From positions 1-61,803 of the forward strand of contig JADGGZ010000002.1 of the NCBI GenBank assembly GCA_019689675.1: DNA of 61,803 nt, written 5' to 3'. The notes beneath the pieces were generated by a model that was not told the origin of the DNA, did no database searches, and saw only the letters and a list, made by a program, of their open reading frames with translations. A program made the position numbers and the translations under genes. The stretch is from Rhodospirillales bacterium (GTDB lineage: Bacteria; Pseudomonadota; Alphaproteobacteria; ATCC43930; CGMCC-115725). Shown piece by piece: positions 1-61,803 of this stretch (position 1 is the first letter of the stretch; each line of letters opens with the position of its first letter).

Positions 1-1
1 T

Positions 2-187
2 TACTACCCTTATGCCCGTTCGGCGGTGGCTTATCTTCAGGCGCGGATCTCGGCCGATATCCGCCTGCTCCGCGAGGCTGCCCCGGGCGATTACGTGGCG
101 GAGGACGTGATCGCTCAGGCGCGCCGCACCTATCCGGGGGCGGAGGGAGCGCCGGCGTCCGATCGGGAGCCCGCTCGGCAGCAATGA
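2..187 (+). CDS. C-terminal fragment of an unidentified protein
   Basis: An open frame enters from the window edge and ends at TGA 185-187, giving 61 residues from YYPYARSAVAYLQARISA to the end. The tail is hydrophilic and helix-prone, with no membrane segment and a Pro/Glu/Arg-rich extreme C-terminus. Codon use is the same GC-rich style as the neighbours. I do not recognise the family from this piece. The hairpin directly behind it may also end this transcript. Confidence 0.5.
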   Translation, partial: YYPYARSAVAYLQARISADIRLLREAAPGDYVAEDVIAQARRTYPGAEGAPASDREPARQQ

Positions 188-218
188 AAAGGCCCGGGGG
201 AACCGCTTCCCCCGGGCC
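187..218 (-). terminator. Intrinsic terminator, convergent genes
   Basis: A perfect 12-bp stem (191-202 pairing with 207-218, GGCCCGGGGGAA with TTCCCCCGGGCC) closes a four-base CCGC loop. On the minus strand the stem is followed by TTTT (187-190), so it best serves the Gly/Ser-rich gene at 251-631. It may also stop transcripts arriving from the plus strand. Confidence 0.75.
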
Positions 219-250
219 CATCCGCTCAATCGGCTTGCGATGTTCGGCGC

Positions 251-631
251 TCAGCGGCCGCTGCCACCGGACCCGCCGCTTCCACCCGACGAACCGCCGC
301 CGCTTCCGCCGCCCGCCGAGCCGGAGGAGCCGCTACCGCTCGCTGCCCCCGAGGACCCGGTTCCACTCGAGGAACCGGCGCCCGAGGGCGAACCGGAGCT
401 GCCTGCCGCCGACCCGGAGCCGCCGGTGCTCCCCGTGGAACTTCCACTAGAGCCGGAGGAACTGCTCCCGTCGCTCGGGCCGCCGCTCGTCGTCTTGTTC
501 TGCTCGAGGCTGGTGGCAGGCGGGGTCGTGTTGTTCGTGGCGGGCGGCCGCGTCGTCGGCGTGCTCTGCGCGTAAGCTGCGCCGGCGACGAACAGCGCTG
601 CGGCGGCGACGGTAGTGAAAAGAAAGTTCAT
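251..631 (-). CDS. Secreted Gly/Ser-rich low-complexity protein
   Basis: This 126-residue protein begins with a clear Sec signal peptide (MNFLFTTVAAAALFVAGAAYAQ, cleavage expected after AYA near residue 21). A short Thr/Pro/Asn-rich stretch follows, then roughly 75 residues made almost only of Gly and Ser with a few Ala, Thr and Pro. It has no catalytic domain and no second membrane segment. A strong Shine-Dalgarno (AGGAGGG) lies 8 nt before ATG 631. The gene stands alone and ends at its own hairpin terminator. Many alphaproteobacteria have such small disordered periplasmic or exported proteins of unknown role. Function cannot be assigned. The export signal is convincing and the coding frame is the only one with an SD and signal peptide. 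Confidence 0.7.
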   Translation of the reverse strand: MNFLFTTVAAAALFVAGAAYAQSTPTTRPPATNNTTPPATSLEQNKTTSGGPSDGSSSSGSSGSSTGSTGGSGSAAGSSGSPSGAGSSSGTGSSGAASGSGSSGSAGGGSGGGSSGGSGGSGGSGR

Positions 632-721
632 CCGAACGACCCTCCTGGTGTGTTTGGGACTCGGTTTGCCAACAGGAGCGCTCGGGCGGCGTTCCGGCCG
701 CCAACCTGAGATGGCGTCGCC

Positions 722-1054
722 TTAAGCCCGGACGAGCGAGGGTTTCGTGCGGAAAATGTCGAGAAGATCGGAAAGGCTCTTCGCCGCGCCGATGCGCTGG
801 CGGCCGCGGAAAACGGCGAATTCGGGCCCGTGTTTCACGATCGTATAGAGAGGACTTTCGTGAGAGTGACGGAACACCGAGAAGAGCGCGACGCCTTCGC
901 GATGATCGATCGCGTAATCGCGCCATTCGCCGCTCGCGACCTTGCGGCTGTATAGGCGGAGGAGCTGAAGCAGCTCAGCGCGCTCGAAATACGTGGTCTT
1001 GCTGTGTCGCCGGTAGTCGCCGAGGCGAACGAGACGAGCCGTCTCGGGCGTCAT
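722..1054 (-). CDS. DUF2794 family protein
   Basis: The 110-residue product is small, charged and soluble, with a conserved block from the RTTYFER-like start (here KTTYFERAELLQLLRLYS) through DYAIDHREGVALFSVFRH to the PEFAVFRGRQRI strand. This matches DUF2794, a family found almost only in Alphaproteobacteria and without an assigned function. It sits back to back with the SRP RNA gene on the other strand, with only about 65 nt before that promoter. No signal peptide or membrane segment is visible. Confidence 0.85.
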   Translation of the reverse strand: MTPETARLVRLGDYRRHSKTTYFERAELLQLLRLYSRKVASGEWRDYAIDHREGVALFSVFRHSHESPLYTIVKHGPEFAVFRGRQRIGAAKSLSDLLDIFRTKPSLVRA

Positions 1055-1119
1055 CTTTCCCTTTTCGCGATCGACATCCAGGTCGAGTGTTCCCGATTTC
1101 TCTGCTTCCGTCCAGCCGC

Positions 1120-1148
1120 TTGCACCGGACCGGCCGCCTCCTGATATA
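1120..1148 (+). promoter_or_regulatory. Promoter of the SRP RNA gene
   Basis: TTGCAC at 1120-1125 and GATATA at 1143-1148 are separated by 17 bp and placed so that transcription would begin close to 1155, at the 5' arm of the SRP RNA. Both hexamers are reasonable housekeeping sigma matches for a GC-rich genome. Confidence 0.6.
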
Positions 1149-1152
1149 GTGG

Positions 1153-1254
1153 ACCGGGAGGCCGGCGACGGACAGGCTCCTCGCCAACCCGGTCAGGTCC
1201 GGAAGGAAGCAGCCGTAACGAGTTTCAGCCTGGGTCGCGCGTCCGGTCTCCCGC
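1153..1254 (+). ncRNA. ffs: Signal recognition particle RNA, small bacterial type (4.5S)
   Basis: The near-universal apical domain of bacterial SRP RNA is present: AGGTCCGGAAGGAAGCAGC around 1195-1213, with the GGAA tetraloop and the asymmetric internal loop bound by the Ffh M domain. The flanks fold back: CGGGAG near 1155-1160 pairs with CTCCCG near 1248-1253, and GCCGG pairs with CCGGT. Length is about 100 nt, as usual for the small type without an Alu domain. It lies immediately before dnaX, a common alphaproteobacterial arrangement. The exact ends are estimated from the stem and the promoter. Confidence 0.92.
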
Positions 1255-1278
1255 CCTCCGGAAACCTCCCTTCGAGGA

Positions 1279-2997
1279 ATGGCCGAAAGCCAGCCCGTCT
1301 ACCGCGTCCTCGCCCGCAAGTATCGGCCGACCACATTCGCCGAGCTGATCGGGCAGGAGGCGATGGTGCGGACGTTGACGAACGCCATCGTGAGCGGCCG
1401 CATCGCGCACGCCTTCATCCTGACCGGCGTGCGCGGCGTGGGAAAGACGACGACTGCGCGAATCATCGCCCGTGCGCTCAACTGCATCGGTCCCGACGGA
1501 TCCGGGGGGCCGACGATCTCGCCTTGCGGCGTCTGCGAGCCCTGCCGCGCGATCGCGGAGGACCGCCATGTCGACGTCCTCGAGATGGACGCCGCCTCGC
1601 GCACCGGCGTCGGCGAGATGCGAGAGCTCCTGGATGGGGTCCGCTACAAGCCGGTCGCGGCGCGCTTCAAGATCTACATCATCGACGAAGTCCACATGCT
1701 CTCGACGAGCGCCTTCAACGCGCTTCTGAAGACGCTCGAGGAGCCGCCGCCCGACGTCAAGTTCGTCTTCGCGACGACCGAGATCCACAAGGTCCCGGTA
1801 ACCGTGCTCTCGCGCTGCCAGCGCTTCTCGCTTCGCCGTGTCCCGGTCGATCTTCTGGCATCGCACTACGCGGCGATCGCCGCGAAGGAGGGCGTCGAGG
1901 CCGAGCCCGGCGCGATCGGCCTCATCGCCCGCGCGGCCGACGGGTCCGTGCGCGACGGGCTTTCGCTTCTCGATCAGGCGATCGCGCTCGGAGACGGGCG
2001 GCTCACCGAGTCCGGCGTGCGCGACATGCTCGGCATCGCGGATCGCGCGCTCGTCTTCGACCTTCTCGAGAGCGTGCTGCGCGGAGATGCCGCGGGAGCG
2101 CTTCAGCAAATGCGGGCGCTGCACGACGGCGGCGCCGATCCGGTGATGGTGCTGCAGGATCTCCTCGACCGCGTGCACCTCGTGACCCGCCTCAAGATCG
2201 TCGCGAGCGCGGGCGAGGGCGATCCGCTCGTCGAAGGCGAACGCGCCCGCGCGAAGCCGCTCGCCGACCGGCTCGGCATGCCGTTTCTGACGCGCGCGTG
2301 GCAGATGCTGCTGAAAGGGATCGAGGAGGTGCAGCGCGCCCCGCAGCCGCTTCAGGCCGCCGAGATGGTCCTCATTCGCCTCGCCTACGTTGCCGATCTC
2401 CCGGCGCCGGCCGATGTCGTGCGAGCGCTCGGCGGGAGCGGCGATGGCGCCGCGGCGGGCGCGCGCATCGCGTCGGGAAACGGGGCCGGGGGAGGCGGGC
2501 CGGTCGCTTCGGCGGTCGCACGCTCCGCGCCGATTCCGAGCGAGCGTGGCCCGGGCGCGGTCGCGCTCGCCGTCGAGACGCGCGAACTTGACCCCTGCCC
2601 GCAGAGCTTCGAGGAAGTCGTGGCGCTGTTCGAGCGCCATCGCGAAAGCCTCCTGCGAACTCACCTTTTTGGAAGCGTACATCTCGTCGCATTCGAGCCG
2701 GGGCGCATCGAGCTCCGGCTGGCGAACGCGGCGCCGCGCGAGCTTCCCAATCGCGTCGGACAGCTGCTTCAGCAGTGGACCGGGCTGCGCTGGACGATCG
2801 TCCTCTCGAACGAGGCCGGCGCGCCGACGTTGCGCGAGCAGGCCGAGGGACGCGCCGCCGAAATGCGGAACGCGGCCGCGGCGCACCCGTTGGTCCGAGC
2901 GGTGCTGGACACGTTCCCCGGTGCCCGAATAGAGGAGGTGCGCGAGATTGCGCCGATGGTTGCGGCGCCGGAGGAAGGCGAAGGAGTGGAAGGATGA
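1279..2997 (+). CDS. dnaX: DNA polymerase III subunit gamma/tau
   Basis: The 572-residue protein is the clamp-loader ATPase of the replicative polymerase. Visible motifs are the Walker A loop GVRGVGKTT (residues 50-58), zinc-binding cysteines 69, 83, 86 and 89, Walker B IIDEVH (134-139) and the sensor-1 SRC motif (178-180). A Gly/Ala-rich linker around residues 385-420 leads to the tau C-terminal region. I see no A-rich slippery run of the kind that makes the short gamma form in Escherichia coli, so a single tau-like product is likely. Start is ATG 1279 after GAGGA. The stop overlaps ybaB as ATGA, indicating coupled translation. Confidence 0.97.
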   Translation: MAESQPVYRVLARKYRPTTFAELIGQEAMVRTLTNAIVSGRIAHAFILTGVRGVGKTTTARIIARALNCIGPDGSGGPTISPCGVCEPCRAIAEDRHVDVLEMDAASRTGVGEMRELLDGVRYKPVAARFKIYIIDEVHMLSTSAFNALLKTLEEPPPDVKFVFATTEIHKVPVTVLSRCQRFSLRRVPVDLLASHYAAIAAKEGVEAEPGAIGLIARAADGSVRDGLSLLDQAIALGDGRLTESGVRDMLGIADRALVFDLLESVLRGDAAGALQQMRALHDGGADPVMVLQDLLDRVHLVTRLKIVASAGEGDPLVEGERARAKPLADRLGMPFLTRAWQMLLKGIEEVQRAPQPLQAAEMVLIRLAYVADLPAPADVVRALGGSGDGAAAGARIASGNGAGGGGPVASAVARSAPIPSERGPGAVALAVETRELDPCPQSFEEVVALFERHRESLLRTHLFGSVHLVAFEPGRIELRLANAAPRELPNRVGQLLQQWTGLRWTIVLSNEAGAPTLREQAEGRAAEMRNAAAAHPLVRAVLDTFPGARIEEVREIAPMVAAPEEGEGVEG

Positions 2998-3317
2998 AGA
3001 ATCTCGGCCAGATGATGAAGCAGGCGCAGCAGATGCAGGCCCGGATGGCCGAGATGCAGGCGCAGCTCGACCAGCTCGAGATGACCGGCGCCGCCGGCGG
3101 CGGGATGGTTCAGGTGACGCTCTCCGGCAAGGGCGAGATGCGCCGCGTCAAGATCGACAAGTCGCTGGTCGATCCGAACGAGGTGGAAGTGCTCGAGGAC
3201 CTGATCGTCGCCGCGTTCAACGACGGGCGTGCGAAGGTCGAAGCGCACGTGCAGGAGGAGATGGCGAAACTGACGGGAGGCCTCAACCTCCCTGGCGGCT
3301 TCAAGCTGCCGTTCTAG
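2994..3317 (+). CDS. ybaB: Nucleoid-associated protein, YbaB/EbfC family
   Basis: This 107-residue protein starts MKNLGQMMKQAQQMQARMAE and carries the family's Met/Gln-rich N-terminal helix, the central beta segment (GGGMVQVTLSGKGEMRRVKI) and the C-terminal GGLNLPGGFKLPF tail. The family forms dimers that bind DNA. ATG 2994 shares four bases with the dnaX stop. The usual third member of this operon, recR, is not found. A thioesterase follows after 4 nt instead. Confidence 0.95.
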   Translation: MKNLGQMMKQAQQMQARMAEMQAQLDQLEMTGAAGGGMVQVTLSGKGEMRRVKIDKSLVDPNEVEVLEDLIVAAFNDGRAKVEAHVQEEMAKLTGGLNLPGGFKLPF

Positions 3318-3321
3318 GCCG

Positions 3322-3780
3322 ATGACGGACCCGGCCGAAACGCCGCGCTGCGCGTGGCGGCATTTCCTCGCGATCCCGACGCGGTGGATCGACAACGACC
3401 TCTACGGGCACGTCAACAACGTCCGCTACTACGAGTACTTCGATACCGTCATCAACAAGTATCTCATCGACGAGGGCGGGCTCGACATCCACAACGGCGC
3501 GGTGGTCGGCTATGCGGTCGAGACGTTCTGCCGCTTTCACCGTCCGCTCGCTTACCCAGACGTCGTCGACGCCGGTCTGCGCGTCGGCCGGATCGGGCGC
3601 AGCAGCGTCAAATACGAGATCGGCCTCTATCGCGCCGGCGAGGCGCTCCCGGCCGCGACCGGCCATTTCGTCCACGTTTTCGTCGAGCGTGCGGCGAACA
3701 AGTCGGTTCCGATCCCGGACCGCATCAGGTCGGCGCTCGAGCGTCTCCTCGTCCCCGCAGGCGAAGAGGGCGGCCGCTAG
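3322..3780 (+). CDS. Acyl-CoA thioesterase, hot-dog fold (4HBT/YbgC type)
   Basis: The 152-residue protein has the 4-hydroxybenzoyl-CoA-thioesterase signature RWIDNDLYGHVNNVRYYEYFDT near residues 21-42. D26, three residues before Gly-His, is the expected catalytic aspartate. Such single-domain cytoplasmic enzymes hydrolyse acyl-CoA or aryl-CoA thioesters and act as tetramers; the substrate here cannot be read from sequence. It follows ybaB after four bases and may share its transcript, occupying the place where recR is often found. Start ATG 3322 is the only Met before the fold. Confidence 0.85.
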   Translation: MTDPAETPRCAWRHFLAIPTRWIDNDLYGHVNNVRYYEYFDTVINKYLIDEGGLDIHNGAVVGYAVETFCRFHRPLAYPDVVDAGLRVGRIGRSSVKYEIGLYRAGEALPAATGHFVHVFVERAANKSVPIPDRIRSALERLLVPAGEEGGR

Positions 3781-3811
3781 GCCGCCCCGATCGCTCGCGA
3801 AGAGAGGAGGA

Positions 3812-4285
3812 TCACGCCGCCTGCTTTTCCGGGGCGGCTTCGATCCGTGCCGGCTGGGGCGCTCCCGCGACGATCTCGATCGTGCGCGGCTTCAGCTGCT
3901 CAGGCACCTCGCGCGCGAGCTCGACATGGAGAAGGCCGTTGTCGAGGCTGGCACCGGTAACCTTGATGTGGTCGGCGAGGTGGAAGCGGCGCTCGAACGC
4001 CCGACGGGCGATCCCGCGGTGCAGATAGTGGCGCTGTTCCTCGTCCGCCTTGGCCTTGCCGGTGATGATCAGCGCGTTCTCCTGAGCCACGACCTCGAGC
4101 TCGTCCTTGGCGAACCCTGCCACCGCCATGGTCAACCGGTAAGTGTCGTCCCCGGTCTTCTCGATGTTGTAGGGCGGGTAGGAAAGGGCGGTCGTGTCGA
4201 CCCGCATCGCGGCGTCTGCAAGCCGCATCAGGCGATCGAAGCCGATCGTCGAGCGGAAAAGCGGCGAAAAGTCGAGAGCGTTCAT
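3812..4285 (-). CDS. Small heat-shock protein, Hsp20/IbpA family
   Basis: The 157-residue product has the IbpA-like N-terminus (FSPLFRSTIGFDRLMRL), an alpha-crystallin domain from about residue 38 to 135 and the terminal strand DNGLLHVELAREVPE. A C-terminal extension rich in Pro/Ala follows, with the short IEI motif (RTIEI) that docks neighbouring subunits. It acts as an ATP-independent holdase in the cytoplasm. Its leader folds as a ROSE-type thermometer and an RpoH-like promoter lies upstream, so expression should rise on heating at both the transcription and translation levels. Confidence 0.95.
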   Translation of the reverse strand: MNALDFSPLFRSTIGFDRLMRLADAAMRVDTTALSYPPYNIEKTGDDTYRLTMAVAGFAKDELEVVAQENALIITGKAKADEEQRHYLHRGIARRAFERRFHLADHIKVTGASLDNGLLHVELAREVPEQLKPRTIEIVAGAPQPARIEAAPEKQAA

Positions 4286-4355
4286 TTCTCCATATCCTCT
4301 TCAGAGCAACATGGGTCTAGTCTGTCCGCGGACCCGCAAGCGGCGTCCGGGCGCG
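4286..4355 (-). promoter_or_regulatory. ROSE-type RNA thermometer in the hsp20 leader
   Basis: Just before the hsp20 start the RNA reads UUGCUC (4309-4304), loop UGAA (4303-4300), GAGGAUA (4299-4293). Pairing traps the Shine-Dalgarno GAGGA and leaves the hallmark G opposite G mismatch of ROSE hairpins, with a U-U pair next to it. A second stem, GGGUC with GACCC, lies upstream (about 4332-4313). Known ROSE elements occur mainly before alphaproteobacterial and enterobacterial small heat-shock genes and melt at high temperature. The fold is by eye, not computed. Confidence 0.75.
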
Positions 4356-4363
4356 CTTTGGAG

Positions 4364-4389
4364 ATAATCGCCCCGAAGCGACGTTCAAG
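4364..4389 (-). promoter_or_regulatory. Possible RpoH (sigma-32) promoter of hsp20
   Basis: On the minus strand CTTGAA (4389-4384) is an exact heat-shock -35 core, followed after 14 bp by GATTAT (4369-4364), a weaker -10. Transcription from here would give a leader of about 70-80 nt, long enough to contain the ROSE fold. The site overlaps the ribosome-binding region of rcdA on the other strand. Confidence 0.4.
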
Positions 4390-4401
4390 GGGGAGGGCGA
4401 G

Positions 4402-4833
4402 ATGCCGAGCGTGACCGCAGAACCGGCCTTTTTCGGAAAGACGTACGACGAGGCGCTCGGCCTGCTGATCGCCGCGCGCGACTACGTCGCCCAGTCGGAG
4501 CGCTCGGGAAAGGGGCGGCTCGAGGGGGGCGACCGCTTGCGCCTCTGCTGCGAGACGATGCGGATGACCGCCCGCCTCACGCAGATAATGGCATGGTTAA
4601 TGGCGCAGCGAGCGGTTCACGCCGGCGAAATGAGCCAGGACGAACTCGTGCAGAAGCAGGAGCCGCTCTCGGAGATCCGGATCTGCATGGAACCCGGTGA
4701 GATCGACGGCCTGCCCTATTCGCTCGTAGGGCTCCTGGAGCGGAGCCACCGTCTCTATCTGCGTGTCGCGCGGCTCGATGGCCGCGTCCGGGCGGTCGTT
4801 TCCGCCGGCTCCGCCGGCGCTATTTCTTCTTGA
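4402..4833 (+). CDS. rcdA: RcdA-type cell-cycle protease adaptor (DUF1465)
   Basis: The 143-residue protein matches DUF1465, the family of Caulobacter RcdA. It has three helices: [43 protein letters not shown], and a C-terminal [23 protein letters not shown] helix. RcdA is known to help ClpXP degrade CtrA and other cell-cycle proteins. Here that role is by family only. Start ATG 4402 has a strong purine-rich SD (GGGGGAGGG). Its 3' end overlaps the end of convergent rpmE by 14 bp (4820-4833). The last residues (AGSAGAISS) are therefore encoded antisense to the rpmE terminus and may be poorly conserved. Confidence 0.85.
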
Positions 4834-5050
4834 GCCCGAGGCCGCCGAAACGCTTGTTGAAGCGTGCCACCTGACCGCCGGTGTCCGTGATCCGCTGCTG
4901 GCCGCCGGTCCACGCCGGGTGCGACTTCGAGTCGATTTCGAGGCGCAGGGTATCGCCCGGCTTTCCGTAGGTCGAGCGCGTCTTGTACGTGCTGCCGTCG
5001 GTCATGACGACGGTGATCTCGTGGTAGTCCGGGTGGATGCCTTGCTTCAT
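4820..5050 (-). CDS. rpmE: 50S ribosomal protein L31 (zinc-free form)
   Basis: A 76-residue L31 begins [20 protein letters not shown] and ends with the basic FGGLGLKKK tail. The CxxC zinc ligands of the C-plus form are absent (no cysteine in the protein), typical of alphaproteobacterial L31. A longer in-frame extension to 5347 has no support. The true ATG at 5050 lies almost directly at the predicted transcription start of its own promoter, so the message may be leaderless. Confidence 0.95.
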
Positions 5051-5058
5051 GGCGGCGC

Positions 5059-5087
5059 TATATAGCGGAGCGCCCCGCGAGCGGCAA
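5059..5087 (-). promoter_or_regulatory. rpmE promoter
   Basis: On the minus strand TTGCCG (5087-5082) and TATATA (5064-5059) are 17 bp apart. A start point 6-7 nt downstream falls near 5052, two bases before the rpmE ATG (5050), and there is no Shine-Dalgarno in between. Confidence 0.6.
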
Positions 5088-5103
5088 GCGCGGCCCCGCG
5101 GCG

Positions 5104-6450
5104 TCAGCGTTCCGTGAGCTTGAGCTCGATCCGGCGGTTCCGGCGCCAGGCGACCTCGTCGTCGCGGCTGTCGAGCGGCTGGTACTCGCCGAAGCCGGTG
5201 GCGGCGAGCCGGTTGGCGGGAATGCCCTGATCGACCAGAAACTTGACGACCGAGATGGCGCGCGCCGTGGACAGTTCCCAGTTCGATGGGAACTGGGCAG
5301 TCGCGATCGGCCGCTTGTCGGTGTGGCCGTCGACCCGCAGCACCCAATTGAGATCGTCCGGGATCTTCTGCATGAGCTCCTTGAGTGCCGCCACGAGCGG
5401 CATCAGCTGTCGGCGGGCGGGCTCGCCCAGCTCGGCGCTCGCCGGGTCGAACAGCACCTCCGACTGGAACACGAACCGGTCGCCGACGACCCGGATGTCG
5501 GGCCGGTCCCCCAGCACCTCGCGCAGGCGGCCGAAAAACTCCGAGCGGTAGCGCGCCAGCTCCTCGACCTTGCTGGCGAGGGCGAGATTGAGCCGTCGGC
5601 CGAGATCGGCGATCTGTACCTGCTGCTCCTTCGATTTCTCCTCGCTGACTTCGAGCGCCTTCGACAGCCGCGCCAGCTGGTCGCGCAGGGCCGCGATCTG
5701 CGCGTTGAGGATCGTTACCTGATCCTGGGCCTCCCGGCCGAGCTGCTGCTCCTTCGCCAGCTCTCCACGGAGGTCGGAGAGGCGGATCTCGCGCTGCTCG
5801 ATTTCCTTCTGGGCGAGGAGGGTGCGCTCCTGCTCCGTGGCGAGACGCGCTTCGAGCTCCTTGCTGCGATCGCGCGCGGCGCCGAGCTCCTGACGGGTTT
5901 GCGCGAGCTGCTGTTCGGCCTCTTTCTGGTTGAGCGTGAGCTGGCCGACCTGCGCCTCGAGCTCGTCGCGCACCTGACGAAGGGCGGCGATGTCGCGCCG
6001 GATGCTTTCGAGCTCCCGGAGCTGCATCTCGATCTTTTCCTTGTCGGCCGCGATGACGCGATTGGCGTCGACGAGCTCCGATGAAACCTTGTCGGCACGC
6101 GCCTTTTCCTCGTCGAGCCGCGCCGTCAGCTCAGCGACTCGCGTCATCAGCGCGTCGCGCGCCGCGGTGGAATCCTGAAGCTCCGCCGCGAGCTGTGCCG
6201 CATTGAGACGGAGATCGGCAGAGGCTTTTCGCTCCAGAGCGAGCAGCTCGCTCAACTCCGAAATCTGCTGATTGAGGCGGGTGATGGCGCTCTCGCGCCC
6301 CGACAGCTGTTCGGCCGTCAGCATCTGCGCCACGGTGAACACCGTCAGGAGGAATATGATGCCCATGACGAGCTGCGCCTGGGCATCGACGAACGCAGGC
6401 CAGATATTGGTATCTCCGCGCCGGCCGCGACGTGTGCCCACGAGTGCCAT
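5104..6450 (-). CDS. Inner-membrane coiled-coil protein with OmpA/MotB peptidoglycan-binding domain
   Basis: The 448-residue protein has one N-terminal membrane segment (about residues 26-44, [18 protein letters not shown]). A very long Glu/Gln/Leu/Arg coiled coil follows (about 46-300), then an OmpA-like domain (about 320-448) with the peptidoglycan-binding signature DGHTDKRPI and the NWELSTARA helix. The architecture resembles MotB stators but with a much longer periplasmic rod. It is four bases downstream of the MotA/TolQ-like gene, so the two probably form one ion-driven or structural envelope complex that bridges the inner membrane and cell wall. The N-terminal [16 protein letters not shown] motif resembles MotB-like openings. 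Confidence 0.85.
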
Positions 6451-6453
6451 GCG

Positions 6454-7548
6454 CTAGGACCTTTCGGCTTCCTCCGCGAGGGCGGCTATCGTGCGGGCGA
6501 GAAGGCGGATTTCGCTGCGCACTTCCTGGATCGTCTCGGCACGCCCCTGCGACAGTTCCTCGGCAATCCGGCCGAGGAAAAGCTCGATGTTGCGCAAATG
6601 CGACCGGACCGCGTCCTCGTTGCGGGACGGGTCGGCAAGACGGCTCAGCAGCCTCTGCTGCGCCTCCATCTGCGCCGTGAAGGCCGAGAGGCGGTCGGTC
6701 AGCGCGAGGAGATTGTTGTTGGCCGCGATCCGGCTTTCCTCTCCCCGCGCCATCGTCCGCTGCAGCTCGTCGAGGCTGTCGGCGGTCTGCTCGAGCAGGG
6801 CCTGGATATACGCCGGCACGGGCGTCTCTCCGGCGTCGCCGACCCCACCGCCGCCCGAGAGGCGGGTAAACCCGGAGAGCCACTCCTCGAGATCGTTGTA
6901 GAAGCGGTTCTGCGCCTGACCGGCCTGGAGATCGAGAAAGCCCAGCACCAGCGATCCTGCGAGCCCGAAAAGCGACGCGCTGAACGCCGTTCCCATGCCC
7001 GAAAGCGGGGCCTGAAGCCCGCTTTTCAGCTCGTTGAAGGCGCGGCCGATGTCTCCCCCGCCGATCTGCATCGTCCCGATTATGTGGGCCACGGCGCCGA
7101 GCGTCTCGAGGAGGCCATAGAAAGTCCCGAGCAGGCCGAGGAAGACAAGGAGCCCGATGAAGTAGCGCGAGATCTCCCGCTGCTCGTCGAGGCGCGCCGA
7201 GATCCCGTCGAGCAGCGTCCGCAGCGCCATCGGCGAGAGCGAGACCCGGCCGCCCTTGCTCCGCTCCAGCATGGTGGCCATCGGCGAGAGGAGGCGCGGC
7301 ATTGCCTCGGTCGAGACGCTGCCCTCCCGCCGGCGGTAGGCCTCGATCCAGGCGACCTCGGGATTGAGCCTCAGCACCTGGCGAAAGATGTAGAGAATGC
7401 CGACGAGGAGCGCGCCGAGAATTATCCCGTTGAGCGCCGGATTCCCCATGAACGCCCGATAGAGCGGTCCGGCGATGAGGCCGCATGTCAGCACGACCGC
7501 CGCCAGAAAGGCGATCATACGGTTGATGAAGCGCGACGGGCGCGTCAA
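6454..7548 (-). CDS. MotA/TolQ/ExbB-family membrane protein
   Basis: The 364-residue product has about four membrane segments: near residues 11-30 and 38-58, then about 127-150 (YFIGLLVFLGLLGTFYGLLETL) and 190-212. The GLLGTFYGL helix is typical of the MotA/TolQ/ExbB proton-channel superfamily. The C-terminal third is a helical cytoplasmic tail. Translation most likely starts at TTG 7548, which shares TTGA with the stop of the preceding OmpA-like gene; an alternative ATG is 30 nt downstream. It is flanked by two peptidoglycan-binding-type genes, which supports an envelope stator or scaffold role rather than flagellar rotation. No flagellar genes lie nearby. Confidence 0.85.
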   Translation of the reverse strand: MTRPSRFINRMIAFLAAVVLTCGLIAGPLYRAFMGNPALNGIILGALLVGILYIFRQVLRLNPEVAWIEAYRRREGSVSTEAMPRLLSPMATMLERSKGGRVSLSPMALRTLLDGISARLDEQREISRYFIGLLVFLGLLGTFYGLLETLGAVAHIIGTMQIGGGDIGRAFNELKSGLQAPLSGMGTAFSASLFGLAGSLVLGFLDLQAGQAQNRFYNDLEEWLSGFTRLSGGGGVGDAGETPVPAYIQALLEQTADSLDELQRTMARGEESRIAANNNLLALTDRLSAFTAQMEAQQRLLSRLADPSRNEDAVRSHLRNIELFLGRIAEELSQGRAETIQEVRSEIRLLARTIAALAEEAERS

Positions 7549-8291
7549 CGGCGGGCTAGCCGGACGTCTATCCGATCGCCGCCGCCGTCGCCGGGTGCGC
7601 CGAGCGGACGCACGTCGATGCGCTGGGTGCGCACGCCGTGCTCGACCAGGAAGGACCGCGCGGCGAGAGCGCGCGAGAGGGAAAGACGTCGCGCCTGGCT
7701 CTGATCCTCGAGCGCGGCGTAGGCGAGCAACTCGATGCGGAGGCGCTCGTCAGCGGTGAGGCGTTCTGCCGCAGCCGAGAGCACTTCCTTCGCCTCGGGC
7801 GAAAGCTCGGCCGCTCCCGGGGCGAAGGCGACCGCCCCGAACGGATCGGAACGCGGAGGCCGGGGACTCGGCGGCGGTTCGGCCGGGGCCGCGAGCTCCT
7901 CGAGGACCGGGCGGTCTGGAACGGCTTCCGGGCGCTGCAGGGCGCCTTTGTCGAGCGCCGCCGATTCGCTCTTCGGCTGAGGCGGCATCTCGATCACGAC
8001 CGGAGTAGGGGCCTCCGGAGGCGAGGCGACCGGCTTCTTCGGCGGCAGGACGACGGGCGCGGGCGGCGGAGGCGCCGGTTTCTCAGCGCGTGCCACGGGG
8101 GCGCTCGGCTTCGCGGGCGCCGTCTTCTTCTCGGCGCCCGTTACAGGAGCACCGGATCTCGTCTGCTTCTGCGCATTGCCGGGCTGCGCGGGGGCGACCT
8201 GATCAAGCGCGCCGAGATCGACATTGACCTCGGCGCCGGCCGGGGCGGCGAACAGCAGCGCCGCGAACGCTATGGCAGGAAGCGACCGCAT
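7545..8291 (-). CDS. Periplasmic Pro-rich OmpA-family protein
   Basis: From ATG 8291 the protein has 248 residues: a signal peptide (MRSLPAIAFAALLFAAPAGA), a long Pro/Ala/Lys-rich segment (about 50-145) suited to span the periplasm, and an OmpA-like C-terminal domain ending with IDVRPLGAPGDGGGDRIDVRLARR. The OmpA domain lacks the full classic NxxLSxxRA match (LSRALAARSFLVEHGV is present), so cell-wall binding is likely but not certain. A GTG at 8333 overlaps the suhB stop as GTGA and would add 14 basic residues; I prefer the ATG because it gives a normal signal peptide. It is the first of three envelope genes read together. Confidence 0.75.
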   Translation of the reverse strand: MRSLPAIAFAALLFAAPAGAEVNVDLGALDQVAPAQPGNAQKQTRSGAPVTGAEKKTAPAKPSAPVARAEKPAPPPPAPVVLPPKKPVASPPEAPTPVVIEMPPQPKSESAALDKGALQRPEAVPDRPVLEELAAPAEPPPSPRPPRSDPFGAVAFAPGAAELSPEAKEVLSAAAERLTADERLRIELLAYAALEDQSQARRLSLSRALAARSFLVEHGVRTQRIDVRPLGAPGDGGGDRIDVRLARR

Positions 8292-8329
8292 CGGACTGCG
8301 GCGGAGGATACAGGACCTGCGCGTCCTCG

Positions 8330-9133
8330 TCACGCCGCGCGCCGGGCTCCCTTGCGCACCAGCGCGGCGAGCGCTGGATGGAGCTGCACGTTGGACGCGA
8401 CGATCTCCCCGGTCCGCAGCGGGTCGTTGCCGCCGCCGGGATCGGAAACCTGGCCGCCCGCCTCGCGAACGAGGAGGATTCCGGCGGCGATGTCCCAGGG
8501 GGAGAGGCCGAACTCCCAGAACCCGTCGTAGCGCCCGGCCGCCACGTAGGCGAGGTCGAGCGCCGCGGACCCCATCCGCCGGACGCCGGCGCAGGTCGCC
8601 ATGACGGCGCCGAGGGTCTGGAGGTAGCTTTCGTGATGTCCGCGCTCGCGGAAAGGAATTCCGGTGGCGATGACGGCATCGTCGAGCTTGGTGCGGCCCG
8701 AGACTCGCATCCGCCGGTCGTTCATGTACGCGCCGACGCCCTTCTCGGCCCAGAACATCTCGTCGCGCGTAGGGTCGTAGACGACGCCGGCGACGATCTC
8801 GCCCTCGCGCTCGAGCGCGATCGAGATGCAGAAATGAGGGATGCCGTGCAGAAAGTTCGTCGTGCCGTCGAGCGGATCGACGATCCAGCGCTGCTTCTCG
8901 TCGCTGCCGACGCTCGCGCCGCTTTCCTCCATGAGGAATCCGAAGCTCGGCCTCGCCTTCGAGAGCTCCGCACGCAGCGTGCGTTCCGCCTTGTGGTCGG
9001 CGGTCGAGACGAAATCGGCCGGGCCTTTGCGCGATACCTGAAGCTGCTCGACCTCGCCGAAGTCTCGGATGAGCCCGCGCGCCGCCTTTAGCGCGGCGCT
9101 GGTCATGACGTGGATGAGCGCTGATCGAGCCAC
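8330..9133 (-). CDS. suhB: Inositol monophosphatase family protein
   Basis: The 267-residue protein carries the metal-dependent phosphatase motifs GFLMEESG (metal-binding Glu), WIVDPLDGTTNF (Asp-Asp metal site and catalytic Thr) and the C-terminal WDIAAGILLVREAGG signature. The family hydrolyses inositol phosphates, and in bacteria SuhB also assists rRNA antitermination. GTG 9133 directly abuts the efp stop, and its own stop touches the next gene, so efp, suhB and the envelope genes probably form one operon. The start codon is GTG because no ATG lies before the conserved N-terminal helix. Confidence 0.93.
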   Translation of the reverse strand: MARSALIHVMTSAALKAARGLIRDFGEVEQLQVSRKGPADFVSTADHKAERTLRAELSKARPSFGFLMEESGASVGSDEKQRWIVDPLDGTTNFLHGIPHFCISIALEREGEIVAGVVYDPTRDEMFWAEKGVGAYMNDRRMRVSGRTKLDDAVIATGIPFRERGHHESYLQTLGAVMATCAGVRRMGSAALDLAYVAAGRYDGFWEFGLSPWDIAAGILLVREAGGQVSDPGGGNDPLRTGEIVASNVQLHPALAALVRKGARRAA

Positions 9134-9700
9134 TCAGTCCTTCGCGCGTTCGACGTAGGTGCCGTCGGAGGTATTGACGACAATTCGGGTGCCCGCCTCG
9201 AGATGGGGCGGCACCATGATGCGCCTGCCGTTCTCGAGCTTGCCGGGCTTGTAGGAGGACGAAGCGGTTTGGCCTTTGACGACCGGATCGGCCTCGACCA
9301 GCTCCATGACCACCGTTTGCGGAAGTTCGACGGAAAGCGGCGTTCCCTCGTGGAGCTGGACCGTGCAGATCATCCCGTCGCGCAGGAAATCGGCAGATTC
9401 GCCGATCATCTCCCGGGGCACGGTCACCTGCTCGTAGGTCTCGTTGTCCATGAAGGTCGCCATATCCCCTTCGAAATAGAGGAACTGCATCTCCTTTTCG
9501 TCGAGACGAACGCGCTCGACCGTTTCCTGGGTCCGAAAGCGCTCATTCGTCTTCGTTCCTGTCTTGAGGTCGCGCATTTCGACCTGAGCGAACGCGCCGC
9601 CCTTGCCGGGTTGGATAAGCTCGCGCTTGAGGACGATCCAGAGCCGCCCGGCGTGCTCCAGGACGTTGCCTGGCTTGATGTCGATGGCGTTGATCTTCAT
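9134..9700 (-). CDS. efp: Elongation factor P
   Basis: The 188-residue protein has the three-beta-barrel EF-P layout. Domain I has the loop PGKGGAFAQ with Lys33 at its tip, the site that EpmA modifies in other bacteria. The family C-terminal pattern appears in GTRIVVNTSDGTYVERAKD. EF-P rescues ribosomes stalled at polyproline, and the neighbouring OmpA-like protein is itself proline-rich. The modifying enzyme gene epmA starts 66 bp away on the opposite strand. Confidence 0.97.
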   Translation of the reverse strand: MKINAIDIKPGNVLEHAGRLWIVLKRELIQPGKGGAFAQVEMRDLKTGTKTNERFRTQETVERVRLDEKEMQFLYFEGDMATFMDNETYEQVTVPREMIGESADFLRDGMICTVQLHEGTPLSVELPQTVVMELVEADPVVKGQTASSSYKPGKLENGRRIMVPPHLEAGTRIVVNTSDGTYVERAKD

Positions 9701-9713
9701 GGTGAAGCCTTCT

Positions 9714-9742
9714 CAAATCGGCGCGCGTCTCTAGCAGGTCAA
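9714..9742 (-). promoter_or_regulatory. Possible efp promoter
   Basis: TTGACC (9742-9737, minus strand) is followed after 17 bp by GATTTG (9719-9714). The -35 is good and the -10 is weak. The start point would be about 7-8 nt before the efp ATG at 9700, so the leader would be very short. Confidence 0.4.
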
Positions 9743-9766
9743 GCCCGAGGACGGAAGAGGGGGCGG

Positions 9767-10783
9767 ATGAGCTGGTGGCATCCCGATCGTTTGGCGGCGC
9801 GGCGCGAGGCGCTGGAGACGCGCGCCCGGATAGCGGCCACCGTGCGCCGGTTTTTCCTCGAGCGCGGCTTCGTCGAGGTGGAGACGCCGGCGCTTCAAGT
9901 GAGCCCGGGCCTCGAGCCGCATCTCGCCGCGTTCACGACCGTGCTCGATGAACCCGGCGAAGGGCAAGTGACCCGGCACCTTCACACGAGCCCCGAATTC
10001 GCCATGAAGAAGCTGCTGGTCGCCGGCGTCCCGCGCCTCTTCCAACTCGCGCGCTGCTTTCGCAACGGCGAGCGCAGCCGGCTTCATCACCCCGAGTTCA
10101 CGATGCTGGAGTGGTATCGCGCCGGCGCCTCCTACCGCGAGCTCATGGCCGATTGCGAGGCGCTGCTCCGCGCCGCCGCGCCGCTCTATGTCTGGGAGGG
10201 GAAGACCGCCGACCCGGCCGCGCCCTGGCTCTATCTCTCGGTCGCCGAGGCTTTCCAGCGATGGGCAGGGATCGACCTCCTGGCCACTGCGCCCGACCCT
10301 GAGAAGCCGCAGCTCGACCTCCTCGCCGATGCCGCACGCCCGCTCGGAATCGCTCCCCACGCGGGCGACGACTGGGAAGATCTCTTCTTCCGCATCTTTC
10401 TCGACCGGATCGAGCCGCGGCTCGGGATAGGGGCCCCGGCGATCCTCTACGACTACCCGATCTCGATGGCGGCTCTGGCGCGGCCGAAGCCGGGCGATCC
10501 GCGCCTCGCCGAGCGCTTCGAGCTCTATCTCTGCGGGGTCGAGATCGCGAACGCCTTCGGCGAGCTCACCGACGCTGCCGAGCAGCGGCGGCGCTTCGCG
10601 CGCGATCGGGCCGCGAAGGAGGCCCGCTACGGGTTCTCCTATCCGGTCGACGAGGACTTCCTCGCCGCGCTCGAGTACGGCATGCCGGAAAGCGCCGGCA
10701 TCGCGCTCGGCTTCGACCGGCTGGTGATGCTCGCAGCCGGCGCCTCGCGAATTGAGGACGTGCTCTGGGCCCCGGTCGTCTGA
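9767..10783 (+). CDS. epmA: EF-P lysyltransferase (EpmA/PoxA/GenX)
   Basis: The 338-residue protein is a stand-alone class II lysyl-tRNA-synthetase-like catalytic domain with no anticodon-binding domain. Motif 2 appears as FRNGERSRLHHPEFTMLEWY and motif 3 as GIALGFDRLVMLAAG. It attaches beta-lysine to EF-P. Start ATG 9767 follows the purine-rich AGAGGGGGCGG; longer in-frame starts inside efp are not supported. It diverges from efp, which supports the assignment. The partner aminomutase epmB is not in this window. Confidence 0.95.
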   Translation: MSWWHPDRLAARREALETRARIAATVRRFFLERGFVEVETPALQVSPGLEPHLAAFTTVLDEPGEGQVTRHLHTSPEFAMKKLLVAGVPRLFQLARCFRNGERSRLHHPEFTMLEWYRAGASYRELMADCEALLRAAAPLYVWEGKTADPAAPWLYLSVAEAFQRWAGIDLLATAPDPEKPQLDLLADAARPLGIAPHAGDDWEDLFFRIFLDRIEPRLGIGAPAILYDYPISMAALARPKPGDPRLAERFELYLCGVEIANAFGELTDAAEQRRRFARDRAAKEARYGFSYPVDEDFLAALEYGMPESAGIALGFDRLVMLAAGASRIEDVLWAPVV

Positions 10784-10832
10784 GCGGCCGCGCGAGGCAA
10801 CTTTCGCGCGATCTTCCGCGTTCTCGCCGCGG

Positions 10833-11336
10833 ATGGATAGTTTCCTCGAACTCAAGCTCGCGCTCTTCCGCATGCTCGGGAAGGACGCGTGGGAGATGCT
10901 CGCCGTAACGGGCGAGGCGCTGGTCCTCCTTCCGGCGGCCGCGATCATCGCCGGAAGGCTGTGGCTGCGGGGCAGCAGGGCCGAAGCTCTCTCATGGGGC
11001 ACGAGCCTTCTCCTCTGCATCGCGACCGTCGGGCTCATGAAGCTCTCGATCGGCGATTTCAAGTGGACGCTCTACGGGCACACGTTCAACGCCAAGGGCT
11101 TTCCGAGCGGCCATGCCGCGATGGCGACGGTGTTCTGGGCGGGGCTCGCGCTCATAGCCAGGGATCGCCTCGTCGGCGCGATGCTGCTCGTGCCGATTCC
11201 GCTCGCGAGTCTTTCGGTGCTGGTGTTGTGGTGGCACCACACGCTCGACATTGTCGCGGGCCTGGCGATCGGCGCTGCCGCGCTCCTGCCGCTCGCGCTC
11301 AGAGTGCCGCGTCGATCGCCGCGTTCAGCCGCCTGA
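10833..11336 (+). CDS. PAP2-superfamily membrane protein, degenerate motifs
   Basis: The 167-residue protein has about five hydrophobic segments and the PAP2 motif 2 (FPSGHAAMA). Motif 3 is recognisable as [16 protein letters not shown], with the His-x3-Asp pair kept, but the arginine of the usual SRxxxxxHxxxD is Val here. The KxxxxxxRP motif 1 is not convincing either. A lipid-phosphatase role is possible but doubtful. ATG 10833 is the first start after epmA. The 3' end overlaps the end of thiE on the other strand (11299-11336). Confidence 0.75.
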
Positions 11337-11934
11337 CGCCTGCCGCCGGCCCGTCCGGGTCGTTCCAGACCGCGCCGATGACGGCGAGGAAATCAGCACC
11401 GGCCTGCACGAGAGCGGCGCAATTCTCGGCGGTGATGCCGCCGATCGCGACGGACGGGACGGTCATGAGCTCGCTCCACCAGCGCAGGAGCTCCGGCTCG
11501 GCGCGGATCTTCGCCTCCTTCGTCGCCGTCGGAAAGAAGGCGCCGAAGGCGACATAGTCCGCGCCCTTCTCGGCGGCTTCCATCGCGAGATGGCGGCTGG
11601 CGTGGCACGTCACGCCGACGATCCGCCCGAGCCCCAGAATGCGCCGCGCCTCCTCGTAGGGCGTGTCCTCCTGCCCGATATGCACGCCGTCGCAGCCGGT
11701 CGCGAGGGCGAGATCGGCACGATCGTTCATGAGAAAGGCGACGCCCCGCGATTGCGCCACGGGCCGCAGCGCGTCGGCAGCGCGGCGGATCGCGTCGTCG
11801 TCCGCGCCCTTGAGGCGGAGCTGGACGCACGCGACGTCGCCCGCGTCGAGGGCTGCGGCGAGGGCGCGCGAAAACGCCGCCGGCTCGAGCGCCGGCGGCG
11901 TGATCAGATAGAGGCGGGTGCGAGCGGGTTTCAG
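11299..11934 (-). CDS. thiE: Thiamine-phosphate synthase, apparent CTG start
   Basis: The enzyme joins the thiazole and pyrimidine halves of thiamine. The 211-residue TIM barrel opens RLYLITPP and shows the pyrophosphate and substrate motifs [27 protein letters not shown] and AVIGAVW. There is no ATG, GTG or TTG in frame close before RLYLITPP. The nearest ATG downstream is in FLMNDR, too late for the fold. CTG 11934-11932 overlaps the fba stop as CTGA, exactly like other couplings in this window, so a CTG start is inferred. Confidence 0.88.
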
Positions 11935-12860
11935 GCCTCGCCCTTGTAGATCTTGATCATCTGGTCGAGCATCTTCAGCGCCTCCTCGCGCGGGCGCTGG
12001 AAGGTGTTGCGGCCGATGATCGAGCCATTGCCGCCGCCGTCGCGGATCGCGCGGGCCTCGTTGTAGATCCCCTCGAGGTCCTTCGCCTCGCCGCCCGAGA
12101 AGACGACGATGCGCTTGCCGTTGAAGCAGGACTGGACGACGTGGCGGAAGCGGGCGACCGGCGTCTTGATGTCGATCTTCTGCGCCTCGTAGACCTTCTT
12201 GGCAGCGTCGAGTTCGAGCGCCTCCGTCGGCGGCTTCACCTTGATGATGTGCGCTCCGAGGAGGGCCGCCATGTGTGCCGCGTAGGCGCAGATGTCGATC
12301 GCGGTCTCGCCGGCCTTCGAAAGCGCGCCGCCGCGCGGGTAGGACCAGATGACGACAGCTAGGCCATAGGACTTCGCTTCGCGCGCGAGCTCGGCCACTT
12401 CCTCGATCATGTCGAACGCGGCGTCGGAACCGGGATAGATCGTGAAGCCGATCGCCGAGCAGCCGAGCCGGAGCGCGTCCTTCACCGAGGCGGTGACAGC
12501 CTGGTTGGCGTTCTCCTTGGCGCGCGAAAGGCTGTTCGAGGAGTTGACCTTGAGGATGGTCGGGATCTGCCCGGCATAGGTCGCCGCCCCGGCCTCGATG
12601 AAGCCGAGAGGCGCCGCGTAGGCGGACAGCCCGGCGTCGATCGCGAGCTGGAAATGATAGTGAGGGTCGTAGGCCGGCGGGTTCGGGGCGAAGCTCCGCG
12701 CCGGCCCGTGCTCGAAGCCCTGGTCGACGGGCAGGATAACGAGCTTGCCGGTGCCGCCGAGGCGGCCATGCATCAGAATGCGGGCGAGGTTCGCCTTCGT
12801 TCCGGGATTGTCGCTCTCGTACCACGAGAGCATCTTGCGGACGGTCTCGGTAAGCTGCAT
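11931..12860 (-). CDS. fbaB: Class I fructose-bisphosphate aldolase, DhnA/FbaB type
   Basis: This 309-residue protein belongs to the archaeal-type class I aldolases. The Schiff-base lysine lies in [10 protein letters not shown] (K207 or K209), and the phosphate-binding end is [11 protein letters not shown] with [16 protein letters not shown]. It splits fructose-1,6-bisphosphate in central metabolism. ATG 12860 gives [14 protein letters not shown] and is preferred to longer upstream starts. Together with gap it makes a glycolysis/gluconeogenesis operon that continues into thiE. Confidence 0.94.
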
Positions 12861-12918
12861 GGGGGCGGTCCTTTTTGAAGCCTTCTCGTTGCGATCGAAA
12901 ATAACAGAGGCAAACGGC

Positions 12919-13236
12919 TCAGCCAGCGGTTTCGTTCGTCTCCACGACGGCCCCGAGCCGGGCCGCGATCTCGGCGACGCGGCCGATCGCGGCGGGGTCG
13001 CCGCAGAGCCGGACCCGCCTGACGCCGCGACGCAATGCCGCAAGCGCCGCGCCGGGCGCGTCGCCGCAGTCGAGCACCGCCTCGAAGGGCCGGCCCGGGA
13101 ACTCGGCCTCGAGCGCTTCCACGATCGCCTGAAACCAGCCGGGGCCGGCGGAAAGCCCCGCAGCCGGGTAGCTCTCGAGCCGGGTCGCGCCGGCCGCGAG
13201 GGCCCGGCGCGCCTCCTCCAGCGAGCCGACGATCAC
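12919..13236 (-). CDS. Conserved-looking small protein between gap and fba
   Basis: A 105-residue frame starts at GTG 13236, sharing GTGA with the gap stop, and reads MIVGSLEEARRALAAGATRL to VVETNETAG. It is alternating helix/strand (VLDCGDAPGAALAALRRG, VRRVRLCGDPAAIGRVAEIA), like a half barrel or flavodoxin-like unit. It has two cysteines in DCGD and LCGD contexts and no membrane segment. I do not recognise a named family. The coupled start, codon use and operon position argue that it is real. It occupies the place where pgk often lies in other alphaproteobacteria, but it is far too short to be Pgk. Confidence 0.7.
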   Translation of the reverse strand: MIVGSLEEARRALAAGATRLESYPAAGLSAGPGWFQAIVEALEAEFPGRPFEAVLDCGDAPGAALAALRRGVRRVRLCGDPAAIGRVAEIAARLGAVVETNETAG

Positions 13237-14243
13237 CCCATCTTGCCGAAGAGTACCGCGGCGTCGACCATGCGATTGGAGAAGCCCCATTCGTTGTCGT
13301 ACCAGGCGAGCACGCGGGCGAAGCGCTTCTCCATGACCACGGTCTGCGTGAGGTCGAAGGTCGAGGAATGCGGGTCGTGGTTGAAGTCCGAGGAGACGAG
13401 CGACTCCTCGGTCACCGCGAGAATGCCCTTGAAGCGGTTGGAGTTCGCCGCCTTCTTCATGAGGTCGTTGATCTCGTCGGGCGAGGTATCGCGCGGGGTG
13501 GTGAACTTGAAATCGACGAGCGACACGTTCGGCGTCGGCACGCGGATCGCGGTGCCGTCGAGCTTGCCCTTGAGGGCAGGGAGCACGAGGCCCACCGCCT
13601 TCGCGGCCCCGGTCGAGGTCGGGATGATGTTCATCGCCGCGGCGCGGGCCCGACGCAAATCCTTGTGGAGCGTGTCGACGGTCGACTGGTCGCCCGTATA
13701 GGAGTGGATCGTCGTCATGTAGCCGCGCTCGATGCCGATCCCCTCCTGGAGCACGTAGGCGACCGGGGCGAGGCAGTTGGTGGTGCACGAGGCGTTCGAG
13801 ATCACCTTGTGCTCGGGCTTCAGGCCGTCGTGATTGACACCCATGACGAGAGTGAAGTCGGCACCGTCCGCCGGAGCGGAGACGATCACCCGCTTGGCGC
13901 CAGCCTCGAGGTGCTTCGCCGCGGCGTCGCGCTTGGTGAAGATGCCCGTGCACTCGAGCGCGACGTCGATCTTCAAATCCTTCCAGGGCAGCTTGGCGGG
14001 ATCGCGCTCCGCGAAGACCTGGATCTTCTTTCCGGCCACCTCCATGAAGCCGTCGCCCGTCTTGATCTCGAACGGGAAGTGCCCGTGCACGCTGTCGTGC
14101 TTCAGGAGATGCGCGTTGGCGGCCACCGAGCCGAGATCGTTGATCGCGACCACCTCGATGTCGTCCCGCTTCGCTTCGGCGGCGGCCCGCATGACGAGGC
14201 GGCCGATGCGGCCGAAACCGTTGATCGCGACCCGAACTGCCAT
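13233..14243 (-). CDS. gap: Glyceraldehyde-3-phosphate dehydrogenase, type I
   Basis: The 336-residue enzyme has the NAD-binding INGFGRIGR start, the catalytic Cys153 in SNASCTTNCLAP, and the WYDNEWGFSNRMVD C-terminal motif. N34-D36 (IND) suggests NAD preference by family rules. A good SD (GAAAGGA) precedes ATG 14243. The gene heads the operon gap-small ORF-fba-thiE. A 134-bp spacer separates it from the aminotransferase upstream and probably holds the promoter, which I could not define. Confidence 0.97.
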   Translation of the reverse strand: MAVRVAINGFGRIGRLVMRAAAEAKRDDIEVVAINDLGSVAANAHLLKHDSVHGHFPFEIKTGDGFMEVAGKKIQVFAERDPAKLPWKDLKIDVALECTGIFTKRDAAAKHLEAGAKRVIVSAPADGADFTLVMGVNHDGLKPEHKVISNASCTTNCLAPVAYVLQEGIGIERGYMTTIHSYTGDQSTVDTLHKDLRRARAAAMNIIPTSTGAAKAVGLVLPALKGKLDGTAIRVPTPNVSLVDFKFTTPRDTSPDEINDLMKKAANSNRFKGILAVTEESLVSSDFNHDPHSSTFDLTQTVVMEKRFARVLAWYDNEWGFSNRMVDAAVLFGKMG

Positions 14244-14377
14244 CGTCCTTTCTCCTCTCGTTTCTCTTCGTTCGCTTCAGAAGGCCTTCCGTTCGACTCC
14301 GCTCACCCATGCCGGGCATCGCGCCAGGGCATTCGCGTCTCGAACCCGCGGCGACAACACGCGCCGCGCGCGATTGT

Positions 14378-15742
14378 TCATAGCTCGAGTTCCCGCGCCG
14401 TCGCGTCGAGCGCGAGCCCGAAGCGGCGCATCATCTCGTCGATCTCGCTCTCCGTAATGATCAACGGCGGGCAGAGCGCCACGGCGTCGACGAGATTGCG
14501 GCAGATGAGACCATGCTCCTGGGCCTTGGCGGCGAAAACCGCGCCGGCGCGGCCGGGTGGCTGGAACCCCGCTTTCGACCGCTTGTCGGAAACGAGCTCG
14601 AGCGCGCCGATGAGCCCGACCCCGCGCGCCTCGCCCACGAGTTTATGGCCGGCGAAGCTGCGCAGGCCCTCCTGAAAGCGCGGCGCGAGCTTGCGCACCC
14701 GGCCGACGATGTCGCGCTCCTCGTAGATCTTGAGCGTCTCGACCGCGACCGCGGCGGCGACGGGATGGCCGGAATAGGTGTAGCCGTGGCCGAACGTCCC
14801 GATCTGGGCGCTGCGGTCCGCGATCACCTGGTAGATCTTGTCGCTGACGAGCGTCGCCGAGATCGGCAGGTAGGCCGAAGAGAGCGCCTTCGCCATCGTC
14901 ATCATGTCGGGCTGCAGACCGAAGGTCTCGCTTCCGAACATGTTGCCCGTGCGCCCGAAGCCGCAGATGACCTCGTCGGCGATCAGCAGCACGTCGTACT
15001 TCTTGAGGACCGGCTGGATCTTCTCGAAATAGGTCCGGGGAGGAACGATGACCCCGCCGGCCCCCATCACGGGCTCGGCGATGAACGCGGCGACGGTGTC
15101 GGGGCCCTCGCGCTGAATCATCAGGTCGAGATTCTCGGCGAGACGGCTCGCGAACTCCTCCTCGCTCTCGCCCTCGTGCGCGAAACGCCAGTGATGCGGG
15201 CAGTCGGCGTGCCGGATCTGCGGGATCGGGAGATCGAAGTCGATGTGGTTGTTGGGAAGGCCCGTGAGGCTCGCGGTGGCGACGGTGACGCCGTGATAGC
15301 CCTTCATGCGGGCGATGATCTTCTTCTTCCTCGGCCGGCCGAGGGCGTTGTTGTAGTACCAGACGATCTTGATCGCCGTGTCGTTGGCCTCGCTCCCCGA
15401 GTTGTTGAAGAAGGCCTTCGACATGCCGGGCACCAGCTTGACGAGGCGCTCGGCGAGATCGGCCGCGGCATCGTGCGTCTTCTGGGCGAAGACGTGGCTG
15501 TACGCGAGGCGGCGCATCTGATTGGCGGCGGCCTCGATGAGCCGCTCTTCGCCGTAGCCGAGCGCGGTGCACCAGAGCCCGGCGAGGCCCTCGATGTATT
15601 CCTTGCCGTCGTCGTCGTAGACGTAGATGCCCTTCCCGCGGGTGAGAACGAGCGGGCCTTCCGCCTCGTTCTTGCGCAGGTTCGTGTAGGCGTGGAGGTG
15701 ATAGGCGACGTCGCGGGCTGCGACCGAGTTTGGGCGGATCAT
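14378..15742 (-). CDS. Class III PLP aminotransferase (omega-amine:pyruvate type)
   Basis: The 454-residue enzyme has the class III layout: GLAGLWCTALGYG near the N-terminus, NNSGSEANDTA, the PLP-ring Asp in ADEVICGFGRTG (D256) and the Schiff-base Lys285 in MTMAKALSSAYLPIS. It most resembles putrescine/taurine/omega-amino-acid:pyruvate transaminases, but the exact donor cannot be told from sequence. ATG 15742 gives MIRPNSVAARDVAYHLH. Its neighbours do not reveal a pathway. Confidence 0.88.
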   Translation of the reverse strand: MIRPNSVAARDVAYHLHAYTNLRKNEAEGPLVLTRGKGIYVYDDDGKEYIEGLAGLWCTALGYGEERLIEAAANQMRRLAYSHVFAQKTHDAAADLAERLVKLVPGMSKAFFNNSGSEANDTAIKIVWYYNNALGRPRKKKIIARMKGYHGVTVATASLTGLPNNHIDFDLPIPQIRHADCPHHWRFAHEGESEEEFASRLAENLDLMIQREGPDTVAAFIAEPVMGAGGVIVPPRTYFEKIQPVLKKYDVLLIADEVICGFGRTGNMFGSETFGLQPDMMTMAKALSSAYLPISATLVSDKIYQVIADRSAQIGTFGHGYTYSGHPVAAAVAVETLKIYEERDIVGRVRKLAPRFQEGLRSFAGHKLVGEARGVGLIGALELVSDKRSKAGFQPPGRAGAVFAAKAQEHGLICRNLVDAVALCPPLIITESEIDEMMRRFGLALDATARELEL

Positions 15743-16069
15743 GGGACCTCTCGCGAAGCGCCGCGGAGTATCGGGACCGCCCGGCCGCAAGTCAAACCGA
15801 GCCCCCGCATGGCAGGTGACCGTCCGCCGAAGGCGTGCCGCTCGCCGGCGGGAGCGCGCCCGACCTGAAATAACAGGTGATTTACAGGCTCGAGCGCAGC
15901 GGCCGGATCAGACGAAAGAGCAGCCGTGACCGCCGCGTCGCGACTCGACACGGGTACTCGACATCACAGAGCGACCAAGAGATTAGAACAGAGACGGAAC
16001 GAAGGTCAACCGGCCCGGCCGGCCGTCTCCCGTGTAGACTGCGCGGCCCGGCAATGCGATGAGCGGGAA
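15743..16069. other. Intergenic region between aminotransferase and ptsN-like gene
   Basis: This 327-bp divergent spacer has no convincing gene. It holds an inverted repeat ACCTG-AAATAA-CAGGT at 15863-15878 followed by TTTACAGG, set in an unusually AT-rich patch (about 15865-15890), which could be an operator or promoter zone for either gene. No clear -35/-10 pair was found. Confidence 0.4.
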
Positions 16070-16543
16070 ATGGGACAGAGCCTCGTCGAGCTGATCACGC
16101 CCGATCGCATCCTGCCGGTGGTAGAGGCCGCCGACAAGGCCGCGCTCCTGGCTGCGCTCGCGCGCCGGATCGCGAGCGCGGCCGCACTCGATCCCACCGC
16201 GGTCGAGGCGGCCCTCGCCGAGCGCGAGCGGCTGAGCTCGACCGGGGTCGGCTCCGGGATCGCCATTCCCCACGCGCAAGTCCCCGGTCTCGCGCGCCCG
16301 ATAGGGTTGCTCGCGCGGCTGCAAAGAGCGGTCGAGTTCGGCGCGGAGGACGGTCTCGGGGTCGATCTGGTCGTCGTCGTGCTCGCCCCCGAGGGAGCGA
16401 TGGTCGATCAGCTGAAGGCTCTGGGACGCGTCGCGCGGGTCCTGCGGCACCGCAGCATCGCCGACCAGCTCCGCGAGGCATCAGGAGCGGAAGCCATCCA
16501 CGGCATCCTCGGCCGGGCGGAGCGGGAGCTCGGGCCCCCCTGA
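16070..16543 (+). CDS. ptsN: PTS EIIA-type (Ntr/fructose family) protein
   Basis: The 157-residue protein begins MGQSLVELITPDRILPVV and carries the phosphorylation-site motif GIAIPHAQVP with His68, as in EIIA-Ntr. Such proteins take phosphate from NPr and regulate potassium transport and nitrogen-linked functions rather than importing sugar. It is a single domain with no EIIB/EIIC near. It ends three bases from the convergent K+/H+-type antiporter gene; EIIA-Ntr is known to control potassium transporters elsewhere, so the pairing is suggestive. No rpoN or hpf is adjacent, so the symbol is tentative. Confidence 0.8.
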   Translation: MGQSLVELITPDRILPVVEAADKAALLAALARRIASAAALDPTAVEAALAERERLSSTGVGSGIAIPHAQVPGLARPIGLLARLQRAVEFGAEDGLGVDLVVVVLAPEGAMVDQLKALGRVARVLRHRSIADQLREASGAEAIHGILGRAERELGPP

Positions 16544-16546
16544 CGG

Positions 16547-18307
16547 TCAGGGCGACGCCGCGCCGGCGGCGGCCTTCGGGTCGATCTCCAGGCCGACCTT
16601 GGTCACGCGATCTCCGTCCACCTCGCGGACGATGAGCTCGGTGGGCCCGAGGCGAAGCCGGTCGCCGACCACAGGGTGCTCGTTGAGCTGCTCGGCGAAA
16701 TGATCGGACACGCGCCGATCCGAGATGCTCGCGGGAACGGGGAAGCCGTAGGTGCGCGCGATCGCGCCGAGCGTCGTCGCCCCGTCGAATACGAACTCGC
16801 CGAAGAAGTCGCGCTCGGCCGGCGGCAGCTCCTTCGGCGCCGAGAAGAGCGGGTCGAGCTGCCGCACGCGGTCCGGCGGCGCAAGGAGATAGACATAGTC
16901 CCCCGCGGCAATCGGTCCGCTCTCGGCACCCATCAGGAGCCGCTTCTCGCGGGCGACCATGACGACGCGGGCCCAGCTCGGCAGCTTCGCGCCGCGGGCG
17001 ATCGGACTTCCGGCCGCGACAGGGTAGCCCACGAACTCCTCTTCGACCTGTCCCGGTAGCTCGAAGTCGACCCGGGGCCCCGGCTCCGTTCGTCGCGGCA
17101 GCGCCACGCCCAGACGGCGCGCGACGGGCGGCAGCGTCCAGCCCTGAACCACGAGAGAGGTCAGCACCACGACGAACGCTACGTCGAAATAGAGGAAGGC
17201 GTTCGGCAGGCTGGCGAGCATCGGCACCGAGGCAAGGAAAATGGCGACCGCGCCCCGAAGCCCGACCCAGGCGACAAAGGCGAGCTCGTTCGGCGAGAAC
17301 CGGAAGAACCGAAGACAGATCCAAACCGCCACGGGGCGCGCGACGAGGATCATCGCAACGGAGATCAAGAGCGCGCCCAGCAAGTGCTCGAGCATTCGCG
17401 AGGGAGAGGCGAGAAGCCCGAGCAGAACGAACATCACGATCTGACAGAACCAGGTGATCGCATCCTGGAAGCCGAGGACGCTGGTCGCGCCGCGGGTACG
17501 CCGATTGCCGAGCACCACCCCCGCGAGATAGACGGCGAGAAAGCCGCTGCCTTCGAGCGCCGACGTGCTTCCGTAAACGACGATCGCACTCGTGCTCGCG
17601 AACAGCGGCTGAAGCCCGGAGGGCAGAGGCAACCGGTTGAGGAGGAGCGAGATCGCCACCCCTCCGGCAACCCCGAAAGCGCCGCCGATGAGCGCCTGCT
17701 CCGCGAGTATCCGAACGATCATCCAGAACGATTCGCCTGCCTCGGGCTGCTGGACGGTCATCGTGGAGAGAAATTCGGTCAGCACGATCGTCATCAGGAT
17801 CGCGGCCGGATCGTTCGTGCTCGATTCCACCTCGAGCGTGGCGCCGACGCGCTGCTTCAGCTGAAGGCCGCCCGCATGAAGCAGGAAGAACACCGCCGCG
17901 GCGTCCGTGGAAGCCACGATCGCCGAGAGGAGCAGCGCCTCCAAAAAAGAAAGCTGGTCGAAGACGAGAAGGGCGAAGCCGCTGGTGATGAGCGCGGTGA
18001 CGAGGACGCCGATCGTGGCGAGCAGGACCGAAGGCCGGAGCGCCACCCGGAACGCGTCGAGCCGGGTCCGCATGCCGCCGTCGAAGAGAATCACCGCGAG
18101 CGCGAGCGAGCCGAAGAGATAGGTCGCCCGATAGTCGTCGAAGGCGATGCCGCCCGGGCCGTCCTCGCCCGCCAGCATGCCGATGACGAGAAAGACGAGG
18201 AGGAGGGGCGCTCCGATCCGGGAGGCGACTAGGCTGGACAGTATTCCGACGAGCACCAGGACCGCGCCGATCAGAAGAACGGCGTTGAGGTACCCGATGC
18301 TTTCCAT
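16547..18307 (-). CDS. nhaP2: CPA1 cation/proton antiporter with RCK_C and CorC/HlyC domains (NhaP2/CvrA type)
   Basis: The 586-residue protein has about 12 membrane helices (1-395) of the CPA1 Na+(K+)/H+ exchanger family, with the STDAAAVFFLL and ESSTNDPAAI core motifs. A TrkA-C-like domain follows near 410-480 and a CorC/HlyC transporter-associated domain near 500-586. This three-part arrangement is that of NhaP2/CvrA potassium/proton antiporters. It sits convergent with the PtsN-like gene. Confidence 0.9.
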   Translation of the reverse strand: MESIGYLNAVLLIGAVLVLVGILSSLVASRIGAPLLLVFLVIGMLAGEDGPGGIAFDDYRATYLFGSLALAVILFDGGMRTRLDAFRVALRPSVLLATIGVLVTALITSGFALLVFDQLSFLEALLLSAIVASTDAAAVFFLLHAGGLQLKQRVGATLEVESSTNDPAAILMTIVLTEFLSTMTVQQPEAGESFWMIVRILAEQALIGGAFGVAGGVAISLLLNRLPLPSGLQPLFASTSAIVVYGSTSALEGSGFLAVYLAGVVLGNRRTRGATSVLGFQDAITWFCQIVMFVLLGLLASPSRMLEHLLGALLISVAMILVARPVAVWICLRFFRFSPNELAFVAWVGLRGAVAIFLASVPMLASLPNAFLYFDVAFVVVLTSLVVQGWTLPPVARRLGVALPRRTEPGPRVDFELPGQVEEEFVGYPVAAGSPIARGAKLPSWARVVMVAREKRLLMGAESGPIAAGDYVYLLAPPDRVRQLDPLFSAPKELPPAERDFFGEFVFDGATTLGAIARTYGFPVPASISDRRVSDHFAEQLNEHPVVGDRLRLGPTELIVREVDGDRVTKVGLEIDPKAAAGAASP

Positions 18308-18323
18308 CGGCCCCCTCTGCCCG

Positions 18324-18632
18324 TCAGGCGGGGGAGAGCACGTGTATCACGCGGCTCGCTATGAGATCCTTCACCTTGGCCGCGTAGGCCGCCATGTGCG
18401 GCGAAGCGGCATGAGCCTTCAGCGCCTCGAGGCTCTCCCATTTCTCGATGACGACGAAGGTGTCGGGACCGAGTTTCGTCTGGATCGCGCCGGCGCCTTC
18501 GGCGTCGATCGCAGGCCCGTATTCGATGCAGCCCTGCTCGGCCCGAACGGTCGGCATGTTCGCGCGGAAGTGGCGAAGGATTTCGTCGCGCTTGCCGGGC
18601 TTCGCCGTAATGATGGCAAGAACGTGGATCAC
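18324..18632 (-). CDS. Antibiotic-biosynthesis-monooxygenase (ABM) domain protein
   Basis: The 102-residue ferredoxin-like protein (VIHVLAIITAKPGKRDEIL start, FVVIEKWESLEALKAHAASPHM core) matches the ABM/YgiN-type family. These small dimeric proteins oxidise quinols or other small molecules, or are enzymes of unknown substrate. GTG 18632 is chosen because AAGGA lies 5 nt before it and the longer frame is not domain-like. The next gene upstream is a GST, which suggests a small detoxification pair, though 116 bp separate them. Confidence 0.82.
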   Translation of the reverse strand: MIHVLAIITAKPGKRDEILRHFRANMPTVRAEQGCIEYGPAIDAEGAGAIQTKLGPDTFVVIEKWESLEALKAHAASPHMAAYAAKVKDLIASRVIHVLSPA

Positions 18633-18748
18633 TTTTCCTTGTCTCCTGTTCGTGAAGCCGCAGGTCTGGGGTTCGATCGTAACTGCTTTTCCGGTCGCTA
18701 CGCATCGCGCCATGCAGGGGGCCCGTCGGGCGCCTCGGCCCGGGCGCG

Positions 18749-19462
18749 TTACGGATCGAGCTCGGGGTAGTGCCGGAATATGCCTTGCTCGCTGAAGGGG
18801 AGGCGACGCTTCGAGGCGAGGTAGGCGGCGATGCCGGGTCGCTCGGCCACGCGGTCATGGAGCGAGACGACCCGCGGCAGCTTCTTCTCGATCCTTTCCA
18901 TGGCGCGCGGGAAGGCGTAGCGGAGACCCGCTACGACCTGGAACAGCGAAAGGTCGGCATAGGTGAGGCGGCGACCGACGAGATGGCGACCCTGGCCGTT
19001 TCGCGCGAGCACCGCTTCGAAGTAGCCGAGATACTTCGGGACGCGGTTCTCGAGGAAATCGGCGGCACGCCTTTTCGCTTCCTTCTTCTGGTCCTCGTAG
19101 TAGAGGCTGCTCGCGATCGGGTGATGCGTGTCGTGCGCCTCCTGGACGAGGTCGGCGATGGTGAGCTGCAGCTGATGGGTCCAGAGCCGGCCCGCCTCGT
19201 TCGCAGGAGCGAGGCCGTGCCGGCCGCCGAGATAGAAGAGGATGTTCGCGGTCTGGCCGATGAGCAGCTTGCCGGCCCTGAGAAAGGGCGGTGCGAAGGG
19301 AGGGCGCTCGACCCGGCTGCCGTTGAGGAGGCGCAACATCGAGCGCATGCCGCCGCTTCGCCGTGCCACATCGACGTAATCGGCGCCGGCCTCCTCGAGC
19401 GCGAGGCGGACGAACTCGCTCCGTCCCTGAATCTCCGGCCAGTAGTAAAGCTCGTAGCGCAT
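18749..19462 (-). CDS. Glutathione S-transferase family protein
   Basis: The 237-residue protein has a thioredoxin-like N-domain (YELYYWPEIQGRSEFVRLALEEAGADYVDV) with the Tyr/Gln-Gly-Arg-x-E features of sigma/Ure2-like GSTs and the cis-Pro region. An all-helical C-domain contains the VGRRLTYADLSLFQVV N-capping signature. It is cytoplasmic and conjugates glutathione to electrophiles or serves redox roles. Start ATG 19462 is the only Met before the beta-1 strand. Confidence 0.88.
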   Translation of the reverse strand: MRYELYYWPEIQGRSEFVRLALEEAGADYVDVARRSGGMRSMLRLLNGSRVERPPFAPPFLRAGKLLIGQTANILFYLGGRHGLAPANEAGRLWTHQLQLTIADLVQEAHDTHHPIASSLYYEDQKKEAKRRAADFLENRVPKYLGYFEAVLARNGQGRHLVGRRLTYADLSLFQVVAGLRYAFPRAMERIEKKLPRVVSLHDRVAERPGIAAYLASKRRLPFSEQGIFRHYPELDP

Positions 19463-19536
19463 CGCGCCCTCGCTTCAGGTTGACCGTGAGAAGGTTACTT
19501 GCCCCGCGCCGCCGGCTCCAGCGAGGCGGCGCGAGA

Positions 19537-20832
19537 TCAGCCGCCGCGCGCTTTTGCGAGAAAGGTGCCGACGGCGGCGCCGAGCCGGTCCGCCTCGCCG
19601 GAGAGCGCGGCTGCGGCTTCAAGCACGTTTCCAGCGGCATCTCCCGTCGCTGCGGCCGCCTTCGTGACCTCGACGATATTGGTCGTCACGGTCTGCGTGC
19701 CGCGCGCCGCCTCCTGGATGTTCCGCGCAATCTCCTGGGTCGTCGTGCCTTGCTCCTCGACCGCCGCCGCGATCGCGGCAGAGACCTCGTCGATCTCGCC
19801 GATGCGAGAGACGATCCCTTTGATCGCGGACACGGCTTCCGCCGTCGCGCTCTGGATCCGGCCGACCTGGGCGGCGATATCCTCGGTCGCCTTCGCGGTC
19901 TGCCCGGCGAGCGTCTTGACCTCGCCCGCGACGACGGCGAATCCCTTGCCCGCCTCGCCGGCGCGGGCCGCCTCGATCGTGGCGTTGAGGGCGAGGAGAT
20001 TCGTTTGCGCGGCGATCGCCTGAATCAGCGAGACGATCTCGCCGATGCGCTGCGCGGCGTCCGCGAGGTTTTCCACGGCGGCATTCGTGCGTGCCGATTC
20101 CTCCACCGCGTTCCGTGCGATCTCTGCCGAATGCGCGACACGCCGGCCGATCTCGGCGACTGTGGCGGAGAGCTCTTCAGCCGCCGCGGCAACGGTGGCG
20201 ACGTTGGCCGAGGCCTGCTGGGTGGCCGCCGCCGCTGACGCGCTCTGCTCCTTCGCGTCGCCCGCAATCCGATTCATCGTCTCGGCCTCGAGCCGCATGC
20301 ACGCTGCCGCTTCCGAGACTTCCGCGGCCGCCGTTCCGACGTTGTCTTCTGCGAAGCGGATGAACGCGCCGACATCCGCCTCGACCACCGCCGTCGCGGC
20401 GTTCAGCGTCTGCGCGCCGTGCCGAAACGCGCCCGGCAGACCGCGCTCGAGGACCTTGCGGTAGTAGCGGCGCTTGCTCACCTGGAGCATCGAGCCGCTC
20501 GCTTCGCGGACGAAGGCGTCGGTGATGTCGAGAAGATGGTTGATGCTGCGCTCGAGCCCGCCGAGCGGGCCGGGCGTCGGCCGGCCGAGGATGCGCGTCT
20601 CGAGATCGCCTTTGGCCGCCGCCTCGCAAACCGCCGCCGCTCGTGCTAGCGCGCACCTGGTTCGTCGCTCGTGGAGGACGGCCGCGGCGGCCAGTCCAAG
20701 GACGGCGACGCCGGAAAGAATGACGCCGGCGAGCGGGTAGTCGGCGGCGGCGAGCGCCGCCGCTCCGAGCGCCGCGGCCGTTCCGGTCGCCGCGCCGATG
20801 CGCTGGCTAGACAGCGAAGACATATTGGTCAT
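19537..20832 (-). CDS. Methyl-accepting chemotaxis protein without ligand domain
   Basis: From ATG 20832 the protein has 431 residues. Two closely spaced membrane helices (about residues 12-54) have almost no periplasmic loop. A HAMP-like/linker region follows, then a long antiparallel signalling coil whose tip reads [37 protein letters not shown]. There is no C-terminal CheR/CheB pentapeptide. The gene overlaps the upstream PAS gene by 26 bp, so the two are made together; the PAS protein probably supplies the sensory input. A GTG 9 nt upstream and an ATG 9 nt downstream are alternative starts. Confidence 0.9.
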
Positions 20833-21331
20833 AGGAGACACCCCGTTCCTGCAGCATCGCCGCGAGCTTGCCGTGGGCGAGGTGCATGCCCTGCTTGCGA
20901 TCCTCGGCCCGACGCTCCTCGTCGAGCAACGTCCGGTATAGCGGTTCGATCTTGGCGATCTGCGCCGGGTCCGGCTTGCGCCGGTTCGAGTGATAGCCGA
21001 CGATCCTCCCGGACGCGTCGAAGCTCGGCGTCACGTGGGCGAAGACCCAGTAATGGTCGCCGTTCTTCGCCATGTTGAGGACATAGGCGAAGATCTCGCT
21101 GCCGGCCTCGATCGTCTCCCACAGCAGCTTGAAGACGCAGCGCGGCATGTCGGGATGCCGGATGATGCTGTGCGGCTGCCCGAGGATCTCCTCGGCCGAA
21201 TACCCGGATACGCGCAGGAAGACGTCGTTCGCGTAGGTGATCCGACCTCTGAGGTCGGTTTTGGAGACGATGATCTCTTCCTCGCCGAAAGGACTCTCCC
21301 GCCCGGTCGGCGTGATCTTTCGTGCGGCCAT
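20807..21331 (-). CDS. Aer-like PAS sensor protein
   Basis: The 174-residue protein is a PAS domain of the Aer type. It contains [40 protein letters not shown] and [19 protein letters not shown], the features that hold FAD in aerotaxis receptors, and a basic helical tail (about 125-174). It has no membrane segment and no MCP domain of its own. The signalling domain is encoded by the overlapping next gene. Redox or oxygen sensing is inferred from the family. Confidence 0.85.
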
Positions 21332-21523
21332 GCGACGGTGTTTCCCTTGCGTTATGTCAATGCCAAATCAGCAAATCAGCTCTGCGACCCTCGCACGGCG
21401 GCGTTAATACGGACTTAGAGGAAAATCCGACCCATTCCGCACCCCACCCGAAATGCGGCGTTGCCGGATTGGTGGAAACGCAACGCCTAGCGCGAGGAGG
21501 TTGCGCCGCCTGCGCCAGATTGT

Positions 21524-21539
21524 CGCATTCCGGAATGCG
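21524..21539. promoter_or_regulatory. Perfect 16-bp palindrome in the PAS/ilvA spacer
   Basis: CGCATTCCGGAATGCG is a perfect palindrome within the 282-bp gap (21332-21613) between the PAS gene and the end of the threonine dehydratase gene. The rest of the gap shows nothing gene-like. It lies about 190 bp before the PAS start (minus strand), where an upstream operator could sit. It has no T-tract, so it is unlikely to be a terminator. Confidence 0.3.
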
Positions 21540-21613
21540 GTCGTGTGTCGGCCGGGCCGGACGACGGCAACTTGTCGCGGCGCTCAAGACGCCTCGCGCC
21601 CCTCAGAGCGCGG

Positions 21614-22840
21614 TCAGCCGAGGGCGGTCTCGGAGAGAAGCCTGGTAGGGAAGCCGGCCGCCTCGAGGGCGCCCACGATCTCCCCAACGTGGCGAGGGTT
21701 GCGCGTCTCGATCACCACGTCGAGCTCGGCGAGCTTCACCGGGACGTCCTGAAAGAGACGCTGATGATAGACCTCGACGATGTTCCCGCCCTTCTGGCCG
21801 ATCACCGAGGCGACACGGGCGAGAAGGCCGGGCTGATCGCTGATCTCCACCCGCAGGCGCACCATGCGGCCGGCGCGCACGAGACCGCGCATCAGAATAG
21901 AGGCGAGAAGGCGGGCGTCGATGTTGCCGCCGCACAGGACCAGCGCGATGCGCCGCCCGGAATAGCGCCCCGGATCGGCGAGCAGAGCGGCGAGCGGCGC
22001 CGCGCCGGCCCCTTCGGCGACGAGCTTCTGCTGGACGAGGAGGGTCTCGATCGCGGCCTCGATCCGCGCCTCGTCGACGAGAACGATATCGGCAACCAGC
22101 GCCTCGATGATTGCCCGGGTGAGCCGGCCCGGCTCCTTGACGGCGATGCCCTCGGCGATCGTCTGGCCGCCCGGTTCCGGCGGCCGGCCGCGGATCGCAT
22201 GGTGCATCGAGGGATAGAGCGCCGCCTCGACGCCGATGATCTCGATTTCCGGCCTCAGCGCCTTGGCGCCGATCGCAGTTCCGGCGATGACGCCGCCGCC
22301 GCCGATCGGGACGATGACGGCGTCGAGCTCGGGCTGATCCTCCACGAGCTCTAGGCCGATCGTGCCTTGACCCGCGATGATCAGCGGGTCGTCGTAAGGG
22401 TGAATGAGCACGAGGTTTTCGGCGGCGGCGATCTCTTCGGCCGCGCGCCGGGCCTCGACGAGCCCTTCGCCGCGCAGAACGACGCGCGCGCCGTAGGCTT
22501 CGGTCCGCTCCACCTTGGTGAACGGGGTTCCTTCCGGCATGACGATCGTCGCCGGAATGCCGAGCCGCTGGGCGTGGTAGGCCACGCCCTGCGCGTGATT
22601 TCCCGCAGACATCGCGATCACGCCGGCCCGGCGCTGTGCCGTCTCGAGGCTCTTCAGCTTCGTCAGGGCGCCGCGCTCCTTGAAGGAGCCGGTCGCCTGC
22701 ATCGTCTCGAGCTTGAGGAAGATCTCGGCGCCGGTCGCCGCCGAGAGCGCGGGGGCCGCGACGAGCGGGGTGCGGATCACCTCGCCGCGGATCGCTTCCG
22801 CAGCGGCGCGGACGTCGTCGATCGTGACCGGCAGCGTCAC
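21614..22840 (-). CDS. ilvA: Threonine ammonia-lyase with C-terminal ACT domain
   Basis: The 408-residue PLP enzyme deaminates threonine (or serine) to a 2-oxo acid. PLP binds Lys54 in GSFKERGALTK. The cofactor-phosphate loop is IGGGGVIAGTAIG, and SAGNHAQGVA is the Asn loop. A single ACT domain (about 330-408, RLRVEISDQPGLLARV) likely binds an allosteric amino acid. GTG 22840 overlaps the penicillin-acylase stop as GTGA; the longer frame runs inside that gene and is rejected. Biosynthetic versus catabolic role cannot be decided. Confidence 0.9.
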   Translation of the reverse strand: MTLPVTIDDVRAAAEAIRGEVIRTPLVAAPALSAATGAEIFLKLETMQATGSFKERGALTKLKSLETAQRRAGVIAMSAGNHAQGVAYHAQRLGIPATIVMPEGTPFTKVERTEAYGARVVLRGEGLVEARRAAEEIAAAENLVLIHPYDDPLIIAGQGTIGLELVEDQPELDAVIVPIGGGGVIAGTAIGAKALRPEIEIIGVEAALYPSMHHAIRGRPPEPGGQTIAEGIAVKEPGRLTRAIIEALVADIVLVDEARIEAAIETLLVQQKLVAEGAGAAPLAALLADPGRYSGRRIALVLCGGNIDARLLASILMRGLVRAGRMVRLRVEISDQPGLLARVASVIGQKGGNIVEVYHQRLFQDVPVKLAELDVVIETRNPRHVGEIVGALEAAGFPTRLLSETALG

Positions 22841-25017
22841 GGCGGTACGAGCTCCAGGCGTGCGACGGCCGGACCGCCGAGGGTGATCCATTCGAAGTCG
22901 CGCCACGGTCCGACGAGGTCAGACCAGTGGCGCGAGAACGGATTGCCCGATTGACCCGGCACGACCATGAAGCGTGCGCTTTCCGGCGCCGACATGTCTA
23001 TGACGAAGCGCAGCACCGAGCCGTGCACGCTCGCGAAGGGATCGGTCTCGTTGCGCAGCGCCATGTGCGCACGTCTGACCGTGTCGTAGCCGCCCGGGAC
23101 GGGTACGGAAATGTCGAGGAGATCCCCGACCAGCGGAAGGCGCGAGACGAAATTATGCCGGAAACGCGCCTGGTGCGCCCGCCCCCAAGTCCAGCGATCC
23201 ATGTCCGGGCCGTAGCGCCGCTCGAGGTCCGAAAACGCGCGTTCGAGCGCGGCCGCGATCTTCGCGTCGGGACGAGAGTGCGCGAGCTGTTGCCGCACGG
23301 CGAGCGGACGGAAATCGAAGTAGTCGCCGAAAAGCGGCCCGAGCGCCTCGGCGAAAAGTTCGCGCTCGAGCTCGCGAAACCATGCCGTGAAGAGGAGCGG
23401 CGCGACATCGTCCTCGCGCATGTTGAAATCCCAGGAACGCAGGATCCCGACCGCGGCGCGCGCACGCTCGCTCGTGACCGGCGCCTCGAGAAGAAGCGGC
23501 AGGATTTCCGCCGCCATCGGAGAGTAAATGTCGGCCATGATCGCGGCCGAGCGGTCGGGCGACTGTTCCGGGGCGGCATCCAAGAGGGCGGCGATGCGTT
23601 CCGCGCGGTATGAAGCGTCCCAGTCGCGCGAGATGAAGAAGGGATAGTCGTCGGCCACGATCTTGTTGTTCGCGGTAACGAGCCGTGGCCCCGAGGCGCG
23701 GGGAAGGGCCTCGAACGGAATGAAGCCGGTCCAGTCCGCCTCGCCGGTCCAGCCGGGCGAGGGAAGCCAGCCGTCGCCATTCTTTCGGATCGGGATCCGT
23801 GCCGGCGCGATCATGCCGGTTTCGCCGTCCCGGTCCGCGTAGACGATGCTCTGTTGCGGTGCCACCCAGTCTTCGAGCGCGCGCCGAAAGGATTTTGCGT
23901 CGTCGGCGCGGTTCATGCGGTAGATCGCCTCGGGCGTGCGGTCGTCGTCGCCGAGGAACGTCGCCTGAAGCGCAAGGACATGGCCCGGCGGCGCCTCGCC
24001 CACAAGCCCGGAAACGACTGGGCCGTGTCGGGTCGAGCGGATCGTGAGCGTTTCCGGGGCGCCCCCGCGGACCGCGATCTTCTCCTGCTGGACCGCGAAG
24101 GAGGCGGGCCCGTCCGGCGTCAGATAGCCGTCGCCGTCGAGCTTTTCGAGGAAGAGATCGGCGACGTCGCCCCCCGTCGTCGTAAAGCCCCAGGCGACGC
24201 GGCTGTTGTGGCCGATGATGACGAAGGGAGTGCCCGGTGCGGTCGCGCCGAAAACGCCGCCGCCCGGCCACTCGAGCCTGGCGAGATAGAAGGTCCCCGG
24301 CGCCGAGAAACCGAGATGCGGGTCGTTGGCGAGAACCGGGCTGCCGGAGGCGCTGCGGCTGCCGTCGACGACCCAATTGTTCGAGGCTCCGGCAGGGACG
24401 GTCGGATAGAAAAGGTCGAGCGCTTCCCGGCCGAGGCGCTCGACGATCCGCGCGCGCAAGAGCTCGCCGCGGTAATTGCCGGCGAGCTGGAGCGCCATGA
24501 GCTTGCCGTAGACGAGCGTGTCGGCGACGCGCCAGCGCTCCGGGCGAAAGCGCAGAAGATAAAACTCCGGCGGGAGCGCGCGCGTGCGAGTCTCGAGCCA
24601 GGCGTTGACGCCGGACGCGTAGGCTTCGAGATAGGCGCGAAGCTCCGGCGAGAGCCCGGCGAGTTGCGCCTCGGCGGCGCGGTAGAGGCCGAAGGTCCGC
24701 ATGATGCGATCCATCGGCAGCGCGCGCTCGCCCACGATCTCGGCAAGACGGCCGGCGCCGACGCGGCGCATCTGCTCCATCTGGTAGAGACGGTCCTGGG
24801 CGTGAACGTAGCCCAGCGCGAATGCGGCATCGCGTTCGTTCGCGGCGCGGATGGTCGGCACGCCCCATGCATCGCGCTCGATCGTGACCGGCGCCGAGAG
24901 ACCGGCGAGAGCGATGCGCCCCTCGGTCACCGGCAGCGAGGAGAGAAGCCACAGCGCTGAAGACGCTGCGGCGATCAGCAGCGAGAGAAGGAAAAAAGCG
25001 AGGATGCGGCGGGTCAC
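22837..25017 (-). CDS. Penicillin acylase family N-terminal nucleophile hydrolase
   Basis: The 726-residue precursor has an N-terminal hydrophobic segment (RRILAFFLLSLLIAAASSALWLL), so it is exported or membrane-anchored. The Ntn nucleophile Ser is near residue 212 in the auto-cleavage context PAGASNNWVVDGS, giving alpha and beta chains. Other family blocks are NDPHLGFSAPGTFY and HNSRVAWGFTT. Such enzymes cleave amides such as acyl-homoserine lactones or penicillins; the substrate is unknown here. GTG 25017 is chosen because it begins the signal segment. It couples to ilvA. Confidence 0.9.
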   Translation of the reverse strand: MTRRILAFFLLSLLIAAASSALWLLSSLPVTEGRIALAGLSAPVTIERDAWGVPTIRAANERDAAFALGYVHAQDRLYQMEQMRRVGAGRLAEIVGERALPMDRIMRTFGLYRAAEAQLAGLSPELRAYLEAYASGVNAWLETRTRALPPEFYLLRFRPERWRVADTLVYGKLMALQLAGNYRGELLRARIVERLGREALDLFYPTVPAGASNNWVVDGSRSASGSPVLANDPHLGFSAPGTFYLARLEWPGGGVFGATAPGTPFVIIGHNSRVAWGFTTTGGDVADLFLEKLDGDGYLTPDGPASFAVQQEKIAVRGGAPETLTIRSTRHGPVVSGLVGEAPPGHVLALQATFLGDDDRTPEAIYRMNRADDAKSFRRALEDWVAPQQSIVYADRDGETGMIAPARIPIRKNGDGWLPSPGWTGEADWTGFIPFEALPRASGPRLVTANNKIVADDYPFFISRDWDASYRAERIAALLDAAPEQSPDRSAAIMADIYSPMAAEILPLLLEAPVTSERARAAVGILRSWDFNMREDDVAPLLFTAWFRELERELFAEALGPLFGDYFDFRPLAVRQQLAHSRPDAKIAAALERAFSDLERRYGPDMDRWTWGRAHQARFRHNFVSRLPLVGDLLDISVPVPGGYDTVRRAHMALRNETDPFASVHGSVLRFVIDMSAPESARFMVVPGQSGNPFSRHWSDLVGPWRDFEWITLGGPAVARLELVPP

Positions 25018-25059
25018 GCCGCTTCCTGTCCCGATCGGGAAGGACGGCAGGGGCGCCCG

Positions 25060-25125
25060 GCTTCCCTCACCCTTCCCGCTGCGCGGGCCCTCGCCCGCGA
25101 GCGGGCGAGGGCGCATCGGGTCGAG
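25060..25125. repeat. REP-like palindromic element, possible ALDH terminator
   Basis: The spacer holds a perfect 12-bp stem (GCCCTCGCCCGC 25087-25098 with GCGGGCGAGGGC 25101-25112) beside a CCCTCACCCTTCCCGC arm, the pattern of short dispersed REP-type repeats common in GC-rich Proteobacteria. Only this copy is present in the window. It lies 26-51 bp behind the aldehyde-dehydrogenase stop and may help end that transcript, though no U-tract follows. Confidence 0.5.
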
Positions 25126-25137
25126 GCCCGCAACGCA

Positions 25138-26637
25138 TCACGCCATGTTGACGATGACGGTCTTCTTGGTCGTGAAGTGCTCGAGCATCGCCTCGAGCGA
25201 AGCCTCCTTGCCGAGGCCGGAGGACTTCACGCCGCCGTAGGAAAGATTGGCCTGGACGACGAGGTTCTGGTTCACCTGGACGAACCCCGCCTCGAGCCGG
25301 TGAGCCGCGTCGAGCGCGGTCTTGAGATCCTTGGTCCAGATCGTGGCAGCGAGACCGTACTCGCTGTCGTTCGCCTGCCGGATCGCGTCCTCGTAGTCCT
25401 TGAACTTGATGACGCAGGTGACGGGACCGAAGATCTCCTCGCGCGCGACACGGCTGTCGTTCGAGATGCCGGTGAAGATCACGGGCTGAACGAACAGCCC
25501 CTTCTCGAGCTTCTTGTCCTTCGGCATCGCCGAGCAGCGCAGCGCCTTCGCGCCTGGGGTCTCCTCGCCGATCTTGATGTAGGACTGAACTTTCTCGAAC
25601 TGCTGCTTCGAGATGATCGTGCCGATGTCGGTCGTCTCGTCGAGCGGGTCGCCCATCTTCATCGCGTCGACCTTCGCCTTGAGCTTGTCGACGAAGGCGT
25701 CGTGGATGCTCTCGTGCACGAAGATGCGCGAGGCTGCCGTGCAGCTCTGGCCCTGACGGGTGAAGCGCATCCCGACGATCGCCCCCGCGACCGCCTTCTC
25801 GAGATCGGCGTCGCCCATGACGATCATCGGGCTCTTGCCGCCGAGCTCGAGCGTCACGGGGATGAGCTTCTCGGCCGCGGTCTTGTAGACGATCTTGCCG
25901 GTCTCCACCGAGCCCGTGAACGTGACCTTGCCGACCTTCGGATGCGCGACGAGCGGGCCGCCGCATTCCGGGCCGAAGCCGGAGAGAATGTTGAGGACGC
26001 CGGCCGGCAGCACCTGGTTCATGATCTGACAGGCGCGGAGAACCGCGAGCGGCGCCTCCTCCGCCGACTTGACGACGACCGCGTTGCCGGCGACGAGCGC
26101 GGGCGCGATCTTCAGCGCCATCAGCATCATCGGCACGTTCCAGGGGATGATCGCGCCGACGACCCCGATCGGCTCGCGCAGCGTCATCGTGAGCATGTCG
26201 GGGCGGAACGGCACGGTCTCGCCTTTGAGCTCGCTGCCGAGGCCGCCGTAGAAGATGAAGACGTCGGCGAGGACCGAGGCTTCGACCCGGCTCTCGGTGC
26301 GAAGCGCCTTGCCCGTCTCGAGCGCGACGAGGCGGCCGAGCTCCTCGACATGCTCGTTGAGAAGCCGCCCGCATTCGGCGACGAGCTTGCCGCGCTCGCG
26401 CGCCGCGAGCTTCGCCCAGCCGCGCTGGGCCTTCGCCGCCGCTGCGACGGCGGCCTCGACATCGGCCGCCTCGGCCTCCGCCGCCTCGGCGACCTTCTCG
26501 CCGGTCGCCGGGCTCACGATCGGGAAGGTCTTGCCGGACTTCGCCGGGACGAAGGCGCCTTCGATGAGGAGCTTGTTGGAGAGCTCCCTCGCGAGGGCAT
26601 AAGGATCGAGGACGGGTTGGAGGCGGTTCTGCAGCAT
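25138..26637 (-). CDS. NAD(P)-dependent aldehyde dehydrogenase
   Basis: The 499-residue enzyme has the complete family set: IIPWNVPMMLM, the general base Glu264 in LELGGKSP, the catalytic Cys299 in RQGQSCTAASR, and EEIFGPV. It oxidises an aldehyde to the acid with NAD(P)+ in the cytoplasm. It most resembles betaine-aldehyde/phenylacetaldehyde-type ALDHs, but the substrate is not certain. It follows the CaiB-type CoA-transferase gene by 16 bp, so an aldehyde to acid to acyl-CoA sequence is plausible. Confidence 0.92.
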   Translation of the reverse strand: MLQNRLQPVLDPYALARELSNKLLIEGAFVPAKSGKTFPIVSPATGEKVAEAAEAEAADVEAAVAAAAKAQRGWAKLAARERGKLVAECGRLLNEHVEELGRLVALETGKALRTESRVEASVLADVFIFYGGLGSELKGETVPFRPDMLTMTLREPIGVVGAIIPWNVPMMLMALKIAPALVAGNAVVVKSAEEAPLAVLRACQIMNQVLPAGVLNILSGFGPECGGPLVAHPKVGKVTFTGSVETGKIVYKTAAEKLIPVTLELGGKSPMIVMGDADLEKAVAGAIVGMRFTRQGQSCTAASRIFVHESIHDAFVDKLKAKVDAMKMGDPLDETTDIGTIISKQQFEKVQSYIKIGEETPGAKALRCSAMPKDKKLEKGLFVQPVIFTGISNDSRVAREEIFGPVTCVIKFKDYEDAIRQANDSEYGLAATIWTKDLKTALDAAHRLEAGFVQVNQNLVVQANLSYGGVKSSGLGKEASLEAMLEHFTTKKTVIVNMA

Positions 26638-26653
26638 CTCTTCTCCTCGTTGG

Positions 26654-27805
26654 TCAGAGACCGAGCTCTTTCAGGATCTTGGCCCGGTCGGCGTCGAGGT
26701 CGGGCGCGGGCGGGCGCGTCTTCGGATCCTCGAACGCGGTGAGCTTGATGGGATTGCCGGCGAGACGGATCTTCCCGGCCTTCGGGTCCTCGGTCTCGAT
26801 CAGCATGTTGCGAACCGGGACCTGCGGATTCTCGAGCGCCTGCGCGACGTTGTTGATCGGCCCGCACGGCACCCCGGCCTTGCCGAAGACCTCGATCCAG
26901 TGGCTGCGCGGCGCTTTGCGGAGCTCCTTCGCGAACTCGGCGAAAAGCGCCTCGTTGTTCCGGTTGCGGAGGTCGTTCGTCTTGAAGAGCGGGTTGTCGG
27001 CGAGGTCGGGCCGGCCCATCGCCTGGCACGCCTTCTGATAGAGCGCGTCGTTCCCGCACGCGACGATGAGATGCCCGTCCGCCGTCGGAAACGCCTCGAA
27101 GGGGGTGATCGACGGGTGCCGGGCGCCGAGGGGCCCGGGAATCTGCCCTGTCACCGTGTAGCGCATGATCGCGTTCTCGAGGAGTGCGAGCTGGCAGTCG
27201 AACATGGCGATGTCGACCTTGGTCGCCTCGCCGGTCCTCTCGCGGTGGAGGAGGGCGGCCTCGACGCCGATCATCGTGTAGAGCCCGGCGCCGATGTCGC
27301 CGATCGACATGCCGACGCGAACCGGCGCGCCGCCGGGTTCGCCGGTGATGCTCATCATGCCGCCGAGCCCCTGCACGACCATGTCGTAGGCGGGCTCCCG
27401 GGAGAGCGGCCCGGTGTGGCCGAACCCGGAGGCGGCCGCGTAGATGAGACGCGGGTAGCGCTCGTGGAGCGTCTCCCACCCGTAGCCGAGCTTTTCCATG
27501 GTGCCCGGTCGGAAATTCTCGACGATCACGTCGGCCTTTTCGAGGAGGGCCTCGAAGATGCGGCGATCCGCCTCGCTCTTGAGATCGAGGGCGATCGATT
27601 CCTTGCCCCGGTTGATCGACATGAAATAGGTCGACTTGCCGGCGACGAAGGGTCCGTACTCACGCGCGTCGTCGCCCTTCCCGGGCGGCTCGATCTTGAT
27701 GACCCGGGCGCCGAGCTCGGCCATCAGGAACGTGCAGTAGGGTCCCGCGAGAATGCGCGAGAGATCGACGACGGTGATCCCCGATAGCGGGCCGCGAGCG
27801 GCCAT
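26654..27805 (-). CDS. CaiB/BaiF family CoA-transferase (class III)
   Basis: The 383-residue protein begins MAARGPLSGITVVDLSR and shows the class III transferase blocks ILAGPYCTFLMAELGARVIKIE, VIVENFRPGTMEKLG and GFGHTGPLSREPAYDMVVQ. D141 is the expected catalytic aspartate that forms the acyl-anhydride. These enzymes move CoA between carboxylic acids such as carnitine, formyl/oxalyl or succinyl donors. ATG 27805 follows a strong AAAGGAGA SD. Upstream starts are unsupported. It pairs with the downstream ALDH. Confidence 0.92.
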   Translation of the reverse strand: MAARGPLSGITVVDLSRILAGPYCTFLMAELGARVIKIEPPGKGDDAREYGPFVAGKSTYFMSINRGKESIALDLKSEADRRIFEALLEKADVIVENFRPGTMEKLGYGWETLHERYPRLIYAAASGFGHTGPLSREPAYDMVVQGLGGMMSITGEPGGAPVRVGMSIGDIGAGLYTMIGVEAALLHRERTGEATKVDIAMFDCQLALLENAIMRYTVTGQIPGPLGARHPSITPFEAFPTADGHLIVACGNDALYQKACQAMGRPDLADNPLFKTNDLRNRNNEALFAEFAKELRKAPRSHWIEVFGKAGVPCGPINNVAQALENPQVPVRNMLIETEDPKAGKIRLAGNPIKLTAFEDPKTRPPAPDLDADRAKILKELGL

Positions 27806-27862
27806 CTTGTCTCCTTTCGTAGCGAGGCCGGCCTTGTAACGCATCCCGCCGCCGAGGGGCAA

Positions 27863-29278
27863 TCATTGGGCCGACCGCCGCCTCGGGCTGTGCCCGCTCA
27901 CTGCCGCCCCCGCGTCGGCCGCGAGCCCCCGGAAGAAGAAGGCGGCACTCGCGGCGAGAGCGCCGAACGCGAAGAAGACCGGCACGAAATCCCCGGCCTC
28001 GACCTCGGCGCCGCCGCGCCCCAGAAGGACGAGCTGGAGCGCGAGCGCGGCGAGCGCGATGCCGACGCTCGCGGAAAGCTGCTGCAGCATCGCCGCGAAG
28101 CTGGTCGCGCTGCTCATCTTCGTGTCCGGGATGTCGGCATAGGTGAGGGTGTTGAGGCTCGTGTACTGGAGCGAGCGGAAGAAGCCGGTCACGAGGAGCA
28201 CGACGAGGATGACGGCGTGCGGCGTCTCGGGCCGGAAGGCGGCGTAGATCGCGACCGAGGCGCCGCCGATGAGCGAATTCCAGAAGAGGACGCTCCGGAA
28301 GCCGAGCCAGCGCAGGATCGGCGCAGCGGTGATCTTCATGACGATCGCGCCCGCCGCGGAGGCGAAGGTGAGGAGGCCGGAGGCGAAGGGCGTGAGGCCG
28401 AAGCCGAGCTGGAAGAGAAGGGGGAGGAGGAATGGCAGGCCGCCGACGGCGACACGGAACACGGTTCCGCCCGCCATGGCCGCCCGGAAGGTCGGGATGC
28501 GCACGAGCCCGAGGTCGAGGATCGGGGCGCGCGCCCGGCCCGCGTGGACGGCATAGGCGGCGAGCGACACGGCGCCGAGGGCGACCAGCGCGGCCGTGGC
28601 GACCGGCGGCACCAGCCCCCGCGCGATCGTCTCGAGCCCTGCCAAGAGCGCGGCGAGGCCGACCCCCGTCATGACGAAGCCGGGAAAATCGAACGGACGC
28701 CGGTCGAGCGCGGCGAGGTCGGGAATGAACCGGCGCGCGAGAATGATGCCGAGGATCCCGATCGGCACGTTGATCCAGAAGATCCAGCGCCACGTCGCGT
28801 AGGTCGCGATCGCGCCGCCGAGGGGCGGGCCGATCACCGGTCCGATGAGCGCCGGGACGGTGAGCCAGGCCATCGCGCGCACGAGCTCGGCGCGCTCGAC
28901 CGCGCGCAGCATGACGAGACGCCCGACCGGGACCATCATCGCGCCGCCCGCGCCCTGTATGAGGCGGGCGAGCACGAGGCCCGGCAGCGAGGTCGCCAAG
29001 CCGCAGGCGACCGAGCCCAGCGTGAAAATCGCGATCGCGGCGGCGAAGACGCGCTGCGCCCCGAACCGGTCGGCGACCCAGCCGCTTGGCGGGATGAAAA
29101 CCGCGAGGCCGAAGAGGTAGGCTGTGATCGCGATGTTTAGATGGAGTGGGGCGGCGCCGAGGTCGCGGGCGATCTCCGGCAGCGCGGTGGCGATGACGGC
29201 CCCGTCGAGGTTCTCCATGAAGAGCGCACACGCCACGATGAGGGGCACGATCACGTGACGGGGAAGGGGGCCTCGCAT
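27863..29278 (-). CDS. MFS drug-export transporter, DHA2/EmrB-like
   Basis: The 471-residue membrane protein has about 14 hydrophobic segments and begins with the DHA2-type TM1 motif LFMENLDGAVIATALPEIA (the buried Asp of the family). ADRFGAQRVF and LARLIQGAGGAMMVPVGRLV follow, plus motif C GPVIGPPLGG in TM5. Proton-driven export of drugs or metabolites is the usual role. It has no EmrA-type adaptor partner next to it. It runs opposite the second MFS gene, with 60 bp between the two starts. Confidence 0.9.
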   Translation of the reverse strand: MRGPLPRHVIVPLIVACALFMENLDGAVIATALPEIARDLGAAPLHLNIAITAYLFGLAVFIPPSGWVADRFGAQRVFAAAIAIFTLGSVACGLATSLPGLVLARLIQGAGGAMMVPVGRLVMLRAVERAELVRAMAWLTVPALIGPVIGPPLGGAIATYATWRWIFWINVPIGILGIILARRFIPDLAALDRRPFDFPGFVMTGVGLAALLAGLETIARGLVPPVATAALVALGAVSLAAYAVHAGRARAPILDLGLVRIPTFRAAMAGGTVFRVAVGGLPFLLPLLFQLGFGLTPFASGLLTFASAAGAIVMKITAAPILRWLGFRSVLFWNSLIGGASVAIYAAFRPETPHAVILVVLLVTGFFRSLQYTSLNTLTYADIPDTKMSSATSFAAMLQQLSASVGIALAALALQLVLLGRGGAEVEAGDFVPVFFAFGALAASAAFFFRGLAADAGAAVSGHSPRRRSAQ

Positions 29279-29338
29279 GCCGGGCAGAAGCTAGACGCCG
29301 CCCGAAAGGTCGCCAAGCGCGGGGAAAGCGCCCCCGCC

Positions 29339-30826
29339 ATGCACGCGCGCGGCGTGGCGGCCCACGGAGAGGTTGTCGAGACCGACGTGCCGGCGCGGCT
29401 CGACCGGCTGCCGTGGAGCCGCTTCCACTGGCTGGTGGTCGTCGCGCTCGGCATCACCTGGATACTCGACGGGCTCGAGGTGACGCTCGCCGGCGCCGTC
29501 TCTGGCGCGCTCAAGGAGAGCCCCGTGCTTCGCCTCGACAACGCGCAGGTCGGGCTCGCCGGCAGCGCCTATCTCGTCGGGGCGGTGCTGGGCGCCCTGT
29601 TTTTCGGGCGCCTCGCCGATCAACTGGGGCGGAAGAAGCTCTTCTCGGTGACGGTGCTCGTCTATCTCCTCGCGACCGCGGCGACCGCCTTCTCCTGGGA
29701 CATCTGGAGCTTCCTCCTCTTCCGCTTCCTCACCGGGGCCGGGATCGGCGGCGAGTACGCGGCGATCAACTCCGCGATCCAGGAGCTGATCCCGGCGCGG
29801 TACCGCGGGCGGACCGATCTCGCGATCAACGGCAGCTTCTGGGTGGGCGCGGCCCTCGGCGCGCTCGGCTCGGTCCTGCTCCTCGATCCTGGGCTTCTGC
29901 CGCCCGACCTCGGCTGGCGCTTCGCCTTCGCGATCGGGGCGACGCTCGGCATCGTGATCCTCTTCCTCCGCCGCTTCCTGCCGGAGAGCCCCCGGTGGCT
30001 CCTGACGCACGGGCGGCAAGCGGAAGCCGAGGCGGCCGTTGCCGGAATCGAGGCGCGCGTGTCGGCCGAAAAAGGTCCTCTCGCCCCGGCCAAGGGGCTC
30101 ATCCGCCTCCGGCCGATCGGGACCGCGTCCCTCGCGCGGGTGGCGGGCGCGCTCTTCCGCGACTATCCCCGCCGCACCGTGCTCGGCCTCGTGCTGATGG
30201 GCAGCCAGGCATTCTTCTACAACGCGATCTTCTTCAGCTACGCGCTCGTCCTGACGAGCTTCTACGGCGTCGCTTCGGAGAATGTCGGCTGGTACATCCT
30301 GCCCTTCGCCGCGGGGAACTTCATGGGGCCGCTCGTCTTGGGGCCCCTGTTCGACACGATCGGCCGGCGGACGATGATCGCCGGGACCTACGCCGTTTCG
30401 GGGATCCTCCTCGCTTTGACCGGGTGGCTCTTCCATGCCGGGTTTCTCGACGCCGGGACGCAGGCGGTCGCGTGGTCGATCATCTTCTTCTTCGCGTCGG
30501 CAGCGGCGAGCGCCGCCTATCTCACCGTCGGCGAAAGCTTTCCTCTGGAGATCCGGGCGCTCGCCATCGCGCTCTTCTACGCGGTCGGGACCGGGCTCGG
30601 CGGCGCCGCCGGACCTTGGCTCTTCGGCTATCTCGTCGAGAGCGGATCGAGCCTGAGCATCTTTCTCGGCTATCTCTTCGGTGCTTCCCTGATGGTGATC
30701 GCCGCCGTCACCGAGCTCGCCTTCGGCATCGCCGCCGAGCGGCGCCCGCTCGAGGCGGTCGCGGAGCCCCTTTCGGCCGTGGCGATCGGAACGCCGCCCT
30801 TCGTCGAGACGAGGCCGAAGCGATAG
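29339..30826 (+). CDS. MFS transporter, sugar/aromatic-acid (SP/AAHS-like) type
   Basis: The 495-residue protein has 12 membrane helices and a long central loop. Family marks are ITWILDGLEVTLAGAV (TM1 Asp), the loop GRLADQLGRKKLF, GIGGEYAAINSAIQELIPARYRG and LPESPRWL. These resemble the sugar-porter and aromatic-acid importers. ATG 29339 is the best start by position before the first helix. It is divergent from the DHA2 exporter. The substrate is unknown. Confidence 0.88.
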   Translation: MHARGVAAHGEVVETDVPARLDRLPWSRFHWLVVVALGITWILDGLEVTLAGAVSGALKESPVLRLDNAQVGLAGSAYLVGAVLGALFFGRLADQLGRKKLFSVTVLVYLLATAATAFSWDIWSFLLFRFLTGAGIGGEYAAINSAIQELIPARYRGRTDLAINGSFWVGAALGALGSVLLLDPGLLPPDLGWRFAFAIGATLGIVILFLRRFLPESPRWLLTHGRQAEAEAAVAGIEARVSAEKGPLAPAKGLIRLRPIGTASLARVAGALFRDYPRRTVLGLVLMGSQAFFYNAIFFSYALVLTSFYGVASENVGWYILPFAAGNFMGPLVLGPLFDTIGRRTMIAGTYAVSGILLALTGWLFHAGFLDAGTQAVAWSIIFFFASAAASAAYLTVGESFPLEIRALAIALFYAVGTGLGGAAGPWLFGYLVESGSSLSIFLGYLFGASLMVIAAVTELAFGIAAERRPLEAVAEPLSAVAIGTPPFVETRPKR

Positions 30827-30872
30827 CGGCACCGGCTCGGCGTGCCCGGCTGACGATCCCATATTCCGCGCG

Positions 30873-31886
30873 ATGCCGCCGAAACCCGAGACCTGGCTCC
30901 GCGTCACTCCGAACGGCCTCTACTGCGTGCCCGGCGATTTTTTCGTCGACCCGGTGCTGCCGATCGAGCGCGCCGTGGTGACGCACGGCCACTCGGATCA
31001 CGCTCGTGCCGGGCACCGTCACGTTCTCGCCACTCCCGAGACGGTCGCGATCATGCGCCGCCGCCACGGCGCCGACGGCACCACGACGTACCAGGCGCTC
31101 GCTTACGGCGAACGTTTGCGAATCGGCGACACGACCCTGGGGCTGCTGCCGGCAGGGCACGTCCTCGGCAGCGCGCAGGTCATGATCGACCATGCCGGCA
31201 GCCGGGTCGTCGTCTCCGGCGACTACAAGCGCCGCCCCGACCCGACCTGCCCGCCGTTCGAGCCGCAAAGCTGCGACGTCTTCGTGACCGAGGCGACGTT
31301 CGCGCTCCCGGTGTTCCGACACCCGCCCGACGAGCACGAGATCGAGAAGCTCCTCCACTCCGTGCGCGTCTTTCCGGAGCGCGCGCATGTCGTCGGAGTC
31401 TACGCCCTCGGCAAGTGCCAGCGCGTCATCTCGCTCCTGCGCCGCGCCGGCTGGGACCGCCCGATCTACGTGCACGGGGCGCTCGACGGCATGAACCGGC
31501 TCTACGAGGAGCTGGGCGTTCCCTTGGGGCCGCTCCTGCCGGCGACGGGACCGTCGAAGAAGGAGCTCGAGGGGCAGATCATCCTCGCGCCGCCGGGCGC
31601 CGTGAACGACCTCTGGGCCCGACGACTGCCCGAGCCCGTGGCCGCGATGGCCTCGGGCTGGATGCGCGTCCGCCAGCGCGCGCGGCAGCGCGGCGTCGAG
31701 CTGCCGCTCGTCATCTCGGATCACGCCGACTGGGACGAGCTCTGCCGGACGATCGAGGAGGTGGCGCCGGGCGAGGTCTGGGTCACGCACGGCCGTGAGG
31801 AGGCGCTGATCCGGGCGGCCTCGCTCATGGGCATTGCGGCCCGTGCCCTCAACATCGTCGGCTACGAGGAGGAAGCGGGCGCATGA
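30873..31886 (+). CDS. Ligase-associated DNA exonuclease, metallo-beta-lactamase fold
   Basis: The 337-residue protein has the HxHxDH motif THGHSDHA (H38, H40, D42, H43) and a beta-CASP-like insert. It is the type encoded beside ATP-dependent ligases in bacterial DNA-repair cassettes, with the CPSF/SNM1-like TEATFALPVF segment. It acts on DNA ends or crosslink damage. Its TGA overlaps the ligase ATG as ATGA, so the pair is translationally coupled. Confidence 0.92.
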   Translation: MPPKPETWLRVTPNGLYCVPGDFFVDPVLPIERAVVTHGHSDHARAGHRHVLATPETVAIMRRRHGADGTTTYQALAYGERLRIGDTTLGLLPAGHVLGSAQVMIDHAGSRVVVSGDYKRRPDPTCPPFEPQSCDVFVTEATFALPVFRHPPDEHEIEKLLHSVRVFPERAHVVGVYALGKCQRVISLLRRAGWDRPIYVHGALDGMNRLYEELGVPLGPLLPATGPSKKELEGQIILAPPGAVNDLWARRLPEPVAAMASGWMRVRQRARQRGVELPLVISDHADWDELCRTIEEVAPGEVWVTHGREEALIRAASLMGIAARALNIVGYEEEAGA

Positions 31887-33448
31887 ACCGCTTCGCCGAG
31901 CTCCTCGACAGCCTCGTCTTCACGCCGTCGCGCAACGGCAAGCTGCGCCTCATCCGCGAGTACTTCGCCACGACCCCCGATCCGGAGCGCGGCTGGGCGC
32001 TGGCAGCTCTCACGGGCGAGCTCTCCTTCCGCGAGGTGAAGCCCGCCCAGGTGCGCGATCTCGCGATGCGACGGATCGACCCCGAGCTCTTCGGCTGGTC
32101 CTACGATTTCGTCGGCGATCTCGCCGAGACGGTGGCGCTGGTCTGGCCGGACCGTTCCGGCGAGGGACATGCGCCTCGCTTGTCCGAGATCGTCGAGACG
32201 CTGCGTGCCGCCGTGCGGGCCGATGCGACGAGCCTCCTCGAAGCGTGGCTCGACGGCCTCGACGGCACCGGGCGCTGGGCGCTCCTGAAGCTCGTCACCG
32301 GAGGGCTGCGGGTCGGCGTCTCGGCGCGGCTCGCCAAGACGGCCGCCGCCGAGCTCGGCGCCTCGAACGTCGCCGCGGTGGAGGAGGTCTGGCACGGGCT
32401 TGAGCCGCCCTACGAGGCGCTCTTCGCATGGCTCGAAGGACGCGGGCCGCGGCCCGAAACCGGCGCGGCGCCGACCTTCTGCCCGCTGATGCTCGCGCAC
32501 CCGATCGAGGAGGGCGAGCTCGCCGCGCTCGATCCCGCGGACTTCGCCGCCGAGTGGAAGTGGGACGGGATCCGCGTGCAGATCGTGGCGCGCGGCAGCG
32601 GCAAGCGCCTCTACAGCCGCGCCGGCGAAGACATCGGCGGCTCGTTCCCGGAGCTCGTCGAAGCGCTGCCCGACGACGTCGTGCTCGACGGCGAGCTCCT
32701 CGTGGTGCGCGGCGGCGAAGTCGCCCCTTTCAACGATCTACAGCAGCGCCTCAATCGAAAGACGCCGTCGTTGAAGATGATGAGCGACTATCCGGCGGCG
32801 GTGCGCCTCTACGACATGCTCGAGGAGAGGGGAGAGGACTTGCGCGGGCTCGCGTTCCGAGAGCGGCGCGCGAGGCTCGAGACCTGGTACCGCGCCGCAC
32901 CTCGACCGCGCCTCGACCTCTCGCCGATGGTGCCGTTCGAAAGCTGGGACGAGCTCGCCGCGCTCCGCGCGCAGACGCGCGCGAACGGGATCGAGGGGCT
33001 GATGCTGAAGCGCGTCGATTCCGTCTACGTGCCGGGCCGCCCGAAGGGGCAGTGGTGGAAGTTGAAGCGCGCACCCCTCACCGTCGATGCCGTGCTCATG
33101 TACGCGCAGCGCGGTCACGGAAAGCGTTCTTCCTTCTACTCCGACTACACGTTCGGCGCGTGGCGCGACGGCGAGCTGGTCCCGATCGGGAAAGCCTATT
33201 CCGGCTATACCGACGAAGAACTGCTGCGTCTGGATCGCTGGATACGGAACAACACCACGAACCGTTTCGGACCGGTTCGCGAGGTGGCGCCGGGGCTTGT
33301 CCTCGAGATCGCCTTCGATAGCGTGCATCGCTCGACGCGGCACCGGTCCGGAGTGGCGCTGCGGTTTCCGCGCATTCACCGGATCCGTTGGGACAAGCCC
33401 GCTTCGGAGGCCGATACGCTCGAGCTCGTCGAAAGCCTGCTGACGTAG
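31883..33448 (+). CDS. ATP-dependent DNA ligase (Lhr-associated/cisplatin-response type)
   Basis: The 521-residue enzyme has an N-terminal helical DNA-binding region (1-200). Motif I is EWKWDGIRV with adenylated Lys226, followed by motif III-IV segments (YDMLEERGEDLRG, IEGLMLKRVDSVY) and an OB-fold with motif V/VI (KGQWWKLKRAP). It seals nicks with ATP and is not the replicative NAD+ ligase. In other bacteria this gene sits with an Lhr helicase and a calcineurin-like phosphoesterase, but neither is in this window. Confidence 0.94.
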   Translation: MNRFAELLDSLVFTPSRNGKLRLIREYFATTPDPERGWALAALTGELSFREVKPAQVRDLAMRRIDPELFGWSYDFVGDLAETVALVWPDRSGEGHAPRLSEIVETLRAAVRADATSLLEAWLDGLDGTGRWALLKLVTGGLRVGVSARLAKTAAAELGASNVAAVEEVWHGLEPPYEALFAWLEGRGPRPETGAAPTFCPLMLAHPIEEGELAALDPADFAAEWKWDGIRVQIVARGSGKRLYSRAGEDIGGSFPELVEALPDDVVLDGELLVVRGGEVAPFNDLQQRLNRKTPSLKMMSDYPAAVRLYDMLEERGEDLRGLAFRERRARLETWYRAAPRPRLDLSPMVPFESWDELAALRAQTRANGIEGLMLKRVDSVYVPGRPKGQWWKLKRAPLTVDAVLMYAQRGHGKRSSFYSDYTFGAWRDGELVPIGKAYSGYTDEELLRLDRWIRNNTTNRFGPVREVAPGLVLEIAFDSVHRSTRHRSGVALRFPRIHRIRWDKPASEADTLELVESLLT

Positions 33449-33548
33449 GCGGCGTTCCGCTTGACTTCGGCCCCACGGGCAACATCAGAATGGTGAATAC
33501 AAAAGCGCCGAAGGTGCCGAGAGAGCGCCGAATTAGGGAGGACCTCTG

Positions 33549-34493
33549 ATGACGAAGCTGGTTTTAGCAGCGGCTGCGCTCGCGATTCTGGCTAGCGGCT
33601 CCGCGATGGCCGCCTATCCGGAACGGCCGGTCAAGGTGATCGTGCCGTGGGCAGCCGGAGGCGATACCGACAACATTTTCCGGCCGTTCGTGCTGCCGCT
33701 ACAGAAGGCGTTGGGGCAGACCGTGGTGATCGCCAACATCGGCGGTGCCTCGGGCACGGTCGGAGCGCGCGAAGCGAAGAACTCGCCGCCGGACGGCTAC
33801 ACGCTCTACGTCGTGCACGACTACATCCATCTGACGTACTACACCGGCGTCGCGGACGTGAACTACTCGGACTTCGAGCCGATCTGCTCGGTCTCGTCGA
33901 CGCCCTCGGTGCTGACGGCGAGCGCCAAGACGAAGTGGAAATCGCTCAAGGAGCTGATCGACGACGCCAAGGCGAACCCGGGGACGGTTTCCGTCGGCGC
34001 GACGCTCGGCTCCACCAGCCATTTCTTCCCTGCGCTCATCGAGAAGGCGGCGAACGTCAAGTTCAAGTACGTCTCCTATGACGGGCTTGCGCAGCGGATG
34101 AACGCGATCCTCGGCGGCCACATCGATCTCACCGACGGCAATCTCACCCAGAAGGGAAAGGTCGACGCGGGTCAGCTCCGCTTCCTCGCGATCGCGACGG
34201 AGAAGCGCGCGCCCGAGCTGCCCGACGTTCCGACGTTGAAGGAGTCTGGCTACGACATCGAGTACGCGGTGACGCGCGGTCTTCTGGCGCCGAAAGGCAC
34301 GCCTGACGACATCCTCGGCAAGCTCGACATGGCGTGCAGCGAAGCGGTCAAGGACCCCGCCTTCGCGGCCTCGATGAAGGCGCAAGGCACCGACGTCAAG
34401 TATCTCGGCCGGAAGGAGTACGGCGAGTTCCTGAGGAAGAACGACGAGATCAACAAGAGCATGGCGAAGGAGCTCGGGCTTCTGAAGCGCTGA
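33549..34493 (+). CDS. tctC: Tripartite tricarboxylate transporter substrate-binding protein
   Basis: The 314-residue protein has a signal peptide (MTKLVLAAAALAILASGSAMA, cleaved near residue 21-22) and the Bug/TctC two-lobe fold: YPERPVKVIVPWAAGGDTD, ANIGGASGTVGAREA, PDGYTLYV and TSHFFPAL. It captures a carboxylate in the periplasm for TctAB. A strong SD (GGGAGGA) precedes ATG 33549. Upstream TTGACT (33461-33466) is a possible -35 but its -10 is poor. It heads the tctCBA operon. Confidence 0.93.
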   Translation: MTKLVLAAAALAILASGSAMAAYPERPVKVIVPWAAGGDTDNIFRPFVLPLQKALGQTVVIANIGGASGTVGAREAKNSPPDGYTLYVVHDYIHLTYYTGVADVNYSDFEPICSVSSTPSVLTASAKTKWKSLKELIDDAKANPGTVSVGATLGSTSHFFPALIEKAANVKFKYVSYDGLAQRMNAILGGHIDLTDGNLTQKGKVDAGQLRFLAIATEKRAPELPDVPTLKESGYDIEYAVTRGLLAPKGTPDDILGKLDMACSEAVKDPAFAASMKAQGTDVKYLGRKEYGEFLRKNDEINKSMAKELGLLKR

Positions 34494-34515
34494 CGAGAGG
34501 CACGCAGGTGGAGCG

Positions 34516-35001
34516 GTGCGGGGCTTCGTGCGGCCGCGGCTGACCGGCGACGCCGTCGCCGGTCTTGTCGCCGTCTCCGTCAGCGTGTGGCTCTTCTTCG
34601 TCGCCGGGGATCTTCCCCAATCGGCGCTGGTGCCGATCGGGCCGGGCTTCTATCCCCGCCTCGTGCTCGGCGCGACCGCTCTCGCCGGCGCTGCCCTCGT
34701 CCTGCGCGCCTTCCTCGTCGGCAGCGGCGCGCCCGCGGCTGGGCCGGCGCCGAACTACAGGCTGGTCCTGGTCGCATTCGTCCTGTTCGGCCTTTACGTC
34801 ACGCTGCTGCCGCTTCTCGGGTTCCGGATCGCCACCTTCCTTTTCGTGGCGGCGATGCAGTCGGCGATCGATCCGCCACGAACACGGCGTGCGCTTCTCG
34901 TCGTGACGCTCGTGGCGCTCGGAACGACCGCCGTCACTTACCTCGTCTTCGAGCGGTACCTTTACGTTCTGCTGCCTCGCGGCACCTGGACGGATTTCTA
35001 G
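34516..35001 (+). CDS. tctB: Tripartite tricarboxylate transporter small membrane subunit
   Basis: The 161-residue protein has four hydrophobic segments (about 9-27, 47-68, 82-100 and 126-145), the size and pattern of TctB. Internal marks are IGPGFYPRLV and LLPLLGFRIATF. It partners TctA in the inner membrane. GTG 34516 is the likely start, after GGAG. It lies between tctC and tctA on the same strand, which confirms the identity. Confidence 0.9.
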   Translation: MRGFVRPRLTGDAVAGLVAVSVSVWLFFVAGDLPQSALVPIGPGFYPRLVLGATALAGAALVLRAFLVGSGAPAAGPAPNYRLVLVAFVLFGLYVTLLPLLGFRIATFLFVAAMQSAIDPPRTRRALLVVTLVALGTTAVTYLVFERYLYVLLPRGTWTDF

Positions 35002-35011
35002 CCCGACCGTC

Positions 35012-36541
35012 ATGTTCGAGCAGCTCGGCACAGCGATCCTCGACCTTCTGCAGCTGAAGTTCCTCGTCCCGCTGGTCATCGGAACCTTCGTCGGCGTCGT
35101 CGGCGGCGCCCTGCCGGGCGTCACCATTACAATGACGATCATCGTCGTGCTGCCTTTCACCTTCGGCCTCGATCCGCTGCAGGGCCTCGCTGCCATGACC
35201 GGGGTCTATGTCGGCGGCTCCGCCGGCGGGCTCGTCACAGCGGTGCTTCTCGGAATTCCGGGCACGCCCTCGGCGATCGCGACGACGTTCGACGGCTACA
35301 CGATGCGGCGGAACGGCGAGCCGGGGCGGGCGCTCTGGCTCGGGATCTGGGCATCGTGCTTCGGCGGGCTGCTCGGCGGCGTATTCCTCATCGCCACGAC
35401 GGGCCCCCTGGCGGCGATCGCGCTCGAGTTCGGCCCGTGGGAGTTCTTCGCGCTCTTCATCTTCGCGCTGTCGATGGTGGTGGGCCTTACCGAAGACTCT
35501 CTCCTCAAGGGCCTCCTCGCCGGCACGTTCGGGCTCCTCGTCACGACTTTCGGCAGCGATCCGATCATGAGCGTGCCGCGCTTCACGTTCGGCACCGAGT
35601 TCTTGCGCGGCGGCTTCGATTTTCTTCCCGTGCTCATCGGCATCTTCGCCTTTGCGCAGATCATGACCGAGCTCGAGAAGATGCACGGGGGATCCGGTTC
35701 GGGCGGCGCGCGCGCGGCTACACCGAACCTCAAGATCGCGCAGCTCAAGGTGATAGGCGAGATCCTCGCCCGGCCGGTGCTGCTCCTCTGGTCGACCGCA
35801 GTCGGGCTCCTCATCGGCGTGCTGCCGGCGATCGGCGGCAGCGCCGCGAGCGTCATGGCCTACGACCAGGCGAAGAAGATTTCACGCAGGCCCGAGCGGT
35901 TCGGAACCGGCATTCCGGAGGGCATTATCGCGTCGGAATCCTCCAATAACGCCAATGTCGGCGGCTCGCTCGTGACCATCATGGCGTTCGGGATTCCCGG
36001 CGACGCCGTCACCGCCGTGATGCTCGGCGCGATGACGATTCACGGCATCCAGTCGGGACCGCTCTTCATGGTGCAAGAGGCGAAGCTCGCCTACGGAATC
36101 TTCGCAGCCTACCTTCTCGCCCATCCGATCATGATCATCGTGATGGCCTTGGGGGCACGGTTCTTCCTGCGCGTCGTAACCGTGCCCAAGTCGGCGCTCG
36201 TGCCGATCGTCCTCGTGCTGTGCACGGTCGGGGCCTACGCGCTCAAGAACACGATCGACAACGTGTGGGTGCTGGCGCTCTTCGGGGTCTTCGGCTACGC
36301 GCTCGTGAAGCTCAAATTCCCGCTGGCGCCGGTCATTCTCGGCCTCATCCTCGGCGATCAGATCGAAGTCAATCTCGTGCGCGCGCTGATGAACGATCCC
36401 AACCCGCTTCTGTTCGTGACGCGGCCGATATCAGCGCTTCTGCTGGGGCTCTCGGTCGCTTCGGTCCTGTTTTCGCTATGGCAGCGCCGGCGTCAGGCGG
36501 CGCGCCTCGCCGCGCTCCCGGAGACGGCGCCGGATTTCTGA
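35012..36541 (+). CDS. tctA: Tripartite tricarboxylate transporter large membrane subunit
   Basis: The 509-residue protein has about 11-12 membrane helices and the family hallmarks GTFVGVVGGALPGVTITMTI, LLGIPGTPSAIATTFDGY and ALPGTPS-like repeats (GIPGDAVTAVMLGAM). It moves tricarboxylates or related acids, driven by a cation gradient. The operon order tctC-tctB-tctA is complete. The last helices end 21 bp from the end of the convergent aspartate dehydrogenase gene. Confidence 0.95.
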   Translation: MFEQLGTAILDLLQLKFLVPLVIGTFVGVVGGALPGVTITMTIIVVLPFTFGLDPLQGLAAMTGVYVGGSAGGLVTAVLLGIPGTPSAIATTFDGYTMRRNGEPGRALWLGIWASCFGGLLGGVFLIATTGPLAAIALEFGPWEFFALFIFALSMVVGLTEDSLLKGLLAGTFGLLVTTFGSDPIMSVPRFTFGTEFLRGGFDFLPVLIGIFAFAQIMTELEKMHGGSGSGGARAATPNLKIAQLKVIGEILARPVLLLWSTAVGLLIGVLPAIGGSAASVMAYDQAKKISRRPERFGTGIPEGIIASESSNNANVGGSLVTIMAFGIPGDAVTAVMLGAMTIHGIQSGPLFMVQEAKLAYGIFAAYLLAHPIMIIVMALGARFFLRVVTVPKSALVPIVLVLCTVGAYALKNTIDNVWVLALFGVFGYALVKLKFPLAPVILGLILGDQIEVNLVRALMNDPNPLLFVTRPISALLLGLSVASVLFSLWQRRRQAARLAALPETAPDF

Positions 36542-36562
36542 GCTTCCTTCCGGCCGGAGCGT

Positions 36563-37375
36563 TTACGTGCCGACGCGCAGCTCCGCGACGAGGCCGCGCA
36601 GCGCCGCAATGACGCTCAACGCCGTGATGCGGCCGGTTTTCGGGTTCTCGGCGGAGGGGAGATTTTCGATCGTCATCGAGAACTTCGCGCTGTCGCTGTC
36701 GACTTCGATGCGGTGCGTGTTGCGCTCGAGCGCCGGGTCGGCCCAGATCTCGAGCATCGTCCGGTCGGGTCCGATGCCTGCGAGGCTGAGGGCTGCAGCG
36801 ACGTTGACGTTCGCGGGAAAGCCACGCGCTCCCTCGCGGGCCGTTCCCTCGAAGACGCGCAGCGGCGCGATGAGGCCGTCGAGCGAGATTCCCTTCTGCT
36901 CGAGATGGGGCGCGCCGGCGAGACTGCGCGGCGGCTTGCGGGTCACCATGCGCACCGAATGTATCGTCCCCTCCGCCGCCGCGCGGACGGCGTCGAGACC
37001 GATGAGCGCGCCGGTCGGCACATGGATGCGGGCCCCTGTCTCCCTGGCGCGAGCGACCAGGTCGAAGTGGTCGAGGAGGGCTCCGACGCTGAGCGGCATC
37101 AGGAGCCGCCCGCGCTCGATCGCCGGCTCGGCTATGGCGCGGAAGAAGGCGCTCGGCACGGCCTCCACGACGATGTCCGCGCGATCGGCCAGGTCGCCGA
37201 GACCGACAACGTCGACCGGCGCGCCGAGTGCCGCGAGCCGCTCGCGGGCGCGGGCTTGGTCACGGGCGGAGACCGCGACGAGACGAAGACCCGGAATACC
37301 GGCCTGTAGGCGGCGGACCACCGCAGATCCGATGCCGCCCATGCCGCCGACGGCGACGCGAAGCTCCTTGCTCAT
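36563..37375 (-). CDS. Aspartate dehydrogenase, NadX-like
   Basis: The 270-residue protein has a Rossmann start (VAVGGMGGIGSAVVRRL) and the aspartate-dehydrogenase blocks VVEAVPSAFFRAIAEPA, VGALLDHFDLVARA, GALIGLDAVRAAAEGTIH, VTRKPPRSL and ANVNVAAALSLAGIGPD. It converts aspartate and NAD(P)+ to iminoaspartate or oxaloacetate, and in some bacteria it feeds NAD synthesis. Its ATG follows the gmhA stop with no gap (TGAATG), so the pair shares a transcript although no metabolic link is evident. Confidence 0.85.
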   Translation of the reverse strand: MSKELRVAVGGMGGIGSAVVRRLQAGIPGLRLVAVSARDQARARERLAALGAPVDVVGLGDLADRADIVVEAVPSAFFRAIAEPAIERGRLLMPLSVGALLDHFDLVARARETGARIHVPTGALIGLDAVRAAAEGTIHSVRMVTRKPPRSLAGAPHLEQKGISLDGLIAPLRVFEGTAREGARGFPANVNVAAALSLAGIGPDRTMLEIWADPALERNTHRIEVDSDSAKFSMTIENLPSAENPKTGRITALSVIAALRGLVAELRVGT

Positions 37376-37954
37376 TCAGACGAGCCCGAGCTCTTGCTCG
37401 AGCGCGCCGCAGAACATCTGGCCGAGCATGATGTGCATCTCCTGGATGCGGGCGGTGGTGTGCGAAGGCACGATCAGGAGCGGGTCGGCGAGACCGACGA
37501 GATCGCCGCCGTCCCGGCCGGAAAGCGCCGCGGCGACAAGCCCCATCCGCTTCGCCGTTTCGAGAGCGAGCGTGACGTTCCGGCTCTTGCCCGAGGTGGT
37601 GATCCCGATCGCGAGATCACCCTTCCGGCCGACCGCCTCCACCTGGCGGGCGAAAACCTGGTCGAAGCCGAGATCGTTCCCGATCGCGGTGAGGGTCGAT
37701 GTGTCGGTGGTAAGGGCCATCGCCGCGATCGGCGGCCGGTTCTTGACATAGCGGACGGAGAGCTCGGTGGCGAGGTGCTGGGCATCGCCTGCGCTGCCGC
37801 CGTTGCCGAAGAAGAGAAGCTTCCCGCCCCCGCGGACGGCGGCAACCGCCGCCTCGACGAGGCGTCGGAAGGGGGCCTCGCACGCCGCGGCGGTCGCCTT
37901 CAGGACGGCCTCGTGCTCGGCGAACTCGGCCCTGTAGAGCTCGGCAATATTCAT
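37376..37954 (-). CDS. gmhA: Sedoheptulose-7-phosphate isomerase / SIS protein
   Basis: The 192-residue SIS-domain protein matches Gmh[47 protein letters not shown], and the TTSGKSRNV phosphate-binding loop. GmhA makes D-glycero-D-manno-heptose-7-phosphate for LPS or capsule heptose. It is divergent from rfbB at the edge of the surface-sugar locus. Its start is 13 bases downstream of a TATAAC -10 box, so its leader is nearly absent. Confidence 0.92.
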
Positions 37955-37966
37955 CTAGGCTTCGGC

Positions 37967-37995
37967 GTTATACGGTTCGCGAACGGCAACGGAAA
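37967..37995 (-). promoter_or_regulatory. gmhA promoter
   Basis: TTTCCG (37995-37990, minus) and TATAAC (37972-37967) lie 17 bp apart. The start point would fall about 5 nt before the gmhA ATG (37954), so the message has almost no leader and there is no Shine-Dalgarno. Because the plus-strand gene rfbB starts 10 bp beyond the -35, the two genes share this region. Confidence 0.5.
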
Positions 37996-38004
37996 GCGCT
38001 CGTT

Positions 38005-39060
38005 TTGAAGATTCTCGTCACAGGCGGAGCCGGGTTCATCGGCACCAATCTCGTCCGTCATCTCCTCGCCGAAGGGATCCAGGTCGTCAATCTCGACAAA
38101 TTGACTTACGCGGGCTCTAACCCGCCTCTCGGCGAGCTCGCCCGGCCCGACCGCTATTGCCTCGAAGTCGCAGATATCGCCGACCGCGCGGCGGTCTCGG
38201 CCATCCTCGAGCGCCACGCCCCTGACGTGGTGATGCATCTTGCGGCGGAAACGCACGTCGACCGCTCGATCGACGGTCCCGACGAGTTCATCCGCACGAA
38301 CCTCGTCGGCACGTTCGAGCTCCTGGAGGCGGTGCGCGGCTATTGGGAACGGCTTCCCGCCGGCCGCCGCGCCTCCTTCCGCTTCCACCACGTCTCGACC
38401 GACGAGGTGTTCGGCTCGCTCGGCCCCGAAGGGTTTTTTACCGAGACCACGGCCTACGCGCCCAACAGCCCCTATTCGGCGAGCAAGGCCGGTGCGGACC
38501 ATCTCGTCCGCGCCTGGCACCACACCTACGGTCTTCCCGTCGTGACGACGAACTGCTCGAACAATTACGGCCCGTGGCAGTTCCCCGAAAAGTTGATTCC
38601 GCTCACGATCCTCAACGCGCTCGAGGGGAAGCCGCTTCCGGTCTACGGCCGGGGAGAGAACGTGCGGGACTGGCTCCATGTCGAGGACCATGCCCGCGCC
38701 CTCCACCTCGTGCTGCAGCGCGGCCGCCTCGGCGAGACCTACAACATCGGCGGCGGCGCCGAGCGGCGGAATATCGACATCGTGAGGCGGATCTGCGCGA
38801 TTCTCGACGAGATCCGTCCCGAAGGAAAACCGCACGAGCGGCTCATCACGTTCGTCGCCGACCGGCCTGGGCACGACCTCCGTTACGCGATCGACGACCG
38901 CAAGCTGCGCAGCGAACTCGGCTGGTCGCCGCGCGAGAGCCTCGACACGGGGCTGAGGAAGACCGTCCTCTGGTACCTCGAGAACCGTGCCTGGTGGGAG
39001 CCGATCCGATCCGGCGTCTATCGGGGAGAAAGATTGGGGAAGGGGCGGAGCGCGGCATGA
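38005..39060 (+). CDS. rfbB: dTDP-glucose 4,6-dehydratase
   Basis: The 351-residue SDR enzyme begins [21 protein letters not shown] with the NAD-binding motif. Further blocks are [23 protein letters not shown], the catalytic Tyr-Lys [15 protein letters not shown] and [15 protein letters not shown]. It makes dTDP-4-keto-6-deoxyglucose for rhamnose or other deoxysugars. TTG 38005 is the start because no ATG precedes the MKILVTGG sequence. Its TGA overlaps rfbA as ATGA. Confidence 0.95.
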
Positions 39061-39935
39061 AAGGCATCATTCTCGCCGGCGGCTCGGGCACGCGGCTCTA
39101 CCCGCTGACGCGCGGCGTCTCGAAGCAGCTGCTGCCCGTCTACGACAAGCCGATGATCTACTACCCGCTGTCGACGCTGATGCTGGCGGGCATTCGCGAC
39201 ATTCTCGTTATCACGACGCCGACCGAACAGCAGCGCTTCAAGGATCTCCTCGGCGATGGCGCGCAGTGGGGCATCGCGATCACCTACGCGGCGCAGCCGA
39301 AGCCCGAAGGCCTCGCTCAAGCCTTCCTAATCGGCCGGGATTTTCTCTCCGGCGGAGGCGGTGCGCTCATGCTGGGCGACAATTTGCTCTACGGCGACGG
39401 CCTCGGCGCGATGCTCGCGCGCGCCAAGGCGCAGAGCGACGGCGCCACGGTGTTCGCCTATCGTGTCGGCAATCCCGAGGCCTACGGCGTCGTCGAGTTC
39501 GACCGCGACGGACGCGCGCTTTCGATCGAGGAGAAGCCGAAGGCGCCGCGGTCGGACTGGGCGGTGACCGGGCTCTACTTCTACGACCGCGACGTCGCCG
39601 ACATCGCCGCGACTCTGAAGCCCTCGGGGCGCGGCGAGCTGGAGATCACCGATCTCAACAACGTGTACTTGAAGGCTGGAAAGCTCCATGTGGAGCGGCT
39701 GGGGCGCGGCTATGCCTGGTTCGACACCGGCACGCACGATTCCCTGCTCGAGGCGTCGGAGTTCGTCCGCACGCTCGAGAAGCGCACAGGGCAGAAGATC
39801 GGCTGCGTCGAGGAAGTCGCGTACCGGCAGGGCTTCATCGACGTCGAGCAGCTTCTCCGCCTCGCCGAGGCGAACGGCAAGTCGGGCTACGGCCGCTATC
39901 TCGAGCGCCTCGCCGAAGAAGACGACGAAGCGTGA
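39057..39935 (+). CDS. rfbA: Glucose-1-phosphate thymidylyltransferase
   Basis: The 292-residue enzyme has the nucleotidyltransferase signature [32 protein letters not shown], split here into the G-rich loop and the Lys-containing segment. [10 protein letters not shown] and [12 protein letters not shown] follow. It makes dTDP-glucose, the substrate for RfbB. Translation is coupled to rfbB. The next steps to dTDP-rhamnose (rfbC, rfbD) are not in the window, so the final sugar may differ. Confidence 0.95.
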
Positions 39936-39987
39936 GCGCCTCGGCCCGAGGAAATCGCGGCAAGGCACCTCTCGACGAGGCGGGGAC

Positions 39988-41190
39988 CTACAGCGCCTTC
40001 TCGAGCGCCGCGAGGAAGAGGCGGGCCTGCGTCTCGCGGGTGTGGCGGGGCGCGGCGGCGAGGCTCGCGCGGGCGAGGCGGCCGCGCAGCTCCGCGTCGC
40101 CTTCGAGGCGGCGCACCGCGGCGGCGAGCGCCTCGGGGCACGCCGCGGGCACCCAAACGCCCGCCCCGTCCCGTTCGACGATCCGCCGCGCCTCTCCATC
40201 CGGAGAGACGAGGAGAACCGGCAGTCCCATTCCCATCGCCTCGAAGATCTTCGACGGGATCACCTCGCCGAACGCCGGCGAGTCCTTGAGGTGCACGAGC
40301 GCCACGTCGCAGAGCGACCACACGGAGGGCATCCGCTCCTTCGGCTGGCGCGGCACGAACACGGCGTTGGGAATCCCGCGGGCGCTTTCGACCAGCTTCT
40401 CGCGCTCGGCACCCGAGCCGACGAAGAGGAACGTGACGTCCGGCACCAGCGCCGCCGCCCGAACGGCGTTTCCGAGATCGTGCGCCATGCCGTGCGTTCC
40501 GACATAGCCCACCGTGAAGCGGCGCTCGAGCCCCAATTCGGCCGCGAGCGCCTCGTCGCGCGGCCGAGGGCTGTAGCGCGGCAGATCGACCCCGTTGAGG
40601 ATGACGTCGATCTTCCCGGCCGGGATGCCGCGGCGGACGAGATCCTCCTTGAACGTTTCGGTAAGGGCCACGACGCGTGCCGAGCGGCGATAAAGGAAGA
40701 GCTCCAGCGCCTCGAGCACTCCGATAATCCGCGAATCCGGCAGGGCGCCGACAGCGACGATCGAGCGCGGCCAGAGATCCCCGAGCTCGAAGACGAAAGG
40801 CAGGCGTCGCACGTCGGCGAGCGCCCAGCCGCCGACCGCGGCGAAGAATTGCGGCGAGGTCGCGACGACGATGTCCGGACGCTTCAGGAAAAGACCCTGG
40901 ACGAAGGCCGACGCCATGAAGCTCATGAAGTCGAGCGTGCGCAGCACGACGCCCTGGTTAGCCGTCATGTACGTCTTGACGCGAATCACCTCGATCCCGT
41001 CGATCATTTCCCGCTGCCGCCACCGGTTGCGGTAGCCTGGGAAAAGCTTTCCCTCGGGAAAATTCGGCGCCGAGGTGAGGACGGTCACCTCGTGGCCCCA
41101 CCGGACCCAATAGACCGCGCGCTCGTAGACGCGGGTGGCGGCCGCGTTCACCTCAGGCGGAAAGTTCTCGGTAAGGAAGAGGATCCTCAA
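39988..41190 (-). CDS. Glycosyltransferase family 4, WbuB-like
   Basis: The 400-residue protein begins LRILFLTENFPPEVNAAATRVYE and has the GT-B layout with the C-terminal nucleotide-sugar site SPAFGEVIPSKIFEAMGMGLPVLL. Similar proteins add N-acetylfucosamine or related sugars in O-antigen assembly. The start is TTG 41190, which shares TTGA with the asnB stop. It is the last gene of the long minus-strand operon and ends 52 bp from the convergent rfbA. Donor and acceptor are unknown. Confidence 0.88.
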   Translation of the reverse strand: MRILFLTENFPPEVNAAATRVYERAVYWVRWGHEVTVLTSAPNFPEGKLFPGYRNRWRQREMIDGIEVIRVKTYMTANQGVVLRTLDFMSFMASAFVQGLFLKRPDIVVATSPQFFAAVGGWALADVRRLPFVFELGDLWPRSIVAVGALPDSRIIGVLEALELFLYRRSARVVALTETFKEDLVRRGIPAGKIDVILNGVDLPRYSPRPRDEALAAELGLERRFTVGYVGTHGMAHDLGNAVRAAALVPDVTFLFVGSGAEREKLVESARGIPNAVFVPRQPKERMPSVWSLCDVALVHLKDSPAFGEVIPSKIFEAMGMGLPVLLVSPDGEARRIVERDGAGVWVPAACPEALAAAVRRLEGDAELRGRLARASLAAAPRHTRETQARLFLAALEKAL

Positions 41191-42983
41191 CGGTCCGCCC
41201 AGGCCGAGAGAACGATGAGGCCCCAGAGCTTCACGGAATGGTCGCGCCCGCGCTCGGAAAGAAGTCGCTTCACCGGCGCCCAGGCGATGCCGAGCCGCTC
41301 CAGCCGCTCCGGCCGGAGATGGGTCTCCGCGAGCGGCTTCAGCGGGCCCTCGAGCCAGAGCCCGATCGGCGCGTTGAAGCCGCGTTTGGGACGGTCGACG
41401 ATCTCCGCCGGGAGAAGCCGACGGGCGACGGCGCGGAGAAGCCGCTTGCGCTGCCGCATGACGGGCGGGAAACGGCCGACCGCCTCGACGAGCCGATGGT
41501 CGAGCAGCGGAAGCCGCAGCTCCAGCGCTCGCGCCATGCTCATCGCGTCGCCATAGGCGAGGATGTTGCCCGGAAGAAACGTCGCAAGGTCCGTCTCCTG
41601 CATCGCATCGAGCGGGTGCGGAGAGGATGCGACACGATAGCGCGCAGCGATCGGGCTCTCGGCGGTGGTGCTCAGCATCTCTTCGCGCTCCTCGGGCGTG
41701 AAGTACTCGACCCAGGAGGCGTACATCTCGGCATCCGGCCGGTCGGCGGCGACCAGGAACTCGCGCGCGCGGCGAAGCGAATGGCGTCCCGCCCGGCTTT
41801 CGGGGATGAACCGGCTCGCCGCCGCCGCGGCGCGGCGGAGCGGGCGGGGAAGGCGGCGCCATTTCTGCGCGAGTAGGCCGCCATCGTAGCGCGGGTACCC
41901 GCCGAAAACCTCGTCTCCTCCGTCTCCAACGAGCGCCACCGTCACGTGCTCGCGCGCCTTCCGCGCAAGGTCGGCGACGAGGAAGGCGGTCGGGTTTCCG
42001 AACGGCTCTCCGAAACGGTCGAGAAGCAGCGCGAGATCGACCTCGGGCGAGGCGGGCAATTCCGTGTGCCAGGAGCGGACGTGGTTCGCCACGACGGCCG
42101 CCGCGTCCCGCTCGTCATAGGCCGGCTCCGCGAACGTCATCGTGAAGGTGCGCGGCGGACCCGTCTCGGCGACCAGTGCCGCAACGACGGAAGAATCGAT
42201 GCCGCCCGAGAGGAAGCAGCCGACGGGAACGTCGGACACGAGATGGTCGCGTACCGCCCGGCGCAGCAGCGGCAGCACCTCCTCGACCGCCTCGTCGAGG
42301 GAGAGGCTCCGGTCGCCGGGGACGCGCGGCCGCCACCATGGGGCGGGTCCTTCCAGAACGCCTCGCCGCAATCGCAGGAAGTGACCCGGCGGAAGCTTCC
42401 GGATGCCTTTGCGCATCGTCAGCGGCGCCGGGACGTAGAGGCAGGCGAGATATTGCGAGAGCGCCTCGCCGTCGAGCGTCAGATCGATCCCCGGATGCGC
42501 CTCCAGCGCCCGGAGCTCGGACGCGAAGGCGATGCCGCCCGGCACCTCGCCCCAGACGAGAGGCTTGATGCCGAGCCGGTCGCGGGCGAGAAGCAGCGTC
42601 TCGTTCGCGCGATCCCAGAGAGCGAGCGCGAACATGCCCACGAGCTTCGGCAGCGCCGCTTCGCCCTCCCGAGCGAGGAGGCGCAGCAAGACTTCGGTGT
42701 CGCTCTGCGTCGCGAAGCGCTCGCCGAGGGCCTCGAGCTCGGCACGAAGCGCCCGGTAATTGTAGAGCTCGCCGTTATAGGTGATGACGAAACGGCCGTC
42801 GGGCGAGAGCATCGGCTGCCGCCCGTCCGGGCTCGGGTCGATGATGGCGAGCCGCGCATGGGCGAGGCCGACGCCGCCTTCCTGCCAGGTGCCGTCGCCG
42901 TCCGGCCCGCGATGGGCGACGCGCGTCAGCATCGTGCGGAGAACCTCGGGGGCGACTGCGGTTCCGCCCGCTATGCCGCACAT
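41187..42983 (-). CDS. AsnB-type glutamine amidotransferase, copy 1
   Basis: The 598-residue protein has an N-terminal glutaminase domain with the nucleophile Cys2 (MCGIAGGTAV), AHRGPDGDG and the RLGIKPL-type junction. The C-terminal synthetase domain has the PP-motif FLSGGIDSSVVAAL, GDGGDEVFGGYPRY and RPKRGFNAPIG. Family members make asparagine, but paralogs inside polysaccharide clusters amidate sugar acids. The start overlaps the upstream GT by 13 bp. Its stop overlaps the last GT as TTGA. Glutaminase and ATP motifs look intact. Confidence 0.92.
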   Translation of the reverse strand: MCGIAGGTAVAPEVLRTMLTRVAHRGPDGDGTWQEGGVGLAHARLAIIDPSPDGRQPMLSPDGRFVITYNGELYNYRALRAELEALGERFATQSDTEVLLRLLAREGEAALPKLVGMFALALWDRANETLLLARDRLGIKPLVWGEVPGGIAFASELRALEAHPGIDLTLDGEALSQYLACLYVPAPLTMRKGIRKLPPGHFLRLRRGVLEGPAPWWRPRVPGDRSLSLDEAVEEVLPLLRRAVRDHLVSDVPVGCFLSGGIDSSVVAALVAETGPPRTFTMTFAEPAYDERDAAAVVANHVRSWHTELPASPEVDLALLLDRFGEPFGNPTAFLVADLARKAREHVTVALVGDGGDEVFGGYPRYDGGLLAQKWRRLPRPLRRAAAAASRFIPESRAGRHSLRRAREFLVAADRPDAEMYASWVEYFTPEEREEMLSTTAESPIAARYRVASSPHPLDAMQETDLATFLPGNILAYGDAMSMARALELRLPLLDHRLVEAVGRFPPVMRQRKRLLRAVARRLLPAEIVDRPKRGFNAPIGLWLEGPLKPLAETHLRPERLERLGIAWAPVKRLLSERGRDHSVKLWGLIVLSAWADR

Positions 42984-43984
42984 CGCCTGAGCACCTCTGC
43001 AGTTCGCGCTGCCGTCTTTTCCCACGTGAACTCGCGCGCCCGTGCGGCGGCCTCGGCGCCGAGGGAGGAGCGCAGCGACGCGTCCTCGAGCAGCGCGAGA
43101 ACCGCGCGGCGGAGATCGGTCGGGTCGGCAGGGTCGAAATAGAGCGCCGCCTCGCCGGCGATCTCGGGCATCGCGGCCGCGCGGGCGACCGCGACCGGGG
43201 CGCCGCACGCCATCGCCTCGAGGAGCGGCATCCCGAAGCTCTCGACTTTCGATGGAAAGACGAACACGGCGCAGTGCCGATAGAGGCCGACGAGGTCGGC
43301 CTGGGGAACGCGGCCGAGAAAGGTGACGTTCGCTGGCGCGCGCCGCTTCAGAGCGGCGGCGTAGCCCGGGTCGGGCTCGCCTCCCGCGACGAGTATCCGC
43401 ACCGGAAGCTCCGCGGCGAAGAGCGCTTCGAGGTTCTTCTGAACATAGAGATCGGAGACGGCGAGAACGAAGTCCTGGCGTCGCGCCGCGGGGTCGGGTG
43501 AGAAGATCGGATCGACGCCGTGCGGGATCACGACTCCGCCCGTCTCGCGCGCGACATAGGACGAGACGGCGATCGCACCCTTTGCCGCCGCCCGCGAAAG
43601 ACGCGTCATCCCGGACAAGGCGTGCCAGTAGAGGCGCTGACGCAAGCGGCTCTCGATGCGTCCGACCGAAAGCGCGTTCTGCATGACGAGCACCTGCCGG
43701 CGGACCGCGAGCGGGCCGTAGTTCGCGGGAGAGAGGAGTACGTCCGCACCGATCCGACGAAAGAGCGCCGGCACCCTGACTTGTTCCCACAGCATGAGCG
43801 CTGGCAACGCCGAAGGCAGCTCGACGCGATGAAGCGTCGCGCAGGCGGAGAGCGGCTCGAGCGCCGATTGCGCCGGGCTCATCAGCACGTGGATCTCGAA
43901 CCCGTCGAACCGCGGCAGGAGATTGAGAAGATAGGTCACTCCGCCGCCGGCCTTCGCGTGGATCGCGTTGACGAGAAGCCTCAT
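42971..43984 (-). CDS. Glycosyltransferase family 4
   Basis: The 337-residue GT-B protein begins MRLLVNAIHAKAGGGVTYLLNLL and has the WbdA/mannosyltransferase-like blocks MTRLSRAAAKGAIAVSSYVA, PHGVDPIFSP, VSDLYVQKNLEALF and FVFPSKVESFGMPLLEAMACG. It probably adds a sugar in the cytoplasm to the lipid-linked repeat unit. It is translated in the same operon as the methyltransferase upstream and AsnB downstream. Confidence 0.88.
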   Translation of the reverse strand: MRLLVNAIHAKAGGGVTYLLNLLPRFDGFEIHVLMSPAQSALEPLSACATLHRVELPSALPALMLWEQVRVPALFRRIGADVLLSPANYGPLAVRRQVLVMQNALSVGRIESRLRQRLYWHALSGMTRLSRAAAKGAIAVSSYVARETGGVVIPHGVDPIFSPDPAARRQDFVLAVSDLYVQKNLEALFAAELPVRILVAGGEPDPGYAAALKRRAPANVTFLGRVPQADLVGLYRHCAVFVFPSKVESFGMPLLEAMACGAPVAVARAAAMPEIAGEAALYFDPADPTDLRRAVLALLEDASLRSSLGAEAAARAREFTWEKTAARTAEVLRRCAA

Positions 43985-44003
43985 TCCCGGTGCTCGGACC
44001 CGA

Positions 44004-44768
44004 CTACTTCGTCGCGCGCACGGTCCGAAAGAACCCGACCGTGTCGGGCATCATTGCTGCGATCGGTCGGGGCAAGCGCCGCGTGTCGTAAGGGGTGAGA
44101 ATCGGCGTCGACTCGACGGCGGTGAAGCGCTCGAAGAGTCTCGCGATCTCCGCGCCGGTGTAGGCCTTGGTGCCGATGCTCTCGAGATGGTGCCAGAGCA
44201 CGTCGCGGAAGCTGCGCCACGGCCTGCCGACGAGGAGAGCGTGGCGTACCCAGAGCTCCAGCGTGACGAGGGCGCGGCGGTTGTAGAGCATACCGAGAAA
44301 GAGTCCACCGGGCCGCAAGACGCGGTGAATCTCGGCAACGATCGCTTCGGGTCTCTCGGAGTGGTGGATGACGCCCCAGGAATAGACGAGATCGAAGCTT
44401 TCGTCCGGAAAGGGCAGGTGCTCGGCGTCGACGCGCTGCAGCGTCGAGTGAAAGCCGTAGAGCCGCAATCTTGCCGCGGTCGTGTCTATCGCCTCTTTGG
44501 TCAGGTCGACGCCGAAGCACTCGCACCCGGCGCGCGCCCATTGCAGATGATCGGTCCCCGCGCCGACGCCGACCTCGAGGATCTTCTTGCCGCGGTGCCG
44601 CGTGAACTGGACGAAGCCGTGGATGAAGGGCTCTAGGCGGTAGCGGTTCTCCTCGATCGCTTCGAACCATTCGCGCGACCCCTTCTCGAACGGCCTTGCG
44701 AGCTCGGCGTCCGTGCCGCAGGCGCCTGCCTCCCAGAAGGCGCGGACCTGGTCGTTGAGTGTCGTCAT
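44004..44768 (-). CDS. SAM-dependent methyltransferase
   Basis: The 254-residue protein has a class I Rossmann methyltransferase core: ILEVGVGAGTDHLQWARAG (motif I), FGVDLTKEAID, DLVYSWGVIHHSERPE (motif IV) and HRVLRPGGLFLG. Such enzymes in surface-glycan clusters methylate sugars, or are linked to capping and regulating chain length. ATG 44768 overlaps the GT stop as ATGA. Substrate cannot be told from sequence. Confidence 0.85.
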   Translation of the reverse strand: MTTLNDQVRAFWEAGACGTDAELARPFEKGSREWFEAIEENRYRLEPFIHGFVQFTRHRGKKILEVGVGAGTDHLQWARAGCECFGVDLTKEAIDTTAARLRLYGFHSTLQRVDAEHLPFPDESFDLVYSWGVIHHSERPEAIVAEIHRVLRPGGLFLGMLYNRRALVTLELWVRHALLVGRPWRSFRDVLWHHLESIGTKAYTGAEIARLFERFTAVESTPILTPYDTRRLPRPIAAMMPDTVGFFRTVRATK

Positions 44769-45937
44769 TGCGAGTTGCCGATTCCGAGAAGCCGATCGTA
44801 GGCCGCCGCCACCGCGTCGAGCCGATAGGGCGCGAGGAAACGGTCGACCCAATCGGCCGGGACGGAACGCTTCTCGTCAAGGAATTGCAAGACGGCATCG
44901 GCATCGCGCGCATCGCAGAGCGCAGGATGCCCCTTCAGGAACGAAGTGCTGGTGTCGTTCGGCGAGACGGCGAGGTTGATGATCGGCCGGGCGGCGGCGA
45001 CGTACTCGACTAGCTTGCTCGGGATTTGGTGCGGCGTCGCGTTGCCGATATTGACGAGCGCCGTTGCATGACGCATCGCCGCTGCCGCGGTCGAACGTGG
45101 CACCGGACCGTGAACATGGACTCCTTCGGGTATCGGATCGAGCAGCTCGCGGCAGTCGTGGATGTCGCCGAAGAAATGCAGCGCGACGGTGGCGCGCTTC
45201 CGGCGCAGCTCGCGAAAGAGCGCGAGGAGCGGCGCGGGATTGCGCAGTGCGCGGTAGAGCGTGCCGACGAAGACGAGATGTTCGCCATCGGCCGGGAGCG
45301 GGTTCGGTCCCGGGTCGGGCAGCGACAGCAAAGGCGGCACGACCGTGATCTTCCCGGCGCTCTCGGGAAACGCCTTCGCGTACGCCGCACGCGCTCCCTC
45401 GGCGGTGACGGCGACGCTATCCGCGCGGGCGAGGACGCGGCGCTCGGTGCGGCGGTTGAGGGTGCCGTAGAGGGCCGAATTGTTGAGCGGCGTCTCCTCC
45501 AAAAGACTGAACGGGTCGCCGATGTCGACGATCCAGCATCGAGAGGGCAGCGCCAAACCAACGAGATGGGGCGTGAACGGATGCGAGACGGTGACGAGAG
45601 CGTCGGCCTCGATAGCCCGCGCGCGACGCAGAGCCGGCAGATACCAGTCGAAGGCGTAGTCGGGCCAGAGGACCCGCTTCAGCGTGCGATCGTAGACGGC
45701 CTTCAAGAGCGATCTTCGGGCTATGGGCCGCGAGCCGCCGGCCGTCGCGGTCGAACGCAACCAGCCGGGAACCCGGTGAACGGTGACGCCATTCCTCTTC
45801 TCGGTTACGGCAGCGCCTGCGGCGACCACGGATATCTCGTGCCCCTTGGCGGCCCAGCGTTCGGCGAGCGCAGTCCAGCGATAGGCGCGCGGGCTCCGGT
45901 CGGGGGCGTAGAGATAGGTGACGATGAGGAGTTTCAT
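44765..45937 (-). CDS. Glycosyltransferase family 4-like
   Basis: The 390-residue protein begins MKLLIVTYLYAPDRSPRAYRWTALAERW and shows a GT-B fold with an N-terminal acceptor domain and a C-terminal domain (LVFVGTLYRALRNPAPLLALF, IPSKLVEYVAAARPIINLA). The motif is weaker than in its neighbours, so it may be an atypical family 4 enzyme. It is coupled at both ends by ATGA overlaps, after the heparinase fragment and before the methyltransferase. Confidence 0.82.
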   Translation of the reverse strand: MKLLIVTYLYAPDRSPRAYRWTALAERWAAKGHEISVVAAGAAVTEKRNGVTVHRVPGWLRSTATAGGSRPIARRSLLKAVYDRTLKRVLWPDYAFDWYLPALRRARAIEADALVTVSHPFTPHLVGLALPSRCWIVDIGDPFSLLEETPLNNSALYGTLNRRTERRVLARADSVAVTAEGARAAYAKAFPESAGKITVVPPLLSLPDPGPNPLPADGEHLVFVGTLYRALRNPAPLLALFRELRRKRATVALHFFGDIHDCRELLDPIPEGVHVHGPVPRSTAAAAMRHATALVNIGNATPHQIPSKLVEYVAAARPIINLAVSPNDTSTSFLKGHPALCDARDADAVLQFLDEKRSVPADWVDRFLAPYRLDAVAAAYDRLLGIGNSQ

Positions 45938-46518
45938 CGGACGCGAAGGCGCTTGCCGTAGCCGGGCGAGAACGGAACCGGGGGAGAGAAGTAGGCGGCG
46001 GTCTCAGCGCGACCTACGAGCCGCACCGGCTCGGCGCCGGGAAGCCCCTCATCAGTGATTTCGATCGATCCCTCGCCGATAACGATCGAGCGTCGCACGA
46101 CCCGTCCGAAGCCGCGATGCTCGCCGGCGAAGCCGCTGTCGTCGAAGGAGAGGCACCGTGCCTTCGCCTCGTCGCCGAGCCAAAAAGGGCCGAGATCGAG
46201 CCGCCCCGGCTCCCGCCCCTCGAGGCGCGGCGCCGCGTGCGCCGCAACCGAGCGGTAAGCGTTCCGCCATGTCGGCGATGCCGTGTAGACGTAGCTGCCG
46301 GGATCGACCACCCAATCCTCGCCGTCGATCGCGAGCTCGAACGCGAGCTGATCGTTGTGCGCATGGGCGCCGCGGCCGTTCATGCCGATCGGACCGCAAC
46401 GGACGGCGAGATAAAGCCGGCCGGAGCGGAAGAGGTAGAGCCCGAAATCGGGAAAGGCGCGTCGGGAAAGCCCCTCCCGGAGATCGCTGCCGGGCGCGAC
46501 GATGGTGACCTTTCTCAC
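45934..46518 (-). CDS. Heparinase II/III C-terminal domain, separate ORF
   Basis: The 194-residue product starts at GTG 46518 (MRKVTIVAPGSDLREG) and consists of the beta-sandwich half of heparinase II/III proteins: DFGLYLFRSGRLYLAVRCGP, the metal/catalytic block GAHAHNDQLAFEL, and VVDPGSYVYTASPTWRNAYRSVAAH. The preceding gene holds the N-terminal toroid half, and the two overlap by GTGA. Usually these are one polypeptide, so this is either a split gene or the result of a frameshift. Both parts look otherwise undecayed. Confidence 0.78.
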   Translation of the reverse strand: MRKVTIVAPGSDLREGLSRRAFPDFGLYLFRSGRLYLAVRCGPIGMNGRGAHAHNDQLAFELAIDGEDWVVDPGSYVYTASPTWRNAYRSVAAHAAPRLEGREPGRLDLGPFWLGDEAKARCLSFDDSGFAGEHRGFGRVVRRSIVIGEGSIEITDEGLPGAEPVRLVGRAETAAYFSPPVPFSPGYGKRLRVR

Positions 46519-47930
46519 CGGAGAGACTCGACCCAGGCGGCGTCGAGCCATACGCCCGGCGGGCTGCGGCCGAGCACGGCGTCGATCAGCGCGACCAGCG
46601 GCCGGTGGTCGAGGAAATCCTCGTCGAGATAAGGCGCTTCGTCGGGAAGCCCCGACCAGTGGTCGAGATTGGCGTAGCGCGCCTTCGCTTCCGCCGCTGT
46701 CATCACCTTGAAGAGCGGATGCAGCTTGAGGAACCGGCCGCTGTCGTTGTCGCCGATCTGCGGCACGCGGCCGTTCGGCTTCGTGATCCATCGCGTGAAC
46801 TCGGCCATGGCGGCGATGCGGTCGAGATGATCCGGATCGCGAATGCGGCGCAGCGCCGTCGCGAAGGCGACCATTTCCGCCGAGAGCCGGTGATAGCACG
46901 TCGAGGCCTCGAAGTTGCCACCGTCCTCTCCGAACTGGTACCGCGTCTCGGCGAGAAGCTCGCGCTCGCCGAACTCCAGCCAGCGGCGCTCGCCGAGCGC
47001 CGTCGCAATGAAGAGAAGCCCGGCGATGTCGGCGAGATAATGGTTACCGCGGCCTTCGGGATATTTCTCGAGATTGGCGAGAATGTGCCGACCGTGCTCG
47101 AGAAGGCTGCGCTTCAGAACGCTCTCGAACGGCTCGTCGAAAGAGGCTCCGGCGACGCGGAAGAGGTCGTAGGCGACGACCCAGTTGGCGGCGCGGATCG
47201 CCACATCCATCGCCGTCATCCAGTTGACGCCGAAGCGCGGCGGGTTGGTGGCGATGAAGTCCAGAATCTGGTTGCGGAAAGCGCGGCAATAGGCTTCCGC
47301 AGGAGCGGCGTCCCGATCGCCGTCGCGCGCCAGCGCGTAAGCCCAGGCGAGCGTCGCGAGATGCTGCATCCGCGCGAGCTCCCACGGCACCTTGACGTCG
47401 GCCCAGCGCGCGGCGCCGACGCGAATGTCGTTCGACCACAGTTTCTCGCCCCAGATGAACCCGGAGCGGAAGTCGACCTGCCAGTCGATCGGGCAGTAGT
47501 CCGGGTCGTCGATTAGGCGCCAGATTCGTCGGCTTTCGGCAAGATTGGCGTCGTTGATGCGCCCTTCGAGCCACGCGCCGTCACGGTCGGCGATGACGGG
47601 CTCGCCCGGCTCGTAGGCGGTCCCCTCGATGCCGGGGCAGGTCATGCCGTAGCGCACGTGGAGCCATCCCGAGCCGAGGAGGTCGAACCAGTTGCGGCGC
47701 CACAGCGCTGCGGCGGACAATATCCAGGTTCGGTTCGCGCGGATCGTCTCGAGCGGCAGCCTTCCGAGGAGAGGCGCGATCGGCGACTTCGGCGTCTCCG
47801 CCGCATAGGTCGGGACGGCGAAGTCGCGCCGACGCTGCCGGCGCGCGCCGAGACGCCGCACGACCATGCCGGCCGCGCGACGCGCCAGGACATGCGGAGG
47901 CAGACGGAGCGCCAGCGCCAGCCGGTTCAT
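46515..47930 (-). CDS. Heparinase II/III N-terminal (alpha/alpha toroid) domain
   Basis: The 471-residue protein has the helical toroid of heparinase II/III-type lyases: WDLLGSGW-like motif (WFDLLGSGWLHVRYG), ANWMTAMD-type block FGVNWMTAMDVAIRAANWVVAYDL, HILANLEKYPEGRGNHYLADIAGL and EASTCYHRLSAEMV with the family Tyr-His. It ends SRWLDAAWVESLR-like (VWLDAAWVESLR) just where the C-terminal half starts in another frame. No signal peptide is visible. It may cleave or tailor an acidic polysaccharide. Confidence 0.82.
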   Translation of the reverse strand: MNRLALALRLPPHVLARRAAGMVVRRLGARRQRRRDFAVPTYAAETPKSPIAPLLGRLPLETIRANRTWILSAAALWRRNWFDLLGSGWLHVRYGMTCPGIEGTAYEPGEPVIADRDGAWLEGRINDANLAESRRIWRLIDDPDYCPIDWQVDFRSGFIWGEKLWSNDIRVGAARWADVKVPWELARMQHLATLAWAYALARDGDRDAAPAEAYCRAFRNQILDFIATNPPRFGVNWMTAMDVAIRAANWVVAYDLFRVAGASFDEPFESVLKRSLLEHGRHILANLEKYPEGRGNHYLADIAGLLFIATALGERRWLEFGERELLAETRYQFGEDGGNFEASTCYHRLSAEMVAFATALRRIRDPDHLDRIAAMAEFTRWITKPNGRVPQIGDNDSGRFLKLHPLFKVMTAAEAKARYANLDHWSGLPDEAPYLDEDFLDHRPLVALIDAVLGRSPPGVWLDAAWVESLR

Positions 47931-48010
47931 GTCTGCTTCCAGCGGTGTTCGTTCACTCGCTTGCGGAACCGCGCCCAGGCGCCGCGGCGCCAGAGCGATA
48001 GGCGCGGTCC

Positions 48011-49894
48011 TCAGGCGGCGATGAACTCTTCATGCCAGAGCGCGAAATTGAAGAGATACCACGCCTGCGGCGCACGACCCTGATCGAGAAGCCGCCGTAC
48101 GGCCGCCGGGTCGAGATAGTCGGTTGTCCGGCAGAACCGGTCGAGGCGATCGCGCATCTCTTTGCCGAGGCGGCCGAGGAACCACTCGCGTACCGGCACC
48201 GAGAAACCCTGTTTCGGGCGTTGGAGGATCGGTTCGGGCAGAAGGCCGCGCACGGCATGCTTCAGGACGTGCTTCAGGCCGCGCATCTTCACCGCCGACG
48301 GGATGCGCATCGCGAGCTCGACGACCTCGTGGTCGAGAAAGGGCACCCGAGCCTCGAGCGCGACGCCCATCGTCATCTTGTCGACCCGCATCAGGAGGAG
48401 CTCGGGAAGGCGCAGATTGAGGTCGAGATAGGTCATCCAGTTGAGCGGCGACGGTTCGGCCGCCCGCTCGGCGAAGCGGGCTCGGATCGGCGCGAGGATC
48501 TCCCAGGAAGTGCGGTCGGCGAAGCGCGCGCGAAGGCGGGGCGAGAGGAGGCCGCGCTTCATCGTTTCGGGGAACGCTTCGGCGCCGCCCCAGAAGAGCG
48601 CCTGGCCGGCCCCGGCACGGCGCAGGATCTCGGTGTAGGTCCGCTCCCCGCGACCGAGGCGCTCGAGGAGAGCGACTCCCGCCGACTTGAGGAGCGCCGG
48701 GACCGGCAACGCGTTCGCGCGTTCGAGCTGGAGCATCGCCTTCCAGCCCGGGTAGCCGAAGAAGAGCTCATCGGCTCCCTCGCCGACCTGGCAGGCCTTG
48801 ACGCCGTGCCGACGGGCGAGCTCCGCCACGTAGTAGACGGGAACGCAGACAGGGTCGGCGATCGGCTCGTCCTGGAGACGAACCATTCTCGGAAGAAAGT
48901 CGAGAAGGTCGCCTTCGACGAGCCGACGCTCGTGATGGTCGGCACTCACCGCGTCGGCCATGAGCCTCGCCCAGGGCAGCTCGTCGCCGATGCTCGTCGC
49001 CTCGTAGCCGACGACGAACGTGCGTACAGGATCTGTCTCTCCTTCGGAGAACAGCTTGACGTTGGTGCTGGAGTCGATGCCGCCCGACAGGAAGACGCCC
49101 TGCGGCACGTCGGCGACCTTGTGGCAGCGCACCGCGTCGCGGAGCGTCGCCAGGACCGCTTCTGCGCACGCGCCGTCGGACGCGGGCAGCAGGGGCTCGT
49201 CGTGGTCGAGCGCGTCCCACCAGCGCCGCTCCTCGATGCCCCCATCCGCGTCGACCCGCAGCCATGTCCCGGCCGCGAGCTTGCGGATCCCCGTGAAGAG
49301 CGTCATCGGCGCCGGGGTCGTCATGAACGAGAGGAAGTGGAACAACGCGGTCTCGTCGACCGCGCGCGGCCGATTTCGATCGGCAAGGATCGCCTTGATC
49401 TCGGAGCCGAAAGCCAACTGGTGCTCGTCGAGCGCGTAGTAGAGCGGCTTGATGCCGACGCGGTCGCGCACGAGCCAGAGCGACCGCTCGCGCGCATCCC
49501 AGAGCGCGAAGGCGAACATGCCGCGGAGGCGGCGAAGGCTGTCGGCTCCCCAGCGGCTCCAGGCGGCGAGGATCACCTCGGTATCGGCGTGGTCGGTGCG
49601 CCAGTTGCCGACTCCTGCGGCCTCGAGCTCGCGGCGCAGCTCGCGGTGATTGTAGATCTCGCCGTTGTAGGTGATCACGAACCGGCCATCGGCGCTCGTC
49701 ATCGGCTGCGCCGCAGCGCTGGACAGATCGATGATCGAGAGCCGTCGGTGCGCGAAGCCGAGACGTGCGTCGGGGGCGACCCATATCCCGTCCCCGTCAG
49801 GACCACGGTGGGCAACGGCTTCGCTCATCCCGCGAAGGAGGCTCGCGTCGATCGGGCGCCCATCGCGCGAGAGAAGGCCCGCGATCCCGCACAT
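48011..49894 (-). CDS. AsnB-type glutamine amidotransferase, copy 2
   Basis: The 627-residue protein has Cys2 (MCGIAGLLSRDGR), AHRGPDGDGIW, NGEIYNHRELR, FLSGGIDSSTNVKL and the C-terminal RPKQGFSVPVREWF. The glutaminase and ATP-PPase signatures are intact. It differs in detail from copies 1 and 3 (for example the PP-loop tail STNVKL and the VGEGADELFFGYPG segment), so it is not a recent duplicate. ATG 49894 follows the upstream GT stop by four bases. Sugar-acid amidation is inferred from context. Confidence 0.92.
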   Translation of the reverse strand: MCGIAGLLSRDGRPIDASLLRGMSEAVAHRGPDGDGIWVAPDARLGFAHRRLSIIDLSSAAAQPMTSADGRFVITYNGEIYNHRELRRELEAAGVGNWRTDHADTEVILAAWSRWGADSLRRLRGMFAFALWDARERSLWLVRDRVGIKPLYYALDEHQLAFGSEIKAILADRNRPRAVDETALFHFLSFMTTPAPMTLFTGIRKLAAGTWLRVDADGGIEERRWWDALDHDEPLLPASDGACAEAVLATLRDAVRCHKVADVPQGVFLSGGIDSSTNVKLFSEGETDPVRTFVVGYEATSIGDELPWARLMADAVSADHHERRLVEGDLLDFLPRMVRLQDEPIADPVCVPVYYVAELARRHGVKACQVGEGADELFFGYPGWKAMLQLERANALPVPALLKSAGVALLERLGRGERTYTEILRRAGAGQALFWGGAEAFPETMKRGLLSPRLRARFADRTSWEILAPIRARFAERAAEPSPLNWMTYLDLNLRLPELLLMRVDKMTMGVALEARVPFLDHEVVELAMRIPSAVKMRGLKHVLKHAVRGLLPEPILQRPKQGFSVPVREWFLGRLGKEMRDRLDRFCRTTDYLDPAAVRRLLDQGRAPQAWYLFNFALWHEEFIAA

Positions 49895-49898
49895 CGGC

Positions 49899-51194
49899 TC
49901 AGGCCGCCCGCCGCCCGGTCGCGGCCGCCGACATGAGGCTCTCCTGGAACCGCCGGCGCACGGTAGCGACGTCATGGTTCCGGCGCGCAACGTCGAGGGC
50001 GCGCTCCACGACGGCCTGCCGGCGGGTGTCGTCGTCGAGGAGCCGGAGAATGGCCGCCTCGAGCCGGCCGGCGTCGCGCTCGCTCACGACCTCGCCCCAG
50101 CCTTCTTTCATCGCGTAGGAGACCTGATCGAGCGCGGGCGGCCCATAAACGAGCACCGGCGTCCCCGACGCGAGATAGGCGGGGATCTTCGTCGGCATCG
50201 AATGGCGGATGAAGCGCACGCTCGCCTGATCGAAGTTCGACGGCAGCAGGAGAAGGTCGGCGCCCCGTATCAGGGCGAAGAATTCGTCGTCGCTTTCAGG
50301 AGCATCGATCACCTTCACGGCGGGCGAGACCTCGAGCGCTGCGCGATGGCGCGCGGCGAGGAACGCTGGTGCATGAATCTCGAACGCGAGCTGCCGCCCG
50401 GCGGCGGCGAGCCGCGCGACAGCGCGTGCAGCGTCGAGAAGGCTCGCAAGCTGGGCATCCGCGAAAATGGAGCCGACATAGAGGATCCGGGCAGGCCTCC
50501 TCGCGGCCCGCGGTCGAGCCTGGGGCAGCAGCACCGCCATGTCGAGCGCGTTCTGAAACGGGAGAAACGGCACGCCGTAACGCTTCGAGAAGGCCATCGC
50601 CATTCCGTGGCCGATCGCCATCCGGACCGCCGCCGCCCCGACCAGGCGGGCGATCAGCCGCTCCATGCGCGCGCGGACCAGCGGAGCGGCGAGTCCTCCC
50701 CGATAGAGAGCCGACGGCCAGTCGTCCATGAAGTGCACGACGAGCGGAAGCGAGAACCGGCACCGGATCGCATCCACCAGCTGCATCATCCCGATCGTGC
50801 CGAGGATCGTGTAAAGAAGCTCCGGCCGGTATCGCTCGATCCAGCGCTCGAGTGCGGGCGAAAGGCGCCCTTCGTCGGGCCAGGCGTTTCCGACCACCGC
50901 ATTCTTGATCGCGCGCAAAACGGGCGGCAAGGGCGCAGCAGCGCCTTCCTCCGAGCTCGTTCCAGGGGGAAGCGCGTCGTCGCGCCATCGTCCCGGCCAG
51001 CGCGCGAGCTCTCCGCGGCCGAGCCTGTAGAAGTTCCGGCAGACGTCATCGCTGGTCGGAACGTGGTCGCTATGAACCGTGGCGATCCGGTCGGACGGCC
51101 AAGTGCGAAAGAGATTCGTGAAGGTGATGCCGCTGCCGGTGAGACGATTGAACGCGCAGGGCGTGACGAAAAGGAGTCGCGGCGTCTCGGTCAC
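49899..51194 (-). CDS. Glycosyltransferase, family 4-like
   Basis: The 431-residue protein starts at GTG 51194 (overlapping the fcl stop as GTGA) with TETPRLLFVTPCAFNRLTGSG. It has a GT-B-like pattern with the C-terminal segments RPARILYVGSIFADAQLASLL, LLLPSNFDQASVRFIRHSMPTKIPAYLASG and VLVYGPPALDQV. The N-terminal domain is divergent, so assignment to a named family is tentative. It is coupled to fcl and closely followed by asnB copy 2. Confidence 0.82.
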   Translation of the reverse strand: MTETPRLLFVTPCAFNRLTGSGITFTNLFRTWPSDRIATVHSDHVPTSDDVCRNFYRLGRGELARWPGRWRDDALPPGTSSEEGAAAPLPPVLRAIKNAVVGNAWPDEGRLSPALERWIERYRPELLYTILGTIGMMQLVDAIRCRFSLPLVVHFMDDWPSALYRGGLAAPLVRARMERLIARLVGAAAVRMAIGHGMAMAFSKRYGVPFLPFQNALDMAVLLPQARPRAARRPARILYVGSIFADAQLASLLDAARAVARLAAAGRQLAFEIHAPAFLAARHRAALEVSPAVKVIDAPESDDEFFALIRGADLLLLPSNFDQASVRFIRHSMPTKIPAYLASGTPVLVYGPPALDQVSYAMKEGWGEVVSERDAGRLEAAILRLLDDDTRRQAVVERALDVARRNHDVATVRRRFQESLMSAAATGRRAA

Positions 51195-52132
51195 GTGGCC
51201 ACGTGCTGGCGATACCAGCGATAGGTGTCTTCGATGCCGCGCCGGAGGTCGATGCGATGATGCCACCCGAGCTGGCGGAGTCGGGCGAGGTCGAGCCGCT
51301 TGCGGGGCGTGCCGTCCGGCTTCGAGCGATCGAACTCGAAGCGTCCCTCGAAGCCGACCACGTCCGCAATCAGCTCGGCGAGGGCCTTGATCGACAGCTC
51401 CTCGCCCGAGCCGATATTGACGAGCTGAGGCTCCGAGTAGGTCCTCATCAAGAGGACGCACGCATCGGCGAGATCGTCGACGTGGAGAAATTCCCGCAAG
51501 GGCTCCCCCGAGCCCCAGATCGTGACGCTCTCGGCCCCGGCCTCCTTCGCCTCGTGGATCCGGCGGAGGAGGGCGGGGAGGACATGGCTCGCGAGCGGGT
51601 CGAAATTGTCGCCTGGACCGTAGAGATTGGTCGGCATCACCGCGATGAAGTCGCAACCGTGCTGACGCCGATACGCCTCGCACATCTCGATTCCCGAGAT
51701 CTTCGCCAGGGCGTAGGGCTTGTTCGTCGGCTCGAGCGGGCCTGTGAGGAGCGCGTCCTCGGAGATCGGCTGGGGCGCAAGACGCGGGTAGATGCAGGAC
51801 GTCCCGAGAAAGAGGAGCTTCTCGACGCCGACGCGGCGCGACGCCTCGATGACGTTCGCCTCGATCATCAGGTTGTCGTAAATGAAGTCGGCGGGCTTGG
51901 TCGCATTCTCGAGGATGCCGCCGACGCGCGCTGCGGCGAGGAACACCGCCTGCGGACGTTCGCGCTCGAAGAAGCGCTCGACCGCTTCCTGGCGGCGCAG
52001 ATCGACCTCGCTGCGGGTAGCCGCGATGATCGTGCAGGATTCGCTGGCGAGACGACGCACCAGCGCCGAGCCCACCATTCCGCGGTGGCCGGCGACGAAA
52101 ACCCGCTTGCCCTTCAGCTCGTAGATTCCCAT
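51191..52132 (-). CDS. fcl: GDP-L-fucose synthase-like reductase/epimerase
   Basis: The 313-residue SDR protein has the family start VFVAGHRGMVGSALVRRL, the RSEVDLRRQEAVERFF segment, LFLGTSCIYPRLAPQPISED, the catalytic Tyr-Lys NKPYALAKISG, and PTNLYGPGDNFDP with HVLPALLRRIHEA. It converts GDP-4-keto-6-deoxymannose to GDP-L-fucose. The partner gmd (GDP-mannose dehydratase) is absent from the window, so the gene may rely on a distant gmd or act on a related sugar. ATG 52132 is chosen as the start of the fold. Confidence 0.92.
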   Translation of the reverse strand: MGIYELKGKRVFVAGHRGMVGSALVRRLASESCTIIAATRSEVDLRRQEAVERFFERERPQAVFLAAARVGGILENATKPADFIYDNLMIEANVIEASRRVGVEKLLFLGTSCIYPRLAPQPISEDALLTGPLEPTNKPYALAKISGIEMCEAYRRQHGCDFIAVMPTNLYGPGDNFDPLASHVLPALLRRIHEAKEAGAESVTIWGSGEPLREFLHVDDLADACVLLMRTYSEPQLVNIGSGEELSIKALAELIADVVGFEGRFEFDRSKPDGTPRKRLDLARLRQLGWHHRIDLRRGIEDTYRWYRQHVAT

Positions 52133-52150
52133 CACGCGTCGTCGTTTACG

Positions 52151-52165
52151 CCATATTCGATATGG
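52151..52165. promoter_or_regulatory. Inverted repeat CCATAT-TCG-ATATGG upstream of fcl
   Basis: Within the 124-bp spacer before fcl (52133-52256), an AT-rich perfect inverted repeat with 6-bp arms lies 18-33 bp from the fcl start. Such a site is unusual in this GC-rich operon and could be an internal operator or promoter element. The rest of the spacer has no gene. Confidence 0.35.
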
Positions 52166-52256
52166 ACGCTCGTCTTTGTCTCGATGCGGTCGGTAGAGAA
52201 CGGCGAACGGCGGCGTTCGATCCCTTGCGCATCCTGGGGCGCGGCGTCCTCTCCCG

Positions 52257-53477
52257 TCATCGCAGGCTCGCGTAGAGCTCCACGAAGCGGCGCACCTCGA
52301 CGGCCGCGTCGAACTCCGCCTCGGCGCGCGCACGCCCGGCGGCACCGAGCCGCGCCCGAAGCCCTTCGTCTCCCAACACCAATTCGACGGAAGCGGCGAG
52401 GCCGTCCACGTCTCCGGTCCGGACCAGCAGTCCCGTTTCGTTATGGCGGACAGCGTCGCGCATCCCACCAGCGTCGAAACCGACGACAGGCCGCCCGCAC
52501 GCCATCGCCTCGATCGCAGTGTTCGGCATGTTCTCGACCGACGAGGGTATCACGACGACGTCGCTCGCGGCGTAAACCGCGGCGAGCAGCCGATCATCTC
52601 TCAACGGCCCGAGCGTCGCCACGGTTTGCGGGACGCGGCCCTTCCACCATGCAACGTCGCGGCCGGCGACGAGAAGCCGGAATTCCGGGGAGAGGCGTTG
52701 CAGCGCCGCCTCCAGATACTGCGTCCCCTTGCGCGGGTTGTTCCCGGCGACCTGAGCGAGGAAGAGAATTGTCTTCGGCCGCGGATCTAATCCCAGCACC
52801 TCGCACGCGACGCCGCGCTCGATCGGCCGGAACACCGAAAGGTCGAGCCCGTTCGGAATCCGGTAGACGGCACGCCCGGCGAAGAGCGGGCTTTCCCGCG
52901 CGATCCGCTCGGTCCAGCTCGACGGCGCAACGATCGTCAGGCGGGCGGAGGCGTAAGCGCGCTGCTTCGCGCGCCAGAGCCACGCGGTCGTGTCGCGCGC
53001 CAGAGGCGGATAGGAGTCGAGATCGGGGCAGGCGCCGCACCCAGTCCGCCAGCGCTCGCATGCGCCGGAGTACGCGCAGTGGCCGGTGACCGCCCACATG
53101 TCGGAAAGGCGCCATACGATGGGCGCGCGGCGGGAAAGCGCCGGCAGCAGCCTGTGGCTGAACCAGCCGCCATGCGTGTTGTAGAGCTGGATCACGTCGG
53201 CGCGCTGCAGCCAGGGATGGCGCAGGATGCGCCGTTGCGACGGATACCACTGGTACTGCAACCCCAACGGTCGCGACGCTTCCTCCGCGATCCGGTCCGC
53301 GGTCCGCCGCCAGCCTCCGCCATGCACCGTCTCGACATCCGGGTCCTCGGTGACCTTGGTTCCGACGAGCATCGCCGAGCGGTGACCGAGCCGGCGCAGC
53401 CCCTGATGGATGCGGTAGGCGGACCGTCCCGATCCGCCATCGTTGTCGGCGGTGGAGAAATGGAGAACGGAAATCAC
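52257..53477 (-). CDS. Glycosyltransferase family 4 (colanic acid-type)
   Basis: The 406-residue GT-B protein starts at GTG 53477 (GTGA with the asnB copy 3 stop) with ISVLHFSTADNDGGSGRSAY. It shows NTHGGWFSHRLLPAL, WRLSDMWAVTGHCAYSG with a Cys-rich segment (CERWRTGCGACPDLDSYP), PNGLDLSVFRPIER and SSVENMPNTAIEAMACGRPVV. It resembles WcaC/WcaL-like enzymes of colanic-acid-type loci. Five Cys in the CAYSGAC to GACP stretch may bind metal or form a family insert. Confidence 0.88.
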   Translation of the reverse strand: MISVLHFSTADNDGGSGRSAYRIHQGLRRLGHRSAMLVGTKVTEDPDVETVHGGGWRRTADRIAEEASRPLGLQYQWYPSQRRILRHPWLQRADVIQLYNTHGGWFSHRLLPALSRRAPIVWRLSDMWAVTGHCAYSGACERWRTGCGACPDLDSYPPLARDTTAWLWRAKQRAYASARLTIVAPSSWTERIARESPLFAGRAVYRIPNGLDLSVFRPIERGVACEVLGLDPRPKTILFLAQVAGNNPRKGTQYLEAALQRLSPEFRLLVAGRDVAWWKGRVPQTVATLGPLRDDRLLAAVYAASDVVVIPSSVENMPNTAIEAMACGRPVVGFDAGGMRDAVRHNETGLLVRTGDVDGLAASVELVLGDEGLRARLGAAGRARAEAEFDAAVEVRRFVELYASLR

Positions 53478-55267
53478 GCGTCTACGGCCGGGACACCCTC
53501 GATGAAGCGCCGGTGCCAGAGCTGGAACATGAGGGCCGCGAAGACCTTGTTCGTATGGTCGGCAGTCCCTTCGAGGTGCGGCCGAACCCATCTGGCATAG
53601 AATTCCGGCCGGACGATACCTTGCCGCGCCAGCCGTTCGGGCGCGAGGAGGCGCTCGACGAGCGGCCGCAGACGGCCACGGAACCACAGCTTCAGCGGAA
53701 TGACGAAGCCTTTCTTCGGCGCGTTCAGAAGCGGTCTCGGAAGCACGGGGGCGACGGCCTTCCGCAAGAGATGCTTGAGATCGCCGCGCCTCGTACGGAG
53801 GCTCGCCGGAATCGAATAGGCGAGCTCCACGAGCTCGTGATCGAGGAACGGCGTGCGCGCCTCGAGGCCGTGCGCCATCGAGAAACGGTCCGTCATCATC
53901 AGAAACTCTTCAGGAAGCTGGGTGGCGAGATCGGTCCAAGCGACCGCGTCGCGCGGCTCGTCGCTCGGCGCCGACCGGTAGAGGCGCCACAGCATCGCCG
54001 CCGTATCCTCGACCTTGTCGACGCCCTCCAGAAGCGCGCGCTTGTCGGCGTCGGAGAAGTAGTAGACCCGCTCGAAGAACCGGGTCCGGAAGGCCGCGGC
54101 GTCGCGTGTCCTGCGGCGGAAGAGGCCGGGCTCGAGAGCGCGCCACTTGCCGTAATTGCCGAAAAGCTCGTCGCCCCCAGTACCCGTCAGGCCGACCTTG
54201 ACGTCCCGCGCCATGGTCTTGAAGACGCTCCACGACGGCAGGCCGCCCGCATACGGCTCGTCCAGCGCCCAGACCATGGCGTCGAGATCCTCGAGCAGGG
54301 TCTCGGGATCGAGCACCAGCTCGTGGTGATCGGTTCGCCACCGACGCGCCACTTCGCGCGCGAGCGGCAGCTCGTTCCAAGCGGCCTCGCCTTCGCCGGT
54401 GAAGCCGAGCGAATAGGTGCGGACCTTGACCCCGCTCTCGGCGAGAAAGCCGACGACCGAGGACGAATCGAGCCCGCCTGAAAGCGAGCAGGCGATCGGC
54501 ACGTCGCTCATCGACCAGCGTCGAACCGCGGCGGCGAGCTTCTTCCGGACGAGCGCCGGCCACTCTTCGGCGGCGACATCGGGCGCGGGAGTGAACGAGG
54601 GGGCCCACCAGCGCTCGATGGCTACGTGGCCGTCCGCGAGCCGGTAGGTGAGATGGTGCCCGGCCGGCAGGCGCTCGACGCTGTCGATGATCGTGCGCTC
54701 GCCGGGCACGTACATGAGGCTGAGGAAGTGGAAGAGGCTCTCCTTGCAGAGGGTCTTGGCGACGAAGGGAAGCGCCAGCAGCGCCTTCAGCTCCGAGGCG
54801 AAAGCGAACCGGCCCTCCTGGTTGGTCCAGTAGAAGGGCTTGATGCCGAGCCGGTCGCGGGCGCAGAAGAGCCGGCCCTCCGCACGATCGTAAAGCGCGA
54901 AGGCGAACATGCCGTTGAGCTTCGGCAACGCCGCCGCGCCCTCTCGCGCGAGGAGGCGCAGGAGAACCTCGGTATCGGAATGGTCGGTGGCGAAGCGCTC
55001 GCCGCGCTCCTCGAGCTTCTGTCGGAGCGCCGGCGCGTTGTAGATCTCGCCGTTGAAGACGAGCACGAAGCGGCCGTCCGCCGTCGCCATCGGCTGCCGC
55101 CCGCCTGGGATGTCGATGATCGCGAGCCGGCGCATCCCGAGAGCGAGAAGCGCGTCCCTGTCGCGCCAGACGCCCTCGCCGTCAGGACCGCGATGCCGGA
55201 TGGCCTCGTTCATCGCGCCGATCCAGGCCTCCTCCTGCGGGCCATGGATCCCGACGATGCCGCACAT
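53474..55267 (-). CDS. AsnB-type glutamine amidotransferase, copy 3
   Basis: This 597-residue protein is the first gene of the polysaccharide operon. It has Cys2 (MCGIVGIHGP), IRHRGPDGEGVW, NGEIYNAPALRQKL, the PP-loop SLSGGLDSSSVVGF, GTGGDELFGNYGKW and NAPKKGFVIPLKLWF. All key elements are intact. Its leader of about 175 nt carries the hairpin with the ops-like motif. No Shine-Dalgarno is obvious before ATG 55267. It is coupled by GTGA to the next GT. Confidence 0.92.
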   Translation of the reverse strand: MCGIVGIHGPQEEAWIGAMNEAIRHRGPDGEGVWRDRDALLALGMRRLAIIDIPGGRQPMATADGRFVLVFNGEIYNAPALRQKLEERGERFATDHSDTEVLLRLLAREGAAALPKLNGMFAFALYDRAEGRLFCARDRLGIKPFYWTNQEGRFAFASELKALLALPFVAKTLCKESLFHFLSLMYVPGERTIIDSVERLPAGHHLTYRLADGHVAIERWWAPSFTPAPDVAAEEWPALVRKKLAAAVRRWSMSDVPIACSLSGGLDSSSVVGFLAESGVKVRTYSLGFTGEGEAAWNELPLAREVARRWRTDHHELVLDPETLLEDLDAMVWALDEPYAGGLPSWSVFKTMARDVKVGLTGTGGDELFGNYGKWRALEPGLFRRRTRDAAAFRTRFFERVYYFSDADKRALLEGVDKVEDTAAMLWRLYRSAPSDEPRDAVAWTDLATQLPEEFLMMTDRFSMAHGLEARTPFLDHELVELAYSIPASLRTRRGDLKHLLRKAVAPVLPRPLLNAPKKGFVIPLKLWFRGRLRPLVERLLAPERLARQGIVRPEFYARWVRPHLEGTADHTNKVFAALMFQLWHRRFIEGVPAVDA

Positions 55268-55393
55268 TATCAGGCGGCTCGAAGGCGGAGACGCGCCGCC
55301 CGAGAGAAGGCGCCGCCGGTCATGGCAGGAAGAGGGTCAGGGGAACTCTTGCTGGGCTGGGAGCGGGGAAAAAGGCTCGGTTTCGGCGCTCAT

Positions 55394-55416
55394 CCGGGCA
55401 CGCTACCGCAGCCCGG
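55394..55416 (-). promoter_or_regulatory. ops-like element in a hairpin loop, polysaccharide operon leader
   Basis: On the minus strand a perfect 6-bp stem (CCGGGC 55416-55411 with GCCCGG 55399-55394) holds the loop TGCGGTAGCGT. Loop plus the next G reads TGCGGTAGCGTG, which is 11 of 12 bases of the ops pause/recruitment element GGCGGTAGCGTG known for RfaH. It begins about 34 nt after the predicted start point and about 130 nt before the first gene, where ops elements act. Confidence 0.45.
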
Positions 55417-55449
55417 GTGAGTCGCGGATCGCCGCCCAGGGGCGTCGGC

Positions 55450-55479
55450 CTTATACGTTGTTCACGCCATGAACGTCAA
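55450..55479 (-). promoter_or_regulatory. Promoter of the polysaccharide operon
   Basis: TTGACG (55479-55474, minus strand) and TATAAG (55455-55450) are separated by 18 bp, the best core promoter seen in the window. The start point would be near 55443, giving a 5' leader of about 175 nt before the asnB copy 3 ATG. Confidence 0.55.
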
Positions 55480-55584
55480 TTCGAGGCCCGGCAAGAATCT
55501 TGCCGGCGAGCAGCACTCCCTGGTCGCTCTCCAAGGCTCGCCGGAAGCAATGGGGCGCCGGGTCACGCTTCGGACCCGATCGCA

Positions 55585-55650
55585 CGAAGGTAGACGGCAC
55601 GGGTCGATATTGCCCCCCGAAAGGATCACGGCGACGCGGCTTCCGCTCAT
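55585..55650 (-). pseudogene. Remnant of a short-form threonine/serine dehydratase C-terminus
   Basis: A short frame reads SRVAVILSGGNIDPCRLPS, the very C-terminal signature (VAVILSGGN-D...LP) of serine/threonine dehydratases and serine racemases. No upstream part of such an enzyme exists: the zapE stop lies only 70 bp away. The frame continues into unrelated sequence to a stop at 55462. I read it as a leftover of a deleted gene in the 452-bp gap between zapE and the operon. Chance similarity is possible. Confidence 0.3.
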
Positions 55651-55719
55651 CGCCGCGTTTGGCAGCGATTGCCGCGCGTCGCCGGGACGATGCCGAGCCA
55701 GTCGAGGCGATGCATCGTC

Positions 55720-56862
55720 TCAGTCTCTCCGCCGCTCGATGTACTCCGCGCTCTGCATCTCCTGGAGGCGCGAGACGGTGCGCTGGAACTCGAAGGAGAA
55801 ATCGCCCGTCGGATAGAGGAGCTCGGGCGCGGCGACGGCGGACGCGACGAGGTTCCGGTGCCGGTCGTAGAGCGCATCGATCAAGGTGTTGAAGCGCTTG
55901 GCCTCGTTCCGCTGCTCCGGCCCCATTGCGGGTATGCCTTCCAGGATGATCGTGTGGAAGCGCTCGGCGATCGCGATGTAGTCGGCGGCGCCGAGCGGCC
56001 GCACGCAGAGCTCGTCGAAAGTGAACCAGGCGACGCCGGCCGCGGCACGGCTTACCGTCAGCCGGCGCCCCATGACCTCGATGGCGAGAGACTCGCCGGC
56101 CGCGCCGTCGGTGAGGTCGGCGAAGGCCGCCTCGAGCGCTTCGTGCGCGGCACCGGTCAGCGGCCAATGGTAGACGGGCCGCGCCGCGAGCTTGGCGAGA
56201 CGGTAGTCGCGGCCGCTGTCGAGCTCGAGGACGTCGAGCCTCTTCTTCAGGAGGTCGATGAAGGGAAGAAAGCGCTCGCGCTGGAGGCCATCCTTGTAGA
56301 GGTCGTCGGGGGCGCGGTTCGAGGTCGCGACGACGACGACGCCGGCGGCGAAAAGAGCCTCGAACAGCCGCCCGAGAATCATCGCGTCCGCGATGTCGGT
56401 GACGTGGAACTCGTCGAAGCAGAGGAGGGTGGTCTCCGAAGCGATCGCCTTCGCCACGGGCCCGATCGGGTCGCCGGGCGCCCGCTTTCCCTGCCGGTGG
56501 ATGCGCTCGTGCGTCTCGAGCATGAAGCCGTGGAAGTGGACGCGCCGCTTCTTCTCGACCGGGGCTTCCGCGAAGAAGAGGTCCATCAGCATGGACTTGC
56601 CGCGTCCGACCCCGCCGAAGAGGTAGAGCCCTTGCGGCGGCTCGGCGCTGGAGGGCCGCAGTCCGAGCCGCGCCCGCCAGCCGCCCACGCTGGAGGCGGG
56701 CCTGTACTCGGCGAGCGCCCGGGCGAGCGATTGCAGCTTCTCGACCGCGAGCGCCTGCGCGGGGTCGGGCAGGATTTCGCCGGCCGCAAGACGCGCGCGG
56801 TAGGCTGCGGCAACGCCGCGGACGGGCTCGGAGGGACGCAAATCGGACTCGGCGAACGGCAT
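55720..56862 (-). CDS. zapE: Cell division ATPase ZapE (AFG1-like)
   Basis: The 380-residue protein has Walker A GGVGRGKS (83-90), HFHGFMLETHERIH, Walker B LLCFDEFHVTDIADAMILG, ATSNRAPDDLYKDGLQRERFLPFI and FDELCVRPLGAADYIAIA. It interacts with FtsZ in other Proteobacteria and is related to mitochondrial AFG1/LACE1. It runs alone; the next plus-strand gene starts 122 bp away on the other side. Confidence 0.94.
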   Translation of the reverse strand: MPFAESDLRPSEPVRGVAAAYRARLAAGEILPDPAQALAVEKLQSLARALAEYRPASSVGGWRARLGLRPSSAEPPQGLYLFGGVGRGKSMLMDLFFAEAPVEKKRRVHFHGFMLETHERIHRQGKRAPGDPIGPVAKAIASETTLLCFDEFHVTDIADAMILGRLFEALFAAGVVVVATSNRAPDDLYKDGLQRERFLPFIDLLKKRLDVLELDSGRDYRLAKLAARPVYHWPLTGAAHEALEAAFADLTDGAAGESLAIEVMGRRLTVSRAAAGVAWFTFDELCVRPLGAADYIAIAERFHTIILEGIPAMGPEQRNEAKRFNTLIDALYDRHRNLVASAVAAPELLYPTGDFSFEFQRTVSRLQEMQSAEYIERRRD

Positions 56863-56984
56863 AGGCGGGGCATGTCATAGCAAACCCGCCCCGCTCGGGG
56901 GACCCGGTCCGCTCCTCGCGACCGATCGCCCGACCGGACGGCGGAAAGTGGCGCGCCCCGGCGGCCCGGGCCATATTGATCCCG

Positions 56985-57827
56985 ATGGCTTTTGCTCGCA
57001 TTTCGCGACTCCTCGGGCGCGAACGTCGCCGGCCGCTCGTGGCTGTGATCCGCTTCCACGGCGTCATCGCGCCGCGCGGACCCCGCACGCTCTCCCTCGC
57101 CGGCATGGCCGAGGCGATCGAGCGCGCCTTCGCGCTGAAGCACGTCGCCGCGGTGGCGCTCGTCATCAACTCGCCCGGCGGCTCTCCCGTGCAATCAGCG
57201 CTTCTCCACCGGCGCATCCGCCAGCTCGCGGCCGAGAAGAGCGTGCCGGTCCTCGCGTTCACCGAAGACGTCGCGGCATCGGGCGGGTACTGGCTCGCCT
57301 GCGCCGGGGACGAGATCTGGGCCGAAGAGACCTCGATCGTCGGCTCGATCGGCGTCGTCACGGCGACGTTCGGCTTCAAGGAGGCGATCAGCCGTCTCGG
57401 CATCGAGCGACGGCTCTATACCGCGGGCGAGCGTAAGCGCCTGCTAGATCCTTTCCTCGAAGAGAATCCGGAGGGCGTCGAGCGGCTGAGGGCGGTCCAG
57501 AACGAAATGCATGCGGCGTTCAAGGAGCTCGTCCGCGCGCGCCGGGGCTCGCGGCTCGCGGCAGACGACGGGACGCTCTTCAACGGCGACATCTGGACCG
57601 GACGCACCGCGCTGAAGCTCGGCCTCGTCGACGGAATCGGGGATCTGCGCGGCGTGCTGCGCGAACGGTTCGGCCCCGAGGTGCGCCTCCGCCCCATCGA
57701 GAGCCGACGCCGCCGACGGTGGCTTCCCTCCGTCCCGTTCCGCACGCGCCGCGACCCGCTGGATCTCGTCGCCGACCTCTTCGCCCTCGTCGAGGAGCGC
57801 CTTCTCTGGGCGCGCTTCGGTCTCTGA
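56985..57827 (+). CDS. S49 family signal-peptide peptidase-like serine protease
   Basis: The 280-residue protein is a single-domain S49 (SppA/SohB-like) protease: INSPGGSPVQSALLHRRI, the nucleophile Ser in FTEDVAASGGYWLACAGDEI, and SIVGSIGVVTATFGFKEA. The base Lys is probably in YTAGERKRLLDP. No long membrane anchor is visible; the start may be ATG 56985 or a TTG 9 bp before. It overlaps the lipoprotein hydrolase gene as CTGA. Confidence 0.88.
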   Translation: MAFARISRLLGRERRRPLVAVIRFHGVIAPRGPRTLSLAGMAEAIERAFALKHVAAVALVINSPGGSPVQSALLHRRIRQLAAEKSVPVLAFTEDVAASGGYWLACAGDEIWAEETSIVGSIGVVTATFGFKEAISRLGIERRLYTAGERKRLLDPFLEENPEGVERLRAVQNEMHAAFKELVRARRGSRLAADDGTLFNGDIWTGRTALKLGLVDGIGDLRGVLRERFGPEVRLRPIESRRRRRWLPSVPFRTRRDPLDLVADLFALVEERLLWARFGL

Positions 57828-58627
57828 GGCGGATCGCGGCACGCGCCCTCGTGATGGGGTTCTTACTCGCCGCTCTCACCGCCTGCGACCTCGACCGCCG
57901 GCTTCTCTACTTCCCGGACACGAGTCGTCCGGTCCTCGCCGCGACCGGGCTGCGCGACGCTCAGCAGGTCCAACTCGTCACCGAGGACGGGCTCGCCCTT
58001 CTCGCATGGTGGATGCCGCCGCGCCCCTCGCAGCCAGTGATCGCGTATTTTCACGGCAACGGCGGTCACATCGGGTACCGCGCCGAGCGGTTCCGGAAGC
58101 TGGCGCTTCTCGGCTTCGGCGTGCTTCTCGTCGAGTATCGCGGGTATGGCGGGAACCCCGGCAGCCCGAGCGAAGAGGGGCTCTACCGCGACGCGCGCGC
58201 GGCCCTCGCCTTTCTGGAGCAGCAAAACGTGCCGCCCGAACGCCTCGTCCTCTACGGCGAGTCGCTCGGCACCGCGGTCGCGGTGCGGATGGCGAGCGAG
58301 CATCGGGTGGCGGCGCTCGTGCTTGAATCGCCCTTTACCAGCATCGAGGCGCTCGGACGTTACCACTATCCTTTTCTTCCCGTGGCCCTCGTCCTGCGAG
58401 ACCGCTTCGACGCCGCCTCGGCGATCGCGGAGGTGAGGGCGCCGATTCTCGTGCTCCACGGCGAGCAGGACGAGATCGTGCCCGCGAAATTCGCGCGCGC
58501 CCTCTTCGAAGCGGCGCCGGAGCCGAAGGAGGCGTGGTTCGCCCCCGAAGGCGGCCATGTCGATCTCCGCGAGCACGGCGCCTTCGAAGTGGTCGCCGAT
58601 TTCCTCCGCAGGCGGGTTCGACTCTAG
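57824..58627 (+). CDS. Lipoprotein alpha/beta hydrolase (ABHD13/17-like), apparent CTG start
   Basis: The 267-residue protein has a lipoprotein signal ending LTAC with the lipid-accepting Cys21. An alpha/beta hydrolase fold follows: oxyanion FHGNGGHIGYR, nucleophile Ser147 in LYGESLGTAVA, acid Asp in LHGEQDEIV and His in GGHVDL. CTG 57824 overlaps the S49 stop as CTGA and supplies the basic n-region RRIAAR. The later ATG 57854 would leave the signal without positive charge. It is probably membrane-anchored on the periplasmic side. Confidence 0.85.
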   Translation: MRRIAARALVMGFLLAALTACDLDRRLLYFPDTSRPVLAATGLRDAQQVQLVTEDGLALLAWWMPPRPSQPVIAYFHGNGGHIGYRAERFRKLALLGFGVLLVEYRGYGGNPGSPSEEGLYRDARAALAFLEQQNVPPERLVLYGESLGTAVAVRMASEHRVAALVLESPFTSIEALGRYHYPFLPVALVLRDRFDAASAIAEVRAPILVLHGEQDEIVPAKFARALFEAAPEPKEAWFAPEGGHVDLREHGAFEVVADFLRRRVRL

Positions 58628-58640
58628 GCGGTTCCCCCCA

Positions 58641-58656
58641 AGTCGAATACGTTCGA
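58641..58656. promoter_or_regulatory. Inverted repeat upstream of the RraA-like gene
   Basis: GTCGAA-TACG-TTCGAC is an inverted repeat with perfect 6-bp arms, 42-57 bp before the ATG at 58698. It suits a dimeric repressor site for the two-gene operon that follows, but no regulator gene is next to it. Confidence 0.35.
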
Positions 58657-58697
58657 CGACCGGATCGACTCGGGAACACCACGCGGCTCGAACTCAG

Positions 58698-59387
58698 ATG
58701 ACGATGCTCGGATTCCGAATTTGCGCGGCGCCGCCACGTCCACCCGCAACGCTTCTCGACGCGTTCCGCGACGTGGCGACGCCGCATATCAGCGACAACA
58801 TGAACCGTCTCTGCGGCGTCGTCGGGCTCTCCCGCTACAACGGCCGCGGCAAGCTCGTCGGCACCGCCTTCACGGTGAAGACGCGCCCGGGCGACAATCT
58901 CATGGTTCACAAGGCGCTCGACCTCGCGGAACCCGGCGACGTCATCGTGGTCGACGGCGGCGGCGCGCTCGAGAACGCGCTCGTCGGCGAGCTGATGATG
59001 CTCTATGCCCGGTCGCGCGGCATCGCCGGTTTCGTGATCGAGGGCGCCGTGCGCGACGTCGCCGCCCTCGCCACCTCCGACTTTCCCTGCTATGCACGCG
59101 GCCACGTTCATCGCGGTCCCTACAAGGACGGGCCCGGCGAGATCAACGTGCCGGTCGCGATTGGTGGGCTCGTGATCGAGCCGGGCGACATCGTCGTCGG
59201 CGACGAGGACGGGCTCGTCGCGCTCAAGCCGGGCGAGGCGAAAGCGCTCCTTGCGAAGGCCCGCGACTGGGCCGCCAAAGAGGAGGAGGCGAAAGCGGCG
59301 ATCCGGGACGGGCGCTACGACCGCGCCTGGATCGACGCGGTGCTGCGCGCCAAGGGCGTACTCCCGCCGGACGGAGGCGCACGATGA
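58698..59387 (+). CDS. RraA-like / 4-hydroxy-2-oxoglutarate-type aldolase family protein
   Basis: The 229-residue protein belongs to the RraA/HMG-aldolase-like family: DNMNRLCGVVG, GRGKLVGTAFTVKTRPGDNLMVHKALDLAEPGDVIVVDGGG, GAVRDVAALA and PVAIGGLVIEPGDIVVGDEDG. Members are either aldolases of aromatic-acid breakdown or RNase E inhibitors. Next to a hydroxyacid dehydrogenase, an aldolase or oxaloacetate-decarboxylase role is more likely. ATG 58698 is chosen. Its TGA overlaps the next gene as ATGA. Confidence 0.88.
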   Translation: MTMLGFRICAAPPRPPATLLDAFRDVATPHISDNMNRLCGVVGLSRYNGRGKLVGTAFTVKTRPGDNLMVHKALDLAEPGDVIVVDGGGALENALVGELMMLYARSRGIAGFVIEGAVRDVAALATSDFPCYARGHVHRGPYKDGPGEINVPVAIGGLVIEPGDIVVGDEDGLVALKPGEAKALLAKARDWAAKEEEAKAAIRDGRYDRAWIDAVLRAKGVLPPDGGAR

Positions 59388-60451
59388 CGCGCGGAGAGAA
59401 GCGGATCTTCTATGTCGAGTACCTCGCCGATCAAAGCTTCGCCGACGTGATCACGCGCCGGGCCGACATTCGGCTCGACCGCATCGCCAACGCCGCGAGC
59501 GAGGAGGAGGCAAGGCCGATACTCGCGGCCGCCCACGCCTATCAGATCATCTCGGCGCGGGACGAGCTGGCGCCGCGCTTCTTCGCCGACGCGGCTCTCC
59601 TCGCGCGCGCTCCGAACCTCCTCGCCGTCTCGACTCACGGGGCGGGCTACGACACGGTCGATCTCGAGGCCTGCACAAAGGCGGGCGTTCTCGTCGTCAA
59701 TCAAGCCGGCGGCAACGCCGAGGCGGTGGCGGAGCACGCGCTCGCGCTTCTCCTCTGCCTCACGAAGCGCATCGTCGAGAGCGATCGCCGCATGCGGCGC
59801 GCGCCGGGCATCGACCGCAACGCCTATATGGGGCGCGATGCCGTGGGAAAGACGATCGGCATCGTCGGAATCGGCCATGTCGGAACACGCCTCGCCGCGC
59901 TCTGCCGCGGCCTTCTCCAGATGCGCGTTCTCGCCTTCGACCCTTACCTTTCTGCCGAGGAGATCGCGGCGCGCGGCGCCGAGAAGGTCGAACTCGACGA
60001 GCTTCTCCGCCGCTCCGACTACGTCTCGATCAACTGCCCTCTCACCGGCGAGACGCGCGGCATGATCGGCGCCCGCGAGCTCGCGCTGATGCAGCCGCAC
60101 GCCTACTTCATCACCACCGCGCGGGGTGGGATTCACGACGAAGCGGCGCTCGAGGCGGCGCTCCGGGAAGGAAGGATCGCCGGCGCGGGGCTCGATGTCT
60201 GGGAGAAGGAGCCGCCGCCGCCGGATCACCCGTTGCTGCAGCTCGACACCGTGATCGCGAGCCCGCACACGGCGGGCGTGACCCGCGAGGCGCGGGCCAA
60301 TATCGGGCGGATCGCCGCCGAGCAACTTCTCGATTTGCTGGACGGCAAGCGGCCGCCTCGGCTTCTCAACCCCGAGGCTTGGCCCGCCTATTCGAGGCGT
60401 TTCGAGCGGATTTTCGGCACAGCGCCCGAGCAGGGACGGCAAGGCCGCTAG
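59384..60451 (+). CDS. D-2-hydroxyacid dehydrogenase
   Basis: The 355-residue protein has the family layout of a substrate domain around an NAD-binding domain: VSTHGAGYDTVDLEACTKAGV, NAEAVAEHALALLLCLTKR, GIVGIGHVGTRLA (GxGxxG), TTARGGIHDEAALEAAL with the catalytic Arg, and the His in ASPHTAGVT. It reduces a 2-oxo acid or oxidises a D-2-hydroxy acid. It is coupled to the RraA-like gene, so the two likely act in one catabolic pathway. Confidence 0.9.
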   Translation: MTRGEKRIFYVEYLADQSFADVITRRADIRLDRIANAASEEEARPILAAAHAYQIISARDELAPRFFADAALLARAPNLLAVSTHGAGYDTVDLEACTKAGVLVVNQAGGNAEAVAEHALALLLCLTKRIVESDRRMRRAPGIDRNAYMGRDAVGKTIGIVGIGHVGTRLAALCRGLLQMRVLAFDPYLSAEEIAARGAEKVELDELLRRSDYVSINCPLTGETRGMIGARELALMQPHAYFITTARGGIHDEAALEAALREGRIAGAGLDVWEKEPPPPDHPLLQLDTVIASPHTAGVTREARANIGRIAAEQLLDLLDGKRPPRLLNPEAWPAYSRRFERIFGTAPEQGRQGR

Positions 60452-60720
60452 GCCCTGTTTTTCGGCGGCGAGACTGTAATTTACAGGCGGAAAGCAGTTT
60501 CCGTTTTGGACATCTTTCGCAACTCGTACCGCGCACCGCGCCCGGACTACCTTTCATCGCGCTCAATTCCGCGACGTGCCGAGCCTCGTTCTGCACGGAT
60601 TCACGATGTCAAAGAGCCTCGCGCCAACAAGGGCATAAAATATCCGTATTGTCAATCACGCGTTATCGCTCGTGCCGAGGAAGGGCATGGCGACTTTGGG
60701 CGGCTCTTCCCGAAGGAAGG
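60452..60720. other. Intergenic region between dehydrogenase and DUF5996 genes
   Basis: The 269-bp gap between convergent genes contains no likely gene. It holds a small perfect inverted repeat CTGTAA-T-TTACAG at 60474-60486, about 25 bp after the dehydrogenase stop, with no T-tract. The AT content is higher than average. Confidence 0.35.
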
Positions 60721-61662
60721 CTATAGCGCACGCACCTGCGCCGGGACGCCCAAGGCGGAGTCCAGCGCCGCACGGTCCCAATGGCCGGTATCGGCGGCGG
60801 CAGCGTAAGTGGTCGCGAGGAAATCCAGAAGCAGCGCATCGGGATCGGGCGCAGCACGAACCGTCTCGTAAGGCAGGACGAATTCTCCGAGCGTCGTATC
60901 GAACGAGGCGCCCCTCGAGACCGGCCGGGCCCGAAAGCCCGCCGGCTCGGGATAGGCGTAGGCGTAGAACGCCGCGTGCGGGAACGCGTCATTGCCGGGC
61001 CAGAATCCGGCGCTGCTCACCTCGTGCGAATACGCTTCGCGCGTGACCTCGTCGGGCAGCCCCGGCACGCCGCCCGGATGGAGGGGTGCCGCACGGCCGG
61101 AGAAGCGGGTCACCGCGAGGTCGAAGCTCCCCCAGAAGAAATGGACCGGGCTCGCCTTTCCGAGAAAGCCGGTGCGGAACAGCTTGAAGACGCGGTCCAC
61201 CTGGAGGAGGGCACGCCAGAAGCGATGCGCGGCAGCGGCGTCGTAAGCCGCATGTACATCATCCTCGGAAAAGCGGATCGGGTTCGGCACCTCGTTCGGC
61301 GTCTCGTCGATCACGACCGCGACCCCGATCGCGTTCAGAAGCTCGAAAAGCCGCGAATAGAAGTCGGCGACCGTTCGCGGCTCGAGCGGAAGCTTTCGCT
61401 CCTCGCCGCGACTGGTACGGGCGACGAGTTGGTGACCGATGAAGTCGAACTCGATCTCGAGGATTTCGTTGCCGACCGGAATAGGGGAGGTCCCGAGCCC
61501 GCGCGCCGTCACGTAGAGCGGCACCTGCCAGCCATGATTGAGCCAGGGCGTCAGCTTGAGGCGAATCTTGCCCACGATCTGCGTCCAAAGCTGCAAGGTC
61601 GCCGCCGTCTCTCGCCAGTCGGAATACGGAAGCGCGGGCCAAACGTCTTCGACGCGATCCAT
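60721..61662 (-). CDS. DUF5996 family protein
   Basis: The 313-residue protein begins MDRVEDVWPALPYSDWRETAATLQLWTQIVGKIRLKLTPWLNHGWQ, a strongly conserved start of DUF5996. It continues with blocks FDFIGHQLVARTS, FFWGSFDLAVTRFSGR and SHEVSSAGFWPGN. The function is not known. No membrane segment or signal is seen. ATG 61662 is chosen; a longer frame to 61764 adds a low-complexity stretch that does not look conserved. Confidence 0.85.
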   Translation of the reverse strand: MDRVEDVWPALPYSDWRETAATLQLWTQIVGKIRLKLTPWLNHGWQVPLYVTARGLGTSPIPVGNEILEIEFDFIGHQLVARTSRGEERKLPLEPRTVADFYSRLFELLNAIGVAVVIDETPNEVPNPIRFSEDDVHAAYDAAAAHRFWRALLQVDRVFKLFRTGFLGKASPVHFFWGSFDLAVTRFSGRAAPLHPGGVPGLPDEVTREAYSHEVSSAGFWPGNDAFPHAAFYAYAYPEPAGFRARPVSRGASFDTTLGEFVLPYETVRAAPDPDALLLDFLATTYAAAADTGHWDRAALDSALGVPAQVRAL

Positions 61663-61803
61663 GGAACGTCTCCCTCGGAACGAACGATCGTGGTGAACGC
61701 GCCTCGGCCCCGTTCGTGGCCGAGAAGCCCCGCGAAAGCCGCCGGCTTCGGCGGGCGTGATCAACCGATAAGCGCAATACGCGCGCCTTATTTCGCCAGC
61801 CTT
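61663..61803. other. Window end, upstream of DUF5996
   Basis: The last 141 bp hold no recognisable gene, hairpin or promoter pair that I can support. They may contain the DUF5996 promoter. Confidence 0.3.

Follow-up and report, generated by a model that had tools for sequence, protein, structure and literature searches.

The gene of an alpha/beta hydrolase located in the window (the whole analysed stretch of 61,803 nt) probably begins with a CTG codon that overlaps the stop codon of the S49 peptidase gene preceding it; we assign a probability of roughly 0.6 to its translation from CTG 57824 by termination-reinitiation. CTG initiation in such -4 overlaps is better supported by another gene of the window, thiE, than by the hydrolase, and comparison of thiE loci across the bacterial class gives good evidence that a gene can have its functional start at a CTG in this position. 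Such initiation is rare and is no general habit of the organism. The hydrolase junction comprises the following features:

56985..57827, plus strand: gene of S49 peptidase (SohB/SppA-like; PF01343, 7.7e-30; TIGR00706, 8.4e-38), product ending ...WARFGL*
57719..57721, plus strand: GTG in the hydrolase frame, within the peptidase gene; a signal starting here would exceed 50 residues
57824..57827, plus strand: CTGA, a -4 overlap of candidate start CTG (57824-57826) and peptidase stop TGA (57825-57827), seen in the sequence
57824..58627, plus strand: alpha/beta hydrolase gene (Hydrolase_4/Abhydrolase_1, N-terminally anchored family; PF12146, 1.3e-20), 267 aa if CTG is used
57824..57886, plus strand: predicted lipoprotein signal, (L/M)RRIAARALVMGFLLAALTA followed by C, with LTAC lipobox at 57875-57886 and Asp at +2, judged from the sequence and from lipoprotein-like genes of the same genome
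57851..57856, plus strand: rival canonical starts GTG 57851 and ATG 57854, seen in the sequence

The peptidase gene terminates with GGT CTC TGA, the last C and the TG of the stop codon making up CTG. The candidate start thus shares two bases with TGA, both genes are co-directional and the hydrolase is in frame with CTG, as the preliminary description had stated. Read from CTG, the hydrolase frame is L-RRIAARALVMGFLLAALTAC-DLDRRLLYFPD... and remains open to 58627. The alternative ATG start considered in that description is also present at 57854; the GTG immediately 5' of it (57851) and the GTG at 57719 had been omitted. The product, of the serine aminopeptidase S33-like type, exceeds the family thresholds, with 74.2 bits for Hydrolase_4 (curated cut-off 27) and 56.1 for Abhydrolase_1 (cut-off 25.8); PF00561 is matched as well. 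According to the family scan, an RraA-like gene comes next after the hydrolase and ZapE is a divergent neighbour. Peptidase orthologues in relatives are about 60-67% identical and conserved at the C-terminus, where the terminal leucine (...FGL) is kept in nearly all relatives checked. The C preceding TGA is due to this conserved leucine and represents one codon choice among several. Taken alone, CTGA at the peptidase/hydrolase junction is ordinary.

The N-terminus of the hydrolase is more informative. Translation from CTG gives MRRIAARALVMGFLLAALTA ahead of C, that is a 20-residue signal with n-region MRRIAAR, three arginines, LTAC and cysteine at residue 21. The ATG form has a 10-residue signal (Cys index 10) devoid of K/R, its first arginine lying past the cysteine. 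For comparison, 28 lipobox matches were collected from 1.29 Mb of the genome and about 19 of them were judged credible by eye. These candidates have a Cys index of at least 12 and, in nearly all cases, K/R before the cysteine; the ATG form is an outlier among them. When general lipoprotein features are considered (K/R n-region, hydrophobic h-region, lipobox cysteine at about residue 13-30), the CTG form fits and the ATG form fails. Both earlier statements, a normal lipoprotein signal from CTG and no positive charge from ATG, are thereby borne out.

Length of the N-terminus points in the same direction. Hydrolase homologues (about 47-60% identity) mostly have some 20-30 residues, including a hydrophobic anchor, ahead of the conserved LLYFPD; the window hydrolase has 26 if counted from CTG and 16 if counted from ATG. 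The anchor is likewise present in relatives that are 52-60% identical. The closest named relative of the hydrolase is from an uncultured alphaproteobacterium, and mainly for this reason the bacterial class is probably Alphaproteobacteria. The 27-nt stretch between CTG and GTG 57851 is mildly coding (+2.4, Markov gene-finder score). By signal peptide and N-terminal length, CTG is the most plausible hydrolase start. That the product is a lipoprotein is only plausible: a conserved lipobox was not found in hydrolase orthologues, most of which have a plain transmembrane anchor, and a cysteine at similar place occurs in a few relatives (L017, L022, L023, L138, L141, L149 and L150). The choice of start decides whether the protein carries a working export signal, as far as this can be predicted.

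Starts at canonical codons have to be weighed against CTG. The hydrolase might start at GTG 57851 or ATG 57854, CTGA then being a coincidence of leucine-ending peptidase, TGA stop and open frame; we consider this possible but less probable than the CTG start. These codons are situated merely 27 and 30 nt 3' of CTG, CTGA followed by an open frame occurs at chance frequency in the genome sample (see below), and CTG was about 10-fold below TTG in an E. coli expression reporter (Hecht et al., as cited in PMC11983097). Moreover, thiE genes of two other genomes (G005 and G026) have CTGA and then GTG at +27, the spacing seen in the hydrolase; in these the GTG is apparently the real start, its position being occupied by ATG in a congener (G015). 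On the other side, either codon would yield a signal of 10-11 residues without K/R, unlike the credible lipoprotein candidates of the same genome, and would leave the N-terminus some 10 residues short of that in most homologues. Neither is preceded by a Shine-Dalgarno-like 4-mer; none was found upstream of CTG 57824 either, and Shine-Dalgarno strength was therefore dismissed as a discriminator of the candidates. The earlier proposal of a CTG start is accordingly favoured by signal and length, with part of the probability left to the two codons downstream. Since none of the relatives in which the S49-hydrolase gene pair was sought keeps it, the hydrolase start lies beyond the reach of homology.

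A hydrolase start within the peptidase gene, at GTG 57719, is very unlikely. This codon is canonical and belongs to the same open frame, but its use would imply a 109-nt overlap and a long Arg-rich leader that far exceeds the anchors of homologues, and the coding-score optimum is not located there. Overlaps other than 1 or 4 nt were found in 39 of 799 co-directional gene pairs (the gene finder allows up to 60 nt), so long ones look rare.

The preliminary description had supposed, on the strength of two CTGA junctions within 62 kb, that the organism uses CTG initiation through stop-start coupling, and that such junctions should be commoner genome-wide than chance. We counted them in 1.286 Mb of the 4.22-Mb genome, taken in stretches, in which 1195 genes were called by a periodic Markov gene finder. 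The +1 frame, which is unable to start at the stop codon, served as control. Of 440 gene ends with C before TGA, 71 are followed by a coding CTG frame and 67 by a coding control frame (p = 0.78). The corresponding numbers are 107 and 6 for A-TGA ends, 101 and 22 for G-TGA ends, and 16 and 18 for T-TGA ends, TTGA being likewise without enrichment. Because the excess of ATGA and GTGA is recovered, the comparison does detect real overlaps. CTGA is thus not an enriched junction type in the genome sample, and the expectation fails for the junction class as a whole. Coding frames devoid of a canonical start show no significant excess either, being present at 5 of the 71 CTGA junctions and in 4 of 113 cases in the control frame (p = 0.31). 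Since the control frame produces them too, counts alone prove nothing. At many CTGA junctions, ATG or GTG close downstream is the likelier start. A few genuine CTG starts would escape notice in such a count. The step from two junctions to a habit of the organism was therefore invalid; the notion of coupled CTG initiation itself receives support from thiE.

The second CTGA was not named in the preliminary description; most likely it is that of thiE on the minus strand:

11931..12860, minus strand: class I fructose-bisphosphate aldolase gene (NF006704, 5.5e-167), upstream of thiE, ending ...GAG GCC TGA
11299..11934, minus strand: thiE, thiamine phosphate synthase (vitamin B1; TIGR00693, 5.1e-55), candidate CTG start 11934-11932 within CTGA

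No ATG, GTG or TTG precedes the conserved first strand RLYLIT in the window thiE. The first canonical codon is GTG 11760, at residue 59 and well beyond this strand. Position 1 of the TIGR00693 model corresponds to residue 7 counted from CTG, and matches to TIGR00693 and PF02581 set in at residues 7-8. No other thiE match was found in the genome. At thiE, therefore, no canonical codon explains the N-terminus, whereas the hydrolase retains GTG 57851 and ATG 57854, with an atypical signal. Inspection by eye for a frameshift that would fuse aldolase and ThiE showed no slippery heptamer at the junction of this genome. A literature search for thiE with CTG start returned nothing relevant.

Does the same arrangement occur in other members of the class? 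Altogether 135 thiE loci were collected by best hits, phylogeny being allowed for solely by collapsing lineages, and 73 of them lie directly behind the aldolase gene. Clear starts in the -4 slot of these 73 pairs are GTG (15), ATG (3), TTG (3) and CTG (9, all lacking a canonical codon ahead of RLYLIT). A canonical start is absent in 12 pairs, nine of which have in-frame CTGA, as against 8 of the 61 others (one-sided Fisher p = 3.8e-5). The association persists when our own genome is left out (p = 1.2e-4) and when, in addition, only one of two genomes from the same genus is kept (p = 4e-4). The nine startless genes with CTGA span seven families including that of the window (f1, f72, f65, f136, f98, f80 and f58), and their reading frames are open. 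In a tenth startless thiE (L329), CTG directly follows a TAA stop. At this aldolase stop, several genomes of the window's family have GTGA and others TTGA. Two genomes of one genus differ here: G136 has GCT TGA (TTG), G244 GAC TGA (CTG), both behind the same CAGGGGAAC. Just 5' of CTG, many of the nine genes have a purine-rich stretch, which is part of the last aldolase codons. Taken together, coupled CTG initiation at thiE is well supported by this comparison.

A wrong base arising from sequencing or assembly could make thiE, and perhaps also the hydrolase gene, appear to lack a canonical start. The assembly is fragmented (423 contigs), and startless frames arise in the control frame too, as noted above. 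The thiE CTGA recurs in eight further genomes, which brings the families to seven, and the reading frames are open; such an error is therefore hardly credible.

We infer CTG use at either gene, ribosome reinitiation, coupling and lipid modification from sequence features, and the following scheme is proposed in this sense. A ribosome that ends peptidase synthesis at TGA 57825-57827 would sit over CTG and restart with initiator fMet-tRNA; the hydrolase made in this way would carry the n-region MRRIAAR and be either anchored or of lipoprotein type. ThiE synthesis would begin likewise, from CTG 11934 on the minus strand. The last upstream codon and the start codon of a -4 overlap have one base in common, third in the former and first in the latter, so at 68% G+C this base may drift to C. 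GTGA or TTGA could turn into CTGA by one change, often synonymous in the upstream gene, and the CTG start would survive where weak coupled initiation suffices. In its widest form, the proposal would hold for the class: CTG would be regularly used in the -4 slot, C-ending codons repeatedly converting GTGA or TTGA, reinitiating ribosomes accepting CTG with possible help of an A29-U41 tRNA, and annotation truncating or missing such genes. We would put even odds on this extension.

The tRNA just mentioned is the initiator tRNA-fMet encoded at L413:108-184 (plus strand). Its anticodon stem reads UCAGG/CCUGA, with A29-U41 replacing the usual G29-C41 (pairs read by eye). By the same inspection, all initiator tRNA copies that were matched, from 28 of the 61 genomes searched, show A29-U41. 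Being common to all matched copies, it does not explain why CTG is present at particular genes; that it may help CTG acceptance is a lead and not a result. In the initiator tRNA-fMet variant M1, an altered anticodon-stem pair weakens discrimination against CUG in vitro, and IF2 restores it (PMC11497404). The tRNA of this organism resembles M1 in departing from the three G-C pairs and differs from it in the pair concerned, which is 30-40 in M1 and the neighbouring 29-41 here.

CTG starts and -4 coupling are each already known; the new part is recurrent CTG in the -4 slot. At overlapping genes with canonical starts, termination-reinitiation is an established process (PMC6728339, PMC12548453). 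As in those -4 NTGA overlaps, start and stop share two bases here, the start falls within the upstream stop and there is no intergenic region. The difference is in the first base, which is C here, the described examples being ATGA and TGATG, and in the present arrangement being known from sequence alone. CTGA, GTGA and TTGA are not mentioned in PMC6728339, and the review PMC12548453 writes NTGA and has no CUG. Rare CTG starts have been documented elsewhere. The rep gene of the IncFIB replicon starts with CTG, as shown by N-terminal analysis and CTG-to-CTC mutation, and is misannotated in databases at a GTG 14 codons downstream (PMC11983097). Such a downstream GTG trap resembles the hydrolase case. 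Unlike the hydrolase, however, rep is an enterobacterial plasmid replication gene, it is not described as a stop-start overlap and it needs a good ribosome-binding site. According to a figure quoted in PMC11983097, 20 of nearly 85,000 annotated genes have CTG starts. In S. Typhimurium, CUG-initiated N-terminal proteoforms were detected in vivo by Ribo-RET (PMC11005335). They too exemplify CUG as a bacterial start codon, but they are alternative forms of annotated genes rather than products of sole starts at -4 junctions. A handful of start switches to CUG has also been reported (PMC5622118).

Standard annotation, which considers ATG, GTG and TTG, probably misses CTG starts in the -4 slot. If CTG works there, a fourth start codon must be allowed in this slot when coupled genes are annotated, and truncated proteins such as ThiE would be correctable from their genes directly. 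Gene pairs that differ in the start between close relatives, such as TTGA in G136 and CTGA in G244, would then form a natural test set for stringency of reinitiation, the question being whether reinitiating ribosomes check the start codon less strictly than those initiating afresh.

Several further junctions of the genome were inspected. A PAS/HisKA histidine kinase gene behind that of S-adenosylhomocysteinase (L106:3364, plus strand) plausibly starts with CTG of CTGA, as a start at the following canonical codon would truncate its membrane segment. The last codon of the upstream gene is TAC (tyrosine), so the first start base can be only C or T without changing this residue. The kinase orthologue in G020 and G014 starts at GTGA-type positions, the comparison covering the kinase only. 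Two other candidates are weaker. A polysaccharide deacetylase gene (L090:11487, minus strand) has CTGA and no canonical start before its membrane segment, a region where homologues do not align. At the DUF498/secF junction (L172:2789, minus strand), relatives have ATG-Glu-Leu and this genome has ATA-Glu-Leu; CTG thus has a rival in an ATA start or a sequence error, and this case was discarded as a clean CTG start. A GTP-cyclohydrolase-like gene (L074:16849) and several others were rejected on account of likelier starts downstream.

Three frames (L083:8850 and L078:9864, plus strand; L195:2111, minus strand) display strong coding signal right after the upstream stop and lack CTGA as well as any canonical start within reach. 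They may reflect frameshifts, assembly errors or non-canonical starts of another kind. In the window itself, the ATG (18307) of the gene at 16547-18307 (minus strand) falls inside the neighbouring gene upstream, and a CTGA occurs in frame at 18274 (18271-18307), which chance explains.
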